From positions 1 to 62,834 of the forward strand of contig JANXWB010000018.1 in NCBI GenBank assembly GCA_025351345.1: 62,834 nucleotides of DNA, in the 5' to 3' direction. The position numbers and the translations under genes were made by a program. Below, in pieces: positions 1 through 62,834 of the stretch. Position 1 is the first letter of the stretch. Each line of letters begins with the position of its first letter. Source of the DNA: Synechococcales cyanobacterium GL140_1_metabat_312. Its GTDB lineage: Bacteria; Cyanobacteriota; Cyanobacteriia; Leptolyngbyales; Leptolyngbyaceae. Under the pieces are notes generated by a model that was given only the letters and a program-made list of their open reading frames with translations, was not told the DNA's origin and searched no databases.

Positions 1-1
1 G

Positions 2-133
2 TTGAATTGCACGTTGCGCCAACGAGTCTCACGCTTAGTCAGGAAGACGTTATCATTCTCCAAGAAATTGGAAAATCATATTGGTGCCATTTGGTACTTT
101 GTTCACTACTACAACGCATCCTTACTTGTTTAG
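2..133 (+). mobile_element. IS1-type transposase, C-terminal end (partial at window edge)
   Basis: The frame starting at base 2 is open from the window edge to a TAG at 131-133 and reads NCTLRQRVSRLVRKTLSFSK, then a segment containing ENHIGAIWYFVHYYNAS. This matches the C-terminus of IS1-family transposases as I know them from cyanobacteria (R-x-S-R-L-V-R-K-T-L-S-F-S-K, then H-I-G-A-I-W). Everything upstream is outside the window. The element end is probably just after the stop, near 140. The next sequence belongs to a different transposase, so this copy looks inserted into, or joined to, an older IS5-type element. The element name cannot be given. Confidence 0.7.
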
Positions 134-361
134 GACTACCAACCGTCTAAACAAGAGAAAGCAGCACAAGCAAAGTCTGGATTTGTGCCTGCCATTGCTC
201 GGTGGGTCATTAAGCGTTCCAATGCATGGATGGAGCGATGTAAGATCCTCGTTAAGAATCATGAGAGAACCCTACCGAATGCGACAACGAAGCTCAATCT
301 TTGCTTTGTCAGACTAATGGTCAAAAGACTTGCAGCTTCTTAAAGATGTCAAATGGGTTCT
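134..361 (+). mobile_element. IS5-type transposase, C-terminal remnant and element end
   Basis: After the IS1 stop, the same frame reads AKSGFVPAIARWVIKRSNAW and then MERCKILVKNHERT and LNLCFVRLMVKRLAAS, ending at TAA 341-343. The order R-W-V-x-x-R-x-x-A-W, R-C, ER-T and the closing L-x-x-C-F-x-R-L-M-x-K-R-L-A is that of the C-terminus of IS5-superfamily DDE transposases. The N-terminal part is absent; an IS1-type end precedes it. The element end probably lies at about 361 (AAATGGGTTCT), because the neighbouring AIPR-like reading frame stops matching its family there. No functional transposase remains. Confidence 0.65.
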
Positions 362-811
362 ATAAGCAAGTATTATGACAATCTTCATATTGACTTGATA
401 TAAGGCGTCTTCTATCTCTTTAGCTCGCACTTTAATTTTGTCATTGAAGCGGTCGAATTCTACATTAATTAAATCCTTGATCCCTTGAATGAATTTCAGG
501 TTATCCCCGCGTTCAAGACTGCCATTTCCATCTTTCTTCCATTTTGTTTGGACAATGTACAGCGTTTTCTCTCTATCGTCAAAATAAACTGCATCGATAC
601 CATTATCGTGATAGCCATCTGTTATTGACGTAGCAGCTTGCTCTGGACTCGTATCAGCAACAGCATAGATTGAGAATGCTGCTAAGGAACGACTCAAAAA
701 TGCTATCTCTTTATCTTGAATTGATTTTTTACTATAATCATCCATATTAATTAGATCATTAAACAGCGAAGAAAGCTTCGATTCAATTTGACGCAGATGG
801 ATGATACTCAC
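314..811 (-). pseudogene. AIPR-like protein, N-terminal fragment cut by an IS element
   Basis: The 165-residue frame contains FLSRSLAAFSIYAVADTSPE, then ITDGYHDNGIDAVYFDD and LYIVQTKWKKDG. This looks like the N-terminal nuclease-like domain (D-x-G-I-D-A ... V-Q-x-K-W) that precedes the AIPR domain of abortive phage infection proteins. Full-length relatives run to several hundred residues. Here the family-like sequence ends at KIVIILAY, about base 362, and the last 20 or so residues are read out of the IS5-type element end. It starts 16 bases after the stop of the upstream gene (828-1634), so the two were probably co-transcribed. Assignment to AIPR is from remembered motifs, not a search. Confidence 0.55.
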
Positions 812-827
812 AAGGGTAGCCTGTGTA

Positions 828-1634
828 TTAGTTATGCTTCGTAGATGATTTTACTGCTTTTGAGCCAAAGGGCGTGTAATCACCATCTGCATTCCGAATC
901 AACATTGTTTGACCCATCATGTCGTAATGCCAATGATTTAAATCCTTCTCTTCTTGGACCATCACCCCAAACAACGACCGAATCCGATCGGGAAACTCAC
1001 GATAATTAATCGACATCCGATCGGTAGACAACATTTCCCAAGACAACTCACACATCTGCCCCGCCAACGCCGCTGCCCGACAGGTTGCCGAAGGTAAGGC
1101 CAAAGGATTCCCACCTGTATTTCCCCTAACGATCGCCCCCTGTTCAACCTGCGCCGCCAATTGTTCAAACCGTCGATCGATCGTCCGTTCAATCTTTTGC
1201 AACTGATGTCCCATCAGCATTTCTTTTGGGGTCTGCGATCGTCTCACCACCGCCACAAACGCACCTGCGAATGCTTTTAGTTCTTCAATTTGATCTACAT
1301 TTGCCAATCGGACCCTTTGACCAATCTCAGAACTCGCCAGAAATGCCCCTCCCGATCGTAACCAACCTTGCGGATCATTCCCATCCAACACCGATCGAAA
1401 CAATACCCGAATCTCCCGCTCCCGAAAGATCTGCAAACAAACCTCCGGCTTCCCAATCCCATACTCCACCAGCGCATAGTTATAAACCCCCTCAAAGTCC
1501 TCCGGCGGATGATCTGGATCTAACCCTAACTGCTTTAAAACCCGAATTACATGCTCCGATCGCTTCACCTTATCCTGAAGAAACGTAGAACCCGTCAGCG
1601 ATTGCAACAGATTAATGATGAGATCGATCGGCAT
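828..1634 (-). CDS. Conserved cyanobacterial hypothetical protein upstream of AIPR fragment
   Basis: This is a 268-residue soluble protein with no signal peptide or clear membrane segment. Residues 30-95 (containing LGLDPDHPP and YNYALVEYGIGKPE) resemble a short helical domain that I recall at the N-terminus of cyanobacterial STAND/NACHT-type and other conflict proteins. Residues 145-160 are helical (KIERTIDRRFEQLAAQVE). No catalytic motif is visible. Its 16-base distance to the truncated AIPR-like gene suggests a two-gene defence-like operon in which this gene supplied the partner. The function is unknown. Confidence 0.6.
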   Translation of the reverse strand: MPIDLIINLLQSLTGSTFLQDKVKRSEHVIRVLKQLGLDPDHPPEDFEGVYNYALVEYGIGKPEVCLQIFREREIRVLFRSVLDGNDPQGWLRSGGAFLASSEIGQRVRLANVDQIEELKAFAGAFVAVVRRSQTPKEMLMGHQLQKIERTIDRRFEQLAAQVEQGAIVRGNTGGNPLALPSATCRAAALAGQMCELSWEMLSTDRMSINYREFPDRIRSLFGVMVQEEKDLNHWHYDMMGQTMLIRNADGDYTPFGSKAVKSSTKHN

Positions 1635-1759
1635 AGCTAAGATCCTTAGGGGCTGAGAGAGAACAAGTCTTTCTTCCAGTGTAGCGAAAATTAATTCACC
1701 TCATCACGTTCTCGAATTCTAGTAAAGTATTGAGCGCAGTCTAAAATATAGGGTGATCG

Positions 1760-1930
1760 GTGAAACGGATACCAGATGAAGCCTTGGTTGTCAGAGGCGG
1801 CAAAAATCGTCCGGAAGATGTTGCGCGAGCGATAGGAACCCACCCATCCGGGATTACAGGAATCTCCGTCGAATCTGGAGTAGGATTATTAAAAATTTTG
1901 TGCTTTCAAGCTGTATTTTATCAAAATTAA
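1760..1930 (+). pseudogene. Short truncated gene remnant (RGGKNRPEDV family)
   Basis: A GTG-initiated frame of 56 codons reads VKRIPDEALVVRGGKNRPED, then a segment containing GTHPSGITGISVESGVG, and then an AT-rich tail without similar character (from LLKILCF) to TAA 1928-1930. The first 42 residues look like the start of a conserved cyanobacterial protein (V-R-G-G-x-N-R-P-E-D ... G-T-H-P-S-G-x-T-G-x-S-V-E). I remember this only as an uncharacterised family whose members are longer. The abrupt change after GVG suggests truncation by a rearrangement in this scarred intergenic region. Confidence 0.45.
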
Positions 1931-2125
1931 TTCCTTCTAAAAAATATTTATAGATTTACATGGAAACCTACCCCTAGCCAAGTAGGATTCGTCGCAACAC
2001 CTGCAAAGCAGACTCAAGCTTATCCCCAGAGCCGATCGCGCTCCACCCAAACTTTTACAGATCTCGATCGGCCAAAGTTCATGGCATCATTACAACAGAA
2101 TACCCATGTAGTTAGGTCATTTAAA

Positions 2126-2446
2126 ATGGTTGCTCAACTCATGATCAAGCCATCATCTCTTATTCCCAATGGCATCGAGGTAGAACCCTTCGGCAACAGC
2201 TATCTCTTCCGCTTCAACGAGCCGTTACAAAATCGTCTCGAAGACCTCCTCGAAAAGAGCAAACTCGATCGCCTCACTCCCGAGGAAACAAACGAATGGG
2301 CAGGCATCAAAGAACTCTCCCAAATTTTCACCTTAATCAATGCTGAACTCGCCGCTAAAGCCCAATGGTGTCCAACGCAACCCGACAGCTTGTCCGACAA
2401 CGCAGCCAATTCCGTTGCGAATACTGCCACTCCCCCGAATACTTAA
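2126..2446 (+). CDS. Small protein of an HNH-endonuclease cassette
   Basis: The frame is open from 2081, but family-like sequence starts around IPNGIEVEPFGNSYLFRF. I chose ATG 2126 (ATG 2141 and 2081 are alternatives). Recognisable features are the PNG-I-E-x-E-P-F-G start and a helical C-terminal part (LTPEETNEWAGIKELSQIF, then LINAELAA). In cyanobacteria a protein of this kind commonly sits directly upstream of the HNH endonuclease found here. The two frames overlap by 82 bases (2365-2446), which implies translational coupling. Its role is unknown; it may be a partner or inhibitor of the nuclease. Confidence 0.6.
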   Translation: MVAQLMIKPSSLIPNGIEVEPFGNSYLFRFNEPLQNRLEDLLEKSKLDRLTPEETNEWAGIKELSQIFTLINAELAAKAQWCPTQPDSLSDNAANSVANTATPPNT

Positions 2447-2820
2447 GCCCCGATCGTTTCACTATGGATCACATTCAACCCCGTTCTTTGGAAGGCTCAG
2501 ACGAATTATCTAATCTAGCTCTTGCCTGTCATCGGTGTAACGAGCGTCGCAGTAATGCCATCACCGCATCTGACCCAGAAACATCTGCGATCGTTCAGAT
2601 CTTCAATCCTCGTAAACAAAGCTGGTCAGAGCATTTTTGCTGGACTCAAAACGGCATCAATCTGATCGGTACGACCCCAACAGGCAGAGCAACTTGCGCA
2701 CGTTTAGATTGCAACGACGATCGTTATCCCGATGAAAATTCCATTCGTTCTGTGCGTCGTTTATGGATAAATGCAGGATGGCATCCTCCCATTACCGATC
2801 CAATCTGGCCCAATAGTTAA
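2365..2820 (+). CDS. HNH endonuclease
   Basis: This 151-residue protein has a complete zinc-bound HNH core. RCEYCHSPE (residues 18-26) gives the first CxxC. DHIQPRSLEGSD gives the catalytic Asp-His. NLALACHRCNERRSN gives the second CxxC and the final Asn/Arg cluster. The C-terminal half, with GTTPTGRATCARLDCND and RRLWINAGWHPP, is typical of the short cyanobacterial HNH family. The start MVSNATRQLV matches the family N-terminus, so the overlap with the upstream frame is genuine. DNA cleavage or nicking is expected; the target is unknown. Such genes are often mobile or multicopy, but no element ends are visible. Confidence 0.85.
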   Translation: MVSNATRQLVRQRSQFRCEYCHSPEYLSPDRFTMDHIQPRSLEGSDELSNLALACHRCNERRSNAITASDPETSAIVQIFNPRKQSWSEHFCWTQNGINLIGTTPTGRATCARLDCNDDRYPDENSIRSVRRLWINAGWHPPITDPIWPNS

Positions 2821-3008
2821 CCGAATTCATCACTAGCTCACGAGATCCGCAACCTGCTACTTCTTAAGATTTGGAATTTGGAGTCGTAGAATTGTCGTCT
2901 TTGGTGAGGTTTCCCGTCAGCGAGTTCTTAGACGGAGGGTTTAGACTGAATGAGAAAACGGATGGGGAAACCCAAACACACCTTGAACCTCACACATTAG
3001 TACCTCCT

Positions 3009-4304
3009 ATGCAAAGTGGCTGGCGAATTGGAACCCTCTTTAAGATTCCTCTATTTATCGATCCCTCTTGGTTCTTGATCGTTGCGTTTCTGACGTTTCA
3101 GAATGGATCGATTTGGCAACAGAGATATGAAACTTGGACCCCCACAGTGGCCTACGGTGCTGGGTTCATTATGGCGCTGTTGCTGTTTGGATCGGTGTTG
3201 CTCCATGAGCTAGGCCATAGCCTTGTGGCACAGTCGAAGGGCATTGATGTTACCTCGATTAAATTGTTTTTGTTTGGCGGCGTGGCCTCCATTGAAAAAG
3301 AACCCCAAAAGCCTGGTGACATGTTCCAAGTGGCGATCGCAGGTCCACTAGTCAGCGTGTTTTTGTGGATTTTCTGCACCTTCACGGTCGCGCTATTATT
3401 GAAATTTGCGCCCACCACGAGTCCGGTCATATTTGTAATTTTGAGCAGCATTGCCTCATTAAACTTGACCCTGACCTTATTTAACTTAATCCCAGGTCTC
3501 CCCCTTGATGGCGGCCAAATGCTAAAAGCTGCCATCTGGAAGCAAAGCGGTGACTATCTCACGGGTGCCCATGCGGCGGCTCGATCGGGTCTGTGGTTGG
3601 GCTGGATTATTTCGATCGTGGGCTTTTCGGATGTATTGGGCTTAACTAGTTTGCTCGGTCTACCGGAAGTCGTGGGCTTTTGGGGCGTGTTGATTGGCTG
3701 GTTCATGAGACAAAATGCCGTGAATGCCGATCGGTTAACGGATATCCAAGCAGCTCTGCTGAATTTGGATGCCCAAAGTGTCATGACGCGCAACTATCGG
3801 GTATTGGATGGCCATCAAACTTTACGACAGTTTGCCGAAGAAATGGTGCTAAAAAGTGATCCGACAATGGCTTATTTCGTTGCTTCTGATGGTCGTTATC
3901 GCGGATTGGTGACGGCGGATGTGTTGCAAACCATTGAACGCAGTCTGTGGGAATCCACCAAACTTGAAGATGTCGCTCAGCCCTTGCAGGCGATTCCCCA
4001 TGTAGTTGAAAAAACACCATTGCCTGAAGTGATTCAACAAATGGAACGTTCTGGAAACGCTCGCATTACTGTTTTATCTCCGGCGGGTGCGGTGGCAGGC
4101 GTAATCGATCGCGGTGACGTGACGCAGGCCGTGGGCGAAAAGCTAGGGTTTGGCATTTCCCCGACGTTATTGCAGCAAATTAAGACTTCTGGCGACTATC
4201 CGCCCGGTCTTCAATTGGCCCGTATTGCAGATTCTGTCCTTGAGTTTCAAGGTAAAAATACGATCGGTGTTGCGGCTGAAGAGATCAAAGAAGAATCGGT
4301 CTAA
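3009..4304 (+). CDS. Site-2 protease family (M50) metalloprotease with CBS domains
   Basis: This is an intramembrane zinc protease. HELGH in the second membrane segment supplies two zinc ligands and the catalytic Glu. NLIPGLPLDGGQ supplies the third ligand (LDGG). About six hydrophobic segments fill the first 240 residues. The C-terminal half (from about residue 245 to 370) is a CBS pair (SVMTRNYRVLDGHQTLRQF; RITVLSPAGAVAGVID), a common regulatory arrangement in cyanobacterial members. The frame is open from a TTG at 2871, but the upstream 46 codons have no family character. ATG 3009 (MQSGWRIGTLFKIPLFID) gives the usual start. Substrate unknown. Confidence 0.87.
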   Translation: MQSGWRIGTLFKIPLFIDPSWFLIVAFLTFQNGSIWQQRYETWTPTVAYGAGFIMALLLFGSVLLHELGHSLVAQSKGIDVTSIKLFLFGGVASIEKEPQKPGDMFQVAIAGPLVSVFLWIFCTFTVALLLKFAPTTSPVIFVILSSIASLNLTLTLFNLIPGLPLDGGQMLKAAIWKQSGDYLTGAHAAARSGLWLGWIISIVGFSDVLGLTSLLGLPEVVGFWGVLIGWFMRQNAVNADRLTDIQAALLNLDAQSVMTRNYRVLDGHQTLRQFAEEMVLKSDPTMAYFVASDGRYRGLVTADVLQTIERSLWESTKLEDVAQPLQAIPHVVEKTPLPEVIQQMERSGNARITVLSPAGAVAGVIDRGDVTQAVGEKLGFGISPTLLQQIKTSGDYPPGLQLARIADSVLEFQGKNTIGVAAEEIKEESV

Positions 4305-4327
4305 TCAATCAAATATTAGATAGACCT

Positions 4328-5185
4328 CTAGTATGAGGTTACTAATACTTCTGTAATCTTGCCGCGCTTTGTGCCTTGGGAATTTATATGTCGGGATGCG
4401 TAAATAGTATGGATATTGAATCCAGAATACAAATCCCGAACAAATTCACAATCTGAGTTAGACAACATGACATGAACGCCCCGAGCGCGCAGTCGCTCAA
4501 AGGTATCTCGAAGTCGAATTTGGTCGGCTTCATTAAATGAGTAGCGGGTGTATGAGGTGAAGCTACTCGTTTGATTCAGGGGGTGATAAGGGGGATCAAA
4601 GTAGACAAAATCATTAGACGATCGGGCACGGCGCAACACATCTTCAAAGCCTACTGGCTCAATGCGTGCTGATTTTAATTGTTTGGCACAGGCCCGCAGT
4701 AAATCGGGAGCATAAATACTAGGATTTTTATAGCGTCCGATCGGGACATTGAAATGACCCTTAGAATTTTCGCGATATAAGCCATTAAAACAAGTCTTAT
4801 TCAAATACAGAATGCGAGCTGCACGTTCTACATTATTTCCAATCCAAAACCATTCTGCTGTCTCTTCCACCCGCGATCGTACATCATAATAATAGGATTC
4901 ATCGTGATGAAGATAATGCTGATGAAGATGCGTAATGATCTCCTCGACCTGATCCCGAATGCAACGGTAGACATTGATGACTTCCAAGTTTATGTCTGAC
5001 AAAAAGCTACGCTTAGGCTGCAAATTGAAAAACACTGCCCCTCCCCCAAGAAACGGCTCGTAATAATTGCGATAGGTCTTCGGAAAAAGATCCGTATATT
5101 GGGCGAGTAATTGACTTTTTCCGCCCGCCCATTTTAAAAACGGACGAGCAACAATACTAGGAGTGGGTCTAACTTGGGTCAGCAT
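4328..5185 (-). CDS. dam: DNA adenine methylase (Dam/D12 class)
   Basis: This 285-residue N6-adenine methyltransferase has the D12 (alpha-class) motif order. FLKWAGGKSQLL (residues 17-28) and FLGGGAVFFNL bind S-adenosylmethionine. DPPYHP is the catalytic motif IV, and LNKTCFNGLYREN lies between. The nearest well-known families methylate GATC. That is an inference here, although it fits a genome saturated with GATCG/HIP1 sites. No restriction enzyme is adjacent, so it behaves as a solitary methylase. It is convergent with the site-2 protease and divergent from ycf33, 47 bases away. The length is normal for the family. Confidence 0.9.
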   Translation of the reverse strand: MLTQVRPTPSIVARPFLKWAGGKSQLLAQYTDLFPKTYRNYYEPFLGGGAVFFNLQPKRSFLSDINLEVINVYRCIRDQVEEIITHLHQHYLHHDESYYYDVRSRVEETAEWFWIGNNVERAARILYLNKTCFNGLYRENSKGHFNVPIGRYKNPSIYAPDLLRACAKQLKSARIEPVGFEDVLRRARSSNDFVYFDPPYHPLNQTSSFTSYTRYSFNEADQIRLRDTFERLRARGVHVMLSNSDCEFVRDLYSGFNIHTIYASRHINSQGTKRGKITEVLVTSY

Positions 5186-5232
5186 TGGCTTATGATAAAA
5201 GGAAATTAACGGGCTAGAACGAATTAATTACC

Positions 5233-5442
5233 ATGGGCGATCTTTGGAGTACGGTTTCAAAATATCCACGTTTTTTGATTGGTGTGATGCTGGGTGTGAT
5301 CCTGAATGGATTTTCTCCACTCATGCCACTGTTTAAACGCCCCATCACCGCGATCGCTGTAGTGGCGATGCTGATTGCTATTCTGTCTTTCTTTGTTTTC
5401 ACATTGAAAGCCATGTTGGGAGTTGAAGTAGAAGGTTTATAG
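5233..5442 (+). CDS. ycf33: Ycf33 / DUF751 family membrane protein
   Basis: This 69-residue protein has two membrane helices (about residues 13-31 and 39-58). The start, GDLWSTVSKYPRFLIGVMLG, matches the Ycf33/DUF751 pattern (W-x-x-V-S-x-Y-P-R-F) seen in cyanobacteria and red-lineage plastids. Its function is not established; mutants in cyanobacteria have been linked to cyclic electron flow. It lies upstream of rbfA, a gene order I recall from other cyanobacteria. Its TAG stop is the first three bases of a 30-base perfect palindrome. Confidence 0.85.
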   Translation: MGDLWSTVSKYPRFLIGVMLGVILNGFSPLMPLFKRPITAIAVVAMLIAILSFFVFTLKAMLGVEVEGL

Positions 5443-5469
5443 ATCAGATGATCTAGATCATCTGATCTA
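5440..5469. repeat. 30-base perfect palindrome with four GATC sites
   Basis: The sequence from TAGATCAGATGATC to its mirror GATCATCTGATCTA is self-complementary over all 30 bases, with no loop, and contains four GATC tetramers. It includes the ycf33 stop codon. There is no T-run after it, so it is not a canonical intrinsic terminator. It could act as a weak terminator or mRNA 3' end, or as a cruciform or methylation-sensitive site, given the Dam-type gene that starts 250 bases away. Confidence 0.85.
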
Positions 5470-5604
5470 GTGTACTTCATGGGTGATCTCAGCTCAAGGT
5501 CTAATGCTTAATAATTAGTTGAAGATATATTTTCGATAGTTTCTGATCGACACTTTGGGTTTTCAGTTCGAGTTTTCAGTTTTTTGAACGTGCGGAGCGT
5601 AGCA

Positions 5605-6063
5605 ATGGCAACAGATAGACGGGTAGCAAAGGTCGCAGAACTAATGCGACGAGAAGTAAGTCAGTTAATGATGTCGGGCATTAAAGACGATCGGGTTGGG
5701 GTAGGTATGGTGAGTGTCACGGATGTGGTGGTATCCGGCGACTTGCAACATGCCAAAATTTTTGTCAGCATCTACGGCTCAGACGAAGATCGGGCGACCA
5801 CGATGGAAGGCTTAAATTCAGCGACGCGGTTTGTCCGTAGTGCATTGGGTCAGCGAATGGGCTTGCGCCGGACTCCAGAAGTAGTCTTTATTGAAGATAT
5901 TTCATTGGCACGCGGGACTGACATGCTCAGCTTGATCAATCGTTTGACAGATTCTCGTAAAGAGTCGGGTGTTGAAGATTGGTTGAACAAAGAGGCAGAA
6001 CTCGATCGTCAGGCGGAGCTTGCAGCATTGGACGATGACGATGACGAGGGTGATGACGATTAA
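5605..6063 (+). CDS. rbfA: Ribosome-binding factor A
   Basis: RbfA is a KH-type 30S maturation factor needed for 16S rRNA 5'-end processing and cold adaptation. The sequence shows the family start ([19 protein letters not shown]), the core [20 protein letters not shown] and the closing [20 protein letters not shown]. An acidic tail ([10 protein letters not shown]) follows, as in many cyanobacterial members. The frame is open from a TTG at 5584. I chose ATG 5605 because GGAG at 5594-5597 is well placed and the family starts there. It follows ycf33 and precedes a GH3 gene. Confidence 0.95.
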
Positions 6064-6195
6064 TCTGAATCAGGTACTTTGTAAACTGCGAAGTTAAGCG
6101 GCTAGATGAATCTTGAGTCGGCTTTCTTGGGCCTGATAACATTAGCCCTCATTCATTTGCGATCATGATTGCGGAATCCAAACGCCAAAATCTAT

Positions 6196-7812
6196 ATGCT
6201 TCCGACCGTCTCTTCCCTTACAATTTCCCAATTGATCGCCCAGATCATCGTGGTGCGGACAACGGGCTATTTATTCGATCGGCAGTTGCAGTATCCCCAG
6301 TGGGAAGCTGGTAGCGAAAAATTACGTCATCTAGTCGAAACTATCGGCGTGGGGGGCGTAATTTTTTTGGGAGCTAGTGCAGCAGAAATGGCGTTGAAAA
6401 CAGCGCAACTTCAGGCTTGGTCGTCTATTCCACTATTGATGTGCGCGGATGTCGAAGAAGGGGTCGGTCAACGGTTTAGCGGGGCCACAGTGTTTCCGCC
6501 GCCGATGGCATTGGGTGCGATCGCCCTGAAAAATCTGCCCTATGGGATCGAGTTAGCTCGTCAAATGGGATCGGTGATTGCTCAAGAATCTCGGGCGATC
6601 GGTCTAAATTGGATTTTGGCTCCGATCGTAGATGTGAATAATAATCCAAAAAATCCTGTGATTAATATCCGGGCCTTTGGCGAAGATCCCCGCATCGTCA
6701 CGGCTTTAACTACCGCATTTATTGAAGGCGCACAGCAGCATTCGGTTCTCACCTGTGCGAAACATTTTCCGGGGCACGGCGATACGGATTTGGATTCTCA
6801 TTTGGAATTGCCGCGTATTGATCATGGTTTGGCCCGATTAAAAGCCGTTGAGTTTCCACCGTTTCAGGCGGCGATCGAAGCGGGTGTGGCAACTGTGATG
6901 ACGGCCCATTTGGAGGTTCCCGCGATCGATGCCCATGAAATCACGACTTTTTCTCATGCCGTCAATACGGAATGGCTGCGCGATCGGTGGGGGTTTGAGG
7001 GATTAATTGTGACGGATGCGTTGGTGATGGGTGCGATCGTCGATCGGTATGGCAACGGGGAAGCGGCGGTTAAGGCCATTGAGGCTGGGGCAGATCTGTT
7101 GATGATGCCTGTGGATGCGATTGGTGCGATTCAAGCCATCCAGGCCGCGATCGAGTCTGGGCGTTTAAGTCGCGATCGTCTTGAAGCGTCGGTCACACGA
7201 ATTTTTTATGAGAAACAACGGGTTTGCACTGTGCCTGTGCCTATAACTCAAGCGTTATTGACCAGTAGTATTGCGTTGCCGGAGTTTTCACATTGTGCGA
7301 CTGAAATTATTCGTAATTCAATGACAGTGCATCATCCAGTCCGATCGCGCCTGACTGAAGAAAAATGGCAAAAAAATCGGCAGACCTTAATTTTGGTCGA
7401 TGATTTTCTTAATTGTCCGTTCTTAACTCGCACCGCTCCAGCCTTAGTTCAGTGTCGAGCGCAGGGGTATTCAACCCAAATTATCGAAGCGAATACGGAT
7501 TTATTTTCAATTTCAAGCTGGCGATCGACGTTGCTGCAAATTTTTGTGCGCGGAAATCCGTTGCGGAGTAATGCTAAATTTATCGATCGAATTGGCCAAT
7601 GGCTTGAGTTTTTACAACGATCGGACCAGTTGCAAGCGGTGATTTTTTACGGTAGTCCTTATATTGCCTCTAGATTTTTACCGACGCTGATTGAGACGGT
7701 TCCGTCAGTATTTACCTATGGTCAAACTGTAGAAGCACAAGCGATCGCCCTTGAGGCATTATTTCAGAGACAGCGATCGGGCGAACTTGGTAAAGAGGGG
7801 ATGTTTGCTTAG
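6196..7812 (+). CDS. Glycoside hydrolase family 3 (NagZ-like)
   Basis: The N-terminal TIM barrel (about residues 10-340) carries the family 3 signature KHFPGHGDTDLDSH, which is the NagZ-type acid/base dipeptide and Lys-His motif. VTDALVMGA holds the expected nucleophile Asp. EEGVGQRFSGAT lies in the sugar-binding region. The C-terminal domain (from about 380) is less conserved. The likely activity is beta-N-acetylhexosaminidase in murein recycling, or a related beta-glycosidase. There is no signal peptide, which suggests a cytosolic enzyme. The frame is open from TTG 6169, but ATG 6196 fits the family start. It lies 130 bases downstream of rbfA on the same strand. Confidence 0.85.
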   Translation: MLPTVSSLTISQLIAQIIVVRTTGYLFDRQLQYPQWEAGSEKLRHLVETIGVGGVIFLGASAAEMALKTAQLQAWSSIPLLMCADVEEGVGQRFSGATVFPPPMALGAIALKNLPYGIELARQMGSVIAQESRAIGLNWILAPIVDVNNNPKNPVINIRAFGEDPRIVTALTTAFIEGAQQHSVLTCAKHFPGHGDTDLDSHLELPRIDHGLARLKAVEFPPFQAAIEAGVATVMTAHLEVPAIDAHEITTFSHAVNTEWLRDRWGFEGLIVTDALVMGAIVDRYGNGEAAVKAIEAGADLLMMPVDAIGAIQAIQAAIESGRLSRDRLEASVTRIFYEKQRVCTVPVPITQALLTSSIALPEFSHCATEIIRNSMTVHHPVRSRLTEEKWQKNRQTLILVDDFLNCPFLTRTAPALVQCRAQGYSTQIIEANTDLFSISSWRSTLLQIFVRGNPLRSNAKFIDRIGQWLEFLQRSDQLQAVIFYGSPYIASRFLPTLIETVPSVFTYGQTVEAQAIALEALFQRQRSGELGKEGMFA

Positions 7813-7924
7813 TTTATATAAGCTTTAACGCCGTAGAATGCCTTCAAGCATCCCAAAAGCACCGCTGGAATTGGCTTATACTAAAGAAAAATCTCGATCG
7901 TTTCAGCCATCCATCTACCCATCA

Positions 7925-7952
7925 ATCTAGTCATTAACATCTAGTCATTAAC
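7925..7952 (+). repeat. 14-base tandem duplication ahead of ccdA
   Basis: ATCTAGTCATTAAC occurs twice in direct tandem (7925-7938 and 7939-7952) and ends one base before the ccdA ATG. It fills the space where a ribosome binding site would lie, and no Shine-Dalgarno sequence is visible. Confidence 0.85.
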
Positions 7953-7953
7953 T

Positions 7954-8688
7954 ATGTGGGAAACCCTCCAAACCCAGCTCTATAATTTCAGTCAGTTAGC
8001 CAACAACCAAGTTTTACACCAGCTCAACCAACTTAGCCTCGTCAGCATCGCCGTCATCTTCACCGCCGGGCTGCTTACTAGCCTAACGCCCTGCACCCTT
8101 TCTATGCTCCCCATCACGATCGGCTACATCAGTAGTTGCGATGACGATCGGACTGCTTCTTCTTCTGGATTCGTACAGTCCTTATGGTTTGCCCTTGGTA
8201 TGGCGACCACGCTTGCAGGGCTAGGGATTGCAGCTACATTATTGGGTAAAGTTTACGGTCAAATTGGAATTGGGCTGCCCTTAATCGTTGGGGCGATCGC
8301 CATTCTCATGGGACTCAATCAACTCGAACTATTGCCGTTGCGAATGCCCGCTGGCTTGGGTCTTGAATGGATTTCAAAGGATTTACCCCGAGGGCTGCGA
8401 TCGTATCTAATTGGCCTGACCTTTGGTCTCGTCGCCTCCCCTTGCAGCACTCCCGTTCTCGCTACATTGCTAGCCTGGATTGGCACCACCCAAAATCCAC
8501 TCCTCGGCGCTGGATTGCTGTTGAGTTATGCCATCGGTTACGTCGCCCCCTTAGTCTTAGCTGGAACCTTCACCAGCGCCCTCAAAAAAATCCTAGAAGT
8601 CCGTAAATGGTCCGGTTGGATTACTCCGACCAGCGGCGTGATTCTGATCGGTTTTGGCGTGGTGTCGATTGTTTCCCGCATCCCATAA
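7954..8688 (+). CDS. ccdA: Cytochrome c biogenesis transmembrane protein CcdA
   Basis: CcdA carries reducing equivalents across the thylakoid or plasma membrane to reduce apocytochrome c haem-binding cysteines (system II). The 244-residue protein has six hydrophobic segments and the two conserved Cys motifs, LTSLTPCTLSMLPI (about residues 44-57) and VASPCSTPVLAT (about 159-170). The length is standard. It is followed 55 bases later by ccs1, its pathway partner, and the two are probably co-transcribed. The leader contains a 14-base tandem duplication in place of a recognisable ribosome binding site. Confidence 0.93.
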   Translation: MWETLQTQLYNFSQLANNQVLHQLNQLSLVSIAVIFTAGLLTSLTPCTLSMLPITIGYISSCDDDRTASSSGFVQSLWFALGMATTLAGLGIAATLLGKVYGQIGIGLPLIVGAIAILMGLNQLELLPLRMPAGLGLEWISKDLPRGLRSYLIGLTFGLVASPCSTPVLATLLAWIGTTQNPLLGAGLLLSYAIGYVAPLVLAGTFTSALKKILEVRKWSGWITPTSGVILIGFGVVSIVSRIP

Positions 8689-8743
8689 AGCGCGGTATTG
8701 TAAATGAGAGTCCTTAATAAATCTTCGCAACCCCACCCTCATT

Positions 8744-10111
8744 ATGATTGCGGCTGTCAAACGTTTTACCAACCGAAAAGTCCTCCCCACATTGGGCAAC
8801 CTCCAACTCGCTATTGTTCTCCTTCTCGTCATCGCCGTCTTTAGCATCGCAGGCACCGTCATCGAACAGGGCCAAGGTCAAGCATTTTATGCGGCAAACT
8901 ATCCTGAAAAGCCTGCGCTATTTGGATTTTTGACCTGGAAAGTGTTGTTAATGGCTGGATTGGATCATGTTTATCGAACGTGGTGGTATTTGTCGCTCTT
9001 GATGCTGTTTGGGGCGAGTTTGATTACCTGCACCCTAAAACGTCAAATTCCTTCACTCAAGTGGTTTTCCCGGACCCAAAAGCTTTACACCAATCCTAAG
9101 CAATTTCAAAAATTTGCCCTCAGTTCCGAACTTGCTCAAGACTCGATCGATCCATTGGTGATGCTCCTCACTGAAAATAAATACAAAATAATTCAAGACG
9201 GGGACAAGCTATACGCCCGCAAAGGAATCGTGGGTCGTGTTGGCCCGATCGTGGTTCACATCAGCATGATCGTCATTATGGTGGGCGGCATCATCGGCGC
9301 AACCACCGGATTCATTGCCCAAGAAATCATCGCCAGTGGCAACACCTTTCAAATTACTAACATTGTGGATGCTGGACCTTGGGCTGCGTCTCAAGTTCCC
9401 AAGGATTGGGCCGTGAAGGTGAATCGCTTTTGGATTAATTATTTGCCTACTGGGGAAATTGATCAGTTTTATTCTGACCTTTCCGTACTTGATGAAGCGG
9501 GGAAAGAGGTCGATCGTAAAACTATTCATGTCAATGAGCCGATGCGCTACAAAGGCATCACCATGTATCAAGCCGATTGGTCCATTGCTGGGATTGCCCT
9601 CAAATTTAACAACAGCCCCGTCCTAAATTTCCCCGTCGGCAAGTTGAAGATTTCGAGCGGTCGTCTCTGGGGAACGTTTGTGCCCATTAAGCCCGACGGT
9701 AGCGATGGCGTATCGCTGATTGTCAAAGACATGCAGGGTCTGGTGCTGGTTTATGGCATGGACGGAAAACTGATTTCTACGGTGCGAAAAGGGATGTCGG
9801 TAGATGTCAAGGGCGTGAAAATTACCATTGTTGATGTTGTCGGCAGTACGGGGCTACAAATCAAGGCCGATCCTGGGATTCCCGTGGTCTATTTGGGCTT
9901 TGCATTAATGATGATCAGTGTGTTGATGAGCTATGTGTCCCATTCTCAGGTTTGGGGGCTTTATGAAAAAGGACAGCTTTATCTCGGCGGCACCACCAAC
10001 AGAGCGCAAGTTACGTTTGAACGGGAATTTATTGGGATACTCGATCGTCTCAGTGCGTCAAAAACCTCTCCTTCGCTAGATTCTATGAAGGAAACAAATT
10101 CTTCGGTTTGA
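8744..10111 (+). CDS. ccs1: Cytochrome c biogenesis protein Ccs1 (CcsB/ResB family)
   Basis: Ccs1 partners CcsA in system II haem delivery and ligation to c-type cytochromes. The 455-residue protein shows the ResB layout. Membrane segments lie near residues 20-40, 75-95, 160-185 and 380-400. GTVIEQG and [10 protein letters not shown] lie in the N-terminal membrane part, with a large lumenal domain between segments 3 and 4 ([16 protein letters not shown]). The second segment pair includes [17 protein letters not shown], with the His expected to be near haem. It forms a unit with ccdA. ccsA is not in this window. Confidence 0.93.
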
Positions 10112-10341
10112 TCTGGGTGGACTTTTCAACATAAAGTCAAAAAATCACTGTCTAAATCAGTGTCAATTGTGAAGGACCTGTGTATACTGCTGTCAGTTAG
10201 GGGATCTTGAGCATCAGTCCCTAACATCAGTCTTATTTTCATGGGTCGAATGGCTACAGATGTCGTACAAATGTAGTCGATTCAATACCGTCGTCCGATA
10301 GGTTGAGTGGACGATCGCTCTTTATTATCTCTCCCTACCCC

Positions 10342-11745
10342 ATGACCTCTCTTCCCTATTCCCGTTCCTTAGCCGATCGTTCTAATGCCCTAACTAATTC
10401 TTTAGATGGCACCTCTGTTCTGGCGCTTAAAGAACTAGTTGCCCGTCTGAGTCGGGAGCAAACTAAAATTCAGGATTTACTAAGTTCCCTTGGGTTTGCC
10501 CTGCGTAGCTTTAACAATCTCAATCAATTTTTAGAACTTATTCCCATGATGGCCTCTCGCGTCACGGATGCAGATGGTGGGGCATTACTTATGTTTCGCA
10601 ACGGCCAAGTGAGATTAGAGCAAATCCATTGCCAAGATCCCCGTTGGGGCCAAGAAGTTCGTCAAGCCTTCGAGCGAGCGGCCCGACAAATCACCACCTC
10701 GATCGCAAAGCTTCAGCCAACTGAGGCATTGACTAATTTTCCGGCGGCGATCGCATCGATCGATCAGCAAATGATCCAAACCCTAGGGGAAGAAATCCAA
10801 GTTTTCGGAACGTCCATTGTGGCTAGAACTCATGAACGGGGTCGGCTTTTTGTCTTTAGTCGTGATCCCAACTATGCCTGGACTGAACAGCGTCAAAAGC
10901 TAGTGCGTCTCGTTGCTGACCAAACGGCGGTGGCGATCGATAATGACGAACTCACCACCGAACTGCGTAAAAAAGAACGGCTCGATCGGGAGCTTGAAAT
11001 CGGAGCCGACATCCAAAACCGCTTGCTACCGCGCAATTGCCCCACGATCGAGGGACTTCAACTCGCTGCACGATGTAAAACAGCAAGTCGAGTGGGCGGA
11101 GACTATTATGATTTTATTCCAGCGGGTTCGTTAGGCCAAACGGTTGATAAATTCGGGCGATGGGGAGTGACGATCGGAGATGTGATGGGGAAGGGTGTTC
11201 CGGCGGGTTTGATCATGACCATGACCCGAGGAATGTTACGGGCTGAGGTTTTGAATGGTCATAGCCCTGCGAAGATTTTGCAGCATTTAAATCAAGTCAT
11301 GTATGCCGATTTAGAAAATTCTAATCGCTTTGTGACCTTGTTTTATTCTGAATATGATCCTAAAACTCGAATTCTGTCCTACAGCAATGCGGCCCATAAT
11401 CCTCCCTTCGTCTGGCGATCGGCCACCGATACGATCGGGCGACTTGATACCTTAGGCATGTTGATTGGGTTGGATGCTAATACCTCCTATCAAGATTCTC
11501 AGATTCAACTTTTTCCAGGGGATTTAATTATTTATTACACCGATGGATTTACGGAAGCAGCGAATCCAATGGGCGTTCAGTTTGATGAAGAAAACCTAAT
11601 TCAAGCCTTTCGTTGGGCTGCGCTTAACCATACCGAGCCACAGGAAATTCTCACTTATCTGTTTGATCAAGTTCAAGAATTTATTGGGGTTGGAAATCCA
11701 AATACTGACGATATGACGTTAGTTGTCCTTCGGGTGATGCCCTAA
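10342..11745 (+). CDS. GAF domain-SpoIIE/PP2C serine phosphatase (RsbU-like)
   Basis: The N-terminal half (about residues 35-195) looks like a GAF sensor. A short coiled coil follows (LRKKERLDRELEIGADIQNR), then a PP2C-type SpoIIE domain. Metal-binding and catalytic motifs are present: VGGDYYDF, IGDVMGKGVPAGL, NAAHNPP, YYTDGFTEA and NTDDMTLVV. Such proteins dephosphorylate anti-sigma antagonists or related Ser/Thr-phosphorylated partners in response to a signal. No STAS or anti-sigma partner is adjacent. The frame is open from TTG 10303. I took ATG 10342; neither has a strong ribosome binding site. The 230 bases upstream hold small hairpins (GTTAGGG/CCCTAAC near 10195-10224) but no clear promoter. 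Confidence 0.88.
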   Translation: MTSLPYSRSLADRSNALTNSLDGTSVLALKELVARLSREQTKIQDLLSSLGFALRSFNNLNQFLELIPMMASRVTDADGGALLMFRNGQVRLEQIHCQDPRWGQEVRQAFERAARQITTSIAKLQPTEALTNFPAAIASIDQQMIQTLGEEIQVFGTSIVARTHERGRLFVFSRDPNYAWTEQRQKLVRLVADQTAVAIDNDELTTELRKKERLDRELEIGADIQNRLLPRNCPTIEGLQLAARCKTASRVGGDYYDFIPAGSLGQTVDKFGRWGVTIGDVMGKGVPAGLIMTMTRGMLRAEVLNGHSPAKILQHLNQVMYADLENSNRFVTLFYSEYDPKTRILSYSNAAHNPPFVWRSATDTIGRLDTLGMLIGLDANTSYQDSQIQLFPGDLIIYYTDGFTEAANPMGVQFDEENLIQAFRWAALNHTEPQEILTYLFDQVQEFIGVGNPNTDDMTLVVLRVMP

Positions 11746-11769
11746 ATTCAGAGTTTAGGCATGATGGCC

Positions 11770-12273
11770 CTACGAGAAATCCGTCACTAACCCGTCGTTA
11801 AACTCATTTAAATCGTCTTTCGCTAACGCTTCAAGTCGTTCGGCCTGAATTCTTTTGGCTAACACCATCCAACCGGGAATATGCTCCGGGAACCAACCTA
11901 AACGAGGATAGATGGTCGGATTGGTGCTAATTAATCCGTTTGTATCGGGTAGTAATGGCCGAGGAAACCGATCGCAAACTAAATGCTCAAACTCGTAGCT
12001 AAAATGAGTCGCAGGTTGGTCCCGTCTAACCCATTGGCGCAAAATTTGTTCGACAGATACAGCTTTATACCGTCCTAAATATAAAGCTTCAATGACCGCC
12101 AACCTAATCCAATCTAGTGAAAAAAGCGCTTGCCATTCGGCTAATAGTACTTGTAAAGGACGATTTCCCAGATCAAAGCTGTAGTGCTGAAGTAGCGCTT
12201 CAGCATCTCGTTTAGTTAGATTTATTTGGTCAGGTCGAGTGTGAGTCCAGGCAGGCAATGTTTGATAAACCAT
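11770..12273 (-). CDS. Conserved cyanobacterial hypothetical protein
   Basis: This 167-residue soluble protein has no signal peptide. It contains a helical central block (WIRLAVIEALYLGRYKAVSV, then EQILRQWVRR) followed by HFSYEFEHLVCDRFPRP and a Trp/Pro-rich segment (YPRLGWFPEHIPGW). I recall similar proteins in other cyanobacteria but no assigned function. It is convergent with the GAF-SpoIIE gene, 24 bases away. The block with YKAVSV-EQIL-W resembles a helix-turn-helix-like arrangement, which is only a guess. Confidence 0.6.
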   Translation of the reverse strand: MVYQTLPAWTHTRPDQINLTKRDAEALLQHYSFDLGNRPLQVLLAEWQALFSLDWIRLAVIEALYLGRYKAVSVEQILRQWVRRDQPATHFSYEFEHLVCDRFPRPLLPDTNGLISTNPTIYPRLGWFPEHIPGWMVLAKRIQAERLEALAKDDLNEFNDGLVTDFS

Positions 12274-12486
12274 ATTTAGATTGCATCAATAGAATCAATA
12301 GGGATTACATAATTTACTGTAAATCTGATGCCTAAGCTTTTGCACCTCTTCAGTTTGAGTGTAAACGAATTTTCGATCGGATAAGTGATTCTGCCGACCT
12401 ATTAATTACAGTGTTTAATTACAGTGTATTCACTAGAGCCTATCAACGCCAGCTTTGGCATACTTTTCCTCCAAACTAATCAACCA

Positions 12487-14637
12487 TTAGGGACTTACAC
12501 CATTGGACACCACACCCGTGCCTTTAAACCCCTCAGAACCGCCATCCCAGTTAAAATCATTAACCACCAAATTAATCGATCCCAAGGATAAGATTGGGTT
12601 ATAACGTAGTCGTAAATTATAGGTACGTCGGCTATATTCTAGGAAATAATCCGTACTAATTTCTTTGGCTGTATCCACATTCCATGCCGTCTGAAATCCA
12701 GCCCGAATTGGTCCATAAATCTGCTGAGTAATTCCGCCCGCTAAGATTTTCCCATCTGCAACCCGATCGAATAAAAAAGGTGAACTTCCGGTTCTAATGG
12801 CCTGTGAATAGGTCAAATTTAGTGCTGTATAGTCAAAAACAGGCTTTGAAAAATGACCCAATTGAGCATTGAATCCAGCACTAAAGGTCACATTGTTTTG
12901 GCTATCTCTACTGCTGTAGGCCGATGCAACAGCTGTCGTCCCTAGGATGAAATCGAGATAGGGTACAACAGGGGCGGGGGTGTAGCGCATTCCTTCATTT
13001 TGGGTTGGGGGTAGACCGATACCTTGCCACAATCGGACAGAGCGGCTCAGGGCAGCAGCAGCTTGGTATCGGCTTAAATTAATTCGGTTATTGGTGCGCA
13101 CTGGCTTTAAGAGATCAGCCCGATCGGTATCGGCATTGATGTATTGATAGCCCAGTTGATAGCTGAGATTTATTCCGGTGTTCCCCAACGCAATATTGGG
13201 CGAATACAAGAGTCCGCCTATAGTGCTTTGGACATCCTGGAAGCCTAGGGAGTTGTTAAACAGGCGTTGACGGTAGGCTCCTTGTAGGGCTAGGGTGTGG
13301 GTTCCGATCGGTCGAAGGAGTTGTAGATTTCCCCGGAATCGCTGTTCAAATTTGGTCAGGTCAAGGCTTGTAAGTTCGACGGCTGCCCTGAGCTGAGTTC
13401 GTCCTAGGTTTGCGGATACTGTTGCTTTTGTGCCAAACCAGTCGATCACGTTGCTGCTGTTGAATGCGCGCTGTATGTAAAATTCTGGAGTGATGTCTAG
13501 ATAAAAATTAGGAGCGGCAATAATTGTGAAGCCACGCTCAATATAAAGTCCACCCCGATCGAGATCGTCATAGCCTGGAGAAATCCGCAGTACATCTTTC
13601 TTAGGGCGTTTATCCAGCAGAATTCGATTGCGGGGAATGGGTAGCTTGAAGCGTTGGTCAAAAACGAGTTGGGGCTTGTCAAGTAGGATTTCATCTTCGT
13701 AAATCGATCGTTTGCGGGAGGTAGCCGATCGGGCACGCAGTTCTAATTCGGGGGGCGAAAAGGGATCGTTAGTAATCCGAATATTTTTTGCATCCCAACC
13801 ATCCGGAAAGAACTCTGCTGAATCTGCCTCAAATCGCAATCGGCGATAGCCTCGTCCCCCTAGCCCCTGTTGCCCAAGAGAACTAAAGTCACTCCCGACA
13901 ACTAATTCCGAACCAATGCGGTTGTCGATGCCTGTGGCGGGTTGGTTACGGTAAATTCGATCACTAATGGATTTGCCGATAGTGGAACTAGCCGAAACAT
14001 CCGTGCTGAGAGGGCTATCCGTGAAGTCTTGAGTACTTTGGGTCGCGATTTCTCCTTTAGCTCCGCGAATACTTCCGTTTCCTTGGACAAAGTTATATTC
14101 AAACCGATCGCCCTGAAGCACTTGCGAGCCTTTGACAAAGGTTACATTTCCTTCAGCCACGGCGAAACGATTGACCAAGTTGACTTGAAGCCGATCGGCC
14201 TTAACTCGGCTATCGCGGAACCGCATGAAAACATTGCCTTCAGCAATAAAAATTTGACGACGATCGTCGTAGGTTTGTCGATCCGCTTTGAGTTCAATCA
14301 TGCCATCGGCGGCGAGTGGTTGAATTGCGCTGGGCAACGGGACGGTGGGAACGGCTGGGATTGGAACGGCAGGAGTTTTTTGACTGGTAGATGCGGGAGT
14401 TTCCGCAGTCGGAGGCATCGGGCTGCTGGAACGATCGGAATTGGGAGAAATTTCGATCGAGGGGATTGCTGGGGGGACTATGCCACTACGTGGGCTGATG
14501 AGCTGAGCTGCCTGTGACAATGAGGGGAGTGCTAAATTGGGCGCACTTTGGGCCACACTTTGGGTCAGGGCCGGGGGCGTTTGCGACAAGAATTCTGGAG
14601 TCTTGAGCAAGTCAGCGAAAACAGCCGGATAGGGCAT
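12487..14637 (-). CDS. DUF3769/OstA-like outer-membrane protein (LptD-type)
   Basis: Residues 110-195 form an OstA/LptA-type beta repeat (IELKADRQTYDDRRQIFIAE; NVFMRFRDSRVKADRLQVNL; GDRFEYNF), as in lipopolysaccharide-transport proteins. The rest (about 240-716) is rich in alternating strands ending LRYNPILSLGSINLVVNDFN, consistent with an outer-membrane barrel. This layout is the cyanobacterial DUF3769 family, thought to be the LptD counterpart. The first 100 residues are Pro/Ser-rich. No signal peptide is visible after ATG 14637, yet the frame stays open upstream and contains a hydrophobic stretch (PTLAVSIF), so the true start may be a non-standard codon upstream. Confidence 0.75.
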   Translation of the reverse strand: MPYPAVFADLLKTPEFLSQTPPALTQSVAQSAPNLALPSLSQAAQLISPRSGIVPPAIPSIEISPNSDRSSSPMPPTAETPASTSQKTPAVPIPAVPTVPLPSAIQPLAADGMIELKADRQTYDDRRQIFIAEGNVFMRFRDSRVKADRLQVNLVNRFAVAEGNVTFVKGSQVLQGDRFEYNFVQGNGSIRGAKGEIATQSTQDFTDSPLSTDVSASSTIGKSISDRIYRNQPATGIDNRIGSELVVGSDFSSLGQQGLGGRGYRRLRFEADSAEFFPDGWDAKNIRITNDPFSPPELELRARSATSRKRSIYEDEILLDKPQLVFDQRFKLPIPRNRILLDKRPKKDVLRISPGYDDLDRGGLYIERGFTIIAAPNFYLDITPEFYIQRAFNSSNVIDWFGTKATVSANLGRTQLRAAVELTSLDLTKFEQRFRGNLQLLRPIGTHTLALQGAYRQRLFNNSLGFQDVQSTIGGLLYSPNIALGNTGINLSYQLGYQYINADTDRADLLKPVRTNNRINLSRYQAAAALSRSVRLWQGIGLPPTQNEGMRYTPAPVVPYLDFILGTTAVASAYSSRDSQNNVTFSAGFNAQLGHFSKPVFDYTALNLTYSQAIRTGSSPFLFDRVADGKILAGGITQQIYGPIRAGFQTAWNVDTAKEISTDYFLEYSRRTYNLRLRYNPILSLGSINLVVNDFNWDGGSEGFKGTGVVSNGVSP

Positions 14638-14824
14638 AGAAAATGTCTCACAAAAAATTGAGACAGCTAAGGTAGGGACTGAAGGCTTAACTGAAAACCG
14701 ATCGCACAGTGATCTTATGAAGATAAATCTGTGAACGATCTGTTCTTTAGTTCAGTCTCAGAACCAACCCACTAACTGTCTGTCACGATAGCGAATAGAT
14801 TTTTTCGTCAACCAACCAGAGAAA

Positions 14825-14941
14825 TTACTCAAGGTCACGTTGGTTTGGGTTCCGGGATGGATCGCTGTTTAGGAGACCAAAAATGAACATCAATAAAAAC
14901 ATTGCCACAATGACATTAACAACAATTTTGAGGGTAAGCAT
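14825..14941 (-). CDS. psbI: Photosystem II reaction center protein I
   Basis: PsbI is a single-helix subunit beside D1 and CP43. The 38-residue frame reads [19 protein letters not shown], then [19 protein letters not shown]. The family hallmarks MLTLKI, F-G-F/L-L-x-S-D-P and R-N-P-x-x-x-D-x-E are intact, and the length is exactly typical. A longer frame continues upstream to 15043 without family character, so I chose the ATG at 14941, preceded by GGAG 9-12 bases upstream. The helix is unusually divergent ([10 protein letters not shown] where YIVV-FF-LFV is common). It is on the same strand as the gene at 15007-16392. Confidence 0.9.
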
Positions 14942-15006
14942 GGCTAAATACTCCAAGAAGAGTTTGAGATGGGTTTGATCTATGAAATGTATCTTAACCT
15001 GGAATG

Positions 15007-16392
15007 TTATCGACTTTGAAACAGAGTGACTAGAGCTTGCCAAATTGTTAAGAAAGTTTGCTCAATTTTCACTAAAATCCAATCGATCCACCCGATGCAG
15101 CGATCGGCCCAGTTTTTTTTGTAGCCGAGATCAACGGATTTTGCTTCTAGCCAGTCTGGGCTGTGTTTGGTGCCAGCGGTGGATTTTTTGACTAGATTGT
15201 TCTGGATGTGGGTACTGTCGTGTTCTTGGACAGAAGAGGTATTAGAGATATTACTAGAGGATTTGTTCAATACGATCGGTGTGGGCGATTTACTGATTAT
15301 GCGGGGTTTAACCAGTAAATTTGTTGCGAGTGGGATGGTTCCACCCCTGAGGGGCATGGCGGTTATTAGGGATGTTCTACGATCGGAATTTGGAGTTTGA
15401 AGGTTTGGAGCTTGAGGGTTTGCACCTTGAAGTACGGTGATCGGTGGAGTACCCCAGAACGTTTCAAGCTTGAACCAGGTCTCGTCGGTTAAGCGAGTTT
15501 GATTATCGCCGCGAATGTAGTATCGGCGCGATGGCCCGAAAAAATAGCGTAAGGCCGCTTGGATTAGGTTGGGTAGCTCTTGTAGATTAGGTAAATCTTG
15601 GAGGTTGAGTAATGAAAAGAAGCCCAAGGATGATGGATTGGTCCAGAGGGTTGGAATGGTGATGGGAGAAAGTCTAGGTTGGGCGGTTGGAGGAAGTTCG
15701 ATATTTTGTCTTGGACTGCTCAAAAAGACTTGACTCCGAACAATCCGAGTCCAAAAGGTTTGAATCCAAGACGTCCGATCGGATGCCGTGATTGTTTGTA
15801 ACCTTGCGGGTGATGATGCGGATATTTGTGCGCTCGATGGTTGTAAGATTCGCGATCGGACCCAACGCAAGTACATAGCAATCTCGTAACGAATGCGATG
15901 TTGAAGCTGGGCTTCTTGGGAATCTGAGAGAAGGTCTAAAACCTGTTGATTGCTGGTTACTAGGCCAACGCGTCGATCGCTTAACCGGGATGCTACACCT
16001 TGAATGGTGAGGCCAGAAGCGAGGGCTACGGTAATGGCATCGGCAGTCCCTACGGGAGTTTGAGAGATCTGGCCTTGGCTTAGGGCGGTTAAGATGCTGG
16101 TGAGGGGCGCGTCACTGGTCAGATGAACCAGATTTGGGGTTGGGTTGGATTGGCCCGATCGTAACCATCCAGTGATGTTATCTGATGAGGCTTGAATTTG
16201 TTTCCCTACGAGTTCAGTTGCTTTAATCACCGCGTAAATCGGATACATGACGGCTTGAACACCGATCGCCAGTGCTGTGGAAATAGAGAGTTTCACCGTA
16301 CGCCAGATTATGCCTGTTTTATCTTTGGCGGTCTGGAGCTGACGATTTAGAAAACTCAGAAGATGACTTTGGTAGGGGCGATCGGCTGCCAT
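15007..16392 (-). CDS. Conserved cyanobacterial hypothetical protein
   Basis: This 461-residue protein has a short amphipathic or hydrophobic stretch near residues 33-58 ([20 protein letters not shown]). A central conserved-looking domain follows ([40 protein letters not shown]). The Pro/Ser-rich second half includes [19 protein letters not shown] and a C-terminal Trp-rich helix ([20 protein letters not shown]). No catalytic motif is visible. I recall only cyanobacterial proteins of this kind, of unknown role. It is upstream of psbI on the same strand and divergent from the mannosidase gene. Confidence 0.6.
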
Positions 16393-16514
16393 GGGAGAAT
16401 TGGGGGGAGGAGGGATGGTGAATTTAAGCGGTGCGAATTGAGAATTGAAGAGATTCCTTAGTTTACTCGCTTTTGATTAATGGGGTATGTAACGTACTAT
16501 GACAAAGCTAATCG

Positions 16515-19500
16515 GTGGCAAAGTTGATTTTCTCTGTTGGGTCGGCGATGGATTTTCTTCAAGTTTTGGTAGAGCGGTTGCGATCGCGGTGCGTTGTAGA
16601 TGTGATGGCGGGTTGGCGATCGGTCGATAGCGCTCCGGTTTCACTGAATGAAAAGGGACAAATTACTTGGGCTAAGGGGCGAGAATCAGTTGAATTAATA
16701 CAGCACGTTACGCTGCCTGAGTCTTGTGCGGGAATGATTGCACGGCTTGGGTTGACCTGGTGGGCGGAGAGGGCGGATGTGTTTGTGGCGGGAGTTCTGG
16801 TTCAGAGCGGGGATTTGTTTGATCATACTTGTCGGGTGGTCTTAAGTCCTGCCGCGAGTCATGAAACGATTGAAGTTCGGTTAAAGCTGGTGAGTCCGGG
16901 GCATGACATTGGGGCATTGATGCGATCGTCGTTGATCTTTGAAGCGGCGAATGGGGCGGTGGATGCTGGTTTCGTGGCGGATGAGGTGGAGATTGTTTGG
17001 AAATTTCTTACGGCATTTTATCCGGATGAGGTTTGTGTTTTAGCGAGTAAATTGAGTGCGTTGGATGATTTGAATGATTTGGCGGCGATTCAATTGGTGT
17101 TGATGGAGTGGAGCGATCGGATTAAGCACTATAAAATTCAATGTCTAGGTCATGCTCATTTGGATCTGGCGTGGCTTTGGACGGTGGATGAGACTTGGAA
17201 GGCGGCGGAACGGACGTTTGTTTCTGCGCTGAATTTGATGGAGGATTTTCCTGATTTAATTTTTGGCCATACGACTCCTGTTTTGTATGAATGGTTTGAG
17301 AAGAATCGACCTGAACTATTTGCGAAAATTCAATCTAAAGTGCGATCGGGGCAATGGGAAGCCATCGGTGGGCTTTGGGTGGAGCCAGAGATGAATTTGA
17401 TTGGGGGTGAGTCTATTGCGCGGCAGATTTTGTATGGTCAGCGATATTATGCGGAGAAGTTTGGGGCGATGAGTCAGGTGGCTTGGTTGCCGGATACGTT
17501 TGGATTTTGTGGACAATTGCCACAGTTTTTTAAGTTGGGTGGGATTGATTTTTTTGGCACCCAAAAGCTGCGTTGGAATGATATGACCAAGTATCCCCAT
17601 GAGGTATTCAATTGGAGTGCGCCGGATGGTTCAACGGTATTAGCATTGATGTCTGCGCCGATCGGGGAGTGGGTTGATCCGATTAAGATGAGTGATTATT
17701 GTTGGGAATTTGCGACGCGATCGGGATTGCAAAATTGTTTGTATTTACCCGGAGTTGGCGATCATGGTGGTGGTCCGACACGGGATATGTTGGAGATTTT
17801 GCAGCGTTGGGACCGATCGTCTGTGTTTCCGGTGATTGAATTTACGACGGCTGAAAGGTTCTTAAATGAGATTCGAGAGATTCCCCTAAGCTCTACTCTA
17901 GAACAGGCTATACCCACGTTAAGGAGCGAATCCTCCGAGATTTATCTAGAATTCCATCGGGGCTGTTACACCACCCATGCAGATCAAAAAGCTTACAATC
18001 GGGATTGCGAGAATGCGCTCTATGAGGCGGAACTTTGGTCGTCTTTGGCTGCGTTGACCGTGGGCTTCAAATATCCGGCGGCTGAGCTTGAAAAGACTTG
18101 GAAGAAAACGCTGTTTAATCAATTTCATGACATTTTGCCGGGAACCTCTATTCGTGACGTTTATCCCACGGCTAATCGATTTTCCGATCGGGTTTTAATT
18201 GATACAGATTGTATTATCAATAATGCAAAAGAACGGATTCTGAATTCAATTGCACTAATTGATTCTCCCCATCTTGAAGCTCGGTTGATTGTTGTATTTA
18301 ATTCTAATAATTGGACCCGATCGCACTTGATCAGTGTGTTAATTGCGGCGACTCCGACCCAAGATCTTTCGCCCTATTGGCAAGTTCAAACCATTGAGGG
18401 TGGGGCGGTTGAGACTCATTCAGTTTTTAAATATACCGGAGATCAACAAGTTTGTATTATCAAGGCGATCATTCCGGATGTCCCAGCTCTCGGATATGCC
18501 TGTTATTGGGCGGTTCCAAGACTTGATGTTCCCGCGATCGAATCGGTGGAAGATCGGGAATATTACATCATTGAAAACGAGTTTTTAAAGGTTGAGATTA
18601 GTGCTAGAACGGGCAACATTACAACGCTATTTGACAAGACAAATCAACGGGATGTGATGCGGGGTGAAAGCAATGAACTCCAGAGTTTTACGGATGATGG
18701 ACAGTATTGGGATGCGTGGAATATCAATCCGAAGTATCAAGATTTTCCATTGCCGGACGCCAAACTTGAAGATATTCGTTATGTTGAACACCATTGTTTA
18801 CGATCGCGCATTCAAGTCACTCGAACAATTGGCAAGTCTACATTTATCCAAACCTATTCTCTAACTCAATATTCCCCCATTCTCGAAATCAAAAACTATG
18901 TTGATTGGCAGGAAAAGCATGTTTTTGTTAAAGCGGCATTCCCCATCAATTTAGATGTAAGATTTGTTACCTATGAATCAGCTTGTGGCGTGGCCGATCG
19001 GACTACAACTCCCACGACTGAGGCAGAACGGGCGATGTGGGAAGTGCCGGGACTGCGGTGGGCGAGTATGAGTGATGGACAGTATGGCGTGAGTATTCTG
19101 TGCGATCGTAAACACGGCTATGACTATAAATACTATGAACATAAGCCCAATGAAATTCGTATTTCTCTATTGCGGGGTTCTGAATTTCCAGATCCGATCG
19201 CAGATCAAGGCATTCACGAGTTCACGATCGGGATTTACCCCCATTTGGGCAATTGGAAAACAGCAGATACCCCCAAACGTGCCATTGAATTGAGTTTGCC
19301 GTTGCAAGCAATTGTCCCGGATGAACGCTCATTACAAGGATTACTACCACCGAGAATGAGCCTACTAAACTTGAATGCTGAGCATATGATGTTGATGGCG
19401 ATTAAACGATCGGAGGACGATCGGAATCAATATATTCTTCGCGGTTATGAATATTATGGCGACACAACAGAGATCTCTGTAGGTAGTGCAAATGAGAACA

Positions 19501-19613
19501 TTCAAGGGGTTCAATTGGGCGATCGGGTTGATATATTAGAACGCCCGACGGAGAATCAATCTCATTCCATTGAACCCTGGACTATTGCTAGTTTTAAACT
19601 CATCCGCGCTTAA
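16515..19613 (+). CDS. Alpha-mannosidase, glycoside hydrolase family 38
   Basis: This 1032-residue GH38 enzyme has all landmarks. GHAHLDLAWLWTVDE (about residues 216-230) carries zinc ligands. GLWVEPEMNLIGGES follows. AWLPDTFGFCGQLPQ contains the nucleophile Asp. LPGVGDHGGGPTRDML contributes a zinc-binding His. The N-terminal 200 residues are the usual accessory beta domain, and the C-terminal 450 the beta-sandwich region. It hydrolyses alpha-mannosides of glycans or reserve polymers; there is no signal peptide, so it is probably cytosolic. The start is GTG 16515. A diverged copy of its last codons reappears at 28028-28072. Confidence 0.92.
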   Translation: MAKLIFSVGSAMDFLQVLVERLRSRCVVDVMAGWRSVDSAPVSLNEKGQITWAKGRESVELIQHVTLPESCAGMIARLGLTWWAERADVFVAGVLVQSGDLFDHTCRVVLSPAASHETIEVRLKLVSPGHDIGALMRSSLIFEAANGAVDAGFVADEVEIVWKFLTAFYPDEVCVLASKLSALDDLNDLAAIQLVLMEWSDRIKHYKIQCLGHAHLDLAWLWTVDETWKAAERTFVSALNLMEDFPDLIFGHTTPVLYEWFEKNRPELFAKIQSKVRSGQWEAIGGLWVEPEMNLIGGESIARQILYGQRYYAEKFGAMSQVAWLPDTFGFCGQLPQFFKLGGIDFFGTQKLRWNDMTKYPHEVFNWSAPDGSTVLALMSAPIGEWVDPIKMSDYCWEFATRSGLQNCLYLPGVGDHGGGPTRDMLEILQRWDRSSVFPVIEFTTAERFLNEIREIPLSSTLEQAIPTLRSESSEIYLEFHRGCYTTHADQKAYNRDCENALYEAELWSSLAALTVGFKYPAAELEKTWKKTLFNQFHDILPGTSIRDVYPTANRFSDRVLIDTDCIINNAKERILNSIALIDSPHLEARLIVVFNSNNWTRSHLISVLIAATPTQDLSPYWQVQTIEGGAVETHSVFKYTGDQQVCIIKAIIPDVPALGYACYWAVPRLDVPAIESVEDREYYIIENEFLKVEISARTGNITTLFDKTNQRDVMRGESNELQSFTDDGQYWDAWNINPKYQDFPLPDAKLEDIRYVEHHCLRSRIQVTRTIGKSTFIQTYSLTQYSPILEIKNYVDWQEKHVFVKAAFPINLDVRFVTYESACGVADRTTTPTTEAERAMWEVPGLRWASMSDGQYGVSILCDRKHGYDYKYYEHKPNEIRISLLRGSEFPDPIADQGIHEFTIGIYPHLGNWKTADTPKRAIELSLPLQAIVPDERSLQGLLPPRMSLLNLNAEHMMLMAIKRSEDDRNQYILRGYEYYGDTTEISVGSANENIQGVQLGDRVDILERPTENQSHSIEPWTIASFKLIRA

Positions 19614-19683
19614 TTATAGCGCATTGTTTTTTGGGATTGTGCAGGGTTTAAGATTCGATCGAATAGCTTGAACATGGCCTGCC
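19569..19683 (+). repeat. Junction repeat, copy A (left of RND operon)
   Basis: The end of the mannosidase gene and about 70 bases beyond it match 28028-28141 in the same orientation. The first 24 bases are identical (ATTGAACCCTGGACTATTGC plus TAGT), followed by a diverged match through ATTCGATCG and GCCTGC with at least one one-base indel. Read on the minus strand, the part after the mannosidase stop resembles the C-terminus of the pseudogene at 28069-28839. Confidence 0.75.
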
Positions 19684-19691
19684 TATTGACC

Positions 19692-22600
19692 TCAAACAGC
19701 ACTTTTTTCTCGAATGGGATTTTTGGGATTTTTCTGCGTCATTTTTTCACGCCATGCTTCCATATAGGTATAAAAAACAGGCGTAAGGTATAGAGTCAGA
19801 ATCTGTGAAAATAGTAAGCCGCCCACGATCGCAATGCCCAAGGGTCGCCGAGCTTCCGATCCGATCCCAGTTCCCAAAGCGATCGGAAGCGTTCCGATTA
19901 ATGCCGCCATGGTTGTCATCATAATCGGACGAAATCGTACAATGCAGGCTTCATAAATGGCTTCCAACGGCGTTTTTTCTGCATTTCGTTGACGTTCGAT
20001 CGCAAAGTCCACCAGCATGATGCCGTTCTTTTTAACAATACCGACTAGTAGAATGATGCCAATGAATGAGTAGAGATTGAGTTCGACTTGGAAAATCAAT
20101 AGGGTGAGTAATGCCCCAAATCCTGCCGAGGGTAAGCCTGATAGAATGGTCAATGGGTGAATAAAGTCTTCGTACAGCACGCCTAAAATTAGGTAAATCA
20201 CAACGATCGATACCAATAGTAATCCACCCAAGTCATTGAATGATTGTTGGAAGACTTGGCTTGATCCTTGGAAACTGGCGGTGACGCTAATGGGTAATAC
20301 CTCTTGAGCCGCTTGTTTGATGGCGATCGTTGCATCACCAAGAGAAGTCCCGGGGAGCGTATCGAACGAAATTGTTGCTGAAGGAAGTCCGGATAAGTGT
20401 TTCACCGTCAGAGGTCCAACGGTTTGTTCAATGCTGGCGATCGCACTTAAGGGAACGGATTGGCCACTGCTCGATCGTACATAAAGCATCGAAAGCGCCT
20501 TTGCATCACGTTGATACTCTGGTAACAGTTCCATAACCACCGTGTATTGATTATTTGGGGTATAAATCGTCGAGACTTGCCCCCCGCTGTAGGCACTGCT
20601 GAGGGTTTTCTGAACTTGGGCAGCGGTGATATTGAGGGTCGAGGCTTTGTTTTGATCGACTTTCACCTGAACTTGAGGCGTGCGAAGTTCTAAATCACTA
20701 TCAACACTGCGTAGTCCTGGTAAGGCTTTTACTTTTTCCGTGAGAATCGGTACGAACTGGCGAAGATCTTCAAGATTCAAACTTTGCAATGTGAATTGAT
20801 ATTGAGCATTAGTTTGTTGACCCCCGATTGGAATGGCCGTGGGCGATCGTAAAAAGGCTTCAATACCGGGAACAGCGCGGAGTGGTTTAGCTAATCCTTG
20901 AACGACTTCATCAGCACTGATTTTCCGTTCAGGACGCGGTTTGAGGCGAATATTAATCCGTCCAGAGTTGACAGACGCATTCGGACCGCTGGCTCCAACG
21001 ACGGAATTTAGAGCATCAATATTCGGGTCTTTGCTGATGATGTCAATGACTGCCTGTTGTTTGAGTAGCATTTCGTCGAAGGAGATGTCCTGAGCAGCTT
21101 TGGTATTCCCCATCAGTTGCCCTGTGTCTTCGTTAGGAATTAAGCCTTTGGGCACTAAGGTAAAAAGATAGACCGTCAGGATCAGTAAAACAAAAGAACT
21201 CAATATTGTTAATCTGCGATGCTTTAGAACAGGTTTCAACGTCCATTCGTAGCCTCTGAGAAGTTGATTGAACCCATTTTCGGCAATTCGGTAGAACCGA
21301 CCTCTGTGTTGCTGGTGGGACGATCGGAGAAACCGACTACAAAGCATTGGCGTTAAGGTCAGTGATACGAATCCTGAAACGAGAATCGCAACGGAAATCG
21401 TAATGGCAAATTCATGGAAGAGACGGCCAATCAATCCGCTCATGAAGATAATTGGGATGAACACCGCAACCAATGAAAGCGTCATTGAGATAATCGTAAA
21501 ACTAATTTCCCGCGATCCCTTCAATGCGGCTTCCAATGGCTCTTCCCCTAGTTCTCGGTGCCGCACAATATTTTCCAAGACCACGATCGCATCATCCACC
21601 ACGAACCCGACTGAAAGCGTCAACGCCATTAATGACAAGTTGTTCAGGGAGAATCCTAACAGATAGATCACCGCAAACGTCCCGACAATGGCGATCGGTA
21701 ACGCGACACTGGGAATCAAGGTTGCAGTAATGTCGCGTAAAAATATGAATATTACGAGAACCACTAAAGCGATCGATAGTAGTAATGTAAATTTCACATC
21801 TTCAACAGACGCGCGAATCGTTGTGGATCGATCGTAAAAAACGCCAAGCTCAATGGACTCTGGAATTTGACTCCGTAGGCTTGGCAACATTTGCTTCACT
21901 GCGTCCACAATCTTTACTGTATTTGCATTGGGTTGCGGTTGAATCGCTAATAGAATTGCAGGCTGATTGGCAATATCGGTATCATAGTAGCGATTAGAAA
22001 CTTTATTGTTTTGCACATCATCGCTGACTTTGGCGACATCCTCAAGCCTTATGGCGGCACCATCTTTGTAGGCTACGATGAGCGATCGAAATCCATCGGC
22101 ATCGAGCAGTTGACCGCTGGCTTGGACCATATAGCTCTTATCTTGATTCGACAAACTGCCTGTGGGTAATTCGACATTACTGGCTGAGATAGCCGATCGA
22201 ACTTGATCGAATCCAATATTTCTAGTGGCTAAGGCATTGGGATCAAGCTGTACTCGAACAGCATATTGTTTTTGTCCATAGACCTGAACTTGAGCCACCC
22301 CCTCAATCGTAGAAATCGGTTGGGCGATCGTCACCTCTGCCTCATCATCCACGCTGGCAATCGGTAAGGTTTTGGAATAGAGATAGAGATAGAGTACGGG
22401 GGCTGCGGAAGGATTTACCTTTCGATAAGAAGGAGGTTTCGGCATTCCGGCAGGTAATTCTCCGACCACCGCCGCGATCGCAGATTGAACATCTTTTGCC
22501 GCATCATCAACGCGACGACTAAAGTCAAATTGTAATGAAATATTCGTACTCCCGGTCGAACTGGTGGAGTTAAACGAATTCAGTCCAGAAATTGTCGTGA

Positions 22601-22811
22601 ATTGCCGTTCTAGTGGTCCTGCAACGGCTGATGCCATGGTTTCTGGAGTGGCACCCGGAAGACTAGCAGAGACGCTGATAAAAGGATACTCAACGCTGGG
22701 CAATGCACTAATTGGCAGTAAAAAATAACTCATCAACCCGAAAAGCACAATCCCCAACATCACCAATGTGGTCGTCACTGGACGGCGAATGAACAACGAT
22801 GAAAAATTCAT
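19692..22811 (-). CDS. RND efflux pump permease, second of pair (MdtC-like)
   Basis: This 1039-residue inner-membrane proton/drug antiporter has twelve membrane segments and two large periplasmic loops. FIRRPVTTTLVMLGIVLFGL starts helix 1. VGFVVDDAIVVLENIVRH holds the paired Asp of the proton relay in helix 4. GLPSAGFGALLTLL and FRPIMMTTMAALIGTLPIAL are typical of the AcrB/MdtB/MdtC (hydrophobe efflux) branch. It overlaps the upstream permease by four bases, and that gene in turn overlaps the adaptor gene. Two different permeases with one adaptor suggests a heteromeric MdtBC-type pump. Substrates are unknown. No TolC-type channel is in the window. Confidence 0.92.
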   Translation of the reverse strand: MNFSSLFIRRPVTTTLVMLGIVLFGLMSYFLLPISALPSVEYPFISVSASLPGATPETMASAVAGPLERQFTTISGLNSFNSTSSTGSTNISLQFDFSRRVDDAAKDVQSAIAAVVGELPAGMPKPPSYRKVNPSAAPVLYLYLYSKTLPIASVDDEAEVTIAQPISTIEGVAQVQVYGQKQYAVRVQLDPNALATRNIGFDQVRSAISASNVELPTGSLSNQDKSYMVQASGQLLDADGFRSLIVAYKDGAAIRLEDVAKVSDDVQNNKVSNRYYDTDIANQPAILLAIQPQPNANTVKIVDAVKQMLPSLRSQIPESIELGVFYDRSTTIRASVEDVKFTLLLSIALVVLVIFIFLRDITATLIPSVALPIAIVGTFAVIYLLGFSLNNLSLMALTLSVGFVVDDAIVVLENIVRHRELGEEPLEAALKGSREISFTIISMTLSLVAVFIPIIFMSGLIGRLFHEFAITISVAILVSGFVSLTLTPMLCSRFLRSSHQQHRGRFYRIAENGFNQLLRGYEWTLKPVLKHRRLTILSSFVLLILTVYLFTLVPKGLIPNEDTGQLMGNTKAAQDISFDEMLLKQQAVIDIISKDPNIDALNSVVGASGPNASVNSGRINIRLKPRPERKISADEVVQGLAKPLRAVPGIEAFLRSPTAIPIGGQQTNAQYQFTLQSLNLEDLRQFVPILTEKVKALPGLRSVDSDLELRTPQVQVKVDQNKASTLNITAAQVQKTLSSAYSGGQVSTIYTPNNQYTVVMELLPEYQRDAKALSMLYVRSSSGQSVPLSAIASIEQTVGPLTVKHLSGLPSATISFDTLPGTSLGDATIAIKQAAQEVLPISVTASFQGSSQVFQQSFNDLGGLLLVSIVVIYLILGVLYEDFIHPLTILSGLPSAGFGALLTLLIFQVELNLYSFIGIILLVGIVKKNGIMLVDFAIERQRNAEKTPLEAIYEACIVRFRPIMMTTMAALIGTLPIALGTGIGSEARRPLGIAIVGGLLFSQILTLYLTPVFYTYMEAWREKMTQKNPKNPIREKSAV

Positions 22812-25800
22812 GGATTACTCTCCCGCTGAGTCGGTGAAAACATTCGGTTAAATTTCGATCGCCCTAGGTTTTTGCGCCAAGCTTCCATGTAAATGTAAAA
22901 CACTGGGGTGAGGTACAGGGTCAAAATTTGTGAGAATACCAAACCGCCCACCACTGCGATTCCCAACGGTTGCCGAGACTCCGATCCCGCTCCAAATCCG
23001 ATCGCAATTGGCAATGTTCCCATCAACGCGGCCATGGTCGTCATCATGATTGGACGGAATCGCACGAGACAAGCTTCATAGATTGCTTCAGAGGGTCTTT
23101 TGCCAGAGTCACGTTGGGCTTCGATCGCAAAGTCCACCATCATAATTCCGTTCTTTTTGACAATGCCAACGAGTAACATAATGCCAATAAAGGAATAAAC
23201 ATTGAGTTCAACATGGAAGAACATTAGGGTCAACAATGCTCCAAAACCCGCAGAAGGCAATCCAGAAAGAATGGTAATGGGGTGAATAAAATCTTCGTAT
23301 AAAATCCCTAAGATTAAATAGATGACCAAAATTGCAATCAACAGCAAGAACAAGAGGTTTGGCAATGAACTTTGGAATACTTCGCTAGCCCCTTGGAAAC
23401 TTGTGGTGATGGTATTGGGAAGGGTTCTTTTAACGAGAGTATCGATCGCTGTGTTCGCTTCTCCGAGGGAGCTTCCGGTGGAGAGATTAAAAGAAACAGT
23501 AGCTGCATTCATCCGACCCATATGGTTAATCATCAGCGGTGCTGTACCCGGTGTGATCGTCACAAATGTACTTAGGGGAACCGATTGATTTACACCCGTC
23601 GTCCCACTCGGTGCATTGATATAAAGCTGCATGAGGGATGTGGGATCTTGCTGATACTTTGGATCAAGTTCTAGAATCACCTTATATTCATTACTCGCAC
23701 CATAAATAGTCGAGACTTGGTAGGTGCCATAGGCATTTCGTAAAGTGTTTTCTAGTTGTTGAATGGTGATGCCGAGGGACATTGCTTTGTCACGATCGAT
23801 ATTCAATGTTACCTGGGAGGTCAGTTGTAAATCACTATTCACATCCTGAATCTGCGAGAGATCTTTCAAACTTGTCACCAGCTTTGGTACATAGTCGTTT
23901 AACGCTTTACTATCAGTGCTTTGAAGCGTCAGTTGGTAAAGTCCAGTAGTTTGCTGAGTGCCGATCGGAATGGCAGGCGGATTTTGCAGAAATACCTGAA
24001 TACCAGGAATGCTGTCAAGTTGCGATCGGAGATGTTGAATCACTTCTTCAGCGCTGGAATGACGCTGCGATCGATCTTTCAAGCGAATAAACAAACTCCC
24101 TGAATTCCCTGCTACTGCCGCACCGCTACCCGTCGCACTCGACCCGGCACCAATATTCGAGTTCACCGCATCTACATCCGGATCTTGCCGAATCATCGCC
24201 ACTACTTCCTGTTGGTGACGCATGAGGTTATCAAATGAAGCATCCTGCGCTGCCTGGGTCACGCCAATAATCTGTCCCTTGTCTTCACTGGGAATAAATC
24301 CCTTCGGCACTACTGCAAATAATCCTACGGTAACGACCAACATCACCGCAGCCAAAATCATAGTTGTGCGGTGATACTTAAGTACAATCTTTAGGCTCCG
24401 ATCGTACAGGTCTAAAACTCGATCGAAAACCTGCTCAGAAACTTGATATAAGCGACTTTTCTGTGTATGGTCCACGGGCCGCAGAAACCGACTGCACAAC
24501 ATGGGGGTCAAACTCAGGGAAACAAAACCAGAAACTAAAATGGAAACGGCGATCGTCACAGCAAATTCATGAAATAGTCGTCCGAGTAATCCCGATATAA
24601 ACAACATCGGAATGAACACTGCGACCAATGAAAGGGTCATGGATAAAATGGTAAAGCCAATTTCACGAGAACCATTCAGTGCAGCTTCTACAGGACTTTC
24701 ACCCATTTCCATATGACGGACAATGTTTTCTAACATCACGATCGCATCATCGACCACGAACCCCACTGAAAGCGTCAATGCCATCATCGACAGGTTATCT
24801 AATGAATAGTTCAACAGATGCATGACAGCAAACGTGCCAATCAATGAAATCGGTAAGGCTAGGCTAGGAATTACGGTGGCAGAAAGATTCCGAAGAAACA
24901 GGAAAATCACCAATATCACTAAACAAATCGTCAGAATCAATGTGAATCTCACATCATCGACAGATTCACGAATCGTTTGAGACGCATCGTAGAGAATGCC
25001 AACTTGAACCGAACCTGGAATCTGTTCCTTCAGGGTGGGAAGTAAATTTCTAATGGTATCGACGACTTCTACGGTATTCGTTCCAGGTTGGCGCTGAATC
25101 GTGAGAATAATCGATCGTTCGTCATTATACCAACTCGCCACTTGAGCATTTTCCACACCATCTAGCACCCGCCCTAGTTGTTCTAGATAAATCGGTACGC
25201 CGTCTTTATAGGCCACAATCAGCTTGCGATAAGCAGCAGCATCTTGGAGTTGTCCATTAGTTTGGATGGTGGAATTTTTGAATTTCCCCGAGAGACTACC
25301 TGTGGGAAGATTAACGTTTCCCTGTTGAATCGCTGTTTGCACTTGCTCAAGACCGATTCGACGACTGGCGAGTTGCTGTGGATCAAGCTGAACTCTTGCT
25401 GCGTATTTTTGGGAACCGTAGAGCTGAACTTGTGCGACACCGCTGATCGTCGAGAGCTTCTGGGCCAGATAAGTTTGGGCGAAGTTATCGATTTCCGAGA
25501 GCGGCAAGGTGGGGGAATTCAAATACAGGTAAAGAATGGGCTGGTCGGCGGGATTGACCTTGCTGTAAGTTGGTGGGCTTGGAAGATCGTTGGGCACCTG
25601 TCCTGAAGCAGCAGCGATCGCAGCAGCCACATCTTGAGCCGCATCGTCAATGCTACGACTTAAGTTAAATTGTAGGGTGAGTTGTGTTTTACCCAACGTG
25701 CTAGTGGAATTTAAAGTATCAAGTCCGGCAATACTAGAGAATTGTTTTTCTAACGGCCTAGCGACAGATGCTGACATAGTTTCAGGACTAGCCCCAGGAC

Positions 25801-25951
25801 GTGATGCCGTCACCTGTAATGTGGGATAGTCAACGTTCGGGAGATCACTAATGGGCAAGAGTTTGTAACTCATTAACCCAAAAATTAAAATCGCGACCAT
25901 TACCAACGTTGTCATGATCGGACGACGGATAAAGATTTCGGAGAGGTTCAT
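22808..25951 (-). CDS. RND efflux pump permease, first of pair (MdtB-like)
   Basis: This 1047-residue paralogue of the downstream permease has the same architecture. FIRRPIMTTLVMVAILIFGL starts helix 1, and VGFVVDDAIVMLENIVRH gives the proton-relay Asp pair. The pore-domain SATGSGAAVAGNSG insertion near residue 610 is absent from its partner, and the C-terminal half contains FRPIMMTTMAALMGTLPIAI. The four-base overlaps at both ends (25948-25951 and 22808-22811) show a tightly coupled three-gene operon. The sister permeases are similar enough to be an old tandem duplication. Which MdtB or MdtC counterpart each represents cannot be told by eye. Confidence 0.92.
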   Translation of the reverse strand: MNLSEIFIRRPIMTTLVMVAILIFGLMSYKLLPISDLPNVDYPTLQVTASRPGASPETMSASVARPLEKQFSSIAGLDTLNSTSTLGKTQLTLQFNLSRSIDDAAQDVAAAIAAASGQVPNDLPSPPTYSKVNPADQPILYLYLNSPTLPLSEIDNFAQTYLAQKLSTISGVAQVQLYGSQKYAARVQLDPQQLASRRIGLEQVQTAIQQGNVNLPTGSLSGKFKNSTIQTNGQLQDAAAYRKLIVAYKDGVPIYLEQLGRVLDGVENAQVASWYNDERSIILTIQRQPGTNTVEVVDTIRNLLPTLKEQIPGSVQVGILYDASQTIRESVDDVRFTLILTICLVILVIFLFLRNLSATVIPSLALPISLIGTFAVMHLLNYSLDNLSMMALTLSVGFVVDDAIVMLENIVRHMEMGESPVEAALNGSREIGFTILSMTLSLVAVFIPMLFISGLLGRLFHEFAVTIAVSILVSGFVSLSLTPMLCSRFLRPVDHTQKSRLYQVSEQVFDRVLDLYDRSLKIVLKYHRTTMILAAVMLVVTVGLFAVVPKGFIPSEDKGQIIGVTQAAQDASFDNLMRHQQEVVAMIRQDPDVDAVNSNIGAGSSATGSGAAVAGNSGSLFIRLKDRSQRHSSAEEVIQHLRSQLDSIPGIQVFLQNPPAIPIGTQQTTGLYQLTLQSTDSKALNDYVPKLVTSLKDLSQIQDVNSDLQLTSQVTLNIDRDKAMSLGITIQQLENTLRNAYGTYQVSTIYGASNEYKVILELDPKYQQDPTSLMQLYINAPSGTTGVNQSVPLSTFVTITPGTAPLMINHMGRMNAATVSFNLSTGSSLGEANTAIDTLVKRTLPNTITTSFQGASEVFQSSLPNLLFLLLIAILVIYLILGILYEDFIHPITILSGLPSAGFGALLTLMFFHVELNVYSFIGIMLLVGIVKKNGIMMVDFAIEAQRDSGKRPSEAIYEACLVRFRPIMMTTMAALMGTLPIAIGFGAGSESRQPLGIAVVGGLVFSQILTLYLTPVFYIYMEAWRKNLGRSKFNRMFSPTQRESNP

Positions 25952-27681
25952 GGATTACCTCCAGCAGGTGCGGACGACTCACTCGATTTCTTTCCTTTTC
26001 CGCGCTGTTTCTTTCCGTTTGGCGGAGTGTCACCATTAGCGGGGTTGGCACCTTTAGAATTCGTATTTGTGGTCTCTCCTGTAGTGGGTTTAGCAGTTTC
26101 TTCTTTAACCTGAATCTTGCTACCTGTAACGAGATTACCTTGACCATCTGTCACGACTTGATCACCAGGTTTTACACCCTTTTGAATCAAACTCTGTCCA
26201 TCGATCGTCGCGATCGCTGTCACCGGGACGTTCTCGACCGTATTATCATCCTTTACTCGGAATACAAATTGACCATCGGGACCATTCTGCACCGCTTGCG
26301 ACGGAACGATCGTAGCATCGACTTCTTGGCTCAATGTCAGGGTCGCATTGACAAATTGCCCTGGAAACAATTTCCCATCCGTATTATCAAAATCACCTAT
26401 CAATTGAATGGTGCCTGTCGTATTATCTACAGTGTTATTAATAAAAGAAAGAGTCCCCGAAACTGACTTTTTCTCATTGCCTGCAAAGGTGACATCAACC
26501 TTGAGATTTCTGCCACTCATGCGTTTTTGAATGGTCGGCAGATTGGATTCAGGAACCGAAAATGCAACTTGAATGGGCCGGATTTTTTGAAGTACCACCA
26601 AGGGCGTATTACCATTTGCCTGAACAACAGTGCCTTCTGGAACTAAGACATTCCCCGCAAGTCCATCGATCGGGGCATAGATTTTTGTATAAGAGGCCAA
26701 TACCTCAGCATTACTTAAAGCACCCCCATTAGTACTGACAACGGCCTGTGCAGTTTCGATCGCCGCTGCATCACCATTCACAACAGAACTAGCATTTTCG
26801 ACCCCCACTCGGTCAATTTCTACAACAGATTGTGCATTGGTAATCGCAATCTCATCACTTCCCACAACGGCTAAGGCGGTCGCAATGGCTTCACGATCGG
26901 CTTGTAGAGTTGCTTGTGCAGCTGCCGCATTCGTTGCATATTGCTGAGCTAAATCTCTACTAATTGCGCCACTGGCCGCCAAGTCAGCGTATCGCTTACT
27001 CTGAGACATCGCAAAGTCGGCCTGAGCTTGGTCTTTCTTTAGCACGGCTTGAGCTTGCCCCAGTAAGCCTTGGTCTTTCTTCAACGTGGCCCGAGCCTGA
27101 GCTACTAATCCTAAATCCCGCTCTACCGTTGCTTCTGCCTGCTTGACCAAGCCTAAATTTTTATTGGCAGTAGCCCGAGTTTGTTGGACTTGTGATTCTG
27201 CTTGGGCAACAGTCCCGGTAGCTTGCTGGACCGCAGCGGTTTGCGATCGTTCATCTAATGTGAAGAGTAAATCGCCTTTCTTAACCTCCTGCCCTTTTTT
27301 AAAGAATACTCCCGTAACACGTCCGCCAGTTTGCGGTGTGACTGAAACAGCTGCATCGGCCTGAACGGTTCCGATCGCACTAACCTGCACAGGAACTGTT
27401 TTCCGAATAACGTTAGTAACGGCAACAGGAGTGACTTGATTTTTGCCTTTTCGATCGGCTTTTTCAACTTTAGGTTCATTCGATCGATTCACGGCAAATC
27501 CAGCACCCCCGAGCAGTAATAAACCTGCCAATAAAAATCCAAGACGTTTGCGGGTAAAGGCTTTACGAGAAAACAGATTGTTATGGGATCGATGAGTTTT
27601 GGATTCAGGCACAACCGCTGTGTCGATATCAGTATCAACAAGAGAGGCTTCAGAATTATCTTTTATTTTATCTTGATTCAT
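25948..27681 (-). CDS. RND periplasmic adaptor (membrane fusion) protein
   Basis: This 577-residue HlyD/MdtA-type adaptor has a membrane anchor at about residues 49-66 (LGFLLAGLLLLGGAGFAV). The lipoyl half-motifs are VTPQTGGRVTGVFFKKGQ and APIDGLAGNVLVPEGTVV. Between them is an unusually long helical hairpin with heptad-like repeats (QAEATVERDLGLVAQARATL; KKDQGLLGQAQAVLKKDQ). The beta-barrel and membrane-proximal domains follow, and a Lys/Gly/Asn-rich tail of about 60 residues. The start has a strong site, GGAGGT, at 27691-27696. First gene of the efflux operon. It probably docks both permeases to an outer-membrane channel encoded elsewhere. Confidence 0.92.
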   Translation of the reverse strand: MNQDKIKDNSEASLVDTDIDTAVVPESKTHRSHNNLFSRKAFTRKRLGFLLAGLLLLGGAGFAVNRSNEPKVEKADRKGKNQVTPVAVTNVIRKTVPVQVSAIGTVQADAAVSVTPQTGGRVTGVFFKKGQEVKKGDLLFTLDERSQTAAVQQATGTVAQAESQVQQTRATANKNLGLVKQAEATVERDLGLVAQARATLKKDQGLLGQAQAVLKKDQAQADFAMSQSKRYADLAASGAISRDLAQQYATNAAAAQATLQADREAIATALAVVGSDEIAITNAQSVVEIDRVGVENASSVVNGDAAAIETAQAVVSTNGGALSNAEVLASYTKIYAPIDGLAGNVLVPEGTVVQANGNTPLVVLQKIRPIQVAFSVPESNLPTIQKRMSGRNLKVDVTFAGNEKKSVSGTLSFINNTVDNTTGTIQLIGDFDNTDGKLFPGQFVNATLTLSQEVDATIVPSQAVQNGPDGQFVFRVKDDNTVENVPVTAIATIDGQSLIQKGVKPGDQVVTDGQGNLVTGSKIQVKEETAKPTTGETTNTNSKGANPANGDTPPNGKKQRGKGKKSSESSAPAGGNP

Positions 27682-27729
27682 TTGAGAATAACCTCCACTT
27701 TTTTAGGGTGTTCGCTTAATGATTTTAAG

Positions 27730-27755
27730 TAGGTAAACTTCAATTAGGTAACTTC
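27730..27755. promoter_or_regulatory. Direct repeat upstream of RND operon, possible operator
   Basis: TAGGTAAACTT and TAGGTAACTTC start 15 bases apart, 50-75 bases before the adaptor start codon. The spacing would suit a regulator touching one face of the helix. No regulator gene is adjacent. The rest of 27682-28027 shows nothing I can identify. Confidence 0.25.
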
Positions 27756-28027
27756 TCAAAAACAACTTACTCAACATCGATCGTGTTACACAAATATTTG
27801 TTGTGACAGAGACAATACCTTACAGGTTTTAGAGTGGCTTTTCTATAGGAGAAAAGTCCCGATCCCTCATTTCTTAAGTACCCCTAGGCATTAGGTTTTC
27901 TAGATATTAAAATATGGCATTGCCCTTATCTCAAGGATACAGAAAATAACTCAGTCTAGAAGCTCTATGGAATACCGCTTCCAAAGCTACTAATTATTCC
28001 TAATCCTTGACATAACGGCATTACCCA

Positions 28028-28141
28028 ATTGAACCCTGGACTATTGCTAGTCTTAAATTCATATGCATTTAGTTATAATTTTTTATTTGCTGGGATTTTA
28101 ATTGTTCAAAATTCGATCGGATATCTTGAGAAATGCCTGCA
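28028..28141 (+). repeat. Junction repeat, copy B (right of RND operon)
   Basis: This is the counterpart of 19569-19683. Bases 28028-28072 read IEPWTIASLKFICI and a TAG, a diverged copy of the mannosidase C-terminus IEPWTIASFKLIRA. The rest overlaps the 3' end of the minus-strand pseudogene. No mannosidase gene precedes it, so it is a detached gene end. Confidence 0.75.
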
Positions 28142-28839
28142 ACTCCTGTGATTTCCAGCTTAATTCGATCGGCTAATTCATTTAATGGATACTTTTTTTG
28201 AACTTTTTCCAAAGCACATCCGCAAGTTATTAATTTACCTAAATCTAAATTGGCCTCGGTGATAAATTTACGATCGTTCTGATGCAGCGTTGAGATTTCC
28301 CTTTCTCTGACTGTTTTTACCATTTTTTCGATATGACTTGGCTCTTTTTCTAACATGGCGAAATCTTGTTCAGACTCTTTCATGAAAGCAAGTGTTTCGG
28401 GTGAAAGCTTTTTACCATTGAGTAAACCTGTGGCAAGAAAACTACGAATAATAGTTAGTTCTTTCTTTAGTAATTTTTGACTTATCTTTCAGCATTTCAG
28501 TGAGGAGACCTAGGCGCTGTTGGACTTGGGCATTAATCACTTGTTCTTGTTGAAGACTTCGCTCTTTATACTGTGCGATCGAATTCGTTAAGATATTTTG
28601 ATAGTCTCCAATTATAGTGGGTAATGTTTTTTCAGAATCTTTGTTCGCTTTTATAGATTTAAAGGGCACAAAAAACCCTTGATCTTTCATACAGGTTTCC
28701 AGCAGCGATCGGACTATTGCCTCAGGATATGGTTTTTCATTAGCTTGAGCCGCAGGTATAACTAAAACCAGGTATAACTAAAACAATGCCGATCGTAGTC
28801 AACAACAAAATAGTACAAAATTTAGAACAAAATCCCGTC
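28069..28839 (-). pseudogene. Secreted Cys-containing protein gene, broken by two frameshifts
   Basis: Reading three minus-strand pieces together gives a protein of about 245 residues. It starts with a signal peptide (MTGFCSKFCTILLLTTIGI, then VLVIPAAQA), continues as NEKPYPEAIVRSLLETCMKD and has a C-terminal CGCALEKVQKKYPLNELADR. Two defects break it. A 16-base tandem duplication at 28753-28784 shifts the frame inside the signal peptide. A duplicated AAAG-like unit near 28467-28475 (TNYYS stop versus ELTIIRSFLATGLLNGKK) shifts it again. The surviving frames are 28442-28690 and 28069-28383. The family is unknown; an exported protein with conserved cysteines is all that can be said. Confidence 0.7.
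28753..28784. repeat. 16-base tandem duplication causing a frameshift
   Basis: CAGGTATAACTAAAAC occurs twice with no spacer (28753-28768, 28769-28784). Removing one copy restores a continuous reading frame from ATG 28839 through the signal peptide into the mature protein. Confidence 0.9.
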
Positions 28840-29016
28840 ATAACTTAACTCGCCACAAGCTCAATTCAACAGCGCACTTATTTTAGCAACTGATATGATT
28901 CCTGAGTTAGGTCGGCTTTGTAGATATGATCGGCCTCAAGCGAGTACCCGGCTTCTGGTAATATAAAAGATTGCAACGAGTGCAAGTCCATAATTCAGCA
29001 ATCGCAACTTTAAACA

Positions 29017-30195
29017 ATGGCAAATCTTCAGCGCCCTGACGGCATCGCTCCCCACGGCGGCGAACTCATTAATCGCATCGCAACTCCAGACCAAAAAGCA
29101 GAATTTTTGAGCAAAGCAGACGTTCTGCCGATCGTAACTTTGGATGAGCGTGCCGTTTCTGATCTCCACATGATTGCGATCGGTGGCTTCAGTCCACTCA
29201 CCGGATTCATGAACCAAGCGGATTACGATCGGGTTGTCGTCGAAATGCACCTGACGAGTGGATTGCCTTGGACTATTCCGATCACTTTATCAGTTACAGA
29301 AGCGATCGCCGACACAGTTGAAGTTGGCCAGTATATCCGTCTGAATGATCCCTCAGGTCAATACATTGGCGTTCTCGACCTCACTGAAAAGTATAGTTAC
29401 GATAAGAAAAAAGAAGCCATCAACGTTTATCGCACCGAAGACGAGAAGCATCCTGGTGTCGCTGTTGTTTACAACCAAGGCAACATCAATCTAGCTGGAC
29501 CCATTTGGCTTCTGGACCGTGAAGCACATCCACTTTTCCCAACCTATCAAATCGATCCGGCTGCATCCCGCAAAGCTTTCCAAGAAAAAGGCTGGAAAAC
29601 TATTGTTGGATTCCAAACTCGTAACCCCGTTCATCGTGCTCACGAATACATTCAAAAGTGTGCGATGGAAATTGTCGATGGACTATTCTTGCATCCCTTA
29701 GTAGGGGCAACCAAGGAAGATGATATTTCCGCTGAGATTCGGATGCGATGCTATGAAATCTTGATTGATAATTACTATCCAAAAGATCGGGTCATTCTAG
29801 GTATTAACCCATCAGCAATGCGCTACGCCGGACCACGGGAAGCCGTTTTTCATGCCTTAATTCGTAAGAACTATGGATGTACTCATTTTATCGTGGGCCG
29901 AGATCATGCAGGGGTGGGCGATTACTATGGCACCTTCGACGCGCAATATATTTTTGATGAATTTGATGCAGCGGCGATCGGAATTATTCCACTTAAATAT
30001 GAACATGCGTTCTATTGTAAAGTGACCAACACCATGGCCACCATCAAAACTAGTCCAAGTACTCCAGAACAACGGATTCATTTATCTGGAACAAAGGTTC
30101 GCGAAATGTTACGCAATGGTGAACTCCCACCTCCTGAATTCTCTCGTCCACTTGTTGCGGCTGAATTAGCAAAAGCGATGAAAGTAAACAGTTAA
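29017..30195 (+). CDS. sat: Sulfate adenylyltransferase (ATP sulfurylase)
   Basis: ATP sulfurylase makes adenosine 5'-phosphosulfate from ATP and sulfate, the first step of assimilation. The 392-residue protein has [17 protein letters not shown] (the Q-x-R-N-P-x-H ATP/sulfate loop), [20 protein letters not shown] and [19 protein letters not shown]. These are all signatures of the homo-oligomeric Sat type. The length is normal, with no fused APS kinase. The start is ATG 29017. It stands alone here; an ABC ATPase of the sulfate type lies 27 kb away at 56463. Confidence 0.96.
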
Positions 30196-30235
30196 ATAAA
30201 ACTAAATCAAACGCCTACATTCTATTCCTTAGATG

Positions 30236-30274
30236 ATTCTCCAAATTCCATTTAATAAGTGGGATCTGGAGAAT
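30236..30274. terminator. Hairpin between convergent sat and sds
   Basis: ATTCTCCA (30236-30243) pairs with TGGAGAAT (30267-30274). It lies between two convergent genes but has no strong T-run, so termination is uncertain. Confidence 0.4.
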
Positions 30275-30282
30275 TTCATATT

Positions 30283-31254
30283 TCAAGATAAGCGGCTTAA
30301 TACAAAATCACAGAGATTTTCCAGTGACTCTCTAGATTCAGAGGTCGGGAGATTGGATAAATATCCGATCGCAGATTTCGCATGATCTTTCGCCAATGCC
30401 CGAGATTTCTCAATGCCTTGACTTTTCTCGACTATGGTCAGCGCCTGCGCCAAATCGCCGTCTTCTGAAAATTCTCGCTCAATCAATGTTTTTAAATAGG
30501 GCTGCTCTTCCATAGCAAATAGCACTGGAGCAGTCAAATTGCCACTTTTTAAATCTGATCCAGCGGGCTTGCCTAAGCTTTCCATTGATCCAGTAAAGTC
30601 CAAAATATCATCCACAATTTGGAATGCTAATCCCCAATGCCGCCCATAATGGTAGAGGGCAGAAGCATCCTCAGAATTCCAATCACTCAAAATCGCGGCT
30701 GCTTTTGCACTATTGGCCACCAATGATGCCGTCTTGTAATAGCTCTTTTGCAAATAGGCTTCCATCGTAATATCTGTATCAAAACAATTTAGACCTTGCT
30801 GAATCTCACCCTCAGCAAAATCCTTAATTACTTCTGACAGCAATTTGACTACTTCTAAACTGTCCAAATTTGCCAAATACCACGACGACTGCGCAAACAA
30901 AAAATCACCCGCCAGTACCGCCACTCGATTTCCAAATCCTGCATGAACGGTCGGAACCCCGCGCCGTAATTCGGATTCATCTACCACATCATCATGAACA
31001 AGACTAGCGGTATGGATCATCTCAGTGATTTCAGCCAGCCGCCGATGACGTTGGGTTAAATCACCTTTAGGCATCGTTGCCCTTGCCACTAAGAGCACAA
31101 TAGCCGGACGCACCCGTTTCCCTCCCGCTCCAAACAAGCGTTCAGCAGCTAGATAAAGAATCGGATGCTTGGCCCCAATTAACTGCTTAAGATTTTCTGT
31201 CATCGCAGAAAGATCGGCATCAACGGGAGAAAAAAGGGAGGCAACTGATGTCAT
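30283..31254 (-). CDS. sds: Solanesyl/polyprenyl diphosphate synthase
   Basis: This trans-prenyltransferase extends allylic diphosphates with isopentenyl diphosphate, giving the C45-type side chain of plastoquinone in cyanobacteria. The first Asp-rich motif lies in LVHDDVVDESELRRG (about residues 87-101) and the second in QIVDDILDFTGSMESLGKPA (about 214). GGKRVRPAIVLL and AVLAGDFLFAQSSW are also diagnostic. The 323-residue length fits the solanesyl type rather than the shorter GGPP synthase. Chain length is inferred, not seen. It is convergent with sat. Confidence 0.88.
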   Translation of the reverse strand: MTSVASLFSPVDADLSAMTENLKQLIGAKHPILYLAAERLFGAGGKRVRPAIVLLVARATMPKGDLTQRHRRLAEITEMIHTASLVHDDVVDESELRRGVPTVHAGFGNRVAVLAGDFLFAQSSWYLANLDSLEVVKLLSEVIKDFAEGEIQQGLNCFDTDITMEAYLQKSYYKTASLVANSAKAAAILSDWNSEDASALYHYGRHWGLAFQIVDDILDFTGSMESLGKPAGSDLKSGNLTAPVLFAMEEQPYLKTLIEREFSEDGDLAQALTIVEKSQGIEKSRALAKDHAKSAIGYLSNLPTSESRESLENLCDFVLSRLS

Positions 31255-31868
31255 GGTGCGAACCAGATGAGGATAAAGATTAAGAAACTTTACAGGTTCT
31301 GATTTTATTCTAAGCGATGGCGATCGTCCTTGAACGATTCCTTACGGATCTTCCTTAAAAAATGATCATCTATTAGATCTGTTTTTTGGATCGCTCCCAC
31401 GATTTTAAACTCCTGTGATAGTCTATATAATAAGCTTTCAAAACTGCAAATTTTTACCTGTAAGAGCAAGGCATGTGAGTCTAGTCAGATGATATTTATT
31501 CTGAGTAGGCTTGAAAAAGCGCCTTGATCTTCGAGATCAGTTAAAGAATGATTCTACAGTCATCTTTCGGGATCTGTGGTCTGGTCTTAAGTTGGTCAAG
31601 GTAATCAATAGAATCCATACAGATTGAAGTTGTGCTGTGCAGTTTTTTTTCGTCGCTGTGGATTTCCACTAAACGGGAGGCGGCGCTTTGCGATCGATGG
31701 TCTGAAGGAACAATGCTGTCTCAAGGGAATTGATTGGGGCAACACTTCATCGAACTTGTATTGAACTTGTGTTGAGAGATTGTTGCTCTGATGGATTTAC
31801 CTGTGGAAAGCGCGAACGGTTATTAGGTTGCGCGTTTATTTCCTTTGGGCTTCCATTGAGGTGATGTC
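31255..31868. other. Long intergenic region without a recognised gene
   Basis: This 614-base stretch between sds (minus) and a small plus-strand ORF shows only short hairpins: TGATCT-TCG-AGATCA at 31525-31539 and GTGGA-TT-TCCAC at 31658-31669. It must contain the sds promoter. An unrecognised small RNA or a long leader for the small ORF is possible. Confidence 0.4.
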
Positions 31869-31970
31869 ATGATTGATCAGAATGTACCACTGATGATTCC
31901 TGTCCTAGCGACAGGCTATTTGATGCTGGTTTATGGGTTACTAGAACTTCTTCAACGACGACGCACTTGA
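31869..31970 (+). CDS. Small single-helix membrane protein (33 residues)
   Basis: The frame reads MIDQNVPLMIPVLATGYLML, then VYGLLELLQRRRT, and stops at TGA 31968-31970. It has one hydrophobic helix (about residues 8-26), a charged Arg-rich tail (inside, by the positive-inside rule) and a good ribosome site, GAGGTG, 6 bases before the ATG. It resembles the size class of photosystem, cytochrome b6f or NDH-1 small subunits, but I do not recognise it as any one of them. It lies 35 bases before the terminator hairpin at 32005. Confidence 0.5.
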   Translation: MIDQNVPLMIPVLATGYLMLVYGLLELLQRRRT

Positions 31971-32004
31971 GTGGTCATTGTAGTCAAAGATTTAATAAAA
32001 AAAT

Positions 32005-32055
32005 AAGGCAGCGATTTGTAGTTTTCTTTGGAAGATAATGCCCGATCGCCGCCTT
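32005..32055 (-). terminator. Bidirectional terminator hairpin
   Basis: AAGGCAGCGAT (32005-32015) pairs with ATCGCCGCCTT (32045-32055) with one mismatch. On the minus strand the stem is followed by ATTTTTTTATT, so it should end the SLH gene transcript; it may also serve the small ORF. Confidence 0.7.
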
Positions 32056-32090
32056 ACTTTTACATATTTAGTCTGCTTTTCTAACCGTAG

Positions 32091-33188
32091 TTAGGGCTTA
32101 ATTTTCCCTTCTTTAATCAGCGCTTGATAGATATAAAAGGCTGCATCGGCGCGAGTAGCGATTTGGCTTAGACCAAGCTGAGTAGTATTGGGTGAAATAA
32201 GCCCCGCTTCCACAGCGCTACTGACTTTTGAGATAGCCCACTTCGGCAGATCTTTGCCATCACTATACTTGTTGAGGATTTGCACCGGATCGCCGCTGGA
32301 TTTGAGATTGATGCCCGTTGCGATCGCGCTCAGCATTTCTAGGCGAGGAATGGACTGGTCTGGTTTAAAAACACCGCCGGGATAGCCTGTCATAAATCCA
32401 GTTTGAGTTGCTTCATCAATGGCCGTCGCAGCCCAATATCCACTTTGAATATCGGTGAAGTTAATCGCATCTTTAACTTTTACCCTTTCAAAACCTTTTT
32501 GAATCATCCCAGCAAATTCAGCACGGGTGATTTGTTTGTTGGGTTGAAAGGTGTTGTTGTCTAAACCGCTAATTACGCCTCGGCTTGATAATGCCACGAT
32601 CGCAGATTTGGCCCAAAAATTATCGGGGACATCGCTAAAGAATTTTGGCTTACCAGGATTATCCACCGTGCCGGGGTTAGCTGCGATCGTTCCTGCTGCT
32701 AAGGGTGCGACTGTTTGTAGGTCGCCTGTTCTTGCTGGGGTTGTTGCAGCGATCGGGGCGGTTGATAGATTTTGTGGGTTTGCTGCGTTGATATCCTGCT
32801 GATTAGACGGTTGATCTATTGGTACAGATGCTATTGAAGTGAGTTTTCTACCATCGGACTCCGTTGAATTCGTCGTTAAACCATCTGCTGCCGTTGCGCC
32901 TAACTTTCCATTAGGATTTGCGGAAACCTCGGAGGAAATTCCTGAGGTGCCGGGTGCTGTTATTCCAGGGCTTGCTTGAGTTCTAGAATCGATCGTGGCA
33001 ACGGGTGAACCATTCGTTAATCCAGTCAAATTAATGGGAGAGGTCTTCAACCCCAGCGTCCAGAATAAAATGGATCCAATTCCTGTGAAGGCTAACGCCA
33101 CGGCAATCATTTCATCGGAAGAAAGTCTTCTGCGGCTCGGTCGAAGTTCTTGGTCCGTCCGGGATTCATCTTGATTAAAATCGCTCAT
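32091..33188 (-). CDS. SLH-domain protein with N-terminal membrane anchor
   Basis: Residues 1-26 are charged, followed by one membrane helix (about 27-46). A Thr/Asn/Ala-rich linker runs to about residue 180. Three S-layer-homology repeats then run to the end (FFSDVPDNFWAKSAIVAL; NFTDIQSGYWAATAIDEA; KYSDGKDLPKWAISKV). Each repeat has the F-x-D-V/I ... W/Y-A ... A-I pattern, and the first two are followed by G-x-x-G-x-x-G-x-F-x-P and R-x-E. SLH domains bind peptidoglycan-linked polymers, so it probably tethers the inner membrane to the wall. It lacks the porin barrel of cyanobacterial SLH porins. Confidence 0.88.
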   Translation of the reverse strand: MSDFNQDESRTDQELRPSRRRLSSDEMIAVALAFTGIGSILFWTLGLKTSPINLTGLTNGSPVATIDSRTQASPGITAPGTSGISSEVSANPNGKLGATAADGLTTNSTESDGRKLTSIASVPIDQPSNQQDINAANPQNLSTAPIAATTPARTGDLQTVAPLAAGTIAANPGTVDNPGKPKFFSDVPDNFWAKSAIVALSSRGVISGLDNNTFQPNKQITRAEFAGMIQKGFERVKVKDAINFTDIQSGYWAATAIDEATQTGFMTGYPGGVFKPDQSIPRLEMLSAIATGINLKSSGDPVQILNKYSDGKDLPKWAISKVSSAVEAGLISPNTTQLGLSQIATRADAAFYIYQALIKEGKIKP

Positions 33189-33465
33189 AAAGTTAACACT
33201 CTAAAATTAACGCTCTTGAGATTATGAACAGAAGATAAACACAACCTAGTAGAAATACTAGTGTGATTTTCTGATTTAATCCCGTACTTTTCTAAAAATG
33301 ATACGAAAATCGAGCAGAATTCTTTTTATTAGGCTATTTTTTCCATGGAGGATAGGAAATACGTGGATTACGGCTATTATTTATGAAGCAAGCGTGCTGA
33401 TTTGTTCTCCGCTAATATCTTTTTCAGCTAACAACCACACCTTTAATACCTAGAACGATTCAGTC

Positions 33466-33864
33466 ATGAGTGCTAATCCGTCATCCATACCCTATCCAGC
33501 CCGCACCCTGACACGAACAGAGCGAGCCGTACGATGCGCACCGTTTCATTTGCAAACTTATGAGGCGATGGCGCGCAGTAGTGTGGGCTTACAGGAACTA
33601 TCGGGGCGAATGGGGATGGAGAATGGCTATACCAAATGGGCCATCACAGAGTTGATTGCTGATGTGGAGCTGATGTGGATGATTGATGTGGGTGTTTTAC
33701 GGCGGGAAGTTGATGGTCAGGGTTTGACGGATAGTTTCCGAGTGACACCTCTGGGGCGGATGGTTCTTGATCGATGGCACGATCGAGGTCGTCTGGAGTT
33801 GAAGGCTACTTGGCGCGATCGGCTGCTCAATGCCATCACCCGTTGGATTCGATTACCGTTCTAA
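33466..33864 (+). CDS. Npun_F0494-family protein (cyanobacterial, unknown function)
   Basis: This 132-residue soluble protein contains LTRTERAVRCAPFHLQTYEA, then VGLQELSGRMG and VLRREVDGQGLTDSFRVTPLG. The last segment is the strongest family mark I recall for the Npun_F0494 group, and it resembles a winged-helix arrangement (helix-turn-helix then T-x-x-G-R). Function unknown. Its stop is 40 bases before cobQ on the same strand, so they may be co-transcribed. The 277 bases upstream, to the SLH gene, show nothing identifiable. Confidence 0.65.
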   Translation: MSANPSSIPYPARTLTRTERAVRCAPFHLQTYEAMARSSVGLQELSGRMGMENGYTKWAITELIADVELMWMIDVGVLRREVDGQGLTDSFRVTPLGRMVLDRWHDRGRLELKATWRDRLLNAITRWIRLPF

Positions 33865-33904
33865 TTTTTATTTTACTCATTATATTTATCGGAGACTTTT
33901 TAAG

Positions 33905-35377
33905 ATGAAAGCAATTATGGTGGTTGGAACGACATCCCACGCGGGAAAGTCTTTAATCACAGCAGCCCTCTGTCGGATTTTGGCACGGCGGGGTTGGCGA
34001 GTTTCTCCCTTTAAGGGCCAAAACATGGCACTGAATTCCTATGTGACAGCGGGCGGCGGCGAAATTGGCCATGCGCAAGCGGTTCAAGCCTGGGCGGCTG
34101 GTACTAATCCTTGGGTGGAAATGAACCCAATTCTGCTGAAGCCTCAAGGGGATATGACGTCTCAAGTGGTACTGAAGGGGAAGGTCGTTGGGGTTGTAGG
34201 CGCGGCTGAATATTATGAGAAGTTTTTTGATATTGGCTGGCAGGCGATCGAAGACTCCCTTCGACGATTAGCGGAAGAATTTGACATGATTGTCTGTGAA
34301 GGTGCGGGCAGTCCAGCGGAAATCAACCTGAAGCATCGTGATTTGACAAATATGCGGGTCGCCAAGTATCTGAATGCACCAACCGTTTTGGTGGCAGATA
34401 TCGATCGGGGTGGAGTTTTTGCTCATATTATTGGCACCTTAGAGTTACTAGATCCCGATGAGCGTGCCTTAATTAAGGGGTTTGTAATCAATAAATTTCG
34501 GGGGCAACGAGAACTATTGCAATCTGGAATTGACTGGCTGGAGCAGCGGACCGGAATTCCGGTGATTGGGGTCGTGCCCTGGCTAGAAGAAGCGTTTCCA
34601 GCAGAGGATTCTTTGAGTCTTTTTGAGCGTCGTCAAAGCAATACAAAAAGTGATTTAACTATCACGGTGCTTCGTCTACCCCGAATATCAAATTTCACTG
34701 ATTTTGATCCGCTGGAGTCAGAATCGTCGGTGACCTTAAACTATTTGGGATTAAAAGAAACGTTGGGCCATCCTGATGCGGTAATTATTCCAGGTTCTAA
34801 GACAACGATTCCTGATCTGATTGCGATGCATAAATCTGGTATGGTGCAGCAGCTTCAGGAGTACGTGGCTGCGGGCGGAACAGTGATGGGGATTTGTGGT
34901 GGCTACCAAATGATGGGACAATTGTTGGCGGATCCAGAAGGGGTTGAAGGTCAAGAGGGTCGATTCCCAGGGCTTAAACTATTGCCGCTCCGAACGGTGA
35001 TTGCAGGTCAAAAGATTGCTCGTCAACGTACAGTTACGTCCCACCTTCCTCAAGAGGGTTTATCCGTGACGGGTTACGAGATTCACCAAGGCCGAACGCG
35101 CATTGTGGAAGGGTGTGATCAGGAAGTGCGTCCATTGTTTGATGATGCAAATCTTGGTTTGGTCGATGCGAGTGAATCGGTGTGGGGCACCTATCTCCAT
35201 GGACTGTTTGATAATGGACCATGGCGGCGATCGTGGCTGAATCGATTGCGGACGCAGCGGGGACTTCGATCGTTGCCGACGGGTGTTCCTAATTATCGTG
35301 AACAGCGCGAGGTTTTGCTTGATCAACTTGCTAATGCGATCGAACCCCACATTAATCTTGAACCTCTCTTAAAGTAA
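33905..35377 (+). CDS. cobQ: Cobyric acid synthase
   Basis: CobQ uses ATP and glutamine to amidate four carboxylates of adenosyl-cobyrinic acid a,c-diamide in cobalamin synthesis. The N-terminal dethiobiotin-synthetase-like ATPase has VVGTTSHAGKSLITAALCRI and PFKGQNMALNSYVT. The C-terminal class I-type glutaminase has VIIPGSKTTIPDL, MGICGGYQMMGQLL (catalytic Cys) and GTYLHGLFDN (His). The length of 490 residues is standard. The frame is open from 33830, overlapping the previous gene, but ATG 33905 (MKAIMVVGTTSHAGKS) is the family start. No other cobalamin gene and no riboswitch were seen nearby. Confidence 0.94.
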   Translation: MKAIMVVGTTSHAGKSLITAALCRILARRGWRVSPFKGQNMALNSYVTAGGGEIGHAQAVQAWAAGTNPWVEMNPILLKPQGDMTSQVVLKGKVVGVVGAAEYYEKFFDIGWQAIEDSLRRLAEEFDMIVCEGAGSPAEINLKHRDLTNMRVAKYLNAPTVLVADIDRGGVFAHIIGTLELLDPDERALIKGFVINKFRGQRELLQSGIDWLEQRTGIPVIGVVPWLEEAFPAEDSLSLFERRQSNTKSDLTITVLRLPRISNFTDFDPLESESSVTLNYLGLKETLGHPDAVIIPGSKTTIPDLIAMHKSGMVQQLQEYVAAGGTVMGICGGYQMMGQLLADPEGVEGQEGRFPGLKLLPLRTVIAGQKIARQRTVTSHLPQEGLSVTGYEIHQGRTRIVEGCDQEVRPLFDDANLGLVDASESVWGTYLHGLFDNGPWRRSWLNRLRTQRGLRSLPTGVPNYREQREVLLDQLANAIEPHINLEPLLK

Positions 35378-35439
35378 TGGCCTAATAGATTAAACGCCTA
35401 GTAGGTTGAATACTTTGGCTCAGAAGTTAAGGAGTATGC

Positions 35440-35471
35440 GATCGGAATAGCAAATTGAAACTATTCCGATC
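35440..35471. terminator. Hairpin between convergent cobQ and ABC1 kinase genes
   Basis: GATCGGAATAG (35440-35450) and CTATTCCGATC (35461-35471) form a perfect 11-base stem with a 10-base loop. No T-run follows on either strand. Its position between convergent gene ends suggests bidirectional termination or 3'-end protection. Confidence 0.55.
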
Positions 35472-35480
35472 ATATTAAGT

Positions 35481-37508
35481 CTACCGCGCAGATCCGATCG
35501 GTCTCAAGGGTGGATTGGGTGGATTAAAGACGGGAGCTGTTCGGTTTTTTGAGGCCGATCGATTAGATTGATCTGCCAACAACACTTCACGAATGAACCG
35601 AGAAATTAATCGCTGAGTCAATCCCATCGCAATACGTTGACCCATTTGTTGTGTTTCGGCCCGAGCCGCTAGCTTTGGTAATAACGTCAAAAGATGATTG
35701 GCATCAAATCCTTCAGTATCTTGCAAAATCGCCCAAATCCGTTTGATATAGTCTAGAGTCGCCGCATTATCTAGAGACTGAGGAGATTGAATAGATTGCT
35801 CTGTTGGCAGTCCCAATCGGCTTCCAACATTGGCTGTGAAATTCTGCCAAGCATTTTGACCTAGAAGATCAACATTTTTAATAATCTCTTCAATTAAGCG
35901 TTCTCGAATATAGTTGCCTTGTTCTGAAAACAGAAACTCAATTCCCTGATCCAATGAACCACTAATGTCATATTCCATGCTGCCTTTCGCATTTTTAAGC
36001 AGTCCTTCCAAGCGATTCCATCGGAAACTTTCTTCTTTGAACAGCAGCTCTTTCAATGAATTTCGCAGTTCTGGCGCAGGATCTGTTAGCAATCGTTTTG
36101 CAATGTAGGGGTAGGCTTCCCCTAAAACTTTAAAGTTTGGATCGACATTAATCGCAATGCCTTCTAACGTCACAAGCGATCGGATAATTAAGGCAAAGTA
36201 AGCCGGAACCCTGAATGGATATTCATACATTAGTTCCGAAAGCCGATCGGTAATTGATGCAATATTAATATCCGAAACACTGCCGCCCAGAGCATCTTCA
36301 AATACCATCGCAAAGGCTGGAATAATCGGCGTGAGATCAACATCTGGCGTTAGAAATTCTAATTTTACATAGTCCTGAGCTAAGCCTTCAAAGTCACGGT
36401 TAATCAAATGAACAATAGCTTCAATTAAGCCATATTTTTGATAAGGTTTCATATTGCTCATCATCCCAAAATCGAGATAAGCCAGCTTGCCATTGGGCAT
36501 CGCTAAAAGGTTGCCGGGATGGGGATCGGCATGGAAAAAGCCATGTTCTAAAAGTTGACGCAGTGAGCATTGAACGCCCACATTAACCAAATAGGTGGCA
36601 TCTAAACCTTGAGCCGCGATCGCTTCTAGTTCAGTTAGTTTTGTGCCTTCAATCCATTCCATTGTCAGAACGCGCCGTGCCGTGTAATCCCAATAAATAG
36701 TTGGCACATAAATATCAGACATGTAGCCGTACAATTCATCAAACCGTTCCGCATTTCGTCCTTCTTGCGTGTAATCCATTTCCTCAAAAATACGTTCGGC
36801 AAATTCATCAGTAATTGCAACTAAATCACTACGAATGATTGAAATACGCGCCATGGCTAGGGCTGCAATTTTTCGTAGTACAAACAAATCCAGAGCAATC
36901 CCACGGGCTAATCCTGGACGCTGGACTTTGACAGCGACCTGTTCTCCTGTTTTTAGGATTGCTCGATAGACTTGGCCGAGGGATGCGGCAGCGATCGGTT
37001 TGGGTGAGATTTCGGCGTAGACTTCACTGGGGTCTTTTCCGAGTTCTTCACGAATAAATTGGAAGGCTATTTCGTTGGGGAAGGGAGGAATTTGATCTTG
37101 GAGTTTAGAAAGTTCTTCTAGGAATATGGGCGGCACCAAATCGGGCCGAGTAGACATGGCTTGGCCAATTTTGATGAAGGCGGGGCCGAGTTCGGTTAAT
37201 AAATCTCGCAGTTGTACGGCTCGAATCCGTTGTTCAGAAATCTTTTTGCCCTGAGTGATGTCTAACCAAATGCCGAAAAGATAGGTAAACAGAGGAAGAA
37301 AGACGCTGACAGCGCGTTTGATGACTTCCCAGTAATGACCTTGGTAGTAGGCGGCGATCGCTTCCGGGTCGTAGCGCAATGGAATCCCATCAACATCGGT
37401 CATCGTCGCGTTGGCCGTGGGTTCGGGTGCATTGCTGATGACAGATGAAGGCGCTACAGCAGTGGCAGCGACATCAAGCGTCAATGGTTCGGCAGTCTGG
37501 TAAGTCAT
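35481..37508 (-). CDS. ABC1/UbiB-family atypical kinase
   Basis: This 675-residue member of the ABC1 (AarF/UbiB/ADCK) family works in quinone or isoprenoid metabolism. The KxGQ motif lies in PAFIKIGQAMSTRPDLVPP. The Ala-rich loop is KPIAAASLGQVYRA, the ATP-anchoring Lys is in VAVKVQRPG, and the catalytic-type loop is GFFHADPHPGNLL with YLDFGMM. The first 70 residues are variable, and the C-terminal 150 residues are the helical tail usual in cyanobacterial members. Several paralogues per cyanobacterial genome are normal, so a gene symbol is not safe. Confidence 0.9.
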   Translation of the reverse strand: MTYQTAEPLTLDVAATAVAPSSVISNAPEPTANATMTDVDGIPLRYDPEAIAAYYQGHYWEVIKRAVSVFLPLFTYLFGIWLDITQGKKISEQRIRAVQLRDLLTELGPAFIKIGQAMSTRPDLVPPIFLEELSKLQDQIPPFPNEIAFQFIREELGKDPSEVYAEISPKPIAAASLGQVYRAILKTGEQVAVKVQRPGLARGIALDLFVLRKIAALAMARISIIRSDLVAITDEFAERIFEEMDYTQEGRNAERFDELYGYMSDIYVPTIYWDYTARRVLTMEWIEGTKLTELEAIAAQGLDATYLVNVGVQCSLRQLLEHGFFHADPHPGNLLAMPNGKLAYLDFGMMSNMKPYQKYGLIEAIVHLINRDFEGLAQDYVKLEFLTPDVDLTPIIPAFAMVFEDALGGSVSDINIASITDRLSELMYEYPFRVPAYFALIIRSLVTLEGIAINVDPNFKVLGEAYPYIAKRLLTDPAPELRNSLKELLFKEESFRWNRLEGLLKNAKGSMEYDISGSLDQGIEFLFSEQGNYIRERLIEEIIKNVDLLGQNAWQNFTANVGSRLGLPTEQSIQSPQSLDNAATLDYIKRIWAILQDTEGFDANHLLTLLPKLAARAETQQMGQRIAMGLTQRLISRFIREVLLADQSNRSASKNRTAPVFNPPNPPLRPIGSAR

Positions 37509-37798
37509 AGGGCGGTGGGCGCGTCCTGGCGGTGGGCTGGCTGTTGATTGATAAGAGTTGAGGTAAACGTCTTACTATAATGCGGCGCTTGTAATCAATT
37601 GTAACAAGAATTTCGCCGAAGTCTTCGGTGGAACGGATATTCCATCCAGTATCTTTGGTAAATGATTGGGATGCTTGCTGTTTCGAGTGGGGATTTCTGG
37701 GGTGAGCGGGGGTTAGACGGTGTCACATCACACTTCAAGCGTAGTAAATTTCAGATGCTGGCCTATTCGCGAGGCATAAAATCCAAAATTTTTCGATC

Positions 37799-37860
37799 GC
37801 TCTTCGCGCGAAGAGCTAAGAAGCGCAAAGATAAGAGTGTAAAAGAGCTAAGGGCTATGA
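37799..37860 (-). promoter_or_regulatory. Palindrome and conserved block downstream of variable repeat 1
   Basis: GCTCTTCGCGCGAAGAGC (37799-37816) is a perfect 18-base palindrome. Bases 37793-37860 also align with 39861-39940, downstream of the other variable repeat, through CGATCGC, AAGAAGCGCAA, AAGAGTGTAAAAG and CTAAGGGCTATG. The template repeat lacks this block. In the Bordetella phage DGR a hairpin or cruciform just downstream of the variable repeat helps target homing; this one is a candidate for the same role. Confidence 0.55.
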
Positions 37861-38672
37861 AGAGTCTTCGGAACACAACTCACAACACGAAAACCGATAT
37901 CGTGGCCGCGCGCGCCCGCAGCAAAGTCGTAACGGTAAGCAGAACGGCACCACCTAGGAATGTTGAACCAGGAACCACCCCGCAAAACTCTTGCTGCACC
38001 TGGCTTTGAGCTATTTTCAAGCCATGCACTGCCACTATCTGGAGCCTCATCATAATTTCCATGCCAATGGTCCTCACACCATTCATAAACATTTCCATGC
38101 ATGTCATACAAACCAAAAGTATTTGCTGGAAACGTTCCGACGGGTGTCGTCTTTTCTAAATATTGGCCCTCTGACCCGTCAGCATGATGAGTATAGTTAC
38201 CGTCATAGTTGGCTAATTCGGTCGTTAACGTCTTCCCGAAAGCAAAAGGAGTCTTTGTTCCACCACGACATGCATATTCCCATTCTGCTTCACTCGGCAG
38301 TCTGTACGATCGTCCTGTTTTAGCCGTCAACCGATCGCAAAACTCTACGGCTTCATCCCACGAAATTTGTTCTACGGGAAGATGGTTTCCTTTGAAGTTT
38401 GAGGGATCTTCTTTTAGTTTGATATTCACTGTTGGATAATCAGCCACAATTCGCCATTGTGCTTGGGTGACTTGATATTTCCCTATAAAGAAGTCTGGTA
38501 CTGTCACTAAATGCTGCGGACCTTCATTATCACGTCGCTCCGGCTCATCTTCGGGTGAACCCATCTCGAATCTGCCGCTAGGAATGAGAACCATATCTAG
38601 GTTTATACCTTTCCCAAGGTCTTCTGGGTAGAATTGGGCGGTGAGTTTGCGGCGGTGAATGGTTAGAGGCAT
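37848..38672 (-). CDS. FGE/C-type-lectin variable protein 1 of a DGR
   Basis: This 274-residue protein is essentially one formylglycine-generating-enzyme-type (SUMF1/FGE-sulfatase) domain with a C-type-lectin fold. Landmarks are MVLIPSGRFEMGSPEDEPER, YQVTQAQWRIV, LPSEAEWEYACRGG and FGLYDMHGNVYEWCEDHW. The C-terminus is VLRGGSWFNIPRWCRSAYR, then YDFAAGARGHDIGFRVVS. Bases 37869-37985 (variable repeat 1) match the template at 38845-38961, with differences mainly at template adenines. Variable residues fall where the fold presents its ligand surface. Such proteins are usually binding modules, not active FGEs. It lies 3' of the template, unlike the partner target. Confidence 0.9.
   Translation of the reverse strand: MPLTIHRRKLTAQFYPEDLGKGINLDMVLIPSGRFEMGSPEDEPERRDNEGPQHLVTVPDFFIGKYQVTQAQWRIVADYPTVNIKLKEDPSNFKGNHLPVEQISWDEAVEFCDRLTAKTGRSYRLPSEAEWEYACRGGTKTPFAFGKTLTTELANYDGNYTHHADGSEGQYLEKTTPVGTFPANTFGLYDMHGNVYEWCEDHWHGNYDEAPDSGSAWLENSSKPGAARVLRGGSWFNIPRWCRSAYRYDFAAGARGHDIGFRVVSCVPKTLHSP
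37869..37985 (-). repeat. DGR variable repeat VR1
   Basis: Aligned without gaps to the template repeat (offset 976). By hand, 16 bases of 117 differ; 14 are at template T on the plus strand (A on the coding strand), plus A-to-G at 38881 and C-to-G at 38890. The VR replaces template Asn codons by Tyr-Asp-Phe and Gly-His-Asp. Confidence 0.9.
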
Positions 38673-38844
38673 AAAAAATTGAGAATTTTTAGAGATGGGG
38701 GCAAGTCTTCACCGAAGCTACCAAGCTACCCCCATCAGGTTTTATTTTTGGATACCTTTGCGGACATCACAGGAACAGGTCTGGACTCTTCGATACACGA
38801 TCGATCGATTCCCACCGATCGAATTTGGCAAGGTGAAGAGTGCT

Positions 38845-38961
38845 CGGAACACAACTCACAACACGAAAACCGATATTGTTATTGCGCGTCCCCGCAGCAT
38901 TGTTGTTACGGTAAGCAGAACGGCACCTCCTAGGATTGTTGATCCAGGAACCACCCCGCTT
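38845..38961 (-). repeat. DGR template repeat (TR)
   Basis: On the minus strand the segment translates as [18 protein letters not shown], then [18 protein letters not shown]. It carries AAC/AAT codons at the positions that vary in both target proteins. It lies 25 bases beyond the RT remnant's stop, has no start codon of its own and sits in an otherwise gene-free 314-base gap (38673-38986). Of 25 coding-strand adenines I count 23 that differ in at least one of the two variable repeats. Bases left of 38845 (toward VR1) diverge quickly from both targets, so the initiation-of-homing end is near 38845-38870. Confidence 0.9.
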
Positions 38962-38986
38962 AGAATTGCCTGCCCCAAGAGCTAGC

Positions 38987-39602
38987 TTAGACGATCAAAG
39001 ACCCGATTCCCCCAAATCTCCCTTGATAAGTGTCTTGCTGGAGTTCTTTAAGACGTTTGCGCGATCGGCGTAGGTTGTCGTTGCGAATGCGAATCCGGTC
39101 GGGCAAGACTCGAAACCCTACAAAACTTACACCGATGTGCGTTTCGGATAACTGACTCTTGATTGGGTGAATTCGTAGTCGTAAGCTTTCTAAATACTCT
39201 TCGATCGCAATTCTGGCTTTTACTAAAGTTGCACGATCGTCTGAAAACAATGCAAAATCATCGACATAACGCAAATAATTCGGCAGTCGCAAGCGATCGG
39301 TAACAAAATGATCAAATCTATTCAAATAACAATTTGCAAAGAATTGGCTAGTCAGATTACCGATGGGAAGTCCACGCGATCGATCTGGGTTTGGGTTCAA
39401 AGATACGAAAGGTGCGATAGGTGCCGGGTTGATAGATTTGAGTCGTAAGTTCGGTTTGGATTTGAAAGAGTTCGGCTTCGAGGTTGTAGTTGAATGCTAG
39501 GACATTACTGCGATAGCGCTTACTGCGTTGGGCTTGGCGAGCGGCAACTAGGAGATTTTCAAAGGTGCTGATTTGCGGATAAAGATTGCCATAACGTTTC
39601 AT
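38987..39602 (-). pseudogene. DGR-type reverse transcriptase, internally deleted and frameshifted
   Basis: The first frame (39602-39357) reads MKRYGNLYPQISTFENLLVA, continues with LAFNYNLEAELFQIQTEL and ends in TYRTFRIFEPKPR, the N-terminus of the cyanobacterial DGR/retron-like RT family. The second frame (39400-38987) resumes at RSRGLPIGNLTSQFFANCYL (RT motif 4) and LRYVDDFALF (motif 5, catalytic YVDD). Roughly 100 or more residues that should lie between, with motifs 1-3 and the first catalytic Asp, are missing, and the junction at about 39357-39400 is out of frame. The C-terminus after TYQGRFGG also looks short. It cannot encode an active polymerase. Confidence 0.85.
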
Positions 39603-39604
39603 AT

Positions 39605-39820
39605 TTAAACAAAACTTGCTTCAACATATTCACAGATGGATCTAGGTTGTGGAAGTGCATCGCCATCACTTTTTAAGCCTTCAAGATGGAATTCTATTGC
39701 TTCTTGAATCAGCATTCTGACTTCCTCAAGAGTCTCTGCTACGGCGACACAACCGGGGAGATCCGGAATATAAGCTCCATAGCTAGTCGCTCCTTGTTCA
39801 ATGACGATCGCATAGCGCAT
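39605..39820 (-). CDS. HicB-like antitoxin-fold protein, solitary
   Basis: This 71-residue protein starts MRYAIVIEQGATSYGAYIPD and continues LPGCVAVAETLEEVRMLI, the HicB partial RNase H-like fold (Y-x-A-x-x-P-D-L-P-G-C). A helix and a short tail follow, with no visible DNA-binding domain. No HicA toxin is next to it: the 109 bases upstream (39821-39929) hold only the VR2 downstream block. It ends two bases before the RT start codon. Many cyanobacteria carry such solitary copies. It may be translationally coupled to the RT, or be a passenger. Confidence 0.75.
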   Translation of the reverse strand: MRYAIVIEQGATSYGAYIPDLPGCVAVAETLEEVRMLIQEAIEFHLEGLKSDGDALPQPRSICEYVEASFV

Positions 39821-39860
39821 TAGGAATCCTCTTTGTTGAGTTGATCGAGTTGTGCCTTTT

Positions 39861-39929
39861 TCGATCGCGCTTGGCGCGAAGGGCTAAGAAGCGCAAGGAC
39901 AAGAGCGCAAAGACAAGAGTGTAAAAGCG
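39861..39929 (-). promoter_or_regulatory. Imperfect hairpin and conserved block downstream of VR2
   Basis: GCGCTTGGCGCGAAGGGC (39867-39884) is the diverged counterpart of the perfect palindrome after VR1; two of nine pairs are broken. The following AAGAAGCGCAA and AAGAGTGTAAAAGCGCTAAG are shared with 37817-37855. An internal repeat (AAGAGCGCAAAGAC) makes this copy longer. Confidence 0.5.
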
Positions 39930-41678
39930 CTAAGGGCTATGAAGAGTCCTCGGCACACAACTCACAACACGAAAACCGAGACTGAAGTAGCGCGTCCCCG
40001 CAGCATAGCTGACACGGGAAGCAGAACGGCACCTCCAAGGATTGAAGATCCAGGAACCACCCCGCAATACCTTTATAGTATCGGAATCCGGATCGGATCC
40101 GGAATCATTAGAGGCATTCCAAATAGTTCCGTCTGTAGGTGCTTCTTCGTAATTGCTATGCCAATCATCCGCACACCATTCCCATAGATTTCCATGCATG
40201 TCGTATAAACCAAAATCGTTTGCAGGAAATGTTCCGACGACAGTGGTTTTATTTTTAGGTTTACCTTTACGACCTCGACCATACAAATTATCAGCGTCAT
40301 AGTTAGCTAACTCAGTATCGATCGTCTCCCCAAAATGAAACGGAGTAGTCGTCCCCGCACGGCAAGCATATTCCCACTCCGCCTCACTCGGCAGCCGATA
40401 TTCCCGTCCCGTCTCCAGCGATAACCGCGCACAAAATTCCACACAGTGATCCCATGAGACTCGTTCTACAGGCAAGTTATCGCCCTTAAAGTTAGAAGGA
40501 TTAGCGTCTAGTACAATTTTAATCTGAGGTAAGGCCGTCGCCACCGATCGCCACTGCGCCTGCGTAACCAAACACTGTCCCATATAGAATTCTGGCACCG
40601 TAACCCAATGTTGTGGTCTCTCGTCAGAAGCAGACTCCAGTTCCTCCTCCGGCGCACCCATCAGAAACCGTCCAGCGGGAATCTGCACCATATTCAACTT
40701 AATGCCATTACCCAAAGGCTCAACGTAGCCCGCAACCGTTGCGCTACCGGGAATAATCTTGAATAATTCTTTCTTCTTTTTACGACGCAAGAATCCAGAT
40801 TCTTCGACTGATAACTGTGCGGTCTTAAATTCAAAAGTAATGTTCTGCCATTCTAATTTCGGCAGTTCATCCACAACCAATTCCTCCCCCTCTTCAAGAC
40901 TCGCCGTCTCAAACTCAAACGTCTGAAGCGCTGGATATCCCAGCAATGAATTCGGTAACGGATTCCCCAACAACGCCATCGGAAAGGCCAACGTCCGATC
41001 GCCCACCACAAACTCGATCGCCGCATCCCCCTTAACCTTCTCCGGCTGCCTCATCGCCTCACTCACCCTCCCCGCCAACGCCACCAACCCCGAATGCTCC
41101 AACAATCTCGGCGCAAGCTCCTGCACAATTCCCGACAACCAAGCTAACTCCGCCTTCCCCGCCCCAAAACTCCCCGGCTCCGTCACCGCCCCACCCCAAT
41201 GGGCAAACTCATCCCCCATCTGCCCCACTGCCTCATCCCGCAACTCTGCCACACACAACATCGCCGCCCACTGCTGATACTTCTGCTGCCGCTGCGTCAC
41301 ATAGGAATTCGTCCGAGCTAAATGCTGCACATAGCCTACCAACACCTTCGCTATTATCTCCACCTGTTCCGGCTCCTCCCGCTCCAACCGCCCCAATAAC
41401 TCCGCCTGTACCCCCGAATCCATCACATACCGCTCATACCCCACCTCCCGACACAAATCCGACAACAATAAATCTGCCTCCGCTACCCAAGGTAACAACG
41501 GCAAAAACTGACTCCGCAAATACCCCACCAACTCTGGTGTCAACACAATAGGCACCGCCGCATACCACAGAAATCGCTCATAAGACGGCTCAAAGCAGCG
41601 TACAAAGCGATCGATCCCCCACTCCACCTCATTCATCTCAGCACTCGCCCGACGCACCATACCAGTAGCCTCCAGCAC
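39930..41678 (-). CDS. FGE/C-type-lectin variable protein 2, fused to conflict-system N-terminal region
   Basis: The 582-residue protein has an N-terminal helical region of about 300 residues (VEWGIDRFVRCFEPSYERFL; WAAMLCVAELRDEAVGQM) that I take as the part adapting it to the adjacent vWA and MoxR proteins. A basic linker (LRRKKKKELFK) follows. The FGE domain comes next: MVQIPAGRFLMGAPEEELES, LPSEAEWEYACRAGTTTPF and GLYDMHGNLWEWCADDWHS. It ends VLRGGSWIFNPWRCRSASR, then VSYAAGTRYFSLGFRVVS. Bases 39951-40067 are variable repeat 2. The start is GTG 41678, overlapping the vWA stop by one base (ATG 41660 is an alternative). Confidence 0.88.
   Translation of the reverse strand: MLEATGMVRRASAEMNEVEWGIDRFVRCFEPSYERFLWYAAVPIVLTPELVGYLRSQFLPLLPWVAEADLLLSDLCREVGYERYVMDSGVQAELLGRLEREEPEQVEIIAKVLVGYVQHLARTNSYVTQRQQKYQQWAAMLCVAELRDEAVGQMGDEFAHWGGAVTEPGSFGAGKAELAWLSGIVQELAPRLLEHSGLVALAGRVSEAMRQPEKVKGDAAIEFVVGDRTLAFPMALLGNPLPNSLLGYPALQTFEFETASLEEGEELVVDELPKLEWQNITFEFKTAQLSVEESGFLRRKKKKELFKIIPGSATVAGYVEPLGNGIKLNMVQIPAGRFLMGAPEEELESASDERPQHWVTVPEFYMGQCLVTQAQWRSVATALPQIKIVLDANPSNFKGDNLPVERVSWDHCVEFCARLSLETGREYRLPSEAEWEYACRAGTTTPFHFGETIDTELANYDADNLYGRGRKGKPKNKTTVVGTFPANDFGLYDMHGNLWEWCADDWHSNYEEAPTDGTIWNASNDSGSDPDSDTIKVLRGGSWIFNPWRCRSASRVSYAAGTRYFSLGFRVVSCVPRTLHSP
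39951..40067 (-). repeat. DGR variable repeat VR2
   Basis: Gap-free alignment to the template (offset 1106) shows 17 differences in 117 bases; 15 are at coding-strand adenines of the template, plus A-to-C at 38848 and A-to-G at 38881 on the plus strand. Template NNN becomes Val-Ser-Tyr and the next NNN becomes Tyr-Phe-Ser. Confidence 0.9.
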
Positions 41679-42757
41679 TAAAATAATTGTCCCATTAATT
41701 TCTCCACCATCTGCCCAAACCCATCCCGATCCATCACAGACATCGGCAACACCTCAGCCAAGATTTCCGCACTACTTCGGTCCCACCGTTCCCTCGGCAT
41801 CGGATTCAACCAGCCCACCGCCGCCGTCCTCGATCGCACCCCTCTCAAAAACCGCATCGTCGCCAAAATCCTTTCCTTCTCGCGCCGTCCCCGCGCCGCC
41901 CCCGCATCACTCACCATCACCACACTCGTCTCATCATCAATCACCCCCAACACCTCCGCCAGCGCAATCGGCTCCGTCAAATGCTCATCCCGATACAGGA
42001 ACTCCTGGGGCACATTGTAAAAGTAAAAAACATCAAACCGTTCTAAGTTTGCATCCTCCCTCGCCGTCTCCACCAGATCCCGACTCAACCGATGAAACGG
42101 CACCATCGATCCCTGCTGATCAATCAACAACAACAGCCGCATATGGTTCACGCGGCGATGCCCCATCACCGGACCCACATATATGCCTGTCTTAGCCACC
42201 CGAACTACTGTCAGCCTAATATCTACCACATCCCTCGGCCCATCCGCCCGCAACCGCCGCATCGATCGCCAGCCATAGGACATCGATCGCCGTGTCACTG
42301 GACCCATGCCTCTCAATTCAAACTCATCCATCGCCGTCGCCAGATTCGGCACCTGCACAGGCAACGCACTAAACCCCGCTGTCACAGGTGTTTCCACCGA
42401 TCGTCCCTGCGGTTTAGGACTAGTCTTCTGTTCCGATCGTTTCTCAGAGCCACGATCGGTTTCAGTTTTATCGTCCTTATCATCAGACTGTGATCGATCG
42501 TCCTTAAAATCCTCCTTCTGCGTCTCCCAAGCCACCACAATCTCCCGCCACAGCTTCTCCCAACTCATCTGCTCCGCCACAGAATGACACCACAGCGATT
42601 TTAGTACCTGCTCTAAAGCATCACTATCTGCCAACCCAAAGCCACCCTGTACTGCGTCGATCGCCGCCTGCAACTCACCCACTCCCAAATGAAACTCCCT
42701 ACGGACCTTCCCAAACGCATCCTGAACCCTTTGCAATACCAGCGGAACATCATTCAT
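41678..42757 (-). CDS. vWA-domain protein of a MoxR-vWA conflict system
   Basis: This is a protein of about 359 residues. The N-terminal 100 residues are helical, followed by an acidic Asp/Lys/Ser-rich linker (SQSDDKDDKTETDRGSEK). A vWA-like domain occupies about residues 185-359 (MRLLLLIDQQGSMVPFHRLS; DVFYFYNVPQEFLY; SVVMVSDAGAARGRREKE). The metal site is degenerate: DQQGS instead of DxSxS. It follows moxR by four bases and overlaps the FGE gene, so the three are coupled. The frame is open to 42826, but ATG 42757 has a good site (GGGGGATAGGAAA). Known MoxR-vWA pairs act as an ATP-driven chaperone with an adaptor. Confidence 0.82.
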   Translation of the reverse strand: MNDVPLVLQRVQDAFGKVRREFHLGVGELQAAIDAVQGGFGLADSDALEQVLKSLWCHSVAEQMSWEKLWREIVVAWETQKEDFKDDRSQSDDKDDKTETDRGSEKRSEQKTSPKPQGRSVETPVTAGFSALPVQVPNLATAMDEFELRGMGPVTRRSMSYGWRSMRRLRADGPRDVVDIRLTVVRVAKTGIYVGPVMGHRRVNHMRLLLLIDQQGSMVPFHRLSRDLVETAREDANLERFDVFYFYNVPQEFLYRDEHLTEPIALAEVLGVIDDETSVVMVSDAGAARGRREKERILATMRFLRGVRSRTAAVGWLNPMPRERWDRSSAEILAEVLPMSVMDRDGFGQMVEKLMGQLF

Positions 42758-42761
42758 TTTC

Positions 42762-43793
42762 CTATCCCCCGATCGTCGCCGCGTCAAATTTTTGCCAATC
42801 TTTTTGCACCTTAAACAGCACCTCACGAAATGGAATTTGTTTAGTATCCGATTGCAATAACGGCAGCAAAGTTATCAAATTACCAAACGTCATCATGACA
42901 TCCACCCAATCGAGAAACTCACTCGTCCCCGGATTTTTATACAGTTCTCCCGATTCCCGAAGCCGTAAAAAACGATCGATCGCAGCACTTATAAATTTAG
43001 TTTTAAGTTCAGTTTTAAGTGAAGTCTCTGCTGTTGCAGATTCTGTCCTCCCAGTGATAGCTTCTCCATAGTGCGCTTCCACAATTTTCTGTAGTCCAGT
43101 GGGACTGGGAAACTTCATATAGTAGTAAACGCAACGCCGTAAAAATGGCAACGGCAAATAACCTCTCTCACGATTACTGGTAATAATCACGATCGGCGGA
43201 TGTAGTGCTGGACCCACTTGTTTTAGTTTTCCATTCTCAAGCCCAGCCTCAGCAATCTCAAACGTCCAAGGATCATCCAAAACCGTCAGCAGATCATTCG
43301 GAAAATCCAAATCTGCCTTATCAATCTCATCAATCAGAACAACAGCCGGACGATCGCCCGAACTAAATGCTTTTCCTAGTGCTCCATAGCGTAAATAATC
43401 CTCTGAATTACTTGGATCTCGACCCAAATTAATTGCATTATTCGAGTTTTTTTGGGCAACCTGAACATCATGCAATCGCAGCAACGCATCATATTCATAG
43501 AGTCCCTCCTTTGCTAAACTCGTCGATCGAATATCCCACCGATGGAGCACCAACCCCAATTCATACGCGATCGCCGTCGCCAACCGAGTCTTACCGCACC
43601 CCGCCTCGCCCTCCAACAACAAAGGCCGACCCAAATAGATTGCTAGATTAATTGCCTGTTTCAGCTCGGCATCGTCTGCCACATAAGCCTCAACCTCACT
43701 GGGAGAATCAGGATGAGCATCCTTCGGACGTTTGGCCACATCGCCCGTGAACGTATACCTCGATCGTTCTTTCCGTTGATTTCGATTATTCAT
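42762..43793 (-). CDS. MoxR-type AAA+ ATPase
   Basis: This is a protein of about 343 residues. Walker A is GEAGCGKT (about residues 62-69) and Walker B is AVVLIDEIDKADLDFPNDLL. Sensor 1 is in IITSNRERGYLPLPFLRRC, whose Arg pair gives the finger. The pattern YLGRPLLLEGEAGCGKTRLA and WDIRSTSLAKEGLYEYD is that of MoxR-like ATPases paired with vWA proteins in cyanobacterial conflict operons. I chose ATG 43793 over GTG 43802 because AGAGG is better spaced. It is followed closely by the vWA gene. It probably remodels or arms the downstream FGE or CHAT effectors. Confidence 0.9.
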   Translation of the reverse strand: MNNRNQRKERSRYTFTGDVAKRPKDAHPDSPSEVEAYVADDAELKQAINLAIYLGRPLLLEGEAGCGKTRLATAIAYELGLVLHRWDIRSTSLAKEGLYEYDALLRLHDVQVAQKNSNNAINLGRDPSNSEDYLRYGALGKAFSSGDRPAVVLIDEIDKADLDFPNDLLTVLDDPWTFEIAEAGLENGKLKQVGPALHPPIVIITSNRERGYLPLPFLRRCVYYYMKFPSPTGLQKIVEAHYGEAITGRTESATAETSLKTELKTKFISAAIDRFLRLRESGELYKNPGTSEFLDWVDVMMTFGNLITLLPLLQSDTKQIPFREVLFKVQKDWQKFDAATIGG

Positions 43794-43828
43794 AAGTCGC
43801 ACACCTCTTAACTTTAAAATTACTAGTT

Positions 43829-45307
43829 TTAACTCGCCAAATTTTCTAATTCCCGCAAAAGTTTAGCTTCTGAGGCTCCCGGTAAACCATTTGTAAATCG
43901 AAAAATACTCCTAGGAATTTTCTCCAATTGACCTGGCAAAAGTTGTAGATTTGAATAGCATTCTATCCATTCTCGAATCTCGTCTTCTTTCCATTTCACA
44001 TTAGGTAAAGCAATGAATTTATCTGAATACGGCTTGGTAAGCTTACAGGTAAACTCATCCAGAAATACTTCATTAACCTCTGATTCCAAGGTCACTACAG
44101 CAATAAATACTGCTGATGAATTTTGCGATCGAAATTCCGGCATCCTCTGTAGCAACTTCCCCCAAAACTTCTCAAGGAACCAACACAAGAAGCTGTTATC
44201 TCCATCTAAATCCGGCAGATTCACTTCTAGGAAAAATACATTACACCCCTTCAGTCCAATCTTAATTTTCTCAAAAATCTGATCCATCGAAATCTGCTGA
44301 GACGATGAGATTTCGATTGCAAGGTGTTCTCCCAAATTCATCAGAAATTCGGTTTCAGTTGGTACATTATCCAGAAATCCAACTTTATAGGGCTTTGAAA
44401 ATCGTCCAATTCTCTCACTAGCGATCGATTTCTCTAGATATTTAATGTATCGCTTCCCTAAGAATTTCTCATAACCTTGAAACAAAAACAAAGAAGTATC
44501 AGATTTGTTCCTTTTGATTTTCTTGAAAATTTTGGAAGTCCCTTTTTTAGCTTGATCATGATCAAGCTGATACAAATCTTCCTCCCAACGATTAGTAATT
44601 TGACGAAATTCTGTAGCCTCTGAAGCAGGTTTATTTTTAATAGTGATTGACGAATCAATCTCAGCAATTGTTTGATTTAACCAATCTGAGTCTTTATTGT
44701 CTTCAGTGGTTTGCCGCTGTTGATTAGATTCCGATCGTGTTTCTTGCTCCAAGATCTTCTTGTCGCGAAATAGAAGATAGGGCTTAAAATCATCAAACGT
44801 ACTTGAAATCTCTGTTTTCCCTAATTGAAAAGCCTGCTCATAGCTCATTCCCCCAAAAATGCCTTCATAGAATGGAATCGCGAACTCCTGTGATGATTCC
44901 TGTGCAATTTTTTGCTTCATCCCAATTACACAAGGCACGTGCTGATGTATCGTTTCCGCTTGAACTCTACTATGACAAGCATTTAAAACAATACACTTCA
45001 CAGAAAAACATTGAAGCAATTTCAAAAGCCGATCGCCCGAAATCTCTTGAATAGTTCCATCTTCAGCTTCTATCACTAGGCCTGGTTTGCCATGACCATG
45101 ACCTACAAAGTGAATGATTTCGGGTTTATAATTCACTAGTGCGCGTCGCAAACGTTCCCAAGTCAAAGCTAGTTCTTGTTCGATTTTAAATTGAACGCGG
45201 TCTCGTGACTGCTCCCACGCACCTGTAATCTCTCGAATCTCTCGATCGAAGTGAAACCGATCGGAATCCTTTGGATTCGCCGCCAAGATCAAAAGAGTTT
45301 TTGTCAT
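43829..45307 (-). CDS. CHAT-protease-like protein with C-terminal inactive STAND-type domain
   Basis: Residues 1-200 form a CHAT (caspase-like) domain. TKTLLILAANPKDSDRFHF is the start, HFVGHGHG (about 66-73) holds the catalytic His, and CIVLNACHSRVQ (Cys about 111) the nucleophile. After a variable linker, the C-terminal 280 residues (LFLFQGYEKFLGKRYIKYL; FFLEVNLPDLDGDN; NVKWKEDEIREWIECYSN) resemble an NTPase-derived module without a P-loop, the so-called inactive STAND domain. The frame is open to 45388, but the CHAT start MTKTLLILAANP fits ATG 45307. Such proteins are predicted proteolytic effectors of conflict systems. Confidence 0.8.
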   Translation of the reverse strand: MTKTLLILAANPKDSDRFHFDREIREITGAWEQSRDRVQFKIEQELALTWERLRRALVNYKPEIIHFVGHGHGKPGLVIEAEDGTIQEISGDRLLKLLQCFSVKCIVLNACHSRVQAETIHQHVPCVIGMKQKIAQESSQEFAIPFYEGIFGGMSYEQAFQLGKTEISSTFDDFKPYLLFRDKKILEQETRSESNQQRQTTEDNKDSDWLNQTIAEIDSSITIKNKPASEATEFRQITNRWEEDLYQLDHDQAKKGTSKIFKKIKRNKSDTSLFLFQGYEKFLGKRYIKYLEKSIASERIGRFSKPYKVGFLDNVPTETEFLMNLGEHLAIEISSSQQISMDQIFEKIKIGLKGCNVFFLEVNLPDLDGDNSFLCWFLEKFWGKLLQRMPEFRSQNSSAVFIAVVTLESEVNEVFLDEFTCKLTKPYSDKFIALPNVKWKEDEIREWIECYSNLQLLPGQLEKIPRSIFRFTNGLPGASEAKLLRELENLAS

Positions 45308-45371
45308 ATCAGTATTGAGAAGCCCAAATAAACCCAAAATACACTCAGCCTCTGGGATTGACATTCCAGGA

Positions 45372-45728
45372 CTATTTTTCCAACTCATTAATAATCTTCA
45401 CAATCTCTTCCGGTGTTGCATTCTCTACCTCAATCTCCCGATTGCCCGAAATCACCAATACCGACTGCACAGGCTGCGACTGAAAATCCCGCAGATGTTC
45501 CAGAAAACTCAATCCCTGATCAGCTACCTGAACCGTCTGCCCCGTTAAATCAACGATCGCCTTCATTGTAATTAATACCCGTGCAAACTTATCACTGGTC
45601 TCGCCCTGAGTCACCACCGTTGCATCTTCCACCGCGTAATTCACCTCATAACCGGGCAATCCCTCCAACGCCTGAGCAACTGCGATCGCACTTGTCCCTT
45701 CCAGGGAAATTTGAATTTGGCTCATCAT
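45372..45728 (-). CDS. EACC1-like small protein (effector-associated constant component)
   Basis: This 118-residue soluble protein has no Cys and an alternating strand/helix character: QIQISLEGTSAIAVAQALEG, then VLITMKAIVDLTG and LVISGNREIEVENATPEEIV. Size, fold pattern and position just upstream of a CHAT gene and a MoxR-vWA pair match the EACC1 component described for prokaryotic conflict systems. It may present or gate the protease. The assignment relies on context as much as sequence. First gene of the minus-strand cluster that ends at 37848; a 77-base gap separates it from the helicase-like gene upstream. Confidence 0.55.
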   Translation of the reverse strand: MMSQIQISLEGTSAIAVAQALEGLPGYEVNYAVEDATVVTQGETSDKFARVLITMKAIVDLTGQTVQVADQGLSFLEHLRDFQSQPVQSVLVISGNREIEVENATPEEIVKIINELEK

Positions 45729-45805
45729 TGCTCACCGAGTACGGATCTAAACTCTTGATGATCATACCTAATTTCCGTCCTCCAGAAAGAACATTCTTAT
45801 GATGG

Positions 45806-47932
45806 TTAAAGACCATTCATGGCGGCATTGATGATAGACAATAGCGGTCCCAGTTGTTCTTGACCGCTGGTTGCTAAATCGCTGTGACAGAGAATAATTC
45901 GATCGGACGATCGTTCCAATAAATCCCGCACAATCCGAATCAGTCGCTGTTCGTTCATTTTCAACGTATCTTTTGTTTCCCACTGAGTGCCGGACCAATT
46001 GCTTAAAAATAACGGTGACCCAAACAGAGCATCTACGCCCGTCAACCAACGACTTCCCCCAGCATCAAACCAAAATTGACAGGAATGGGATTCTCGGTTC
46101 AAACGGTATTGAAATACTGACGCGATCGTAACGGCATCCTGGGCACTGCCGATCGCTTGGACTGGATAAGGGTTTGCGGTGACAGCCCCCGATCGCAGAA
46201 GTTGAATGAACGATCGTACCGAGTGAGCGGTTGCCATGGAATTGCTTTTAATATCGCCTTTAATCTGGTCAGATTTATGAATTCGAGTTTCCACTTCCCA
46301 GTAGTGCTGCGCAGTGTCGAGTAATTCCCGCAGACTAGCGACCTGTTCAAAGGGCAAGTGGGCACCGCCAAGAAAGAATTTTTGAATCGCTCGATCGAGC
46401 AGAACAATCGGATTGGCCAATAGACGGGCGGCTAGTTGATCTTGCTGCATCGCAATCCAAGCAATCAGATCGTCATAGGCCGTCATTCCGTCATAGCCTA
46501 AACGATCCCATCGCTCAAAAACCTTACTCGGTAATAAACGTGGCCGATCGGGATGAGGTTCAAAACAATAGTCCGTGAGCAGGCCCGATCGGACCGGATC
46601 AATCTTTGGGTTCAGGACGACCAACATTTCTGCAATGCCATCGCGGGTAATCAAACGCCCCAGGTTTGGATAGACTAGGGTAAGTAAGGTGAGGAGCGAT
46701 CGGACTAGGGGCACGGAGGTTAGAGGACGCTGTTCATTTAAATTTTTGACCCGAATGCCTTGGCCCGTCAGCATCTGAGTCAGGGCATAGCGTGAGATTG
46801 GATCAAACCCCGGAGCCACAATGGCAACGTCTTGGGCACGGACTTTGCCGGATTTGATCCGATGAGTAATAGTGGTGGCGGTCTGACGCAGAAGTTGAGC
46901 GCGGGTTGTGGTTTGGATGGTTTCTATACAAGATGGAAGCGGCGGCGGTAGAAAGAGGGGCGTGGTAACGAGATCTAATAGTTCATCACCAGCCATCGTA
47001 AAACAGCAATTTTGGCGCGGCGACAAATCGATTCGATCCCAGTCTTCTGCCATTCTTTCCATGACAGCCGGATCCGCACCTAAGCCCAACCGAATGCCGC
47101 CATTAGGATTAAAGGTGCAGACAATAGGCGCTTCGTAGGTCAACACTTGCTGAAATACCGATCGCATCACGGGCGGATATTCGTCTACATCATCCGCAAA
47201 AATAGCCTGAATTCGATAGGGCAATTGCAATTGATAATGTGGGTCTGACAAAAGATTCTGAGCATACAGTTCAGTGAGCAGACCGTAATTGAGCAAGCCC
47301 TGCTCTAAACACCACGATCGCCAGTCCAAAAGCATCGTGCCGATTATGTCAGGCGGTAGTACTAATTCTGGCGACTCGGCCATTAATCCTTGTTCCAGAA
47401 TGGCTGGAATCTTTTCTAATCTTGTCTCTGAAAAGGCCGCAAGCTGATAAATATCGAGCAATCTACGGACGAGTTTTGAGGCTTGGATTCCGGTTTTACC
47501 GATTGCAGTGTCCAGTTGCGATCGCCAAAATCTTGTGGCTAGTTCTTGTTCATTTTCAGGTCGTAGTCGGACGGGAAACTGAGCCGTCAGTCCCATATTT
47601 TTCACCAGCAACGGCCAAAATAGCAGGACTTCTTCTTCAAAAAATCCTAGGGGCGTGGTCGATCGAAATGGGATTTTGGATTGGGTTAGTGTGGTGAGCC
47701 GATCGCTTAACACAAGACGATTGTCCCCGATCGCGCTGAGGACTAGTGCCCGTGGATAGATAGCCGATTGACTCGGATTCAGAGAAGATCCCCAGGGAAA
47801 CGGTAAATCAATGGCTGTCCCGTGAGATGGCGCGGCATCCTGGGACCAAGTTTGAAATGTGGTCAAAAGATGGCGTGTTTTTCCGCTTAGAGTTGTTCCG
47901 ACAATCCACTGACGACTGATTTGACCATTCAT
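45806..47932 (-). CDS. Helicase/nuclease-like cyanobacterial protein (degenerate SF1, AddB-like)
   Basis: This is a protein of about 708 residues. Its N-terminus IVGTTLSGKTRHLLTTFQTW is a P-loop-like GxxxSGKT. Later stretches recall UvrD/AddB-type proteins: IQAIFADDVDEYPPVMRSVF in the Walker B position, then VAIVAPGFDPISRYALTQML and VKNLNEQRPLTSVPLVRSLL. Motifs are looser than in an active helicase, and no nuclease Cys cluster is evident. Related cyanobacterial proteins are often labelled recombinase. A role in DNA-end repair is only inferred. ATG 47932 is preferred to the TTG two codons upstream. It lies upstream of the conflict cluster on the same strand. Confidence 0.55.
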   Translation of the reverse strand: MNGQISRQWIVGTTLSGKTRHLLTTFQTWSQDAAPSHGTAIDLPFPWGSSLNPSQSAIYPRALVLSAIGDNRLVLSDRLTTLTQSKIPFRSTTPLGFFEEEVLLFWPLLVKNMGLTAQFPVRLRPENEQELATRFWRSQLDTAIGKTGIQASKLVRRLLDIYQLAAFSETRLEKIPAILEQGLMAESPELVLPPDIIGTMLLDWRSWCLEQGLLNYGLLTELYAQNLLSDPHYQLQLPYRIQAIFADDVDEYPPVMRSVFQQVLTYEAPIVCTFNPNGGIRLGLGADPAVMERMAEDWDRIDLSPRQNCCFTMAGDELLDLVTTPLFLPPPLPSCIETIQTTTRAQLLRQTATTITHRIKSGKVRAQDVAIVAPGFDPISRYALTQMLTGQGIRVKNLNEQRPLTSVPLVRSLLTLLTLVYPNLGRLITRDGIAEMLVVLNPKIDPVRSGLLTDYCFEPHPDRPRLLPSKVFERWDRLGYDGMTAYDDLIAWIAMQQDQLAARLLANPIVLLDRAIQKFFLGGAHLPFEQVASLRELLDTAQHYWEVETRIHKSDQIKGDIKSNSMATAHSVRSFIQLLRSGAVTANPYPVQAIGSAQDAVTIASVFQYRLNRESHSCQFWFDAGGSRWLTGVDALFGSPLFLSNWSGTQWETKDTLKMNEQRLIRIVRDLLERSSDRIILCHSDLATSGQEQLGPLLSIINAAMNGL

Positions 47933-48184
47933 TATCAAGATACCTTTCCATTTTCAAAGACACCTTTCAGCTTGAATTGCTTAAGGTATGGAGTCTTTAG
48001 GTTTGTCATACCAATTCAAGTGACGTTCCAGATGCTATACAAAAGGATTAACACCTCTTAGAATGAATGCACTTTCTCTAAGAAATCTTAAATCGAATTG
48101 CGGACTATTATGGTGAACGTTGATCTAGACTTCTAGGCCAACAGGCTTAAACTTACTACTTATTATCTTAATCGTCTGTACGCC

Positions 48185-49603
48185 ATGACTACTCCACTTT
48201 GGTCCCGTATGACAGGGTATCTCCAGCGTGCAGAACGCTGGTATTTGACAACGCCCGATCGTGCCCTCGATCGGGCCTATGATGCAGCACTTACGATTCA
48301 ATCCTTGGAAAATGAACATTTTGGGGGACAGAAAATCTCACTTCAAAATGGTAATGGACTCGGGCAAGCATCCTTCGGCTATTTTGAGCAGGAACTCCAA
48401 CGTCACCTCAAGGAGTTGCGTCTGCGTCTGATGGAGTATCGCAATAGCCGATCGACAGTTAGTTTCACTAATCCCAACCAAAACGATCGATCACGCTCTG
48501 AACTGACTGGTCCATCTCCGGGTGAGCTTCGCAGTGCGACGGATCAACAGTTGGTGCAGGTCGAAAAGCTGAAGGTTATTGATCAAGTTTTGGTTCGTTA
48601 TCGTTCCGATCGGGAAATTGTACTGTCCCAGGCGATCGTACCCGCTACGTCCCAGAAAACTACGGTAGCCCCCTCGTCCAATACTTCATCGTCCAATAAT
48701 GGAGCGATTAGCGATCGTGAATTTGATATCGCCAATCGCAAAGTTCCCAATGCTCTGGGGAATATTGAAGCGATGACTGACAATGTAGGTGTATTGCCCC
48801 GATCGATTTTAGGAACCCTTAATCGGTTGCGCCGCGAGCTGGATCCAGATGGTGCAACCGATGTCGTGGAAGAATTCCAAACTCGCCGGATTCGGACAAA
48901 AATTGCGGTGCGATTTCTTCTAACCTTAGTGGCCGTGCCGATTTTGGTGCAGCTCTCGGTGCGAAATTTTGTCCTTACCGATCGTTTACCTGTCGGGCAC
49001 TTAATTCACGAGCAGTTTGCTATTGTCAATCCGGCCAAGATTTTTCTGAATAGCGAAATGACTGAAAAGGCCCTTGAGGAGCTGACTCGTTACGAAGAAC
49101 GACTAAAATTTGAGAATATTTTAAAGGAAGCGATCGGACAAGAAATCCTATCGCCAGAAATCCGAGAAGAGAAAGTTCGCACCAAAGTCACCAGCCTTGC
49201 TAATGATTTCTCTCGCGACAGTGCCGAAGCCGTCAAAAACTGGATTGCAGATCTAGCGAGCCTCATTACCTTCATCATTATTTTCGTTAACGGCAAACGG
49301 GAAATGAGAGTCCTCGGCGGCTTCTTGGACGAGTTGACCTACGGACTTAGTGACAGCGCCAAGGCATTTATTATTATTCTGCTCACTGATATTTTTGTTG
49401 GATTTCACTCGCCCCACGGCTGGGAAGTTTTACTCGAAGGCATCGCGAATCATTGGGGTGTGGTCGCTAACCATAGCTATATCTCGTTTTTCATCGCGAC
49501 CTTTCCAGTGATTCTCGACACCATTTTTAAATACTGGATTTTCCGTTATCTCAATCGTATTTCGCCTTCTGCTGTGGCGACTTATAAGGAGATGAATGAA
49601 TAA
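48185..49603 (+). CDS. pxcA: Proton extrusion protein PxcA (CemA/CotA family)
   Basis: PxcA is needed for light-induced Na+-dependent proton extrusion and, indirectly, CO2 uptake. The 472-residue protein has the family N-terminus (WYLTTPDRALDRAYDAALTI). A long soluble, variable region follows, then the CemA-like membrane domain from about residue 240, with four hydrophobic segments. SAKAFIIILLTDIFVGFHSP and GWEVLLEGIANHWGV are the diagnostic CemA signatures, and it ends FKYWIFRYLNRISPSAVATY. It precedes rpsD by 123 bases on the same strand. The region 47939-48184 upstream shows no recognised element. Confidence 0.93.
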   Translation: MTTPLWSRMTGYLQRAERWYLTTPDRALDRAYDAALTIQSLENEHFGGQKISLQNGNGLGQASFGYFEQELQRHLKELRLRLMEYRNSRSTVSFTNPNQNDRSRSELTGPSPGELRSATDQQLVQVEKLKVIDQVLVRYRSDREIVLSQAIVPATSQKTTVAPSSNTSSSNNGAISDREFDIANRKVPNALGNIEAMTDNVGVLPRSILGTLNRLRRELDPDGATDVVEEFQTRRIRTKIAVRFLLTLVAVPILVQLSVRNFVLTDRLPVGHLIHEQFAIVNPAKIFLNSEMTEKALEELTRYEERLKFENILKEAIGQEILSPEIREEKVRTKVTSLANDFSRDSAEAVKNWIADLASLITFIIIFVNGKREMRVLGGFLDELTYGLSDSAKAFIIILLTDIFVGFHSPHGWEVLLEGIANHWGVVANHSYISFFIATFPVILDTIFKYWIFRYLNRISPSAVATYKEMNE

Positions 49604-49726
49604 GCTGAAAATAGATATGAGAATGCGATCGTCCTCCAGAACTTTTTCAAAAGGCTTTCGCAGTTTCCCATCGCACGATATACTTAGAAGCCTGAATTAT
49701 TTTCGAGTATCAAGGAAATTTAAAGA

Positions 49727-50335
49727 ATGTCTCGTTATCGTGGTCCACGCCTAAGAATTACTCGTCGCCTCGGCGACTTACCTGGACTTACCCGTAAGTC
49801 TGCTCGTCGGGCATATCCGCCGGGACAGCACGGTCAAGCACGTAAGAAGAAATCTGAGTATTGTGTTCGACTCGAAGAAAAGCAAAAGCTCCGTTTCAAC
49901 TATGGGTTGAGCGAGAAGCAATTGCGTCGCTATGTCCAAAAAGCACGTCGTGCGGCGGGTTCGACTGGACTTGTGCTGCTCCAACTTCTGGAAATGCGTT
50001 TGGATAACACCGTGTTCCGTTTGGGCATGGCTCCAACTATCCCAGGAGCACGTCAACTTGTGAACCATGGTCACGTCACCATCAATGGCAAGGTTGTGGA
50101 TATTGCATCCTACCAATGCCGTCCCGGTGAAGTTATTACGGTGCGTGAACGTGAAGCGTCCAAGAAATTGGTCGAAGCGAATCTTCAATACCCAGGTTTA
50201 ACTAACCTTCCAAGCCATCTTGAGTTTGATAAAACTAAGATTATTGGTAAGGTCAATGGTCTTTGTGAACGGGAGTGGGTCGCACTCCAAATCAATGAAT
50301 TGCTAGTGGTTGAGTATTATTCTCGACTTGTCTAG
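49727..50335 (+). CDS. rpsD: 30S ribosomal protein S4
   Basis: S4 is a primary 16S rRNA-binding assembly protein. The 202-residue sequence is typical: [20 protein letters not shown] at the start, [20 protein letters not shown], and the S4 RNA-binding domain [20 protein letters not shown]. The closing [14 protein letters not shown] is the cyanobacterial/plastid C-terminus. There is no zinc-binding Cys cluster, so it is the Zn-independent form. The start has AAGGAAA 7-13 bases upstream. An intrinsic terminator follows at 50414. It stands apart from the main ribosomal operon, as usual in cyanobacteria. Confidence 0.98.
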
Positions 50336-50413
50336 ATCAATCTATTTCATTGTATTTCTTTTTAAATCGAGGACTATTCGCGGCAACTGATTACCACTCG
50401 AAATTATCTTCAG

Positions 50414-50449
50414 AGCCTTTGGACCCGTCAGTTCAAAGGCTATTTTTTG
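50414..50449 (+). terminator. Intrinsic terminator of rpsD
   Basis: AGCCTTTGGA (50414-50423) pairs with TTCAAAGGCT (50432-50441) with one mismatch, and ATTTTTTG follows immediately on the plus strand. Confidence 0.85.
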
Positions 50450-50505
50450 CCATTAATTCTCAATTAATAGACTCTAAAAGTAATACGCAATAAAAAAGCA
50501 GAGCT

Positions 50506-50537
50506 ATTTCATTCTAAATTTAGGCTAAGAATGAAAT
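50506..50537 (-). terminator. Hairpin overlapping the end of the DUF4112 gene
   Basis: ATTTCATTCT (50506-50515) and AGAATGAAAT (50528-50537) form a perfect 10-base stem spanning the stop codon at 50525. On the minus strand a CTTTTTTATT tract follows about 12 bases later, so termination is plausible but not canonical. Confidence 0.5.
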
Positions 50538-51031
50538 ATAAATTTTCCGATCGCAATCATCAGGGTGACAGATATTGCCATTAGAAATAGGACGAGCAAG
50601 ATACACCCACCGAATAAAAGCCAGAGCGCGAGTTTGTCTGATTTGTGGCTGGTTTGTGGCGATTTTAGATGGGCTTCTAATAAGTTTACGTTTTTAGTAT
50701 TGGCCTTCCAGGTGGTGTCGAAAAGATCTCCTAAAATTGGTACGGCTCCAACGATCGCATCAATTAAAACATTTACAACCATACGCACCATGACGGATCG
50801 GGGAAGGTTGAACTTCACGGCGTGAAATAGAATGTAGCTAGACATCAGAAGTCCGATCCAATCACCACCGATCGGAAGAAGTCCAATTAAAGATTCAAGT
50901 CCCATTCGCCACTGGGTGCCTGGGATGCCAAAAGCTTGATCCCAGAGGTTGCTGAGGTTACGAAGTTTTGATAGTTGATAGATGTGCTCATCAGGGATAG
51001 GAATATGAGAATTAACGATAGCTTGGGGCAT
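50525..51031 (-). CDS. DUF4112 family membrane protein
   Basis: This 168-residue protein shows the DUF4112 pattern. LRNLSNLWDQAFGIPGTQWR leads into GLESLIGLLPIGGDWIGLLM. VVNVLIDAIVGAVPILGDLF and TTWKANTKNVNLLEAHL follow. A C-terminal membrane helix runs at about residues 135-162 (WLLFGGCILLVLFLMAISV). The two G-L-x-P-I-x-G-D and G-x-x-P-x-x-G-D segments are the family hallmark. Function unknown. It is convergent with rpsD. The 411 bases upstream (51032-51442) contain only the terminator at 51251 and an imperfect long inverted repeat (CATTTCATTTTAGA versus TAAATTTAGAATG). Confidence 0.85.
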   Translation of the reverse strand: MPQAIVNSHIPIPDEHIYQLSKLRNLSNLWDQAFGIPGTQWRMGLESLIGLLPIGGDWIGLLMSSYILFHAVKFNLPRSVMVRMVVNVLIDAIVGAVPILGDLFDTTWKANTKNVNLLEAHLKSPQTSHKSDKLALWLLFGGCILLVLFLMAISVTLMIAIGKFIFHS

Positions 51032-51250
51032 ATTTCAGAGCTAAGGAGCGATTATTCTCAGACTATAACAGGGTAAACAGTTTTTGTTGAGGATGAGTGA
51101 GTACAGGGGCATTTCATTTTAGATTGGGCGAGGAGCTTAGACGATTCAGCCATCGAAGACGAAAATCTCTGAGGACTGAACGGCATCTTCTCGTCAATCT
51201 ACACTCGTCAGTACACGACATGCCTAAATTTAGAATGAAACGGCCCTGAA

Positions 51251-51286
51251 TAAAAAAGCTACTTGCTGTGACTTTTAGCAAATAGC
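51251..51286 (-). terminator. Intrinsic terminator of the response regulator gene
   Basis: On the minus strand GCTATTTGCT pairs with AGCAAGTAGC (plus 51277-51286 and 51258-51267) with one mismatch, followed directly by TTTTTTATT. It lies 157 bases beyond the regulator's stop. Confidence 0.75.
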
Positions 51287-51442
51287 CTTCTTTATACTCA
51301 TCGAAAATATTTCGAGAAAATCTCTAGGTTTTATTGTGTCACTTAACCTATTTTTTAATTGTATTCATGTGATATGGGAGAAATCGAGGTTAGAACGGGG
51401 AGAAATCGGTTAGTAGTTGATGGACTTAAATGGGTTATCACA

Positions 51443-52111
51443 TTATTTCATGCGATAGCCTAAGCCGTGAACGGTCTCAATGCAATCATCCGGTGCGCCC
51501 ACGAGTTTTAGCTTTTGACGAAGCGCTTTTATGTGAGATTTTACAGCTTCTTCCGTGGGGGAGTCTTGCATTGGCCACAGTCGATCGATGATGCCCGCCC
51601 GACTCATCACTCGCCGACCATTACTGACGAGGAGTTCTAGCAGGGCATATTCTTTGGGTGTGGGAAAAAATTCATGATTGTCATAATGAACTTCGTGAGT
51701 TAGAGAGTCGAGCTTGAGTTGTCCCCACACTAAACTGAAACAGGATGCTGTCGTTCCTCGGCGAATTAATGCCCGTACTCGAGCCATGAATTCTTGTAAG
51801 TCAAAGGGTTTGACCATGTAGTCATCCGCTCCGGCATCGAGTCCGATTATTTTGTCGGAAATCGTATCTCGGGCAGTTAACATCAAAATCGGTAAACTTA
51901 GTCCCCGATCGCGCAATCGCCGACACAGACTTAAACCATCTAACTTTGGTAATGTCACATCCATGACAATTAAGTCATAAGTCAACGTATTCATCCATTC
52001 TGTCGCTACTTCCCCGTCCTGAGCCAAGTCAACAATATATTGCTGATCGGATAATGCGTCGGTTAACACATCAGCCAGTTGAACATCATCTTCTACAACT
52101 AAAATACGCAT
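51443..52111 (-). CDS. OmpR-family response regulator
   Basis: This is a 222-residue two-domain regulator. The receiver (residues 1-115) has the acidic pair in VVEDD, the phospho-acceptor Asp in YDLIVMDVTLPKLDGL, LTARDT and Lys in YMVKPFD. The winged-helix DNA-binding domain (130-222) includes FFPTPKEYALLELLVSNGRR and SHIKALRQKLKLVGAPDDCI, ending VHGLGYRMK. The frame is open to 52147, but ATG 52111 (MRILVVEDD) is the family start. It is divergent from the histidine kinase, with only 39 bases between them, so they probably form one two-component system sharing a control region. Target genes unknown. Confidence 0.93.
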   Translation of the reverse strand: MRILVVEDDVQLADVLTDALSDQQYIVDLAQDGEVATEWMNTLTYDLIVMDVTLPKLDGLSLCRRLRDRGLSLPILMLTARDTISDKIIGLDAGADDYMVKPFDLQEFMARVRALIRRGTTASCFSLVWGQLKLDSLTHEVHYDNHEFFPTPKEYALLELLVSNGRRVMSRAGIIDRLWPMQDSPTEEAVKSHIKALRQKLKLVGAPDDCIETVHGLGYRMK

Positions 52112-52150
52112 AGCAAAGGGATAATAAAAATACAGCAGTATGATCAATTC

Positions 52151-53590
52151 ATGAAATGGTTTCGATCGTTAAAATGGAGTTCTGAATATCAATGGCTAGT
52201 GGGTGGATTATTGGGTTCGCTATTTTGGATTAGTGGCAGCAACCTAATCTCATATCGTAACTCCATACAGTTAATTGAGAGCAATCACCAGGTTTTAAAG
52301 TCCTACGAAATTATCCAACATTTAACCACTGTTTATGCGGATATGACGGTGGCTGAGTCCGCACGGCGCGGATATGTGTTGCTGGACGATCGAGCGGAAA
52401 AGGATCGGTATAGTGCGAGTATTAAAGATCTTGACACAGAACTGATTCAATTGCGGCAACATCTGAATCTTGATTCGGAACAAACGCTGCGGCTCGATCG
52501 GATGGAAGTCCTAATTCGCGATCGAGTTGTCCTACTTGAACGATCGCTTAAGCTTTATAAAATTGACAAGACCGAAGTCATCCAACAACAGGACATTACT
52601 CGAGCCAGCGTCCAGCTTCGAGAGCAGATCCAACGGTTGATGGTCGAAATGCAAAAAGTAGAAGAATCGCGACTGCGGCGATGGCTTCAAGAATCTCAGG
52701 CCAATATTCGCGATCGGGTTTTCATTGAAGCTTGGTGGCTGGTATCAGCATTTGGAATTGTTAGTTTAGGAGTTTATTTGGTCCAACAACAACTCAGCCA
52801 ACGAAAGAAAAGTGAAGCCCAACGTGAAAAACTGCTTGAACAAAAAGACCGCGATGATTTGAAGTTAAAATTTTTCTCCATGGCTTCCCACGAATTCCGA
52901 ACACCCTTAAGTGTGATTTTAGGATCAAGTCAGCTGCTGCTCACAAGCGACCAATCTGGCGATCGTGACAAGGTTCGTAAAAACACCCTGCGAATTCAAT
53001 CCTCCGCCAAAGCCATGACCCAGTTACTCAATGATATTTTGACCTTGGCACGAGCGGAGGCGGGAAGTTTGATGTGCCAACGCGATCGGCTAGAACTCAC
53101 CTCTTTTTGCTTAAATCTAGTCGAAGATATTGATCTAGCCAATGCCCATCGTCATGTGATTCAATTCATCAGCCGATCGAGTCAACAATATGCCAACTTA
53201 GACGAGAAACTTTTGTATTTAATTTTGAGTAACTTACTGCTAAATGCAATCAAATATTCGCCAATTCAGAGTGAAATTCAACTTATTTTAGAAGACCAAT
53301 TCCATGCTCCCAGTCAAATTAATAGCATTACTAGTGGCGTTAGGGATGGCATTATTTTTAGAGTTCAAGACCAAGGCCAAGGAATATCTCCGACGGATAT
53401 TCCTCACTTATACACACCCTTTTATCGCGGCCAAAATGTTGGATTAATTGCAGGAACGGGGCTTGGTTTGGCGGTGGTTAAAACCTGTGTTGACTTGCAT
53501 CATGGAACAATTGCTGTCGAGAGTAATCCTATGCAAGGCACTACTTTTACATTCTGTATTCCGACACAAACAAGAATAGACGTTACATAA
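52151..53590 (+). CDS. CHASE3-domain sensor histidine kinase
   Basis: This is a 479-residue membrane kinase. The first membrane helix is at about residues 14-33. A CHASE3 sensor follows (ESNHQVLKSYEIIQHL; YADMTVAESARRGYVLLDD), then a second helix at about 196-214. The phospho-acceptor His is in FFSMASHEFRTPLSVILGS. The N box is LSNLLLNAIKYSP, and the G boxes are VQDQGQGISP and GTGLGLAVVKTCVDLHHG. No receiver or PAS domain is present. Its divergent neighbour, the OmpR-type regulator, is the likely partner. The ligand of the CHASE3 domain cannot be told from sequence. Confidence 0.92.
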   Translation: MKWFRSLKWSSEYQWLVGGLLGSLFWISGSNLISYRNSIQLIESNHQVLKSYEIIQHLTTVYADMTVAESARRGYVLLDDRAEKDRYSASIKDLDTELIQLRQHLNLDSEQTLRLDRMEVLIRDRVVLLERSLKLYKIDKTEVIQQQDITRASVQLREQIQRLMVEMQKVEESRLRRWLQESQANIRDRVFIEAWWLVSAFGIVSLGVYLVQQQLSQRKKSEAQREKLLEQKDRDDLKLKFFSMASHEFRTPLSVILGSSQLLLTSDQSGDRDKVRKNTLRIQSSAKAMTQLLNDILTLARAEAGSLMCQRDRLELTSFCLNLVEDIDLANAHRHVIQFISRSSQQYANLDEKLLYLILSNLLLNAIKYSPIQSEIQLILEDQFHAPSQINSITSGVRDGIIFRVQDQGQGISPTDIPHLYTPFYRGQNVGLIAGTGLGLAVVKTCVDLHHGTIAVESNPMQGTTFTFCIPTQTRIDVT

Positions 53591-53670
53591 AAAAATGATT
53601 TAGAGATAAAATTTACAAATAACCATTTTGCGTCACACTGATAGGTGCGTTTGGATTCTAGGTAAAGCTT

Positions 53671-54999
53671 TTGGATAATGTTTCACCACATCAGATCTCA
53701 GAACAGAATCAGGCGATCGATCGCTTGCTGGGAAGCTATGCCCGATTTGGGGTCAAGTTGGGGCTAGAGAACAGTATCCGTCTGATGGCGGCATTAGGCG
53801 ATCCCCAAAAGCGGATTCCGGTAATTCATGTGGCGGGCAGTAATGGAAAAGGATCGGTTTGTGCCTACCTTTCGTCTATTTTTCACCGAGCTGGCTATCG
53901 GGTGGGTCGCTATACATCTCCCCATTTAGTGGATTGGACAGAGCGGATTTGTATTGATGACGAACCGATCGCTTGGGAAACCCTATTGAGAGCCTTACAG
54001 GTTGTGCAATCGAAAATTTCTGGAGATCTTGAACCGACGCAATTTGAAGTATTGACAGCGGCGATGTGGCGTATTTTTGTGGATCAGTCCGTGGATATAG
54101 CGATCGTTGAAGTAGGTTTGGGCGGGCGGCTTGACGCGACGAATGTGATTGATGAACCGTTGGCGAGCATTATTACCTCCATTAGTTTGGAACATGTTGA
54201 ACGTCTCGGTGACACGTTGGCAAAAATTGCCTTTGAAAAGGCTGGAATTATTAAAACGGGTTGCCCATTAATTGTGGGTCAGATGCCCAAGGAAGCGGCG
54301 GCGGTTATTGTACGACGCGGCTATGATCTTTACAGTCCCATGAGTTTTCCTCAGCCTGCTCAGGCGATGGCTCAAGGTTGGGCGATGTATGAAGGATTTG
54401 AATTATTTGAATTAGAAGAAGAAGGCGTTGCCTTGGTCCCGCGATCGTTGACGTTTGAGTTACCGCTTCAGGGCGCGGTGCAGTTGGCGAATGTGTCGCT
54501 GGCGATTGCGACGGCGCTGTTGTTGCGTCAAGATGGTTGGGACATTCCCAATGAGGCAATTACTCAAGGGATTGCAAAAACTCAGTGGAAGGGCCGTTTG
54601 CAATGGTACAACTGGCGCGGTCATAAAATTTTGATTGATGGTGCCCACAATAGCGATAGTTCTGCGGTATTACGATCGTTTTTAGACAGCCAACCGACGA
54701 CATTGCCAACCCATTGGGTAATTGGAATGTTGGCGACGAAGAATCATCGTGAGATGTTTGAAACGCTTCTCCGATCGGGCGATTCGGTCTATCTCGTTCC
54801 GGTTGCGGGGCACAAGTCGGCGGATCTGGCAATATTGGTGGAATTAGCAAAATCTATTCGACCCGATTTGAAACGCGTTTGGGTCTTTGATGATGTGATG
54901 AAGGGGCTTAAGGCGGCGACGGATGCTCAGAACGCAAGAGTCGTGTTGTGCGGATCGCTTTATTTGTTAGGGGATTTTTTGGGACGCGATTCCACTTAG
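53671..54999 (+). CDS. folC: Folylpolyglutamate synthase / dihydrofolate synthase
   Basis: FolC adds glutamate to dihydropteroate and to folates. The 442-residue Mur-ligase-like protein has the ATP loop VIHVAGSNGKGSVCAYLSS, YTSPHLVDWTERICID, FEVLTAAMWRIFVDQSVDIA and EVGLGGRLDATNVIDEPLAS. In the C-terminal domain LIDGAHNSDSSAVLRSFLDS is the second signature. The length is typical. The start is taken as TTG 53671, because the next ATG would remove the conserved RLLGSYARFGVKLGLENS. It is convergent with the cyclophilin gene across a terminator. Confidence 0.93.
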   Translation: MDNVSPHQISEQNQAIDRLLGSYARFGVKLGLENSIRLMAALGDPQKRIPVIHVAGSNGKGSVCAYLSSIFHRAGYRVGRYTSPHLVDWTERICIDDEPIAWETLLRALQVVQSKISGDLEPTQFEVLTAAMWRIFVDQSVDIAIVEVGLGGRLDATNVIDEPLASIITSISLEHVERLGDTLAKIAFEKAGIIKTGCPLIVGQMPKEAAAVIVRRGYDLYSPMSFPQPAQAMAQGWAMYEGFELFELEEEGVALVPRSLTFELPLQGAVQLANVSLAIATALLLRQDGWDIPNEAITQGIAKTQWKGRLQWYNWRGHKILIDGAHNSDSSAVLRSFLDSQPTTLPTHWVIGMLATKNHREMFETLLRSGDSVYLVPVAGHKSADLAILVELAKSIRPDLKRVWVFDDVMKGLKAATDAQNARVVLCGSLYLLGDFLGRDST

Positions 55000-55051
55000 C
55001 AGTCATTTGGGAATCACTTAGAACTCACTTGGGACTGTTGAATTGAGCATT

Positions 55052-55092
55052 AAAAAACACCCTGTGAATTTTGGATCTACAAGGTGTTTTTT
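55052..55092. terminator. Bidirectional terminator between folC and cyclophilin gene
   Basis: AAAAAACACC (55052-55061) and GGTGTTTTTT (55083-55092) give a stem flanked by A and T tracts on both sides, able to end transcription from both convergent genes. Confidence 0.85.
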
Positions 55093-55102
55093 AAGCTTTG
55101 AA

Positions 55103-55543
55103 TTAATCTTCGATCGTTACTTTGATGATGCGATCGTTGCCGCGAATTGCATTAACAATGTCCATATCTTCCGTTTTACCGAAGACAGTATGAACGCCGT
55201 CTAGATGGCCTTGGGGTGAATGGCAGATAAAGAACTGGCTACCACCTGTATTCTTGCCCGCATGAGCCATGGAAAGAGTTCCAGCAAGATGTTTGTTCTT
55301 GTTAATTTCGCAATCAATTTTGTAACCCGGACCACTGGTTCCGGGGGTTCCACTAGCACCCGCACGGCTATTGGGGCAGCCACCTTGAACCATGAAATTG
55401 GGGATGACTCGGTGAAACGCTAAGCCGTCATAGAAGCCTTTTTTCGACAGTTCGACAAAATTTTTGACCGTGTTAGGTGCATCAGCTTCAAATAATTCGA
55501 GATGGATTGTGCCCTTGTCGGTTTCCATGGTGGCGCGGGTCAT
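55103..55543 (-). CDS. Peptidyl-prolyl cis-trans isomerase, cyclophilin type
   Basis: This is a single-domain 146-residue cyclophilin. [20 protein letters not shown] holds the catalytic Arg, Phe and Gln. [20 protein letters not shown] and [16 protein letters not shown] complete the active site (the usual Trp position is His, HLDG, as in many bacterial forms). There is no signal peptide or membrane anchor, so it is cytosolic. It accelerates proline isomerisation during folding. The start is ATG 55543. Confidence 0.95.
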
Positions 55544-55740
55544 ATGCGTAGCTCCCTAAGATAAATTCAGTGTAGGCCATTCAATTCTGGCAGCGATTTA
55601 TTCCATTATGGATGCGATCGCCTGTATGAATATAGCGCGAAACTCACTAGTGTGATGGCGGGAATTCTATACTTAGTTTGTTGAGCTTGTTTGTTCTAGT
55701 TATTTGTCGGTTGTATTTATTTGATGCGCATCGATCGTTC

Positions 55741-56208
55741 TTAAGCATCGGGCGCTTGGCAGTAGGTGTTCACAGCTTGGACTAAGTTTTTTTGGGTAAT
55801 GCTATCGGTTTGAATTTGTTCGGCGGCGGTGCGGACGGCTTTGGCATTCTGGGACTGGGCTAGGGTGAGATTGTTGGTGCTATCTTGACGATAAAGAGTA
55901 GTAAGTTGTTGCTGTAGGTCAAGCAATTTGCTGTCGGATGGCTTCAAGTCCTGCATTTCTTGAGCGGCGCGCTCTAACAAGTCGGCGGCTTTGGTAAACC
56001 GATCGGCGGGTTGTAAATTCTCAGCCGGAAGTTTTTGCACCGTTTGGCTGGTCCGATTGCTAATGGAAATTAGGCGATTGCACCGATCGGATTTGGTTTC
56101 GCTACAGGCCCTCAGCACTAAAGGCAACACAAAACTGAGGGCGATCATGCTCCAACATAGACTCTCCACAGGATTTAAAGGGCGTCTTTTACTGCGCTGA
56201 CGATTCAT
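55741..56208 (-). CDS. Hypothetical membrane-anchored or lipoprotein-like protein
   Basis: This is a 155-residue protein. A basic start (MNRQRSKRRPLNPVESL) precedes one hydrophobic helix (about residues 18-36) ending VLPLVLRACSE, which resembles a weak lipobox (LRAC). The remainder is Gln/Leu/Ala-rich and helical (FTKAADLLERAAQEMQDL; KAVRTAAEQIQTDS), with a second Cys at SDRC and a third near the end. It probably forms a small periplasmic or extracytoplasmic helical bundle. No family is recognised. The frame is open five codons further upstream. Confidence 0.55.
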   Translation of the reverse strand: MNRQRSKRRPLNPVESLCWSMIALSFVLPLVLRACSETKSDRCNRLISISNRTSQTVQKLPAENLQPADRFTKAADLLERAAQEMQDLKPSDSKLLDLQQQLTTLYRQDSTNNLTLAQSQNAKAVRTAAEQIQTDSITQKNLVQAVNTYCQAPDA

Positions 56209-56462
56209 TACCTTGTATCTCACTAGTTTGCGGTCTTATCATAGCGGGCCGTCCTACAAAGCATCTCAACCAATCCTTCAAATCGTATTTCGTCTGAAGC
56301 ACCAACAGCGCTATTGTCAGTCAGAGAATTGCTCTCAGTTTTAGTAAATGTGATATATGTATGTAGAAATTACGGTTTCCCCATCGGATTTTCGTGGTTT
56401 CTAGTCAACAGTTCACACAGCGGTTGTTCACACCTCGGTTCATCAACAAGGTAATTAAGTTT

Positions 56463-57479
56463 ATGGGTATTTGTGTTCAGGACGTATCCAAACGGTTTGG
56501 GGACTTTCAGGCGCTCGATCGGGTTTCCGTTGACATTGAAAGTGGTTCGCTGGTGGCATTGCTTGGACCGTCGGGTTCTGGCAAATCCACGTTATTAAGA
56601 TCTATCGCGGGCCTAGAAAGTCCTGATAGCGGTAGAATTTCTCTCATGGGGGAGGATGCAACCGATCGGAGTGTGCAAGACCGCAAAATTGGTTTTGTGT
56701 TCCAACATTACGCTCTGTTCAAACATATGACCGTCCGACGCAATATTGCTTTTGGGATGGAAATTCGCAAAATGGCGGCATCTCGGGTTAAGGCTCGGAC
56801 TGAAGAACTTTTAGACCTTGTACAGCTCACAGGAATGGGCGATCGGTATCCATCTCAGCTTTCCGGCGGTCAACGTCAGCGGGTTGCGTTGGCTCGGGCG
56901 TTGGCGGTGGAACCCAAGGTGTTGCTGCTGGATGAACCCTTTGGGGCCTTAGATGCTCGCGTGCGGAAAGACTTGAGGGCTTGGTTAAGGCGATTGCACG
57001 ATGAGGTTCATGTCACTACAGTTTTTGTGACCCACGACCAGGAAGAAGCTATGGAAGTGAGCGATCGGATCGTGGTAATGAATAAGGGCAAAGTGGAACA
57101 GATCGGGACTCCGGCGCAAGTCTATGATCATCCCGCCAGCGCCTTTGTCATGAGTTTCATTGGTCCGGTGAATGTATTACCCACGAGTTCTAAAATCTTC
57201 CAAGAAAGTGGATTTGACTCGGCCCATCCTGAAATGTTTTTGCGGCCTCATGATATTGAAATTGCCTTAGAAGCTGCAAATAACACAGTTCCGGCTCGCG
57301 TGGCCCGATTGATTCATTTGGGGTGGGAAATTCAGGCTGAACTTGAACTTGAAGACGGGCAGCTTATGATTGCGAATTTAACTCGCGATCGGTACGATCG
57401 ACTTCAGCTTGAGGAAAACCAGTGCGTCTATGTTAGACCCAAAGAGGCAAAATCCTTTGCGCTGAATTACAACATCTAG
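56463..57479 (+). CDS. cysA: Sulfate/molybdate-type ABC transporter ATP-binding protein
   Basis: This is a 338-residue ABC ATPase. Walker A is [20 protein letters not shown], the signature is [20 protein letters not shown] and Walker B is [15 protein letters not shown], with the switch His in [19 protein letters not shown]-terminal TOBE-like domain follows. [20 protein letters not shown] is characteristic of CysA. Synechococcus-type sulfate permease operons include binding protein and two permeases, which are absent here, so this may be a detached subunit. The frame is open to 56394. ATG 56463 ([13 protein letters not shown]) matches the family. It is followed four bases later by a GT39 gene. 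Confidence 0.85.
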
Positions 57480-57483
57480 GACT

Positions 57484-59178
57484 ATGACACCATCTAGTAT
57501 GAAATTGAGTGCTATAAATCCCTATTTGCTTTTAGTTCTCTGGGCTTTACCCATTGTATTGAGTCAAACCATTAATCAAAGTTTAATGGCCCACGATGAA
57601 GGCTATTACGCAATTCAAGCGCGGTATATTTTGGAAACTGGAGATTGGATTACGCTTCAATGGGGCGGAGGCATTAGCTTCGATCGGACGATTGGCATTC
57701 AGTGGTTAATTGCGTTGTGTTACACGTTTTTTGGGGTGCATGAAACAAGTGTTCGACTACCGAGTATGTTGGCTTATTTAGCGAGTACGCTGCTCACATT
57801 TCGTATGGGTGAGATTCTTCTAGGACTGGGAATTGGCTGGCTGGGGGCTATTATTTTTAGCATCACCCCTATTGTGGTTCAGTATGCTGGGTTGGGCACT
57901 CAGGATATGGTGCTGGTGATGTTGGAACTGTTAGCCGCTTGGTCATTATTGGAGTCGCGGATTCAAGGACGACGATCGCTTTTGTTTCTGACTGGGGTGA
58001 TGTTTGGTTGGGGCTTTTTGATTAAGGGATTTATGATCATTCCCGCCACTATTGCCTTTCTTCCTGCGCTGTGGGTGGGTGGATTTATCAATTCAAACGC
58101 AATTGAAGTTACCGATGAATCTAGACTTGCCCAATTCAGGCTTACTCAATTTGAGAAATGGTCGAGTATTAAGTGGTCGAGTATTGATTGGATTGCAATG
58201 CTTTGGGTTGGATTAGGGGGAATGATCGGATTGCTTCCCGCTATAGGCTGGCTTTGGGCGGCAACACAACAATATGGCTGGGGTGCATTGCAAACATTAG
58301 TGGGAAAGGTCTTCTTCCTGAATCAGCAGGAATTTCATAGTGTTGGACCGCTTTATTATTTTTGGAATATTCCTGTCAATGCGTTCCCTTGGGGCATTAT
58401 CGGTTTGATTGGACTGGCATTGTGCATTTGGAATCCACGATATAAAACATCCTATCGTTGGCTGCTGTTGGGTTATCCTATTCTGCTATTCACCGAACTC
58501 AATATTTTCCGAACTAAAACGGCCTACTATCCGCTCCAACTCCTTCCCTGGATAGCGATCTGGAGTGCTGTTGCGTTGAGTCATTGCTCTGAATATTATC
58601 TGAAAGATCGGCGATCGCAGCTTCTTGGCCAATTGAGTCTAGGAATTTTTGGATTAGCGCTTATTCTGTTGACAGCAGGTATACTCCTCTTTTTGAAAGT
58701 TATCCCAGTTGAACTTGATGTCATTCGATCGGTTGCAACAGTCATTACTATTTTGTCGATCGGGTGGTTGATTCCGTTAATTCTGTGGCTAACTCGGTCC
58801 GGTTTTTCCCAATCAGAATTCATTTCTAGATGGTTGTGGAGCATTTTCCTTGGCCCTTGGTTGGCGCTCACGTTCATGGGGTTGTCGGGATTGTGGGGAG
58901 ACTATGCGGTGTCGCTGAATAATGGCGTTGAATCTCCAACAGTTCAGGCAATTTTGTCGAATGAGACTATTAACTTTATCGCGCCACCTTCTCAGGATGT
59001 TGATCCACAGAAAGATTACATCTTATTCATTTTTAAGACGCCTCATTTGGGCCAACACCTCACATCAATAGAACAACTTCCTGCAAGAAGTTATGCTTGG
59101 ATTGCTCCCAAAATACCGACTTCCGATCGGACTTTTGCAACTATTCGCGGCTGGCGATTGATTCAACATGAGGGATGA
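57484..59178 (+). CDS. Glycosyltransferase family 39 / ArnT-like membrane protein
   Basis: This 564-residue integral membrane protein has about ten hydrophobic segments. The first loop holds the catalytic acidic motif (MAHDEGYYAIQARYILETGD). GIQWLIALCYTFFGVHETSV and RLPSMLAYLASTLLTFRMGE are typical of the PMT/ArnT/GT39 superfamily, which uses polyprenyl-phosphate sugars to modify proteins or lipid A. The hydrophobic C-terminal third is followed by a periplasmic tail of about 90 residues. It starts four bases after cysA, so the two are probably co-transcribed, although no functional link is evident. Confidence 0.85.
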   Translation: MTPSSMKLSAINPYLLLVLWALPIVLSQTINQSLMAHDEGYYAIQARYILETGDWITLQWGGGISFDRTIGIQWLIALCYTFFGVHETSVRLPSMLAYLASTLLTFRMGEILLGLGIGWLGAIIFSITPIVVQYAGLGTQDMVLVMLELLAAWSLLESRIQGRRSLLFLTGVMFGWGFLIKGFMIIPATIAFLPALWVGGFINSNAIEVTDESRLAQFRLTQFEKWSSIKWSSIDWIAMLWVGLGGMIGLLPAIGWLWAATQQYGWGALQTLVGKVFFLNQQEFHSVGPLYYFWNIPVNAFPWGIIGLIGLALCIWNPRYKTSYRWLLLGYPILLFTELNIFRTKTAYYPLQLLPWIAIWSAVALSHCSEYYLKDRRSQLLGQLSLGIFGLALILLTAGILLFLKVIPVELDVIRSVATVITILSIGWLIPLILWLTRSGFSQSEFISRWLWSIFLGPWLALTFMGLSGLWGDYAVSLNNGVESPTVQAILSNETINFIAPPSQDVDPQKDYILFIFKTPHLGQHLTSIEQLPARSYAWIAPKIPTSDRTFATIRGWRLIQHEG

Positions 59179-59242
59179 GAAGATAAAACAAACCTAGGAA
59201 GATAAGGTATTTTGCCTCAGCATTTGGCTTGTATTAGCGTGC

Positions 59243-61768
59243 TCACCACCCAACAATTACACGGCTCATTAGAAGGGCGATCGTAATCCCCGCCAAATGC
59301 TGAGGCAACAACTTCCAAAATGATTGCCGTGCAATTTTCTGCGTCAACACCACCGTGGCCAAAACCGAAGCAGTGAGCACGACAGCTTGCAGAAAAGAAA
59401 TCACAGCTGGATGGGCGATCCACATAATGGGATTAGTCATGGCCAAGCCAAAGGTTGCAAAGGTGACTGGAATGATTTGACCGCCTTCAGAAAGTCCTAG
59501 GCGGAGAAAGTGGGCCAACAGACCCCCCATAGCCAAAGGTAAGTAACCGTAGGCGAGTTGAACAAACGGACGAGATTTAGGGTCGAGCAGACGAATTAAA
59601 CCGTGGATTGGAAACGCGATCGCCACGGGCACAAATAGAACCGCCACTGAAACTAAGGTATGAACGCCAAAGTTATCTAATTGCAAATCCCAGCCCATCT
59701 CCTGCTCAATCTCCGGTAATCGATGGAGAAACGTTGCCCCAAACAATAAAAATAGCAAAGCAACTTCTGGATAGTTTGGCTTATGGGTCGTCCATAGCTC
59801 AATTCCCGGTGGGCGCAAGTTCAGTTCTACCGATCGGTGAGGACAAGCCTTGAGACAGGTCATGCACAGAACGCAATCCTTATTATCTTGTAGCTGTGCA
59901 GGGTGGGAATAGACGGGGCAGCCGCCAGTTTCTTGACCTTCACCCAGTTGGGGACCACCCTTATAGCATTGGTAAGTCGTACAACTGGCAGAACAAATTC
60001 CCTGCTGTGCCCGCAGTTCAATCATTGAGAGTTTAGCAAACATGCCATTCATGCCGCCGATCGGGCAGAGATAGCGACACCAAAACCGTCGTTCAAACAG
60101 CAGCGAACAGATCACAGCGCCTGCCGTAATGAGCAGCAATAAAGAACCCGAAAGATAGGCCGTATTTTCTAAATTCCATAGCTCTTCCCACAGCAGAATG
60201 AGCGCGAAAAATCCAAATAGAAACCAGCCGCCAAACCGTTCGGCTTCTTGACGCGGCCACGATCGCAAGGTTCTTGGAAACCATTTCAGAGAGAGCTTTT
60301 GAACCAGTTCACCGTAAATCATAAACGGACAAAAGGCACACCAAATCCGGCCTAAAAATGGAAAAATCACCAAACTTCCCAGCCACCACCAGTCCCAAAA
60401 AAGATTTAAGACAAAATTACGATCGCGGGTTTGCGGTCCCAGAAATAAAACACCGACAATAAATGCAAATCCCAGCAGCGTGATGCCATAGTTAATCCGA
60501 TCGGGATACCAATCACTGCGCAGGAATCGCCGTAGCCATGGATAAACATTGAGCAAATTAACTCGAAATCTACGCTCTTTTTTGCCCTCCGCCCAGAAGA
60601 CTTCTTCGGTCAGAGACTTCGCTCCAGCTGTTTGAACTAAGGCTCTTTTGAGCAAATTTTCCAATTCAATTAAATTGTTAGGAAAATCATAGCTTTGCAG
60701 TCGGCGTAGGGCTTCAGGCGTGACAGTGGGCTTGGGGAGACCTCGCGATCGACAGAGCAATCCCAAATAATAGTCAATTTGAACTTTAATATCCGCTTTC
60801 CGAACCCGCAAGGGCGGCACTTTAATGTTGTGTTTGAGCAACTTACACTTGGTAAGTTTGGGAATAACCTTTTCAGCAATCATGATGATGCGTGCTTCGG
60901 TTCGTTTCGGCGATGGAGTGGCTTCGTCTTCTCGATACTGCGACGTATATTCACCCGTGTTTAGCAAAAGCTTCAGTTTTTCTAGAAGTTCTGGAGCTAA
61001 ATCTTCTAAGTTATTCAGCATTAAGGTACCGCGCCCAATCCAGTCTAACAAACCGGATTTGTTGCCCCGTCCAAACAGTTCGACGCCATTGGTCTGCAAG
61101 GTGCTGCAATTTACTTTGATGAGAGGTTCTTTGCGAGTTCCAGAGCCAAAATGAATTAACGCAGCAATATTGTCCTTGTTCAGACCCGGTTCTCCTAAAA
61201 TCAAAACCGCGCCAGTTTCCTGCATGGCTTTTTTAATATCCTGTCGCAAGCGCAGAGCATAACGACTAGAGCCTACGATGCCTCGACTGGCTTTGGGTAC
61301 GATATAGGGACGTAAGGCGGTGGCACGATCGCGTTCATAAACAAGTTCTGACTCTGCCCGTTGGAGATCGATCGCTAACTGCTGGGAAAGAATTTGAGTG
61401 ATTCCAGGATGTTCTTGGGTGATGGTTAAAAATTCGGCGCGGGGAATTTGCCACAGGACGCAATCATCTAAGGTGATGCTGGTTTTGTCTGCGGCTTGAT
61501 CCAGCAAGAGTTCCTTGAGATAAAGCACTGAACCGGGAAGAATACTAACGGTTTGCGCGATCGTGGTGGGGCTGGTGCGATAGCTTTCGAGATGACCGCT
61601 GTGAAGAATCAGGAGCGTCTCGGGAATGGTGTCTTCGAGGACAATACGACGATTGGCGAGGACGGAGGTCTCTTGGATCTGAGTCGCGATCGCCCTTAAG
61701 GCTGCCTCAGGAATCTGGCTAAATACAGTATGGTTTTGTAACCAGTTTATTCTCTCTGAGATATCCAT
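59243..61768 (-). CDS. Fusion: cyclic-nucleotide-binding domain, sigma-54-type AAA domain, membrane Fe-S protein
   Basis: An 841-residue three-part protein. Residues 1-150 look like a CRP-type cyclic-nucleotide-binding fold. Residues 165-405 match sigma-54 activator AAA domains (GIVGSSRYALRLRQDIKKAM), but the Walker A site is GEPGLNKDN (no GK-S/T) and Walker B is GTLMLNNLEDL (no DE), so ATP hydrolysis is unlikely. From about 430, several membrane helices carry NosR/NapH-type Fe-S motifs: IWCAFCPFMIYGEL, RFWCRYLCPIGGMNG, CSASCTTYQC and DKDCVLCMTCLKACP-like NKDCVLCMTCLKACPHRSV. It suggests redox output controlled by a ligand-sensing head. No partner oxidoreductase is adjacent. Confidence 0.82.
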   Translation of the reverse strand: MDISERINWLQNHTVFSQIPEAALRAIATQIQETSVLANRRIVLEDTIPETLLILHSGHLESYRTSPTTIAQTVSILPGSVLYLKELLLDQAADKTSITLDDCVLWQIPRAEFLTITQEHPGITQILSQQLAIDLQRAESELVYERDRATALRPYIVPKASRGIVGSSRYALRLRQDIKKAMQETGAVLILGEPGLNKDNIAALIHFGSGTRKEPLIKVNCSTLQTNGVELFGRGNKSGLLDWIGRGTLMLNNLEDLAPELLEKLKLLLNTGEYTSQYREDEATPSPKRTEARIIMIAEKVIPKLTKCKLLKHNIKVPPLRVRKADIKVQIDYYLGLLCRSRGLPKPTVTPEALRRLQSYDFPNNLIELENLLKRALVQTAGAKSLTEEVFWAEGKKERRFRVNLLNVYPWLRRFLRSDWYPDRINYGITLLGFAFIVGVLFLGPQTRDRNFVLNLFWDWWWLGSLVIFPFLGRIWCAFCPFMIYGELVQKLSLKWFPRTLRSWPRQEAERFGGWFLFGFFALILLWEELWNLENTAYLSGSLLLLITAGAVICSLLFERRFWCRYLCPIGGMNGMFAKLSMIELRAQQGICSASCTTYQCYKGGPQLGEGQETGGCPVYSHPAQLQDNKDCVLCMTCLKACPHRSVELNLRPPGIELWTTHKPNYPEVALLFLLFGATFLHRLPEIEQEMGWDLQLDNFGVHTLVSVAVLFVPVAIAFPIHGLIRLLDPKSRPFVQLAYGYLPLAMGGLLAHFLRLGLSEGGQIIPVTFATFGLAMTNPIMWIAHPAVISFLQAVVLTASVLATVVLTQKIARQSFWKLLPQHLAGITIALLMSRVIVGW

Positions 61769-61820
61769 ATTTGTCCTGGGAGTAATCAGGGGCGCAACTC
61801 AAACCGACTTTGATACTCTA

Positions 61821-62252
61821 CTATGATCTGCTCTTTTCAGTTATTGAGCCATTCTTGATGAGTAGATCAGATTTGTTCTCAAGCTGCTGATTCATCCAAG
61901 CAATCGCCTCCTCTTCATCAGTTTCGATCGCCCGTTCTACTCCTGTTTTAGCAATTTCTAGGAGTTGTTGAGATTGTTCACGTTTTTCGTGAGAGGCTTC
62001 CACGTTTGCTCTGATCTTCAATTGGATGGTTTTAGGTGCATCCCAGACAATATCTTTAGGGTATAGCTTAGTTTGACCGGATGAACCTTTAAAGTATTTT
62101 CAACCTGTAGCTTTCCAATAATGCTATTGAGATAAATAGATAGATAAACGGGATCGAGTGAATCAGTTCTAAGAATAGTGACGTAATTATCTGGTAGTGC
62201 ATCTTGTTCATAGAGATAAGGCGCACAGCGTCCAATAGTGCCCAAAGATCGC
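61821..62252 (-). pseudogene. Restriction-modification (HsdS/methylase type) gene end, frameshifted
   Basis: Two minus-strand frames join into one C-terminus. The first reads TIGRCAPYLYEQDALPDNYV and LDPVYLSIYLNSIIGKLQVE. After loss of one base in an A-run near 62095-62105 it continues in another frame as KYFKGSSGQTKLYPKDIVWD and then ANVEASHEKREQSQQLLEIA. The order I-G-R-C, L-P-D-N, L-N-S-x-x-G, G-Q-T-K-L-Y-P-K-D-I and a closing coiled coil is typical of the target-recognition end of type I specificity subunits or fused methylases. The 5' part is missing and is replaced by an Ig-like fragment. Confidence 0.6.
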
Positions 62253-62494
62253 CCCTCCCCAAGAAAACCGATCGCCTGTCCATTCACCACCAACTTCAAC
62301 CCGGCAACTGAGACATTATCGATCGCCTGTGCTTCAAACGTGATCTCCTCTCCCACATTCAACAGATTCCGCGTTGCTCGTAACGTCACCTGTGGTGCTT
62401 CCGTATCTGCAACTACCCCGATCGTAAAGTTTTGCGTTACCGTTGCACCTTGAGTATCCTTCACCGTCACAATCACCGAAACTGGGACTGACAA
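62253..62494 (-). pseudogene. Ig-like repeat fragment of a surface protein
   Basis: The frame reads VPVSVIVTVKDTQGATVTQN, then FTIGVVADTEAPQVTLRATR and LLNVGEEITFEAQAIDNVSV. These are tandem Ig-like/cadherin-type strands (A-P-x-V-T-L ... V-G-E-x-I-T-F-x-A-x-A-x-D-N) of large secreted or surface proteins. A stop precedes it in frame (62495-62497), and it runs into restriction-modification sequence near 62250. It is therefore truncated at both ends and fused by rearrangement. Confidence 0.55.
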
Positions 62495-62522
62495 TCACTC
62501 CCTTCCTGAACAGTGTCTTGAA

Positions 62523-62711
62523 TTAAGGAAGTAAATCTGGAATAGCATTTAAAAAATGCCTTATTAATTCAGAGACTATTTTAGAAGCTAAAGTGAGATC
62601 TTCTTCCATTAAAAAATCCCATTCAGTTACTCCCAATCCAAGCCAGCCGAGAAAATTAATCACCCTCGGAGATAATATATATTTATTAGACACTAAAGGA
62701 AATAGTGAGTA
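62523..62711 (-). pseudogene. Unidentified open frame, probably a gene end
   Basis: An open minus-strand frame of 62 codons ends at TAA 62523-62525 and contains NKYILSPRVINFLGWLGLGV, then TEWDFLMEEDLTLASKIVSE and LIRHFLNAIPDLLP. It lacks an ATG at its start (GTG or internal ATG only) and begins after an in-frame TAG, so it looks like the 3' end of a broken gene. No family is recognised. The remaining 62712-62834 shows nothing identifiable. Confidence 0.3.
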
Positions 62712-62834
62712 CTAGTTATGTTGAATAAATGATTGATGTGCAAACTACATTTCTCTCATTTATTCTCTTTCTTATCCATCTCTATTCAACTTCTTCTCTA
62801 GATCAGGCTGATTTCAGGCATTTAATCTCCTTTC

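Follow-up and report, generated by a model that had tools for sequence, protein, structure and literature searches.

The locus described here raises the question of whether a short repeat that differs from two neighboring gene ends almost only at its adenines belongs to a diversity-generating retroelement (DGR), and whether that element still operates. We analyzed a stretch of 62,834 nucleotides from the draft genome of Synechococcales cyanobacterium GL140_1_metabat_312, referred to as the window, in which a preliminary description made from the DNA letters had pointed out a template repeat (TR, 38845-38961) and two variable repeats (VR1, 37869-37985; VR2, 39951-40067). All three lie on the minus strand, and each variable repeat ends an FGE-sulfatase gene. 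A recount of the gap-free 117-base alignments agrees with that description in every figure, as VR1 and VR2 differ from the TR at 16 and 17 positions, respectively, 14 of the 25 template adenines on the coding (minus) strand are changed in VR1 and 15 of 25 in VR2, and 23 of the 25 differ in at least one VR. Only 2 of the 92 non-adenine bases of the TR, read on the minus strand, are changed in VR1 and 2 of 92 in VR2. The enrichment at template adenines is therefore strong (Fisher test, p = 9e-10 for VR1 and 1e-10 for VR2), and the even spread of substitutions over the four template bases, which the preliminary description had named as speaking against its reading, is absent.

When VR1 or VR2 is used as the template instead, mismatches at adenine fall to 0 of 16 and 0 of 17, and because the bias vanishes in this direction, 38845-38961 is identified as the template. 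The two VRs differ from each other at 20 of 23 template adenines and at 2 of 91 other sites when the first codon is left out. That codon is AAG in the TR and TTG (Leu) in both VRs, while the VRs of relatives read CTG and CTT (Leu) in two cases and GTT (Val) in a third; judged from these sequences, it probably lies outside the copied stretch. Counted from the second TR codon, 12 of 23 adenines are changed in VR1 and 13 of 23 in VR2, with 2 of 91 other bases changed in each, and the adenine bias is still decisive. A search of the genome with the TR matches only the TR itself and the two VRs, the next best match having an E of 0.2. With change that is adenine-specific and runs in one direction, two 3′-terminal VRs served by one template, and the remains of a DGR-lineage reverse transcriptase (RT) adjoining them, the stretch at 38845-38961 is the TR of a DGR, as the preliminary description had proposed.

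The two diversified genes, both on the minus strand, are of the kind that DGRs target. Target gene 1 (37848-38672) encodes 274 aa with an FGE-sulfatase domain (PF03781, E 1e-58) and ends in VR1, and target gene 2 (39930-41678) encodes 582 aa, carries the domain at residues 329-572 (PF03781, E 4e-53) and ends in VR2, its N-terminal half being without domain assignment. The FGE-sulfatase domain has a C-type-lectin fold, and the VRs form the 3′ ends of genes of the C-type-lectin/FGE ligand-binding type, a feature of DGRs. Both target genes are still open reading frames. Upstream of target gene 2 on the minus strand lie adjacent genes for a vWA (CoxE-like) protein (41678-42826, PF05762), an AAA+ ATPase (42762-43802, AAA_5) and a protein with CHAT protease and inactive-STAND (iSTAND) domains (43829-45388, PF12770 and PF19995), with the AAA_5, VWA_CoxE, CHAT and iSTAND matches all above their cut-offs. 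The ATPase matches the MadB ATPase model below its cut-off, and its context suggests that it is of MoxR type. We presume that the target genes are the sensor parts of a vWA/AAA+/iSTAND conflict system.

The RT that would be expected to copy the TR is broken, a point absent from the preliminary description. Its N-terminal piece (39357-39602, minus strand) covers approximately residues 1-73 of an intact RT, and its C-terminal piece (38987-39400, minus strand) begins at approximately residue 192, keeps the YVDD box and has lost the last 35-40 residues. The two pieces lie in different reading frames, indicating an internal frameshift, and, as read from the alignment, roughly 118 codons are missing between them (residues 74-191, numbered as in the intact relative L036). 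The deleted segment includes the stretches ISAAPY..HHALCN and LQCD..KYFP.ID, the latter of which we take to hold a catalytic aspartate. The internal junction sits within a GATCGATCG stretch. At the 3′ end, the RT is fused to one arm of a dispersed, MITE-like inverted repeat (38994-39030, plus strand), and the RT frame now ends in this arm. The best other copies of this arm are 84-90% identical (E 4e-4 to 3e-3), with weaker ones below; copies of the repeat (GATCCCCCTAAATCTCCCTT...AAGGGGG) occur on other contigs, in L132, L133, L134, L135, L136 and L032, and its second arm was seen by eye in L132, L136 and L032.

What remains of the RT is well preserved. We scored conserved residues against 60 intact relatives, which were retained from 77 RT sequences by length (335-385 aa), an MKR or VKR start and the presence of HH, with 17 dropped. 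The N-terminal piece keeps 21 of 21 residues at 95% conservation and 27 of 28 at 90%, and for the C-terminal piece the corresponding figures are 45 of 53 and 57 of 69; relatives that were themselves left out reach 0.93 to 1.0 in the columns with 95% conservation. Six of the eight misses of the C-terminal piece at 95% fall at the deletion edge, where residues are absent or misaligned, and the other two lie past the repeat junction, such that its homologous part has no misses at 95%, and the 3 further misses at 90% are true substitutions. Such good preservation suggests a recent loss.

The locus is without the intact DGR-clade RT that a functional DGR requires, and the genome as a whole offers no replacement. 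In this 100-contig draft of 3.85 Mb, which is rated 99.99% complete and carries two PsaA/PsaB genes of photosystem I, the single RVT_1 match is the fragment at this locus, and searches for a second RT with the C-terminal piece (E limit 1e-8) and with a profile built from 8 intact RTs (E limit 1) hit this locus only. The accessory protein Avd, a feature of functional DGRs, was likewise not found in either window or genome. Among the best 80 of 273 related loci, 76 have an Avd match upstream of the RT, and the Avd matches of two related loci, tested against NCBIfam, are DivGenRetAVD; tblastn gave no significant match in the window (best E 0.48), nor was one found in the genome. The place that Avd holds in relatives, directly upstream of the RT, is occupied in the window by a HicB-like antitoxin ORF (39605-39820, minus strand, PF15919). 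The DGR signature on which the preliminary description rested therefore stands, while current mutagenic activity does not follow from it, since the RT has an internal deletion, a frameshift and a truncated end, the locus lacks Avd, and the genome yielded neither a second RT nor an Avd. A broken DGR-lineage RT beside intact TR/VR repeats is the configuration of an inactivated (degenerate) DGR.

To place these features, we used the best 80 of the 273 related loci, to which the C-terminal RT piece is 57-74% identical and of which 74 are cyanobacterial by title. An adenine-biased TR/VR pair was detected in 69 of the 80, and in 64 of these 69 the RT is followed directly on its 3′ side by a TR of the same orientation, as in the window; VRs lie on both sides in 18 of the 69, again as in the window, and upstream only in 43. 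A first sorting gave 63 intact RTs, 16 broken ones and one cut by a contig end. Three supposedly broken RTs (L048, L066 and L099) were rejected, as they had merely been aligned past their stop codon, and the corrected sorting is 66 intact and 13 broken among 79 loci. Nine of the 13 broken-RT loci have a detectable adenine-biased TR/VR pair; several of these loci are metagenome bins in which frameshifts may be sequencing errors. Where only TR/VR pairs with an adenine share of 75% or more are counted, non-adenine mismatches number 0 to 6 in 86 pairs from intact-RT loci (0-2 in 68 of 86) and 0 to 4 in 14 pairs from broken-RT loci (0-2 in 10 of 14). As a clock of inactivity such mismatches proved uninformative, and because the 2 per VR found here are no higher than in related loci, the repeats by themselves give no sign of prolonged inactivity.

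Two of the related loci are of interest in their own right. In Leptolyngbya sp. PCC 6406 (L085, 4952-6498), the RT is split by approximately 464 bases while the TR and two VRs are still adenine-biased, and this locus is probably another inactivated DGR. In a Pseudanabaena MAG (L061, around 5360-5540), the RT is without its first 37 residues and a TR/VR-like sequence lies just upstream, possibly through recombination between template and RT gene.

Comparison within the genus extends the picture beyond a single genome. The sister species G002, represented by a draft that is 69% complete, has an ABC1 gene identical to that of the window at 1845 of 2028 bases and carries an ortholog of the VR1 gene. 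At the syntenic site, the flanks of the TR nearly adjoin each other beside palindromic repeats, and the TR itself is missing; searches of this 69% complete draft with the RT C-terminal piece and the RT profile found no RT. The G002 VR1 differs from that of the window at 18 of 23 TR adenines and at 5 of 91 other sites, and the gene outside the VR is identical at 535 of 684 bases. Because the VR1 differences fall mainly at template adenines, hypermutation was most likely active beyond the split and ceased later; if the VR1 genes are orthologs, at least one of the two lineages still underwent homing once they had separated.

A third species, G003, has homologs of the VR1, VR2, vWA, AAA+ and CHAT-iSTAND genes in one place. 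The space between its target genes (L126, 8477-9634), which in the window holds the RT and TR, is taken up in G003 by toxin-antitoxin genes (HicA and a HicB-like gene) together with two ORFs of 130 and 97 aa, and neither an RT nor a TR was found between the two VR genes. Its VR1 and VR2 differ at 12 of 23 adenines and at 19 of 91 other sites, counts that show an eroding adenine signal. G003 has one 33-residue Avd stub (85% identity) away from the target genes, while searches with E values of up to 1 gave no Avd match in G000, G001 or G002, the other three of the four genomes of the genus searched. G001 has FGE genes, only a weak TR match and no RT match; the RT profile found nothing in G001 or G002 and a chance-level match (E 0.57) in G003.

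Taken with the lesions in the window, these observations make it very probable that the locus is what remains of a cyanobacterial DGR whose mutagenesis has now stopped in this genome, most likely one of a familiar type of element that fell inactive not long ago. RT and Avd would once have copied the TR RNA, writing random bases opposite its adenines, and the mutated copy would then have replaced the 3′ ends of the two FGE-domain genes. Avd would have been lost, with the HicB-like gene now in its place, and the RT would have lost its codons in the frameshifting deletion and its end to the dispersed-repeat arm, an order of lesions that we infer. Mutagenesis would accordingly be off today, and both target genes, which are still open, would now carry fixed variants. 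More tentatively, and on balance doubtfully, the states of loss in the genus may together reflect a genus-wide process in which the hypermutation machinery was shut down stepwise and partly independently (with losses of RT and Avd in the window genome, of the TR at the corresponding site in G002, and of RT and TR in G003, where an Avd stub is left elsewhere), while selection kept the diversified genes as a frozen, germline-like recognition set.

The good preservation of TR and VRs would also be accounted for if the element were still active, receiving RT and Avd in trans from a plasmid or prophage that the assembly lacks. Full-length relatives of the window RT lie on cyanobacterial plasmids in 5 of the 10 records listed, from 15 found, with avd annotated in the two records examined, so a lost or unassembled plasmid could provide both proteins. 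Trans diversification of degenerate loci has also been proposed for Thiohalocapsa PB-PSB1 (Dore et al. 2024, PMC10907252), but the donor described there is intact within the same genome, and none was found here in an assembly rated essentially complete. The template itself also argues against continued supply. TR base 80 (0-based) is T, whereas VR1, VR2 and the G002 VR1 have C (the equivalent base in G003 is C in VR1 and T in VR2), which makes a change in the TR after its last transfer to either VR probable. A trans-acting plasmid DGR is possible, though unsupported, and we consider ongoing supply in trans unlikely.

An assembly or sequencing artefact concealing an intact RT is very unlikely. 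The assembly is a draft in 100 contigs, and the GATCGATCG stretch at the internal RT junction could mislead an assembler, but the absence of Avd, the frameshifting loss of some 118 codons and the replacement of the 3′ end by a repeat arm are three separate lesions, too many for one misjoin, and in the sister draft G002 a DGR part is likewise absent from this site, namely the TR. The preliminary description had already set ordinary divergence aside. An origin by plain gene duplication and divergence, with no retroelement, has virtually no chance of being correct even though the FGE family that includes the two targets has many copies in related genomes, as it is refuted by the base-specific, one-directional counts at template adenines and by the RT remnant between the repeats.

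The reading of an inactivated cyanobacterial DGR agrees with what has been described elsewhere. Vallota-Eastman et al. 2020 (PMC7517822) describe cyanobacterial DGRs with C-type-lectin targets, and the DGRs cited from that study share with the window a cyanobacterial host, a VR that ends a ligand-binding gene, and signalling or conflict domains. For all3226 of PCC 7120, the same report notes remnant TR-VR homology with no nearby RT genes or pseudogenes; unlike the cases cited from it, the window retains the TR and both VRs while, genome-wide, RT and Avd are either destroyed or undetected. Inactivated DGRs with intact VR/TR repeats appear in the Fig. 4 legend of Schillinger et al. 2012 (DiGReF, PMC3521204), and DGR inactivation itself is therefore already known. 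As in those examples, a broken RT here stands beside TR/VR pairs with almost only adenine changes; the lesions given there are a nonsense mutation, a frameshift and an insertion element, whereas the window combines an internal deletion, 3′ truncation and Avd loss with a sister-species comparison.

The degenerate DGR loci of Thiohalocapsa PB-PSB1 (Dore et al., PMC10907252) likewise show MITE-like damage, with MITE-like repeats replacing DGR core parts and targets kept at degenerate loci. MoxR-type conflict systems lie next to them, and the neighboring gene cluster of the window may be of this type. PB-PSB1 keeps one complete locus per class, in contrast to the window genome, where searches gave no intact RT. 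MoxR-vWA ternary conflict systems, including an iSTAND type, are described by Kaur et al. 2020 (PMC7159879), and the row of vWA, AAA+ and iSTAND-containing genes upstream of target gene 2 resembles them. The FGE domain of the window is on a separate protein, whereas in most DGR-linked VMAP systems of that account it is fused to vWA.

The interest of the locus is moderate and lies in species of one genus that show different states of loss. It is a placed example of what follows the loss of targeted hypermutation, with the target genes remaining open. Given strains to compare, one could test on it directly whether the targets of a DGR keep their usefulness when no further diversification takes place. 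It also warns that adenine-biased repeats alone are no proof of an active DGR.

A third FGE gene, with caspase (Peptidase_C14) and FGE domains (contig C33, L032 1504-3405, minus strand), was rejected as a current target, being too diverged and matching the VRs over only 47 bases; a copy of the dispersed inverted repeat adjoins its 3′ end. Hairpins lie downstream of both VRs on the minus strand, one with a perfect 7-bp stem (37799-37816) about 50 bp from VR1 and one with a 6-bp stem (39865-39879) about 70 bp from VR2. In phage BPP-1, a hairpin downstream of the VR is a homing enhancer. The TR flank of the window likewise has a 7-bp stem. A wider comparison is suggestive at most: 100 VR flanks from relatives have a median stem of 6 and 72 TR flanks one of 5, against 4 for 172 shuffled sequences, and stems of at least 8 bp occur in 8 of 100, 2 of 72 and 3 of 172, respectively.
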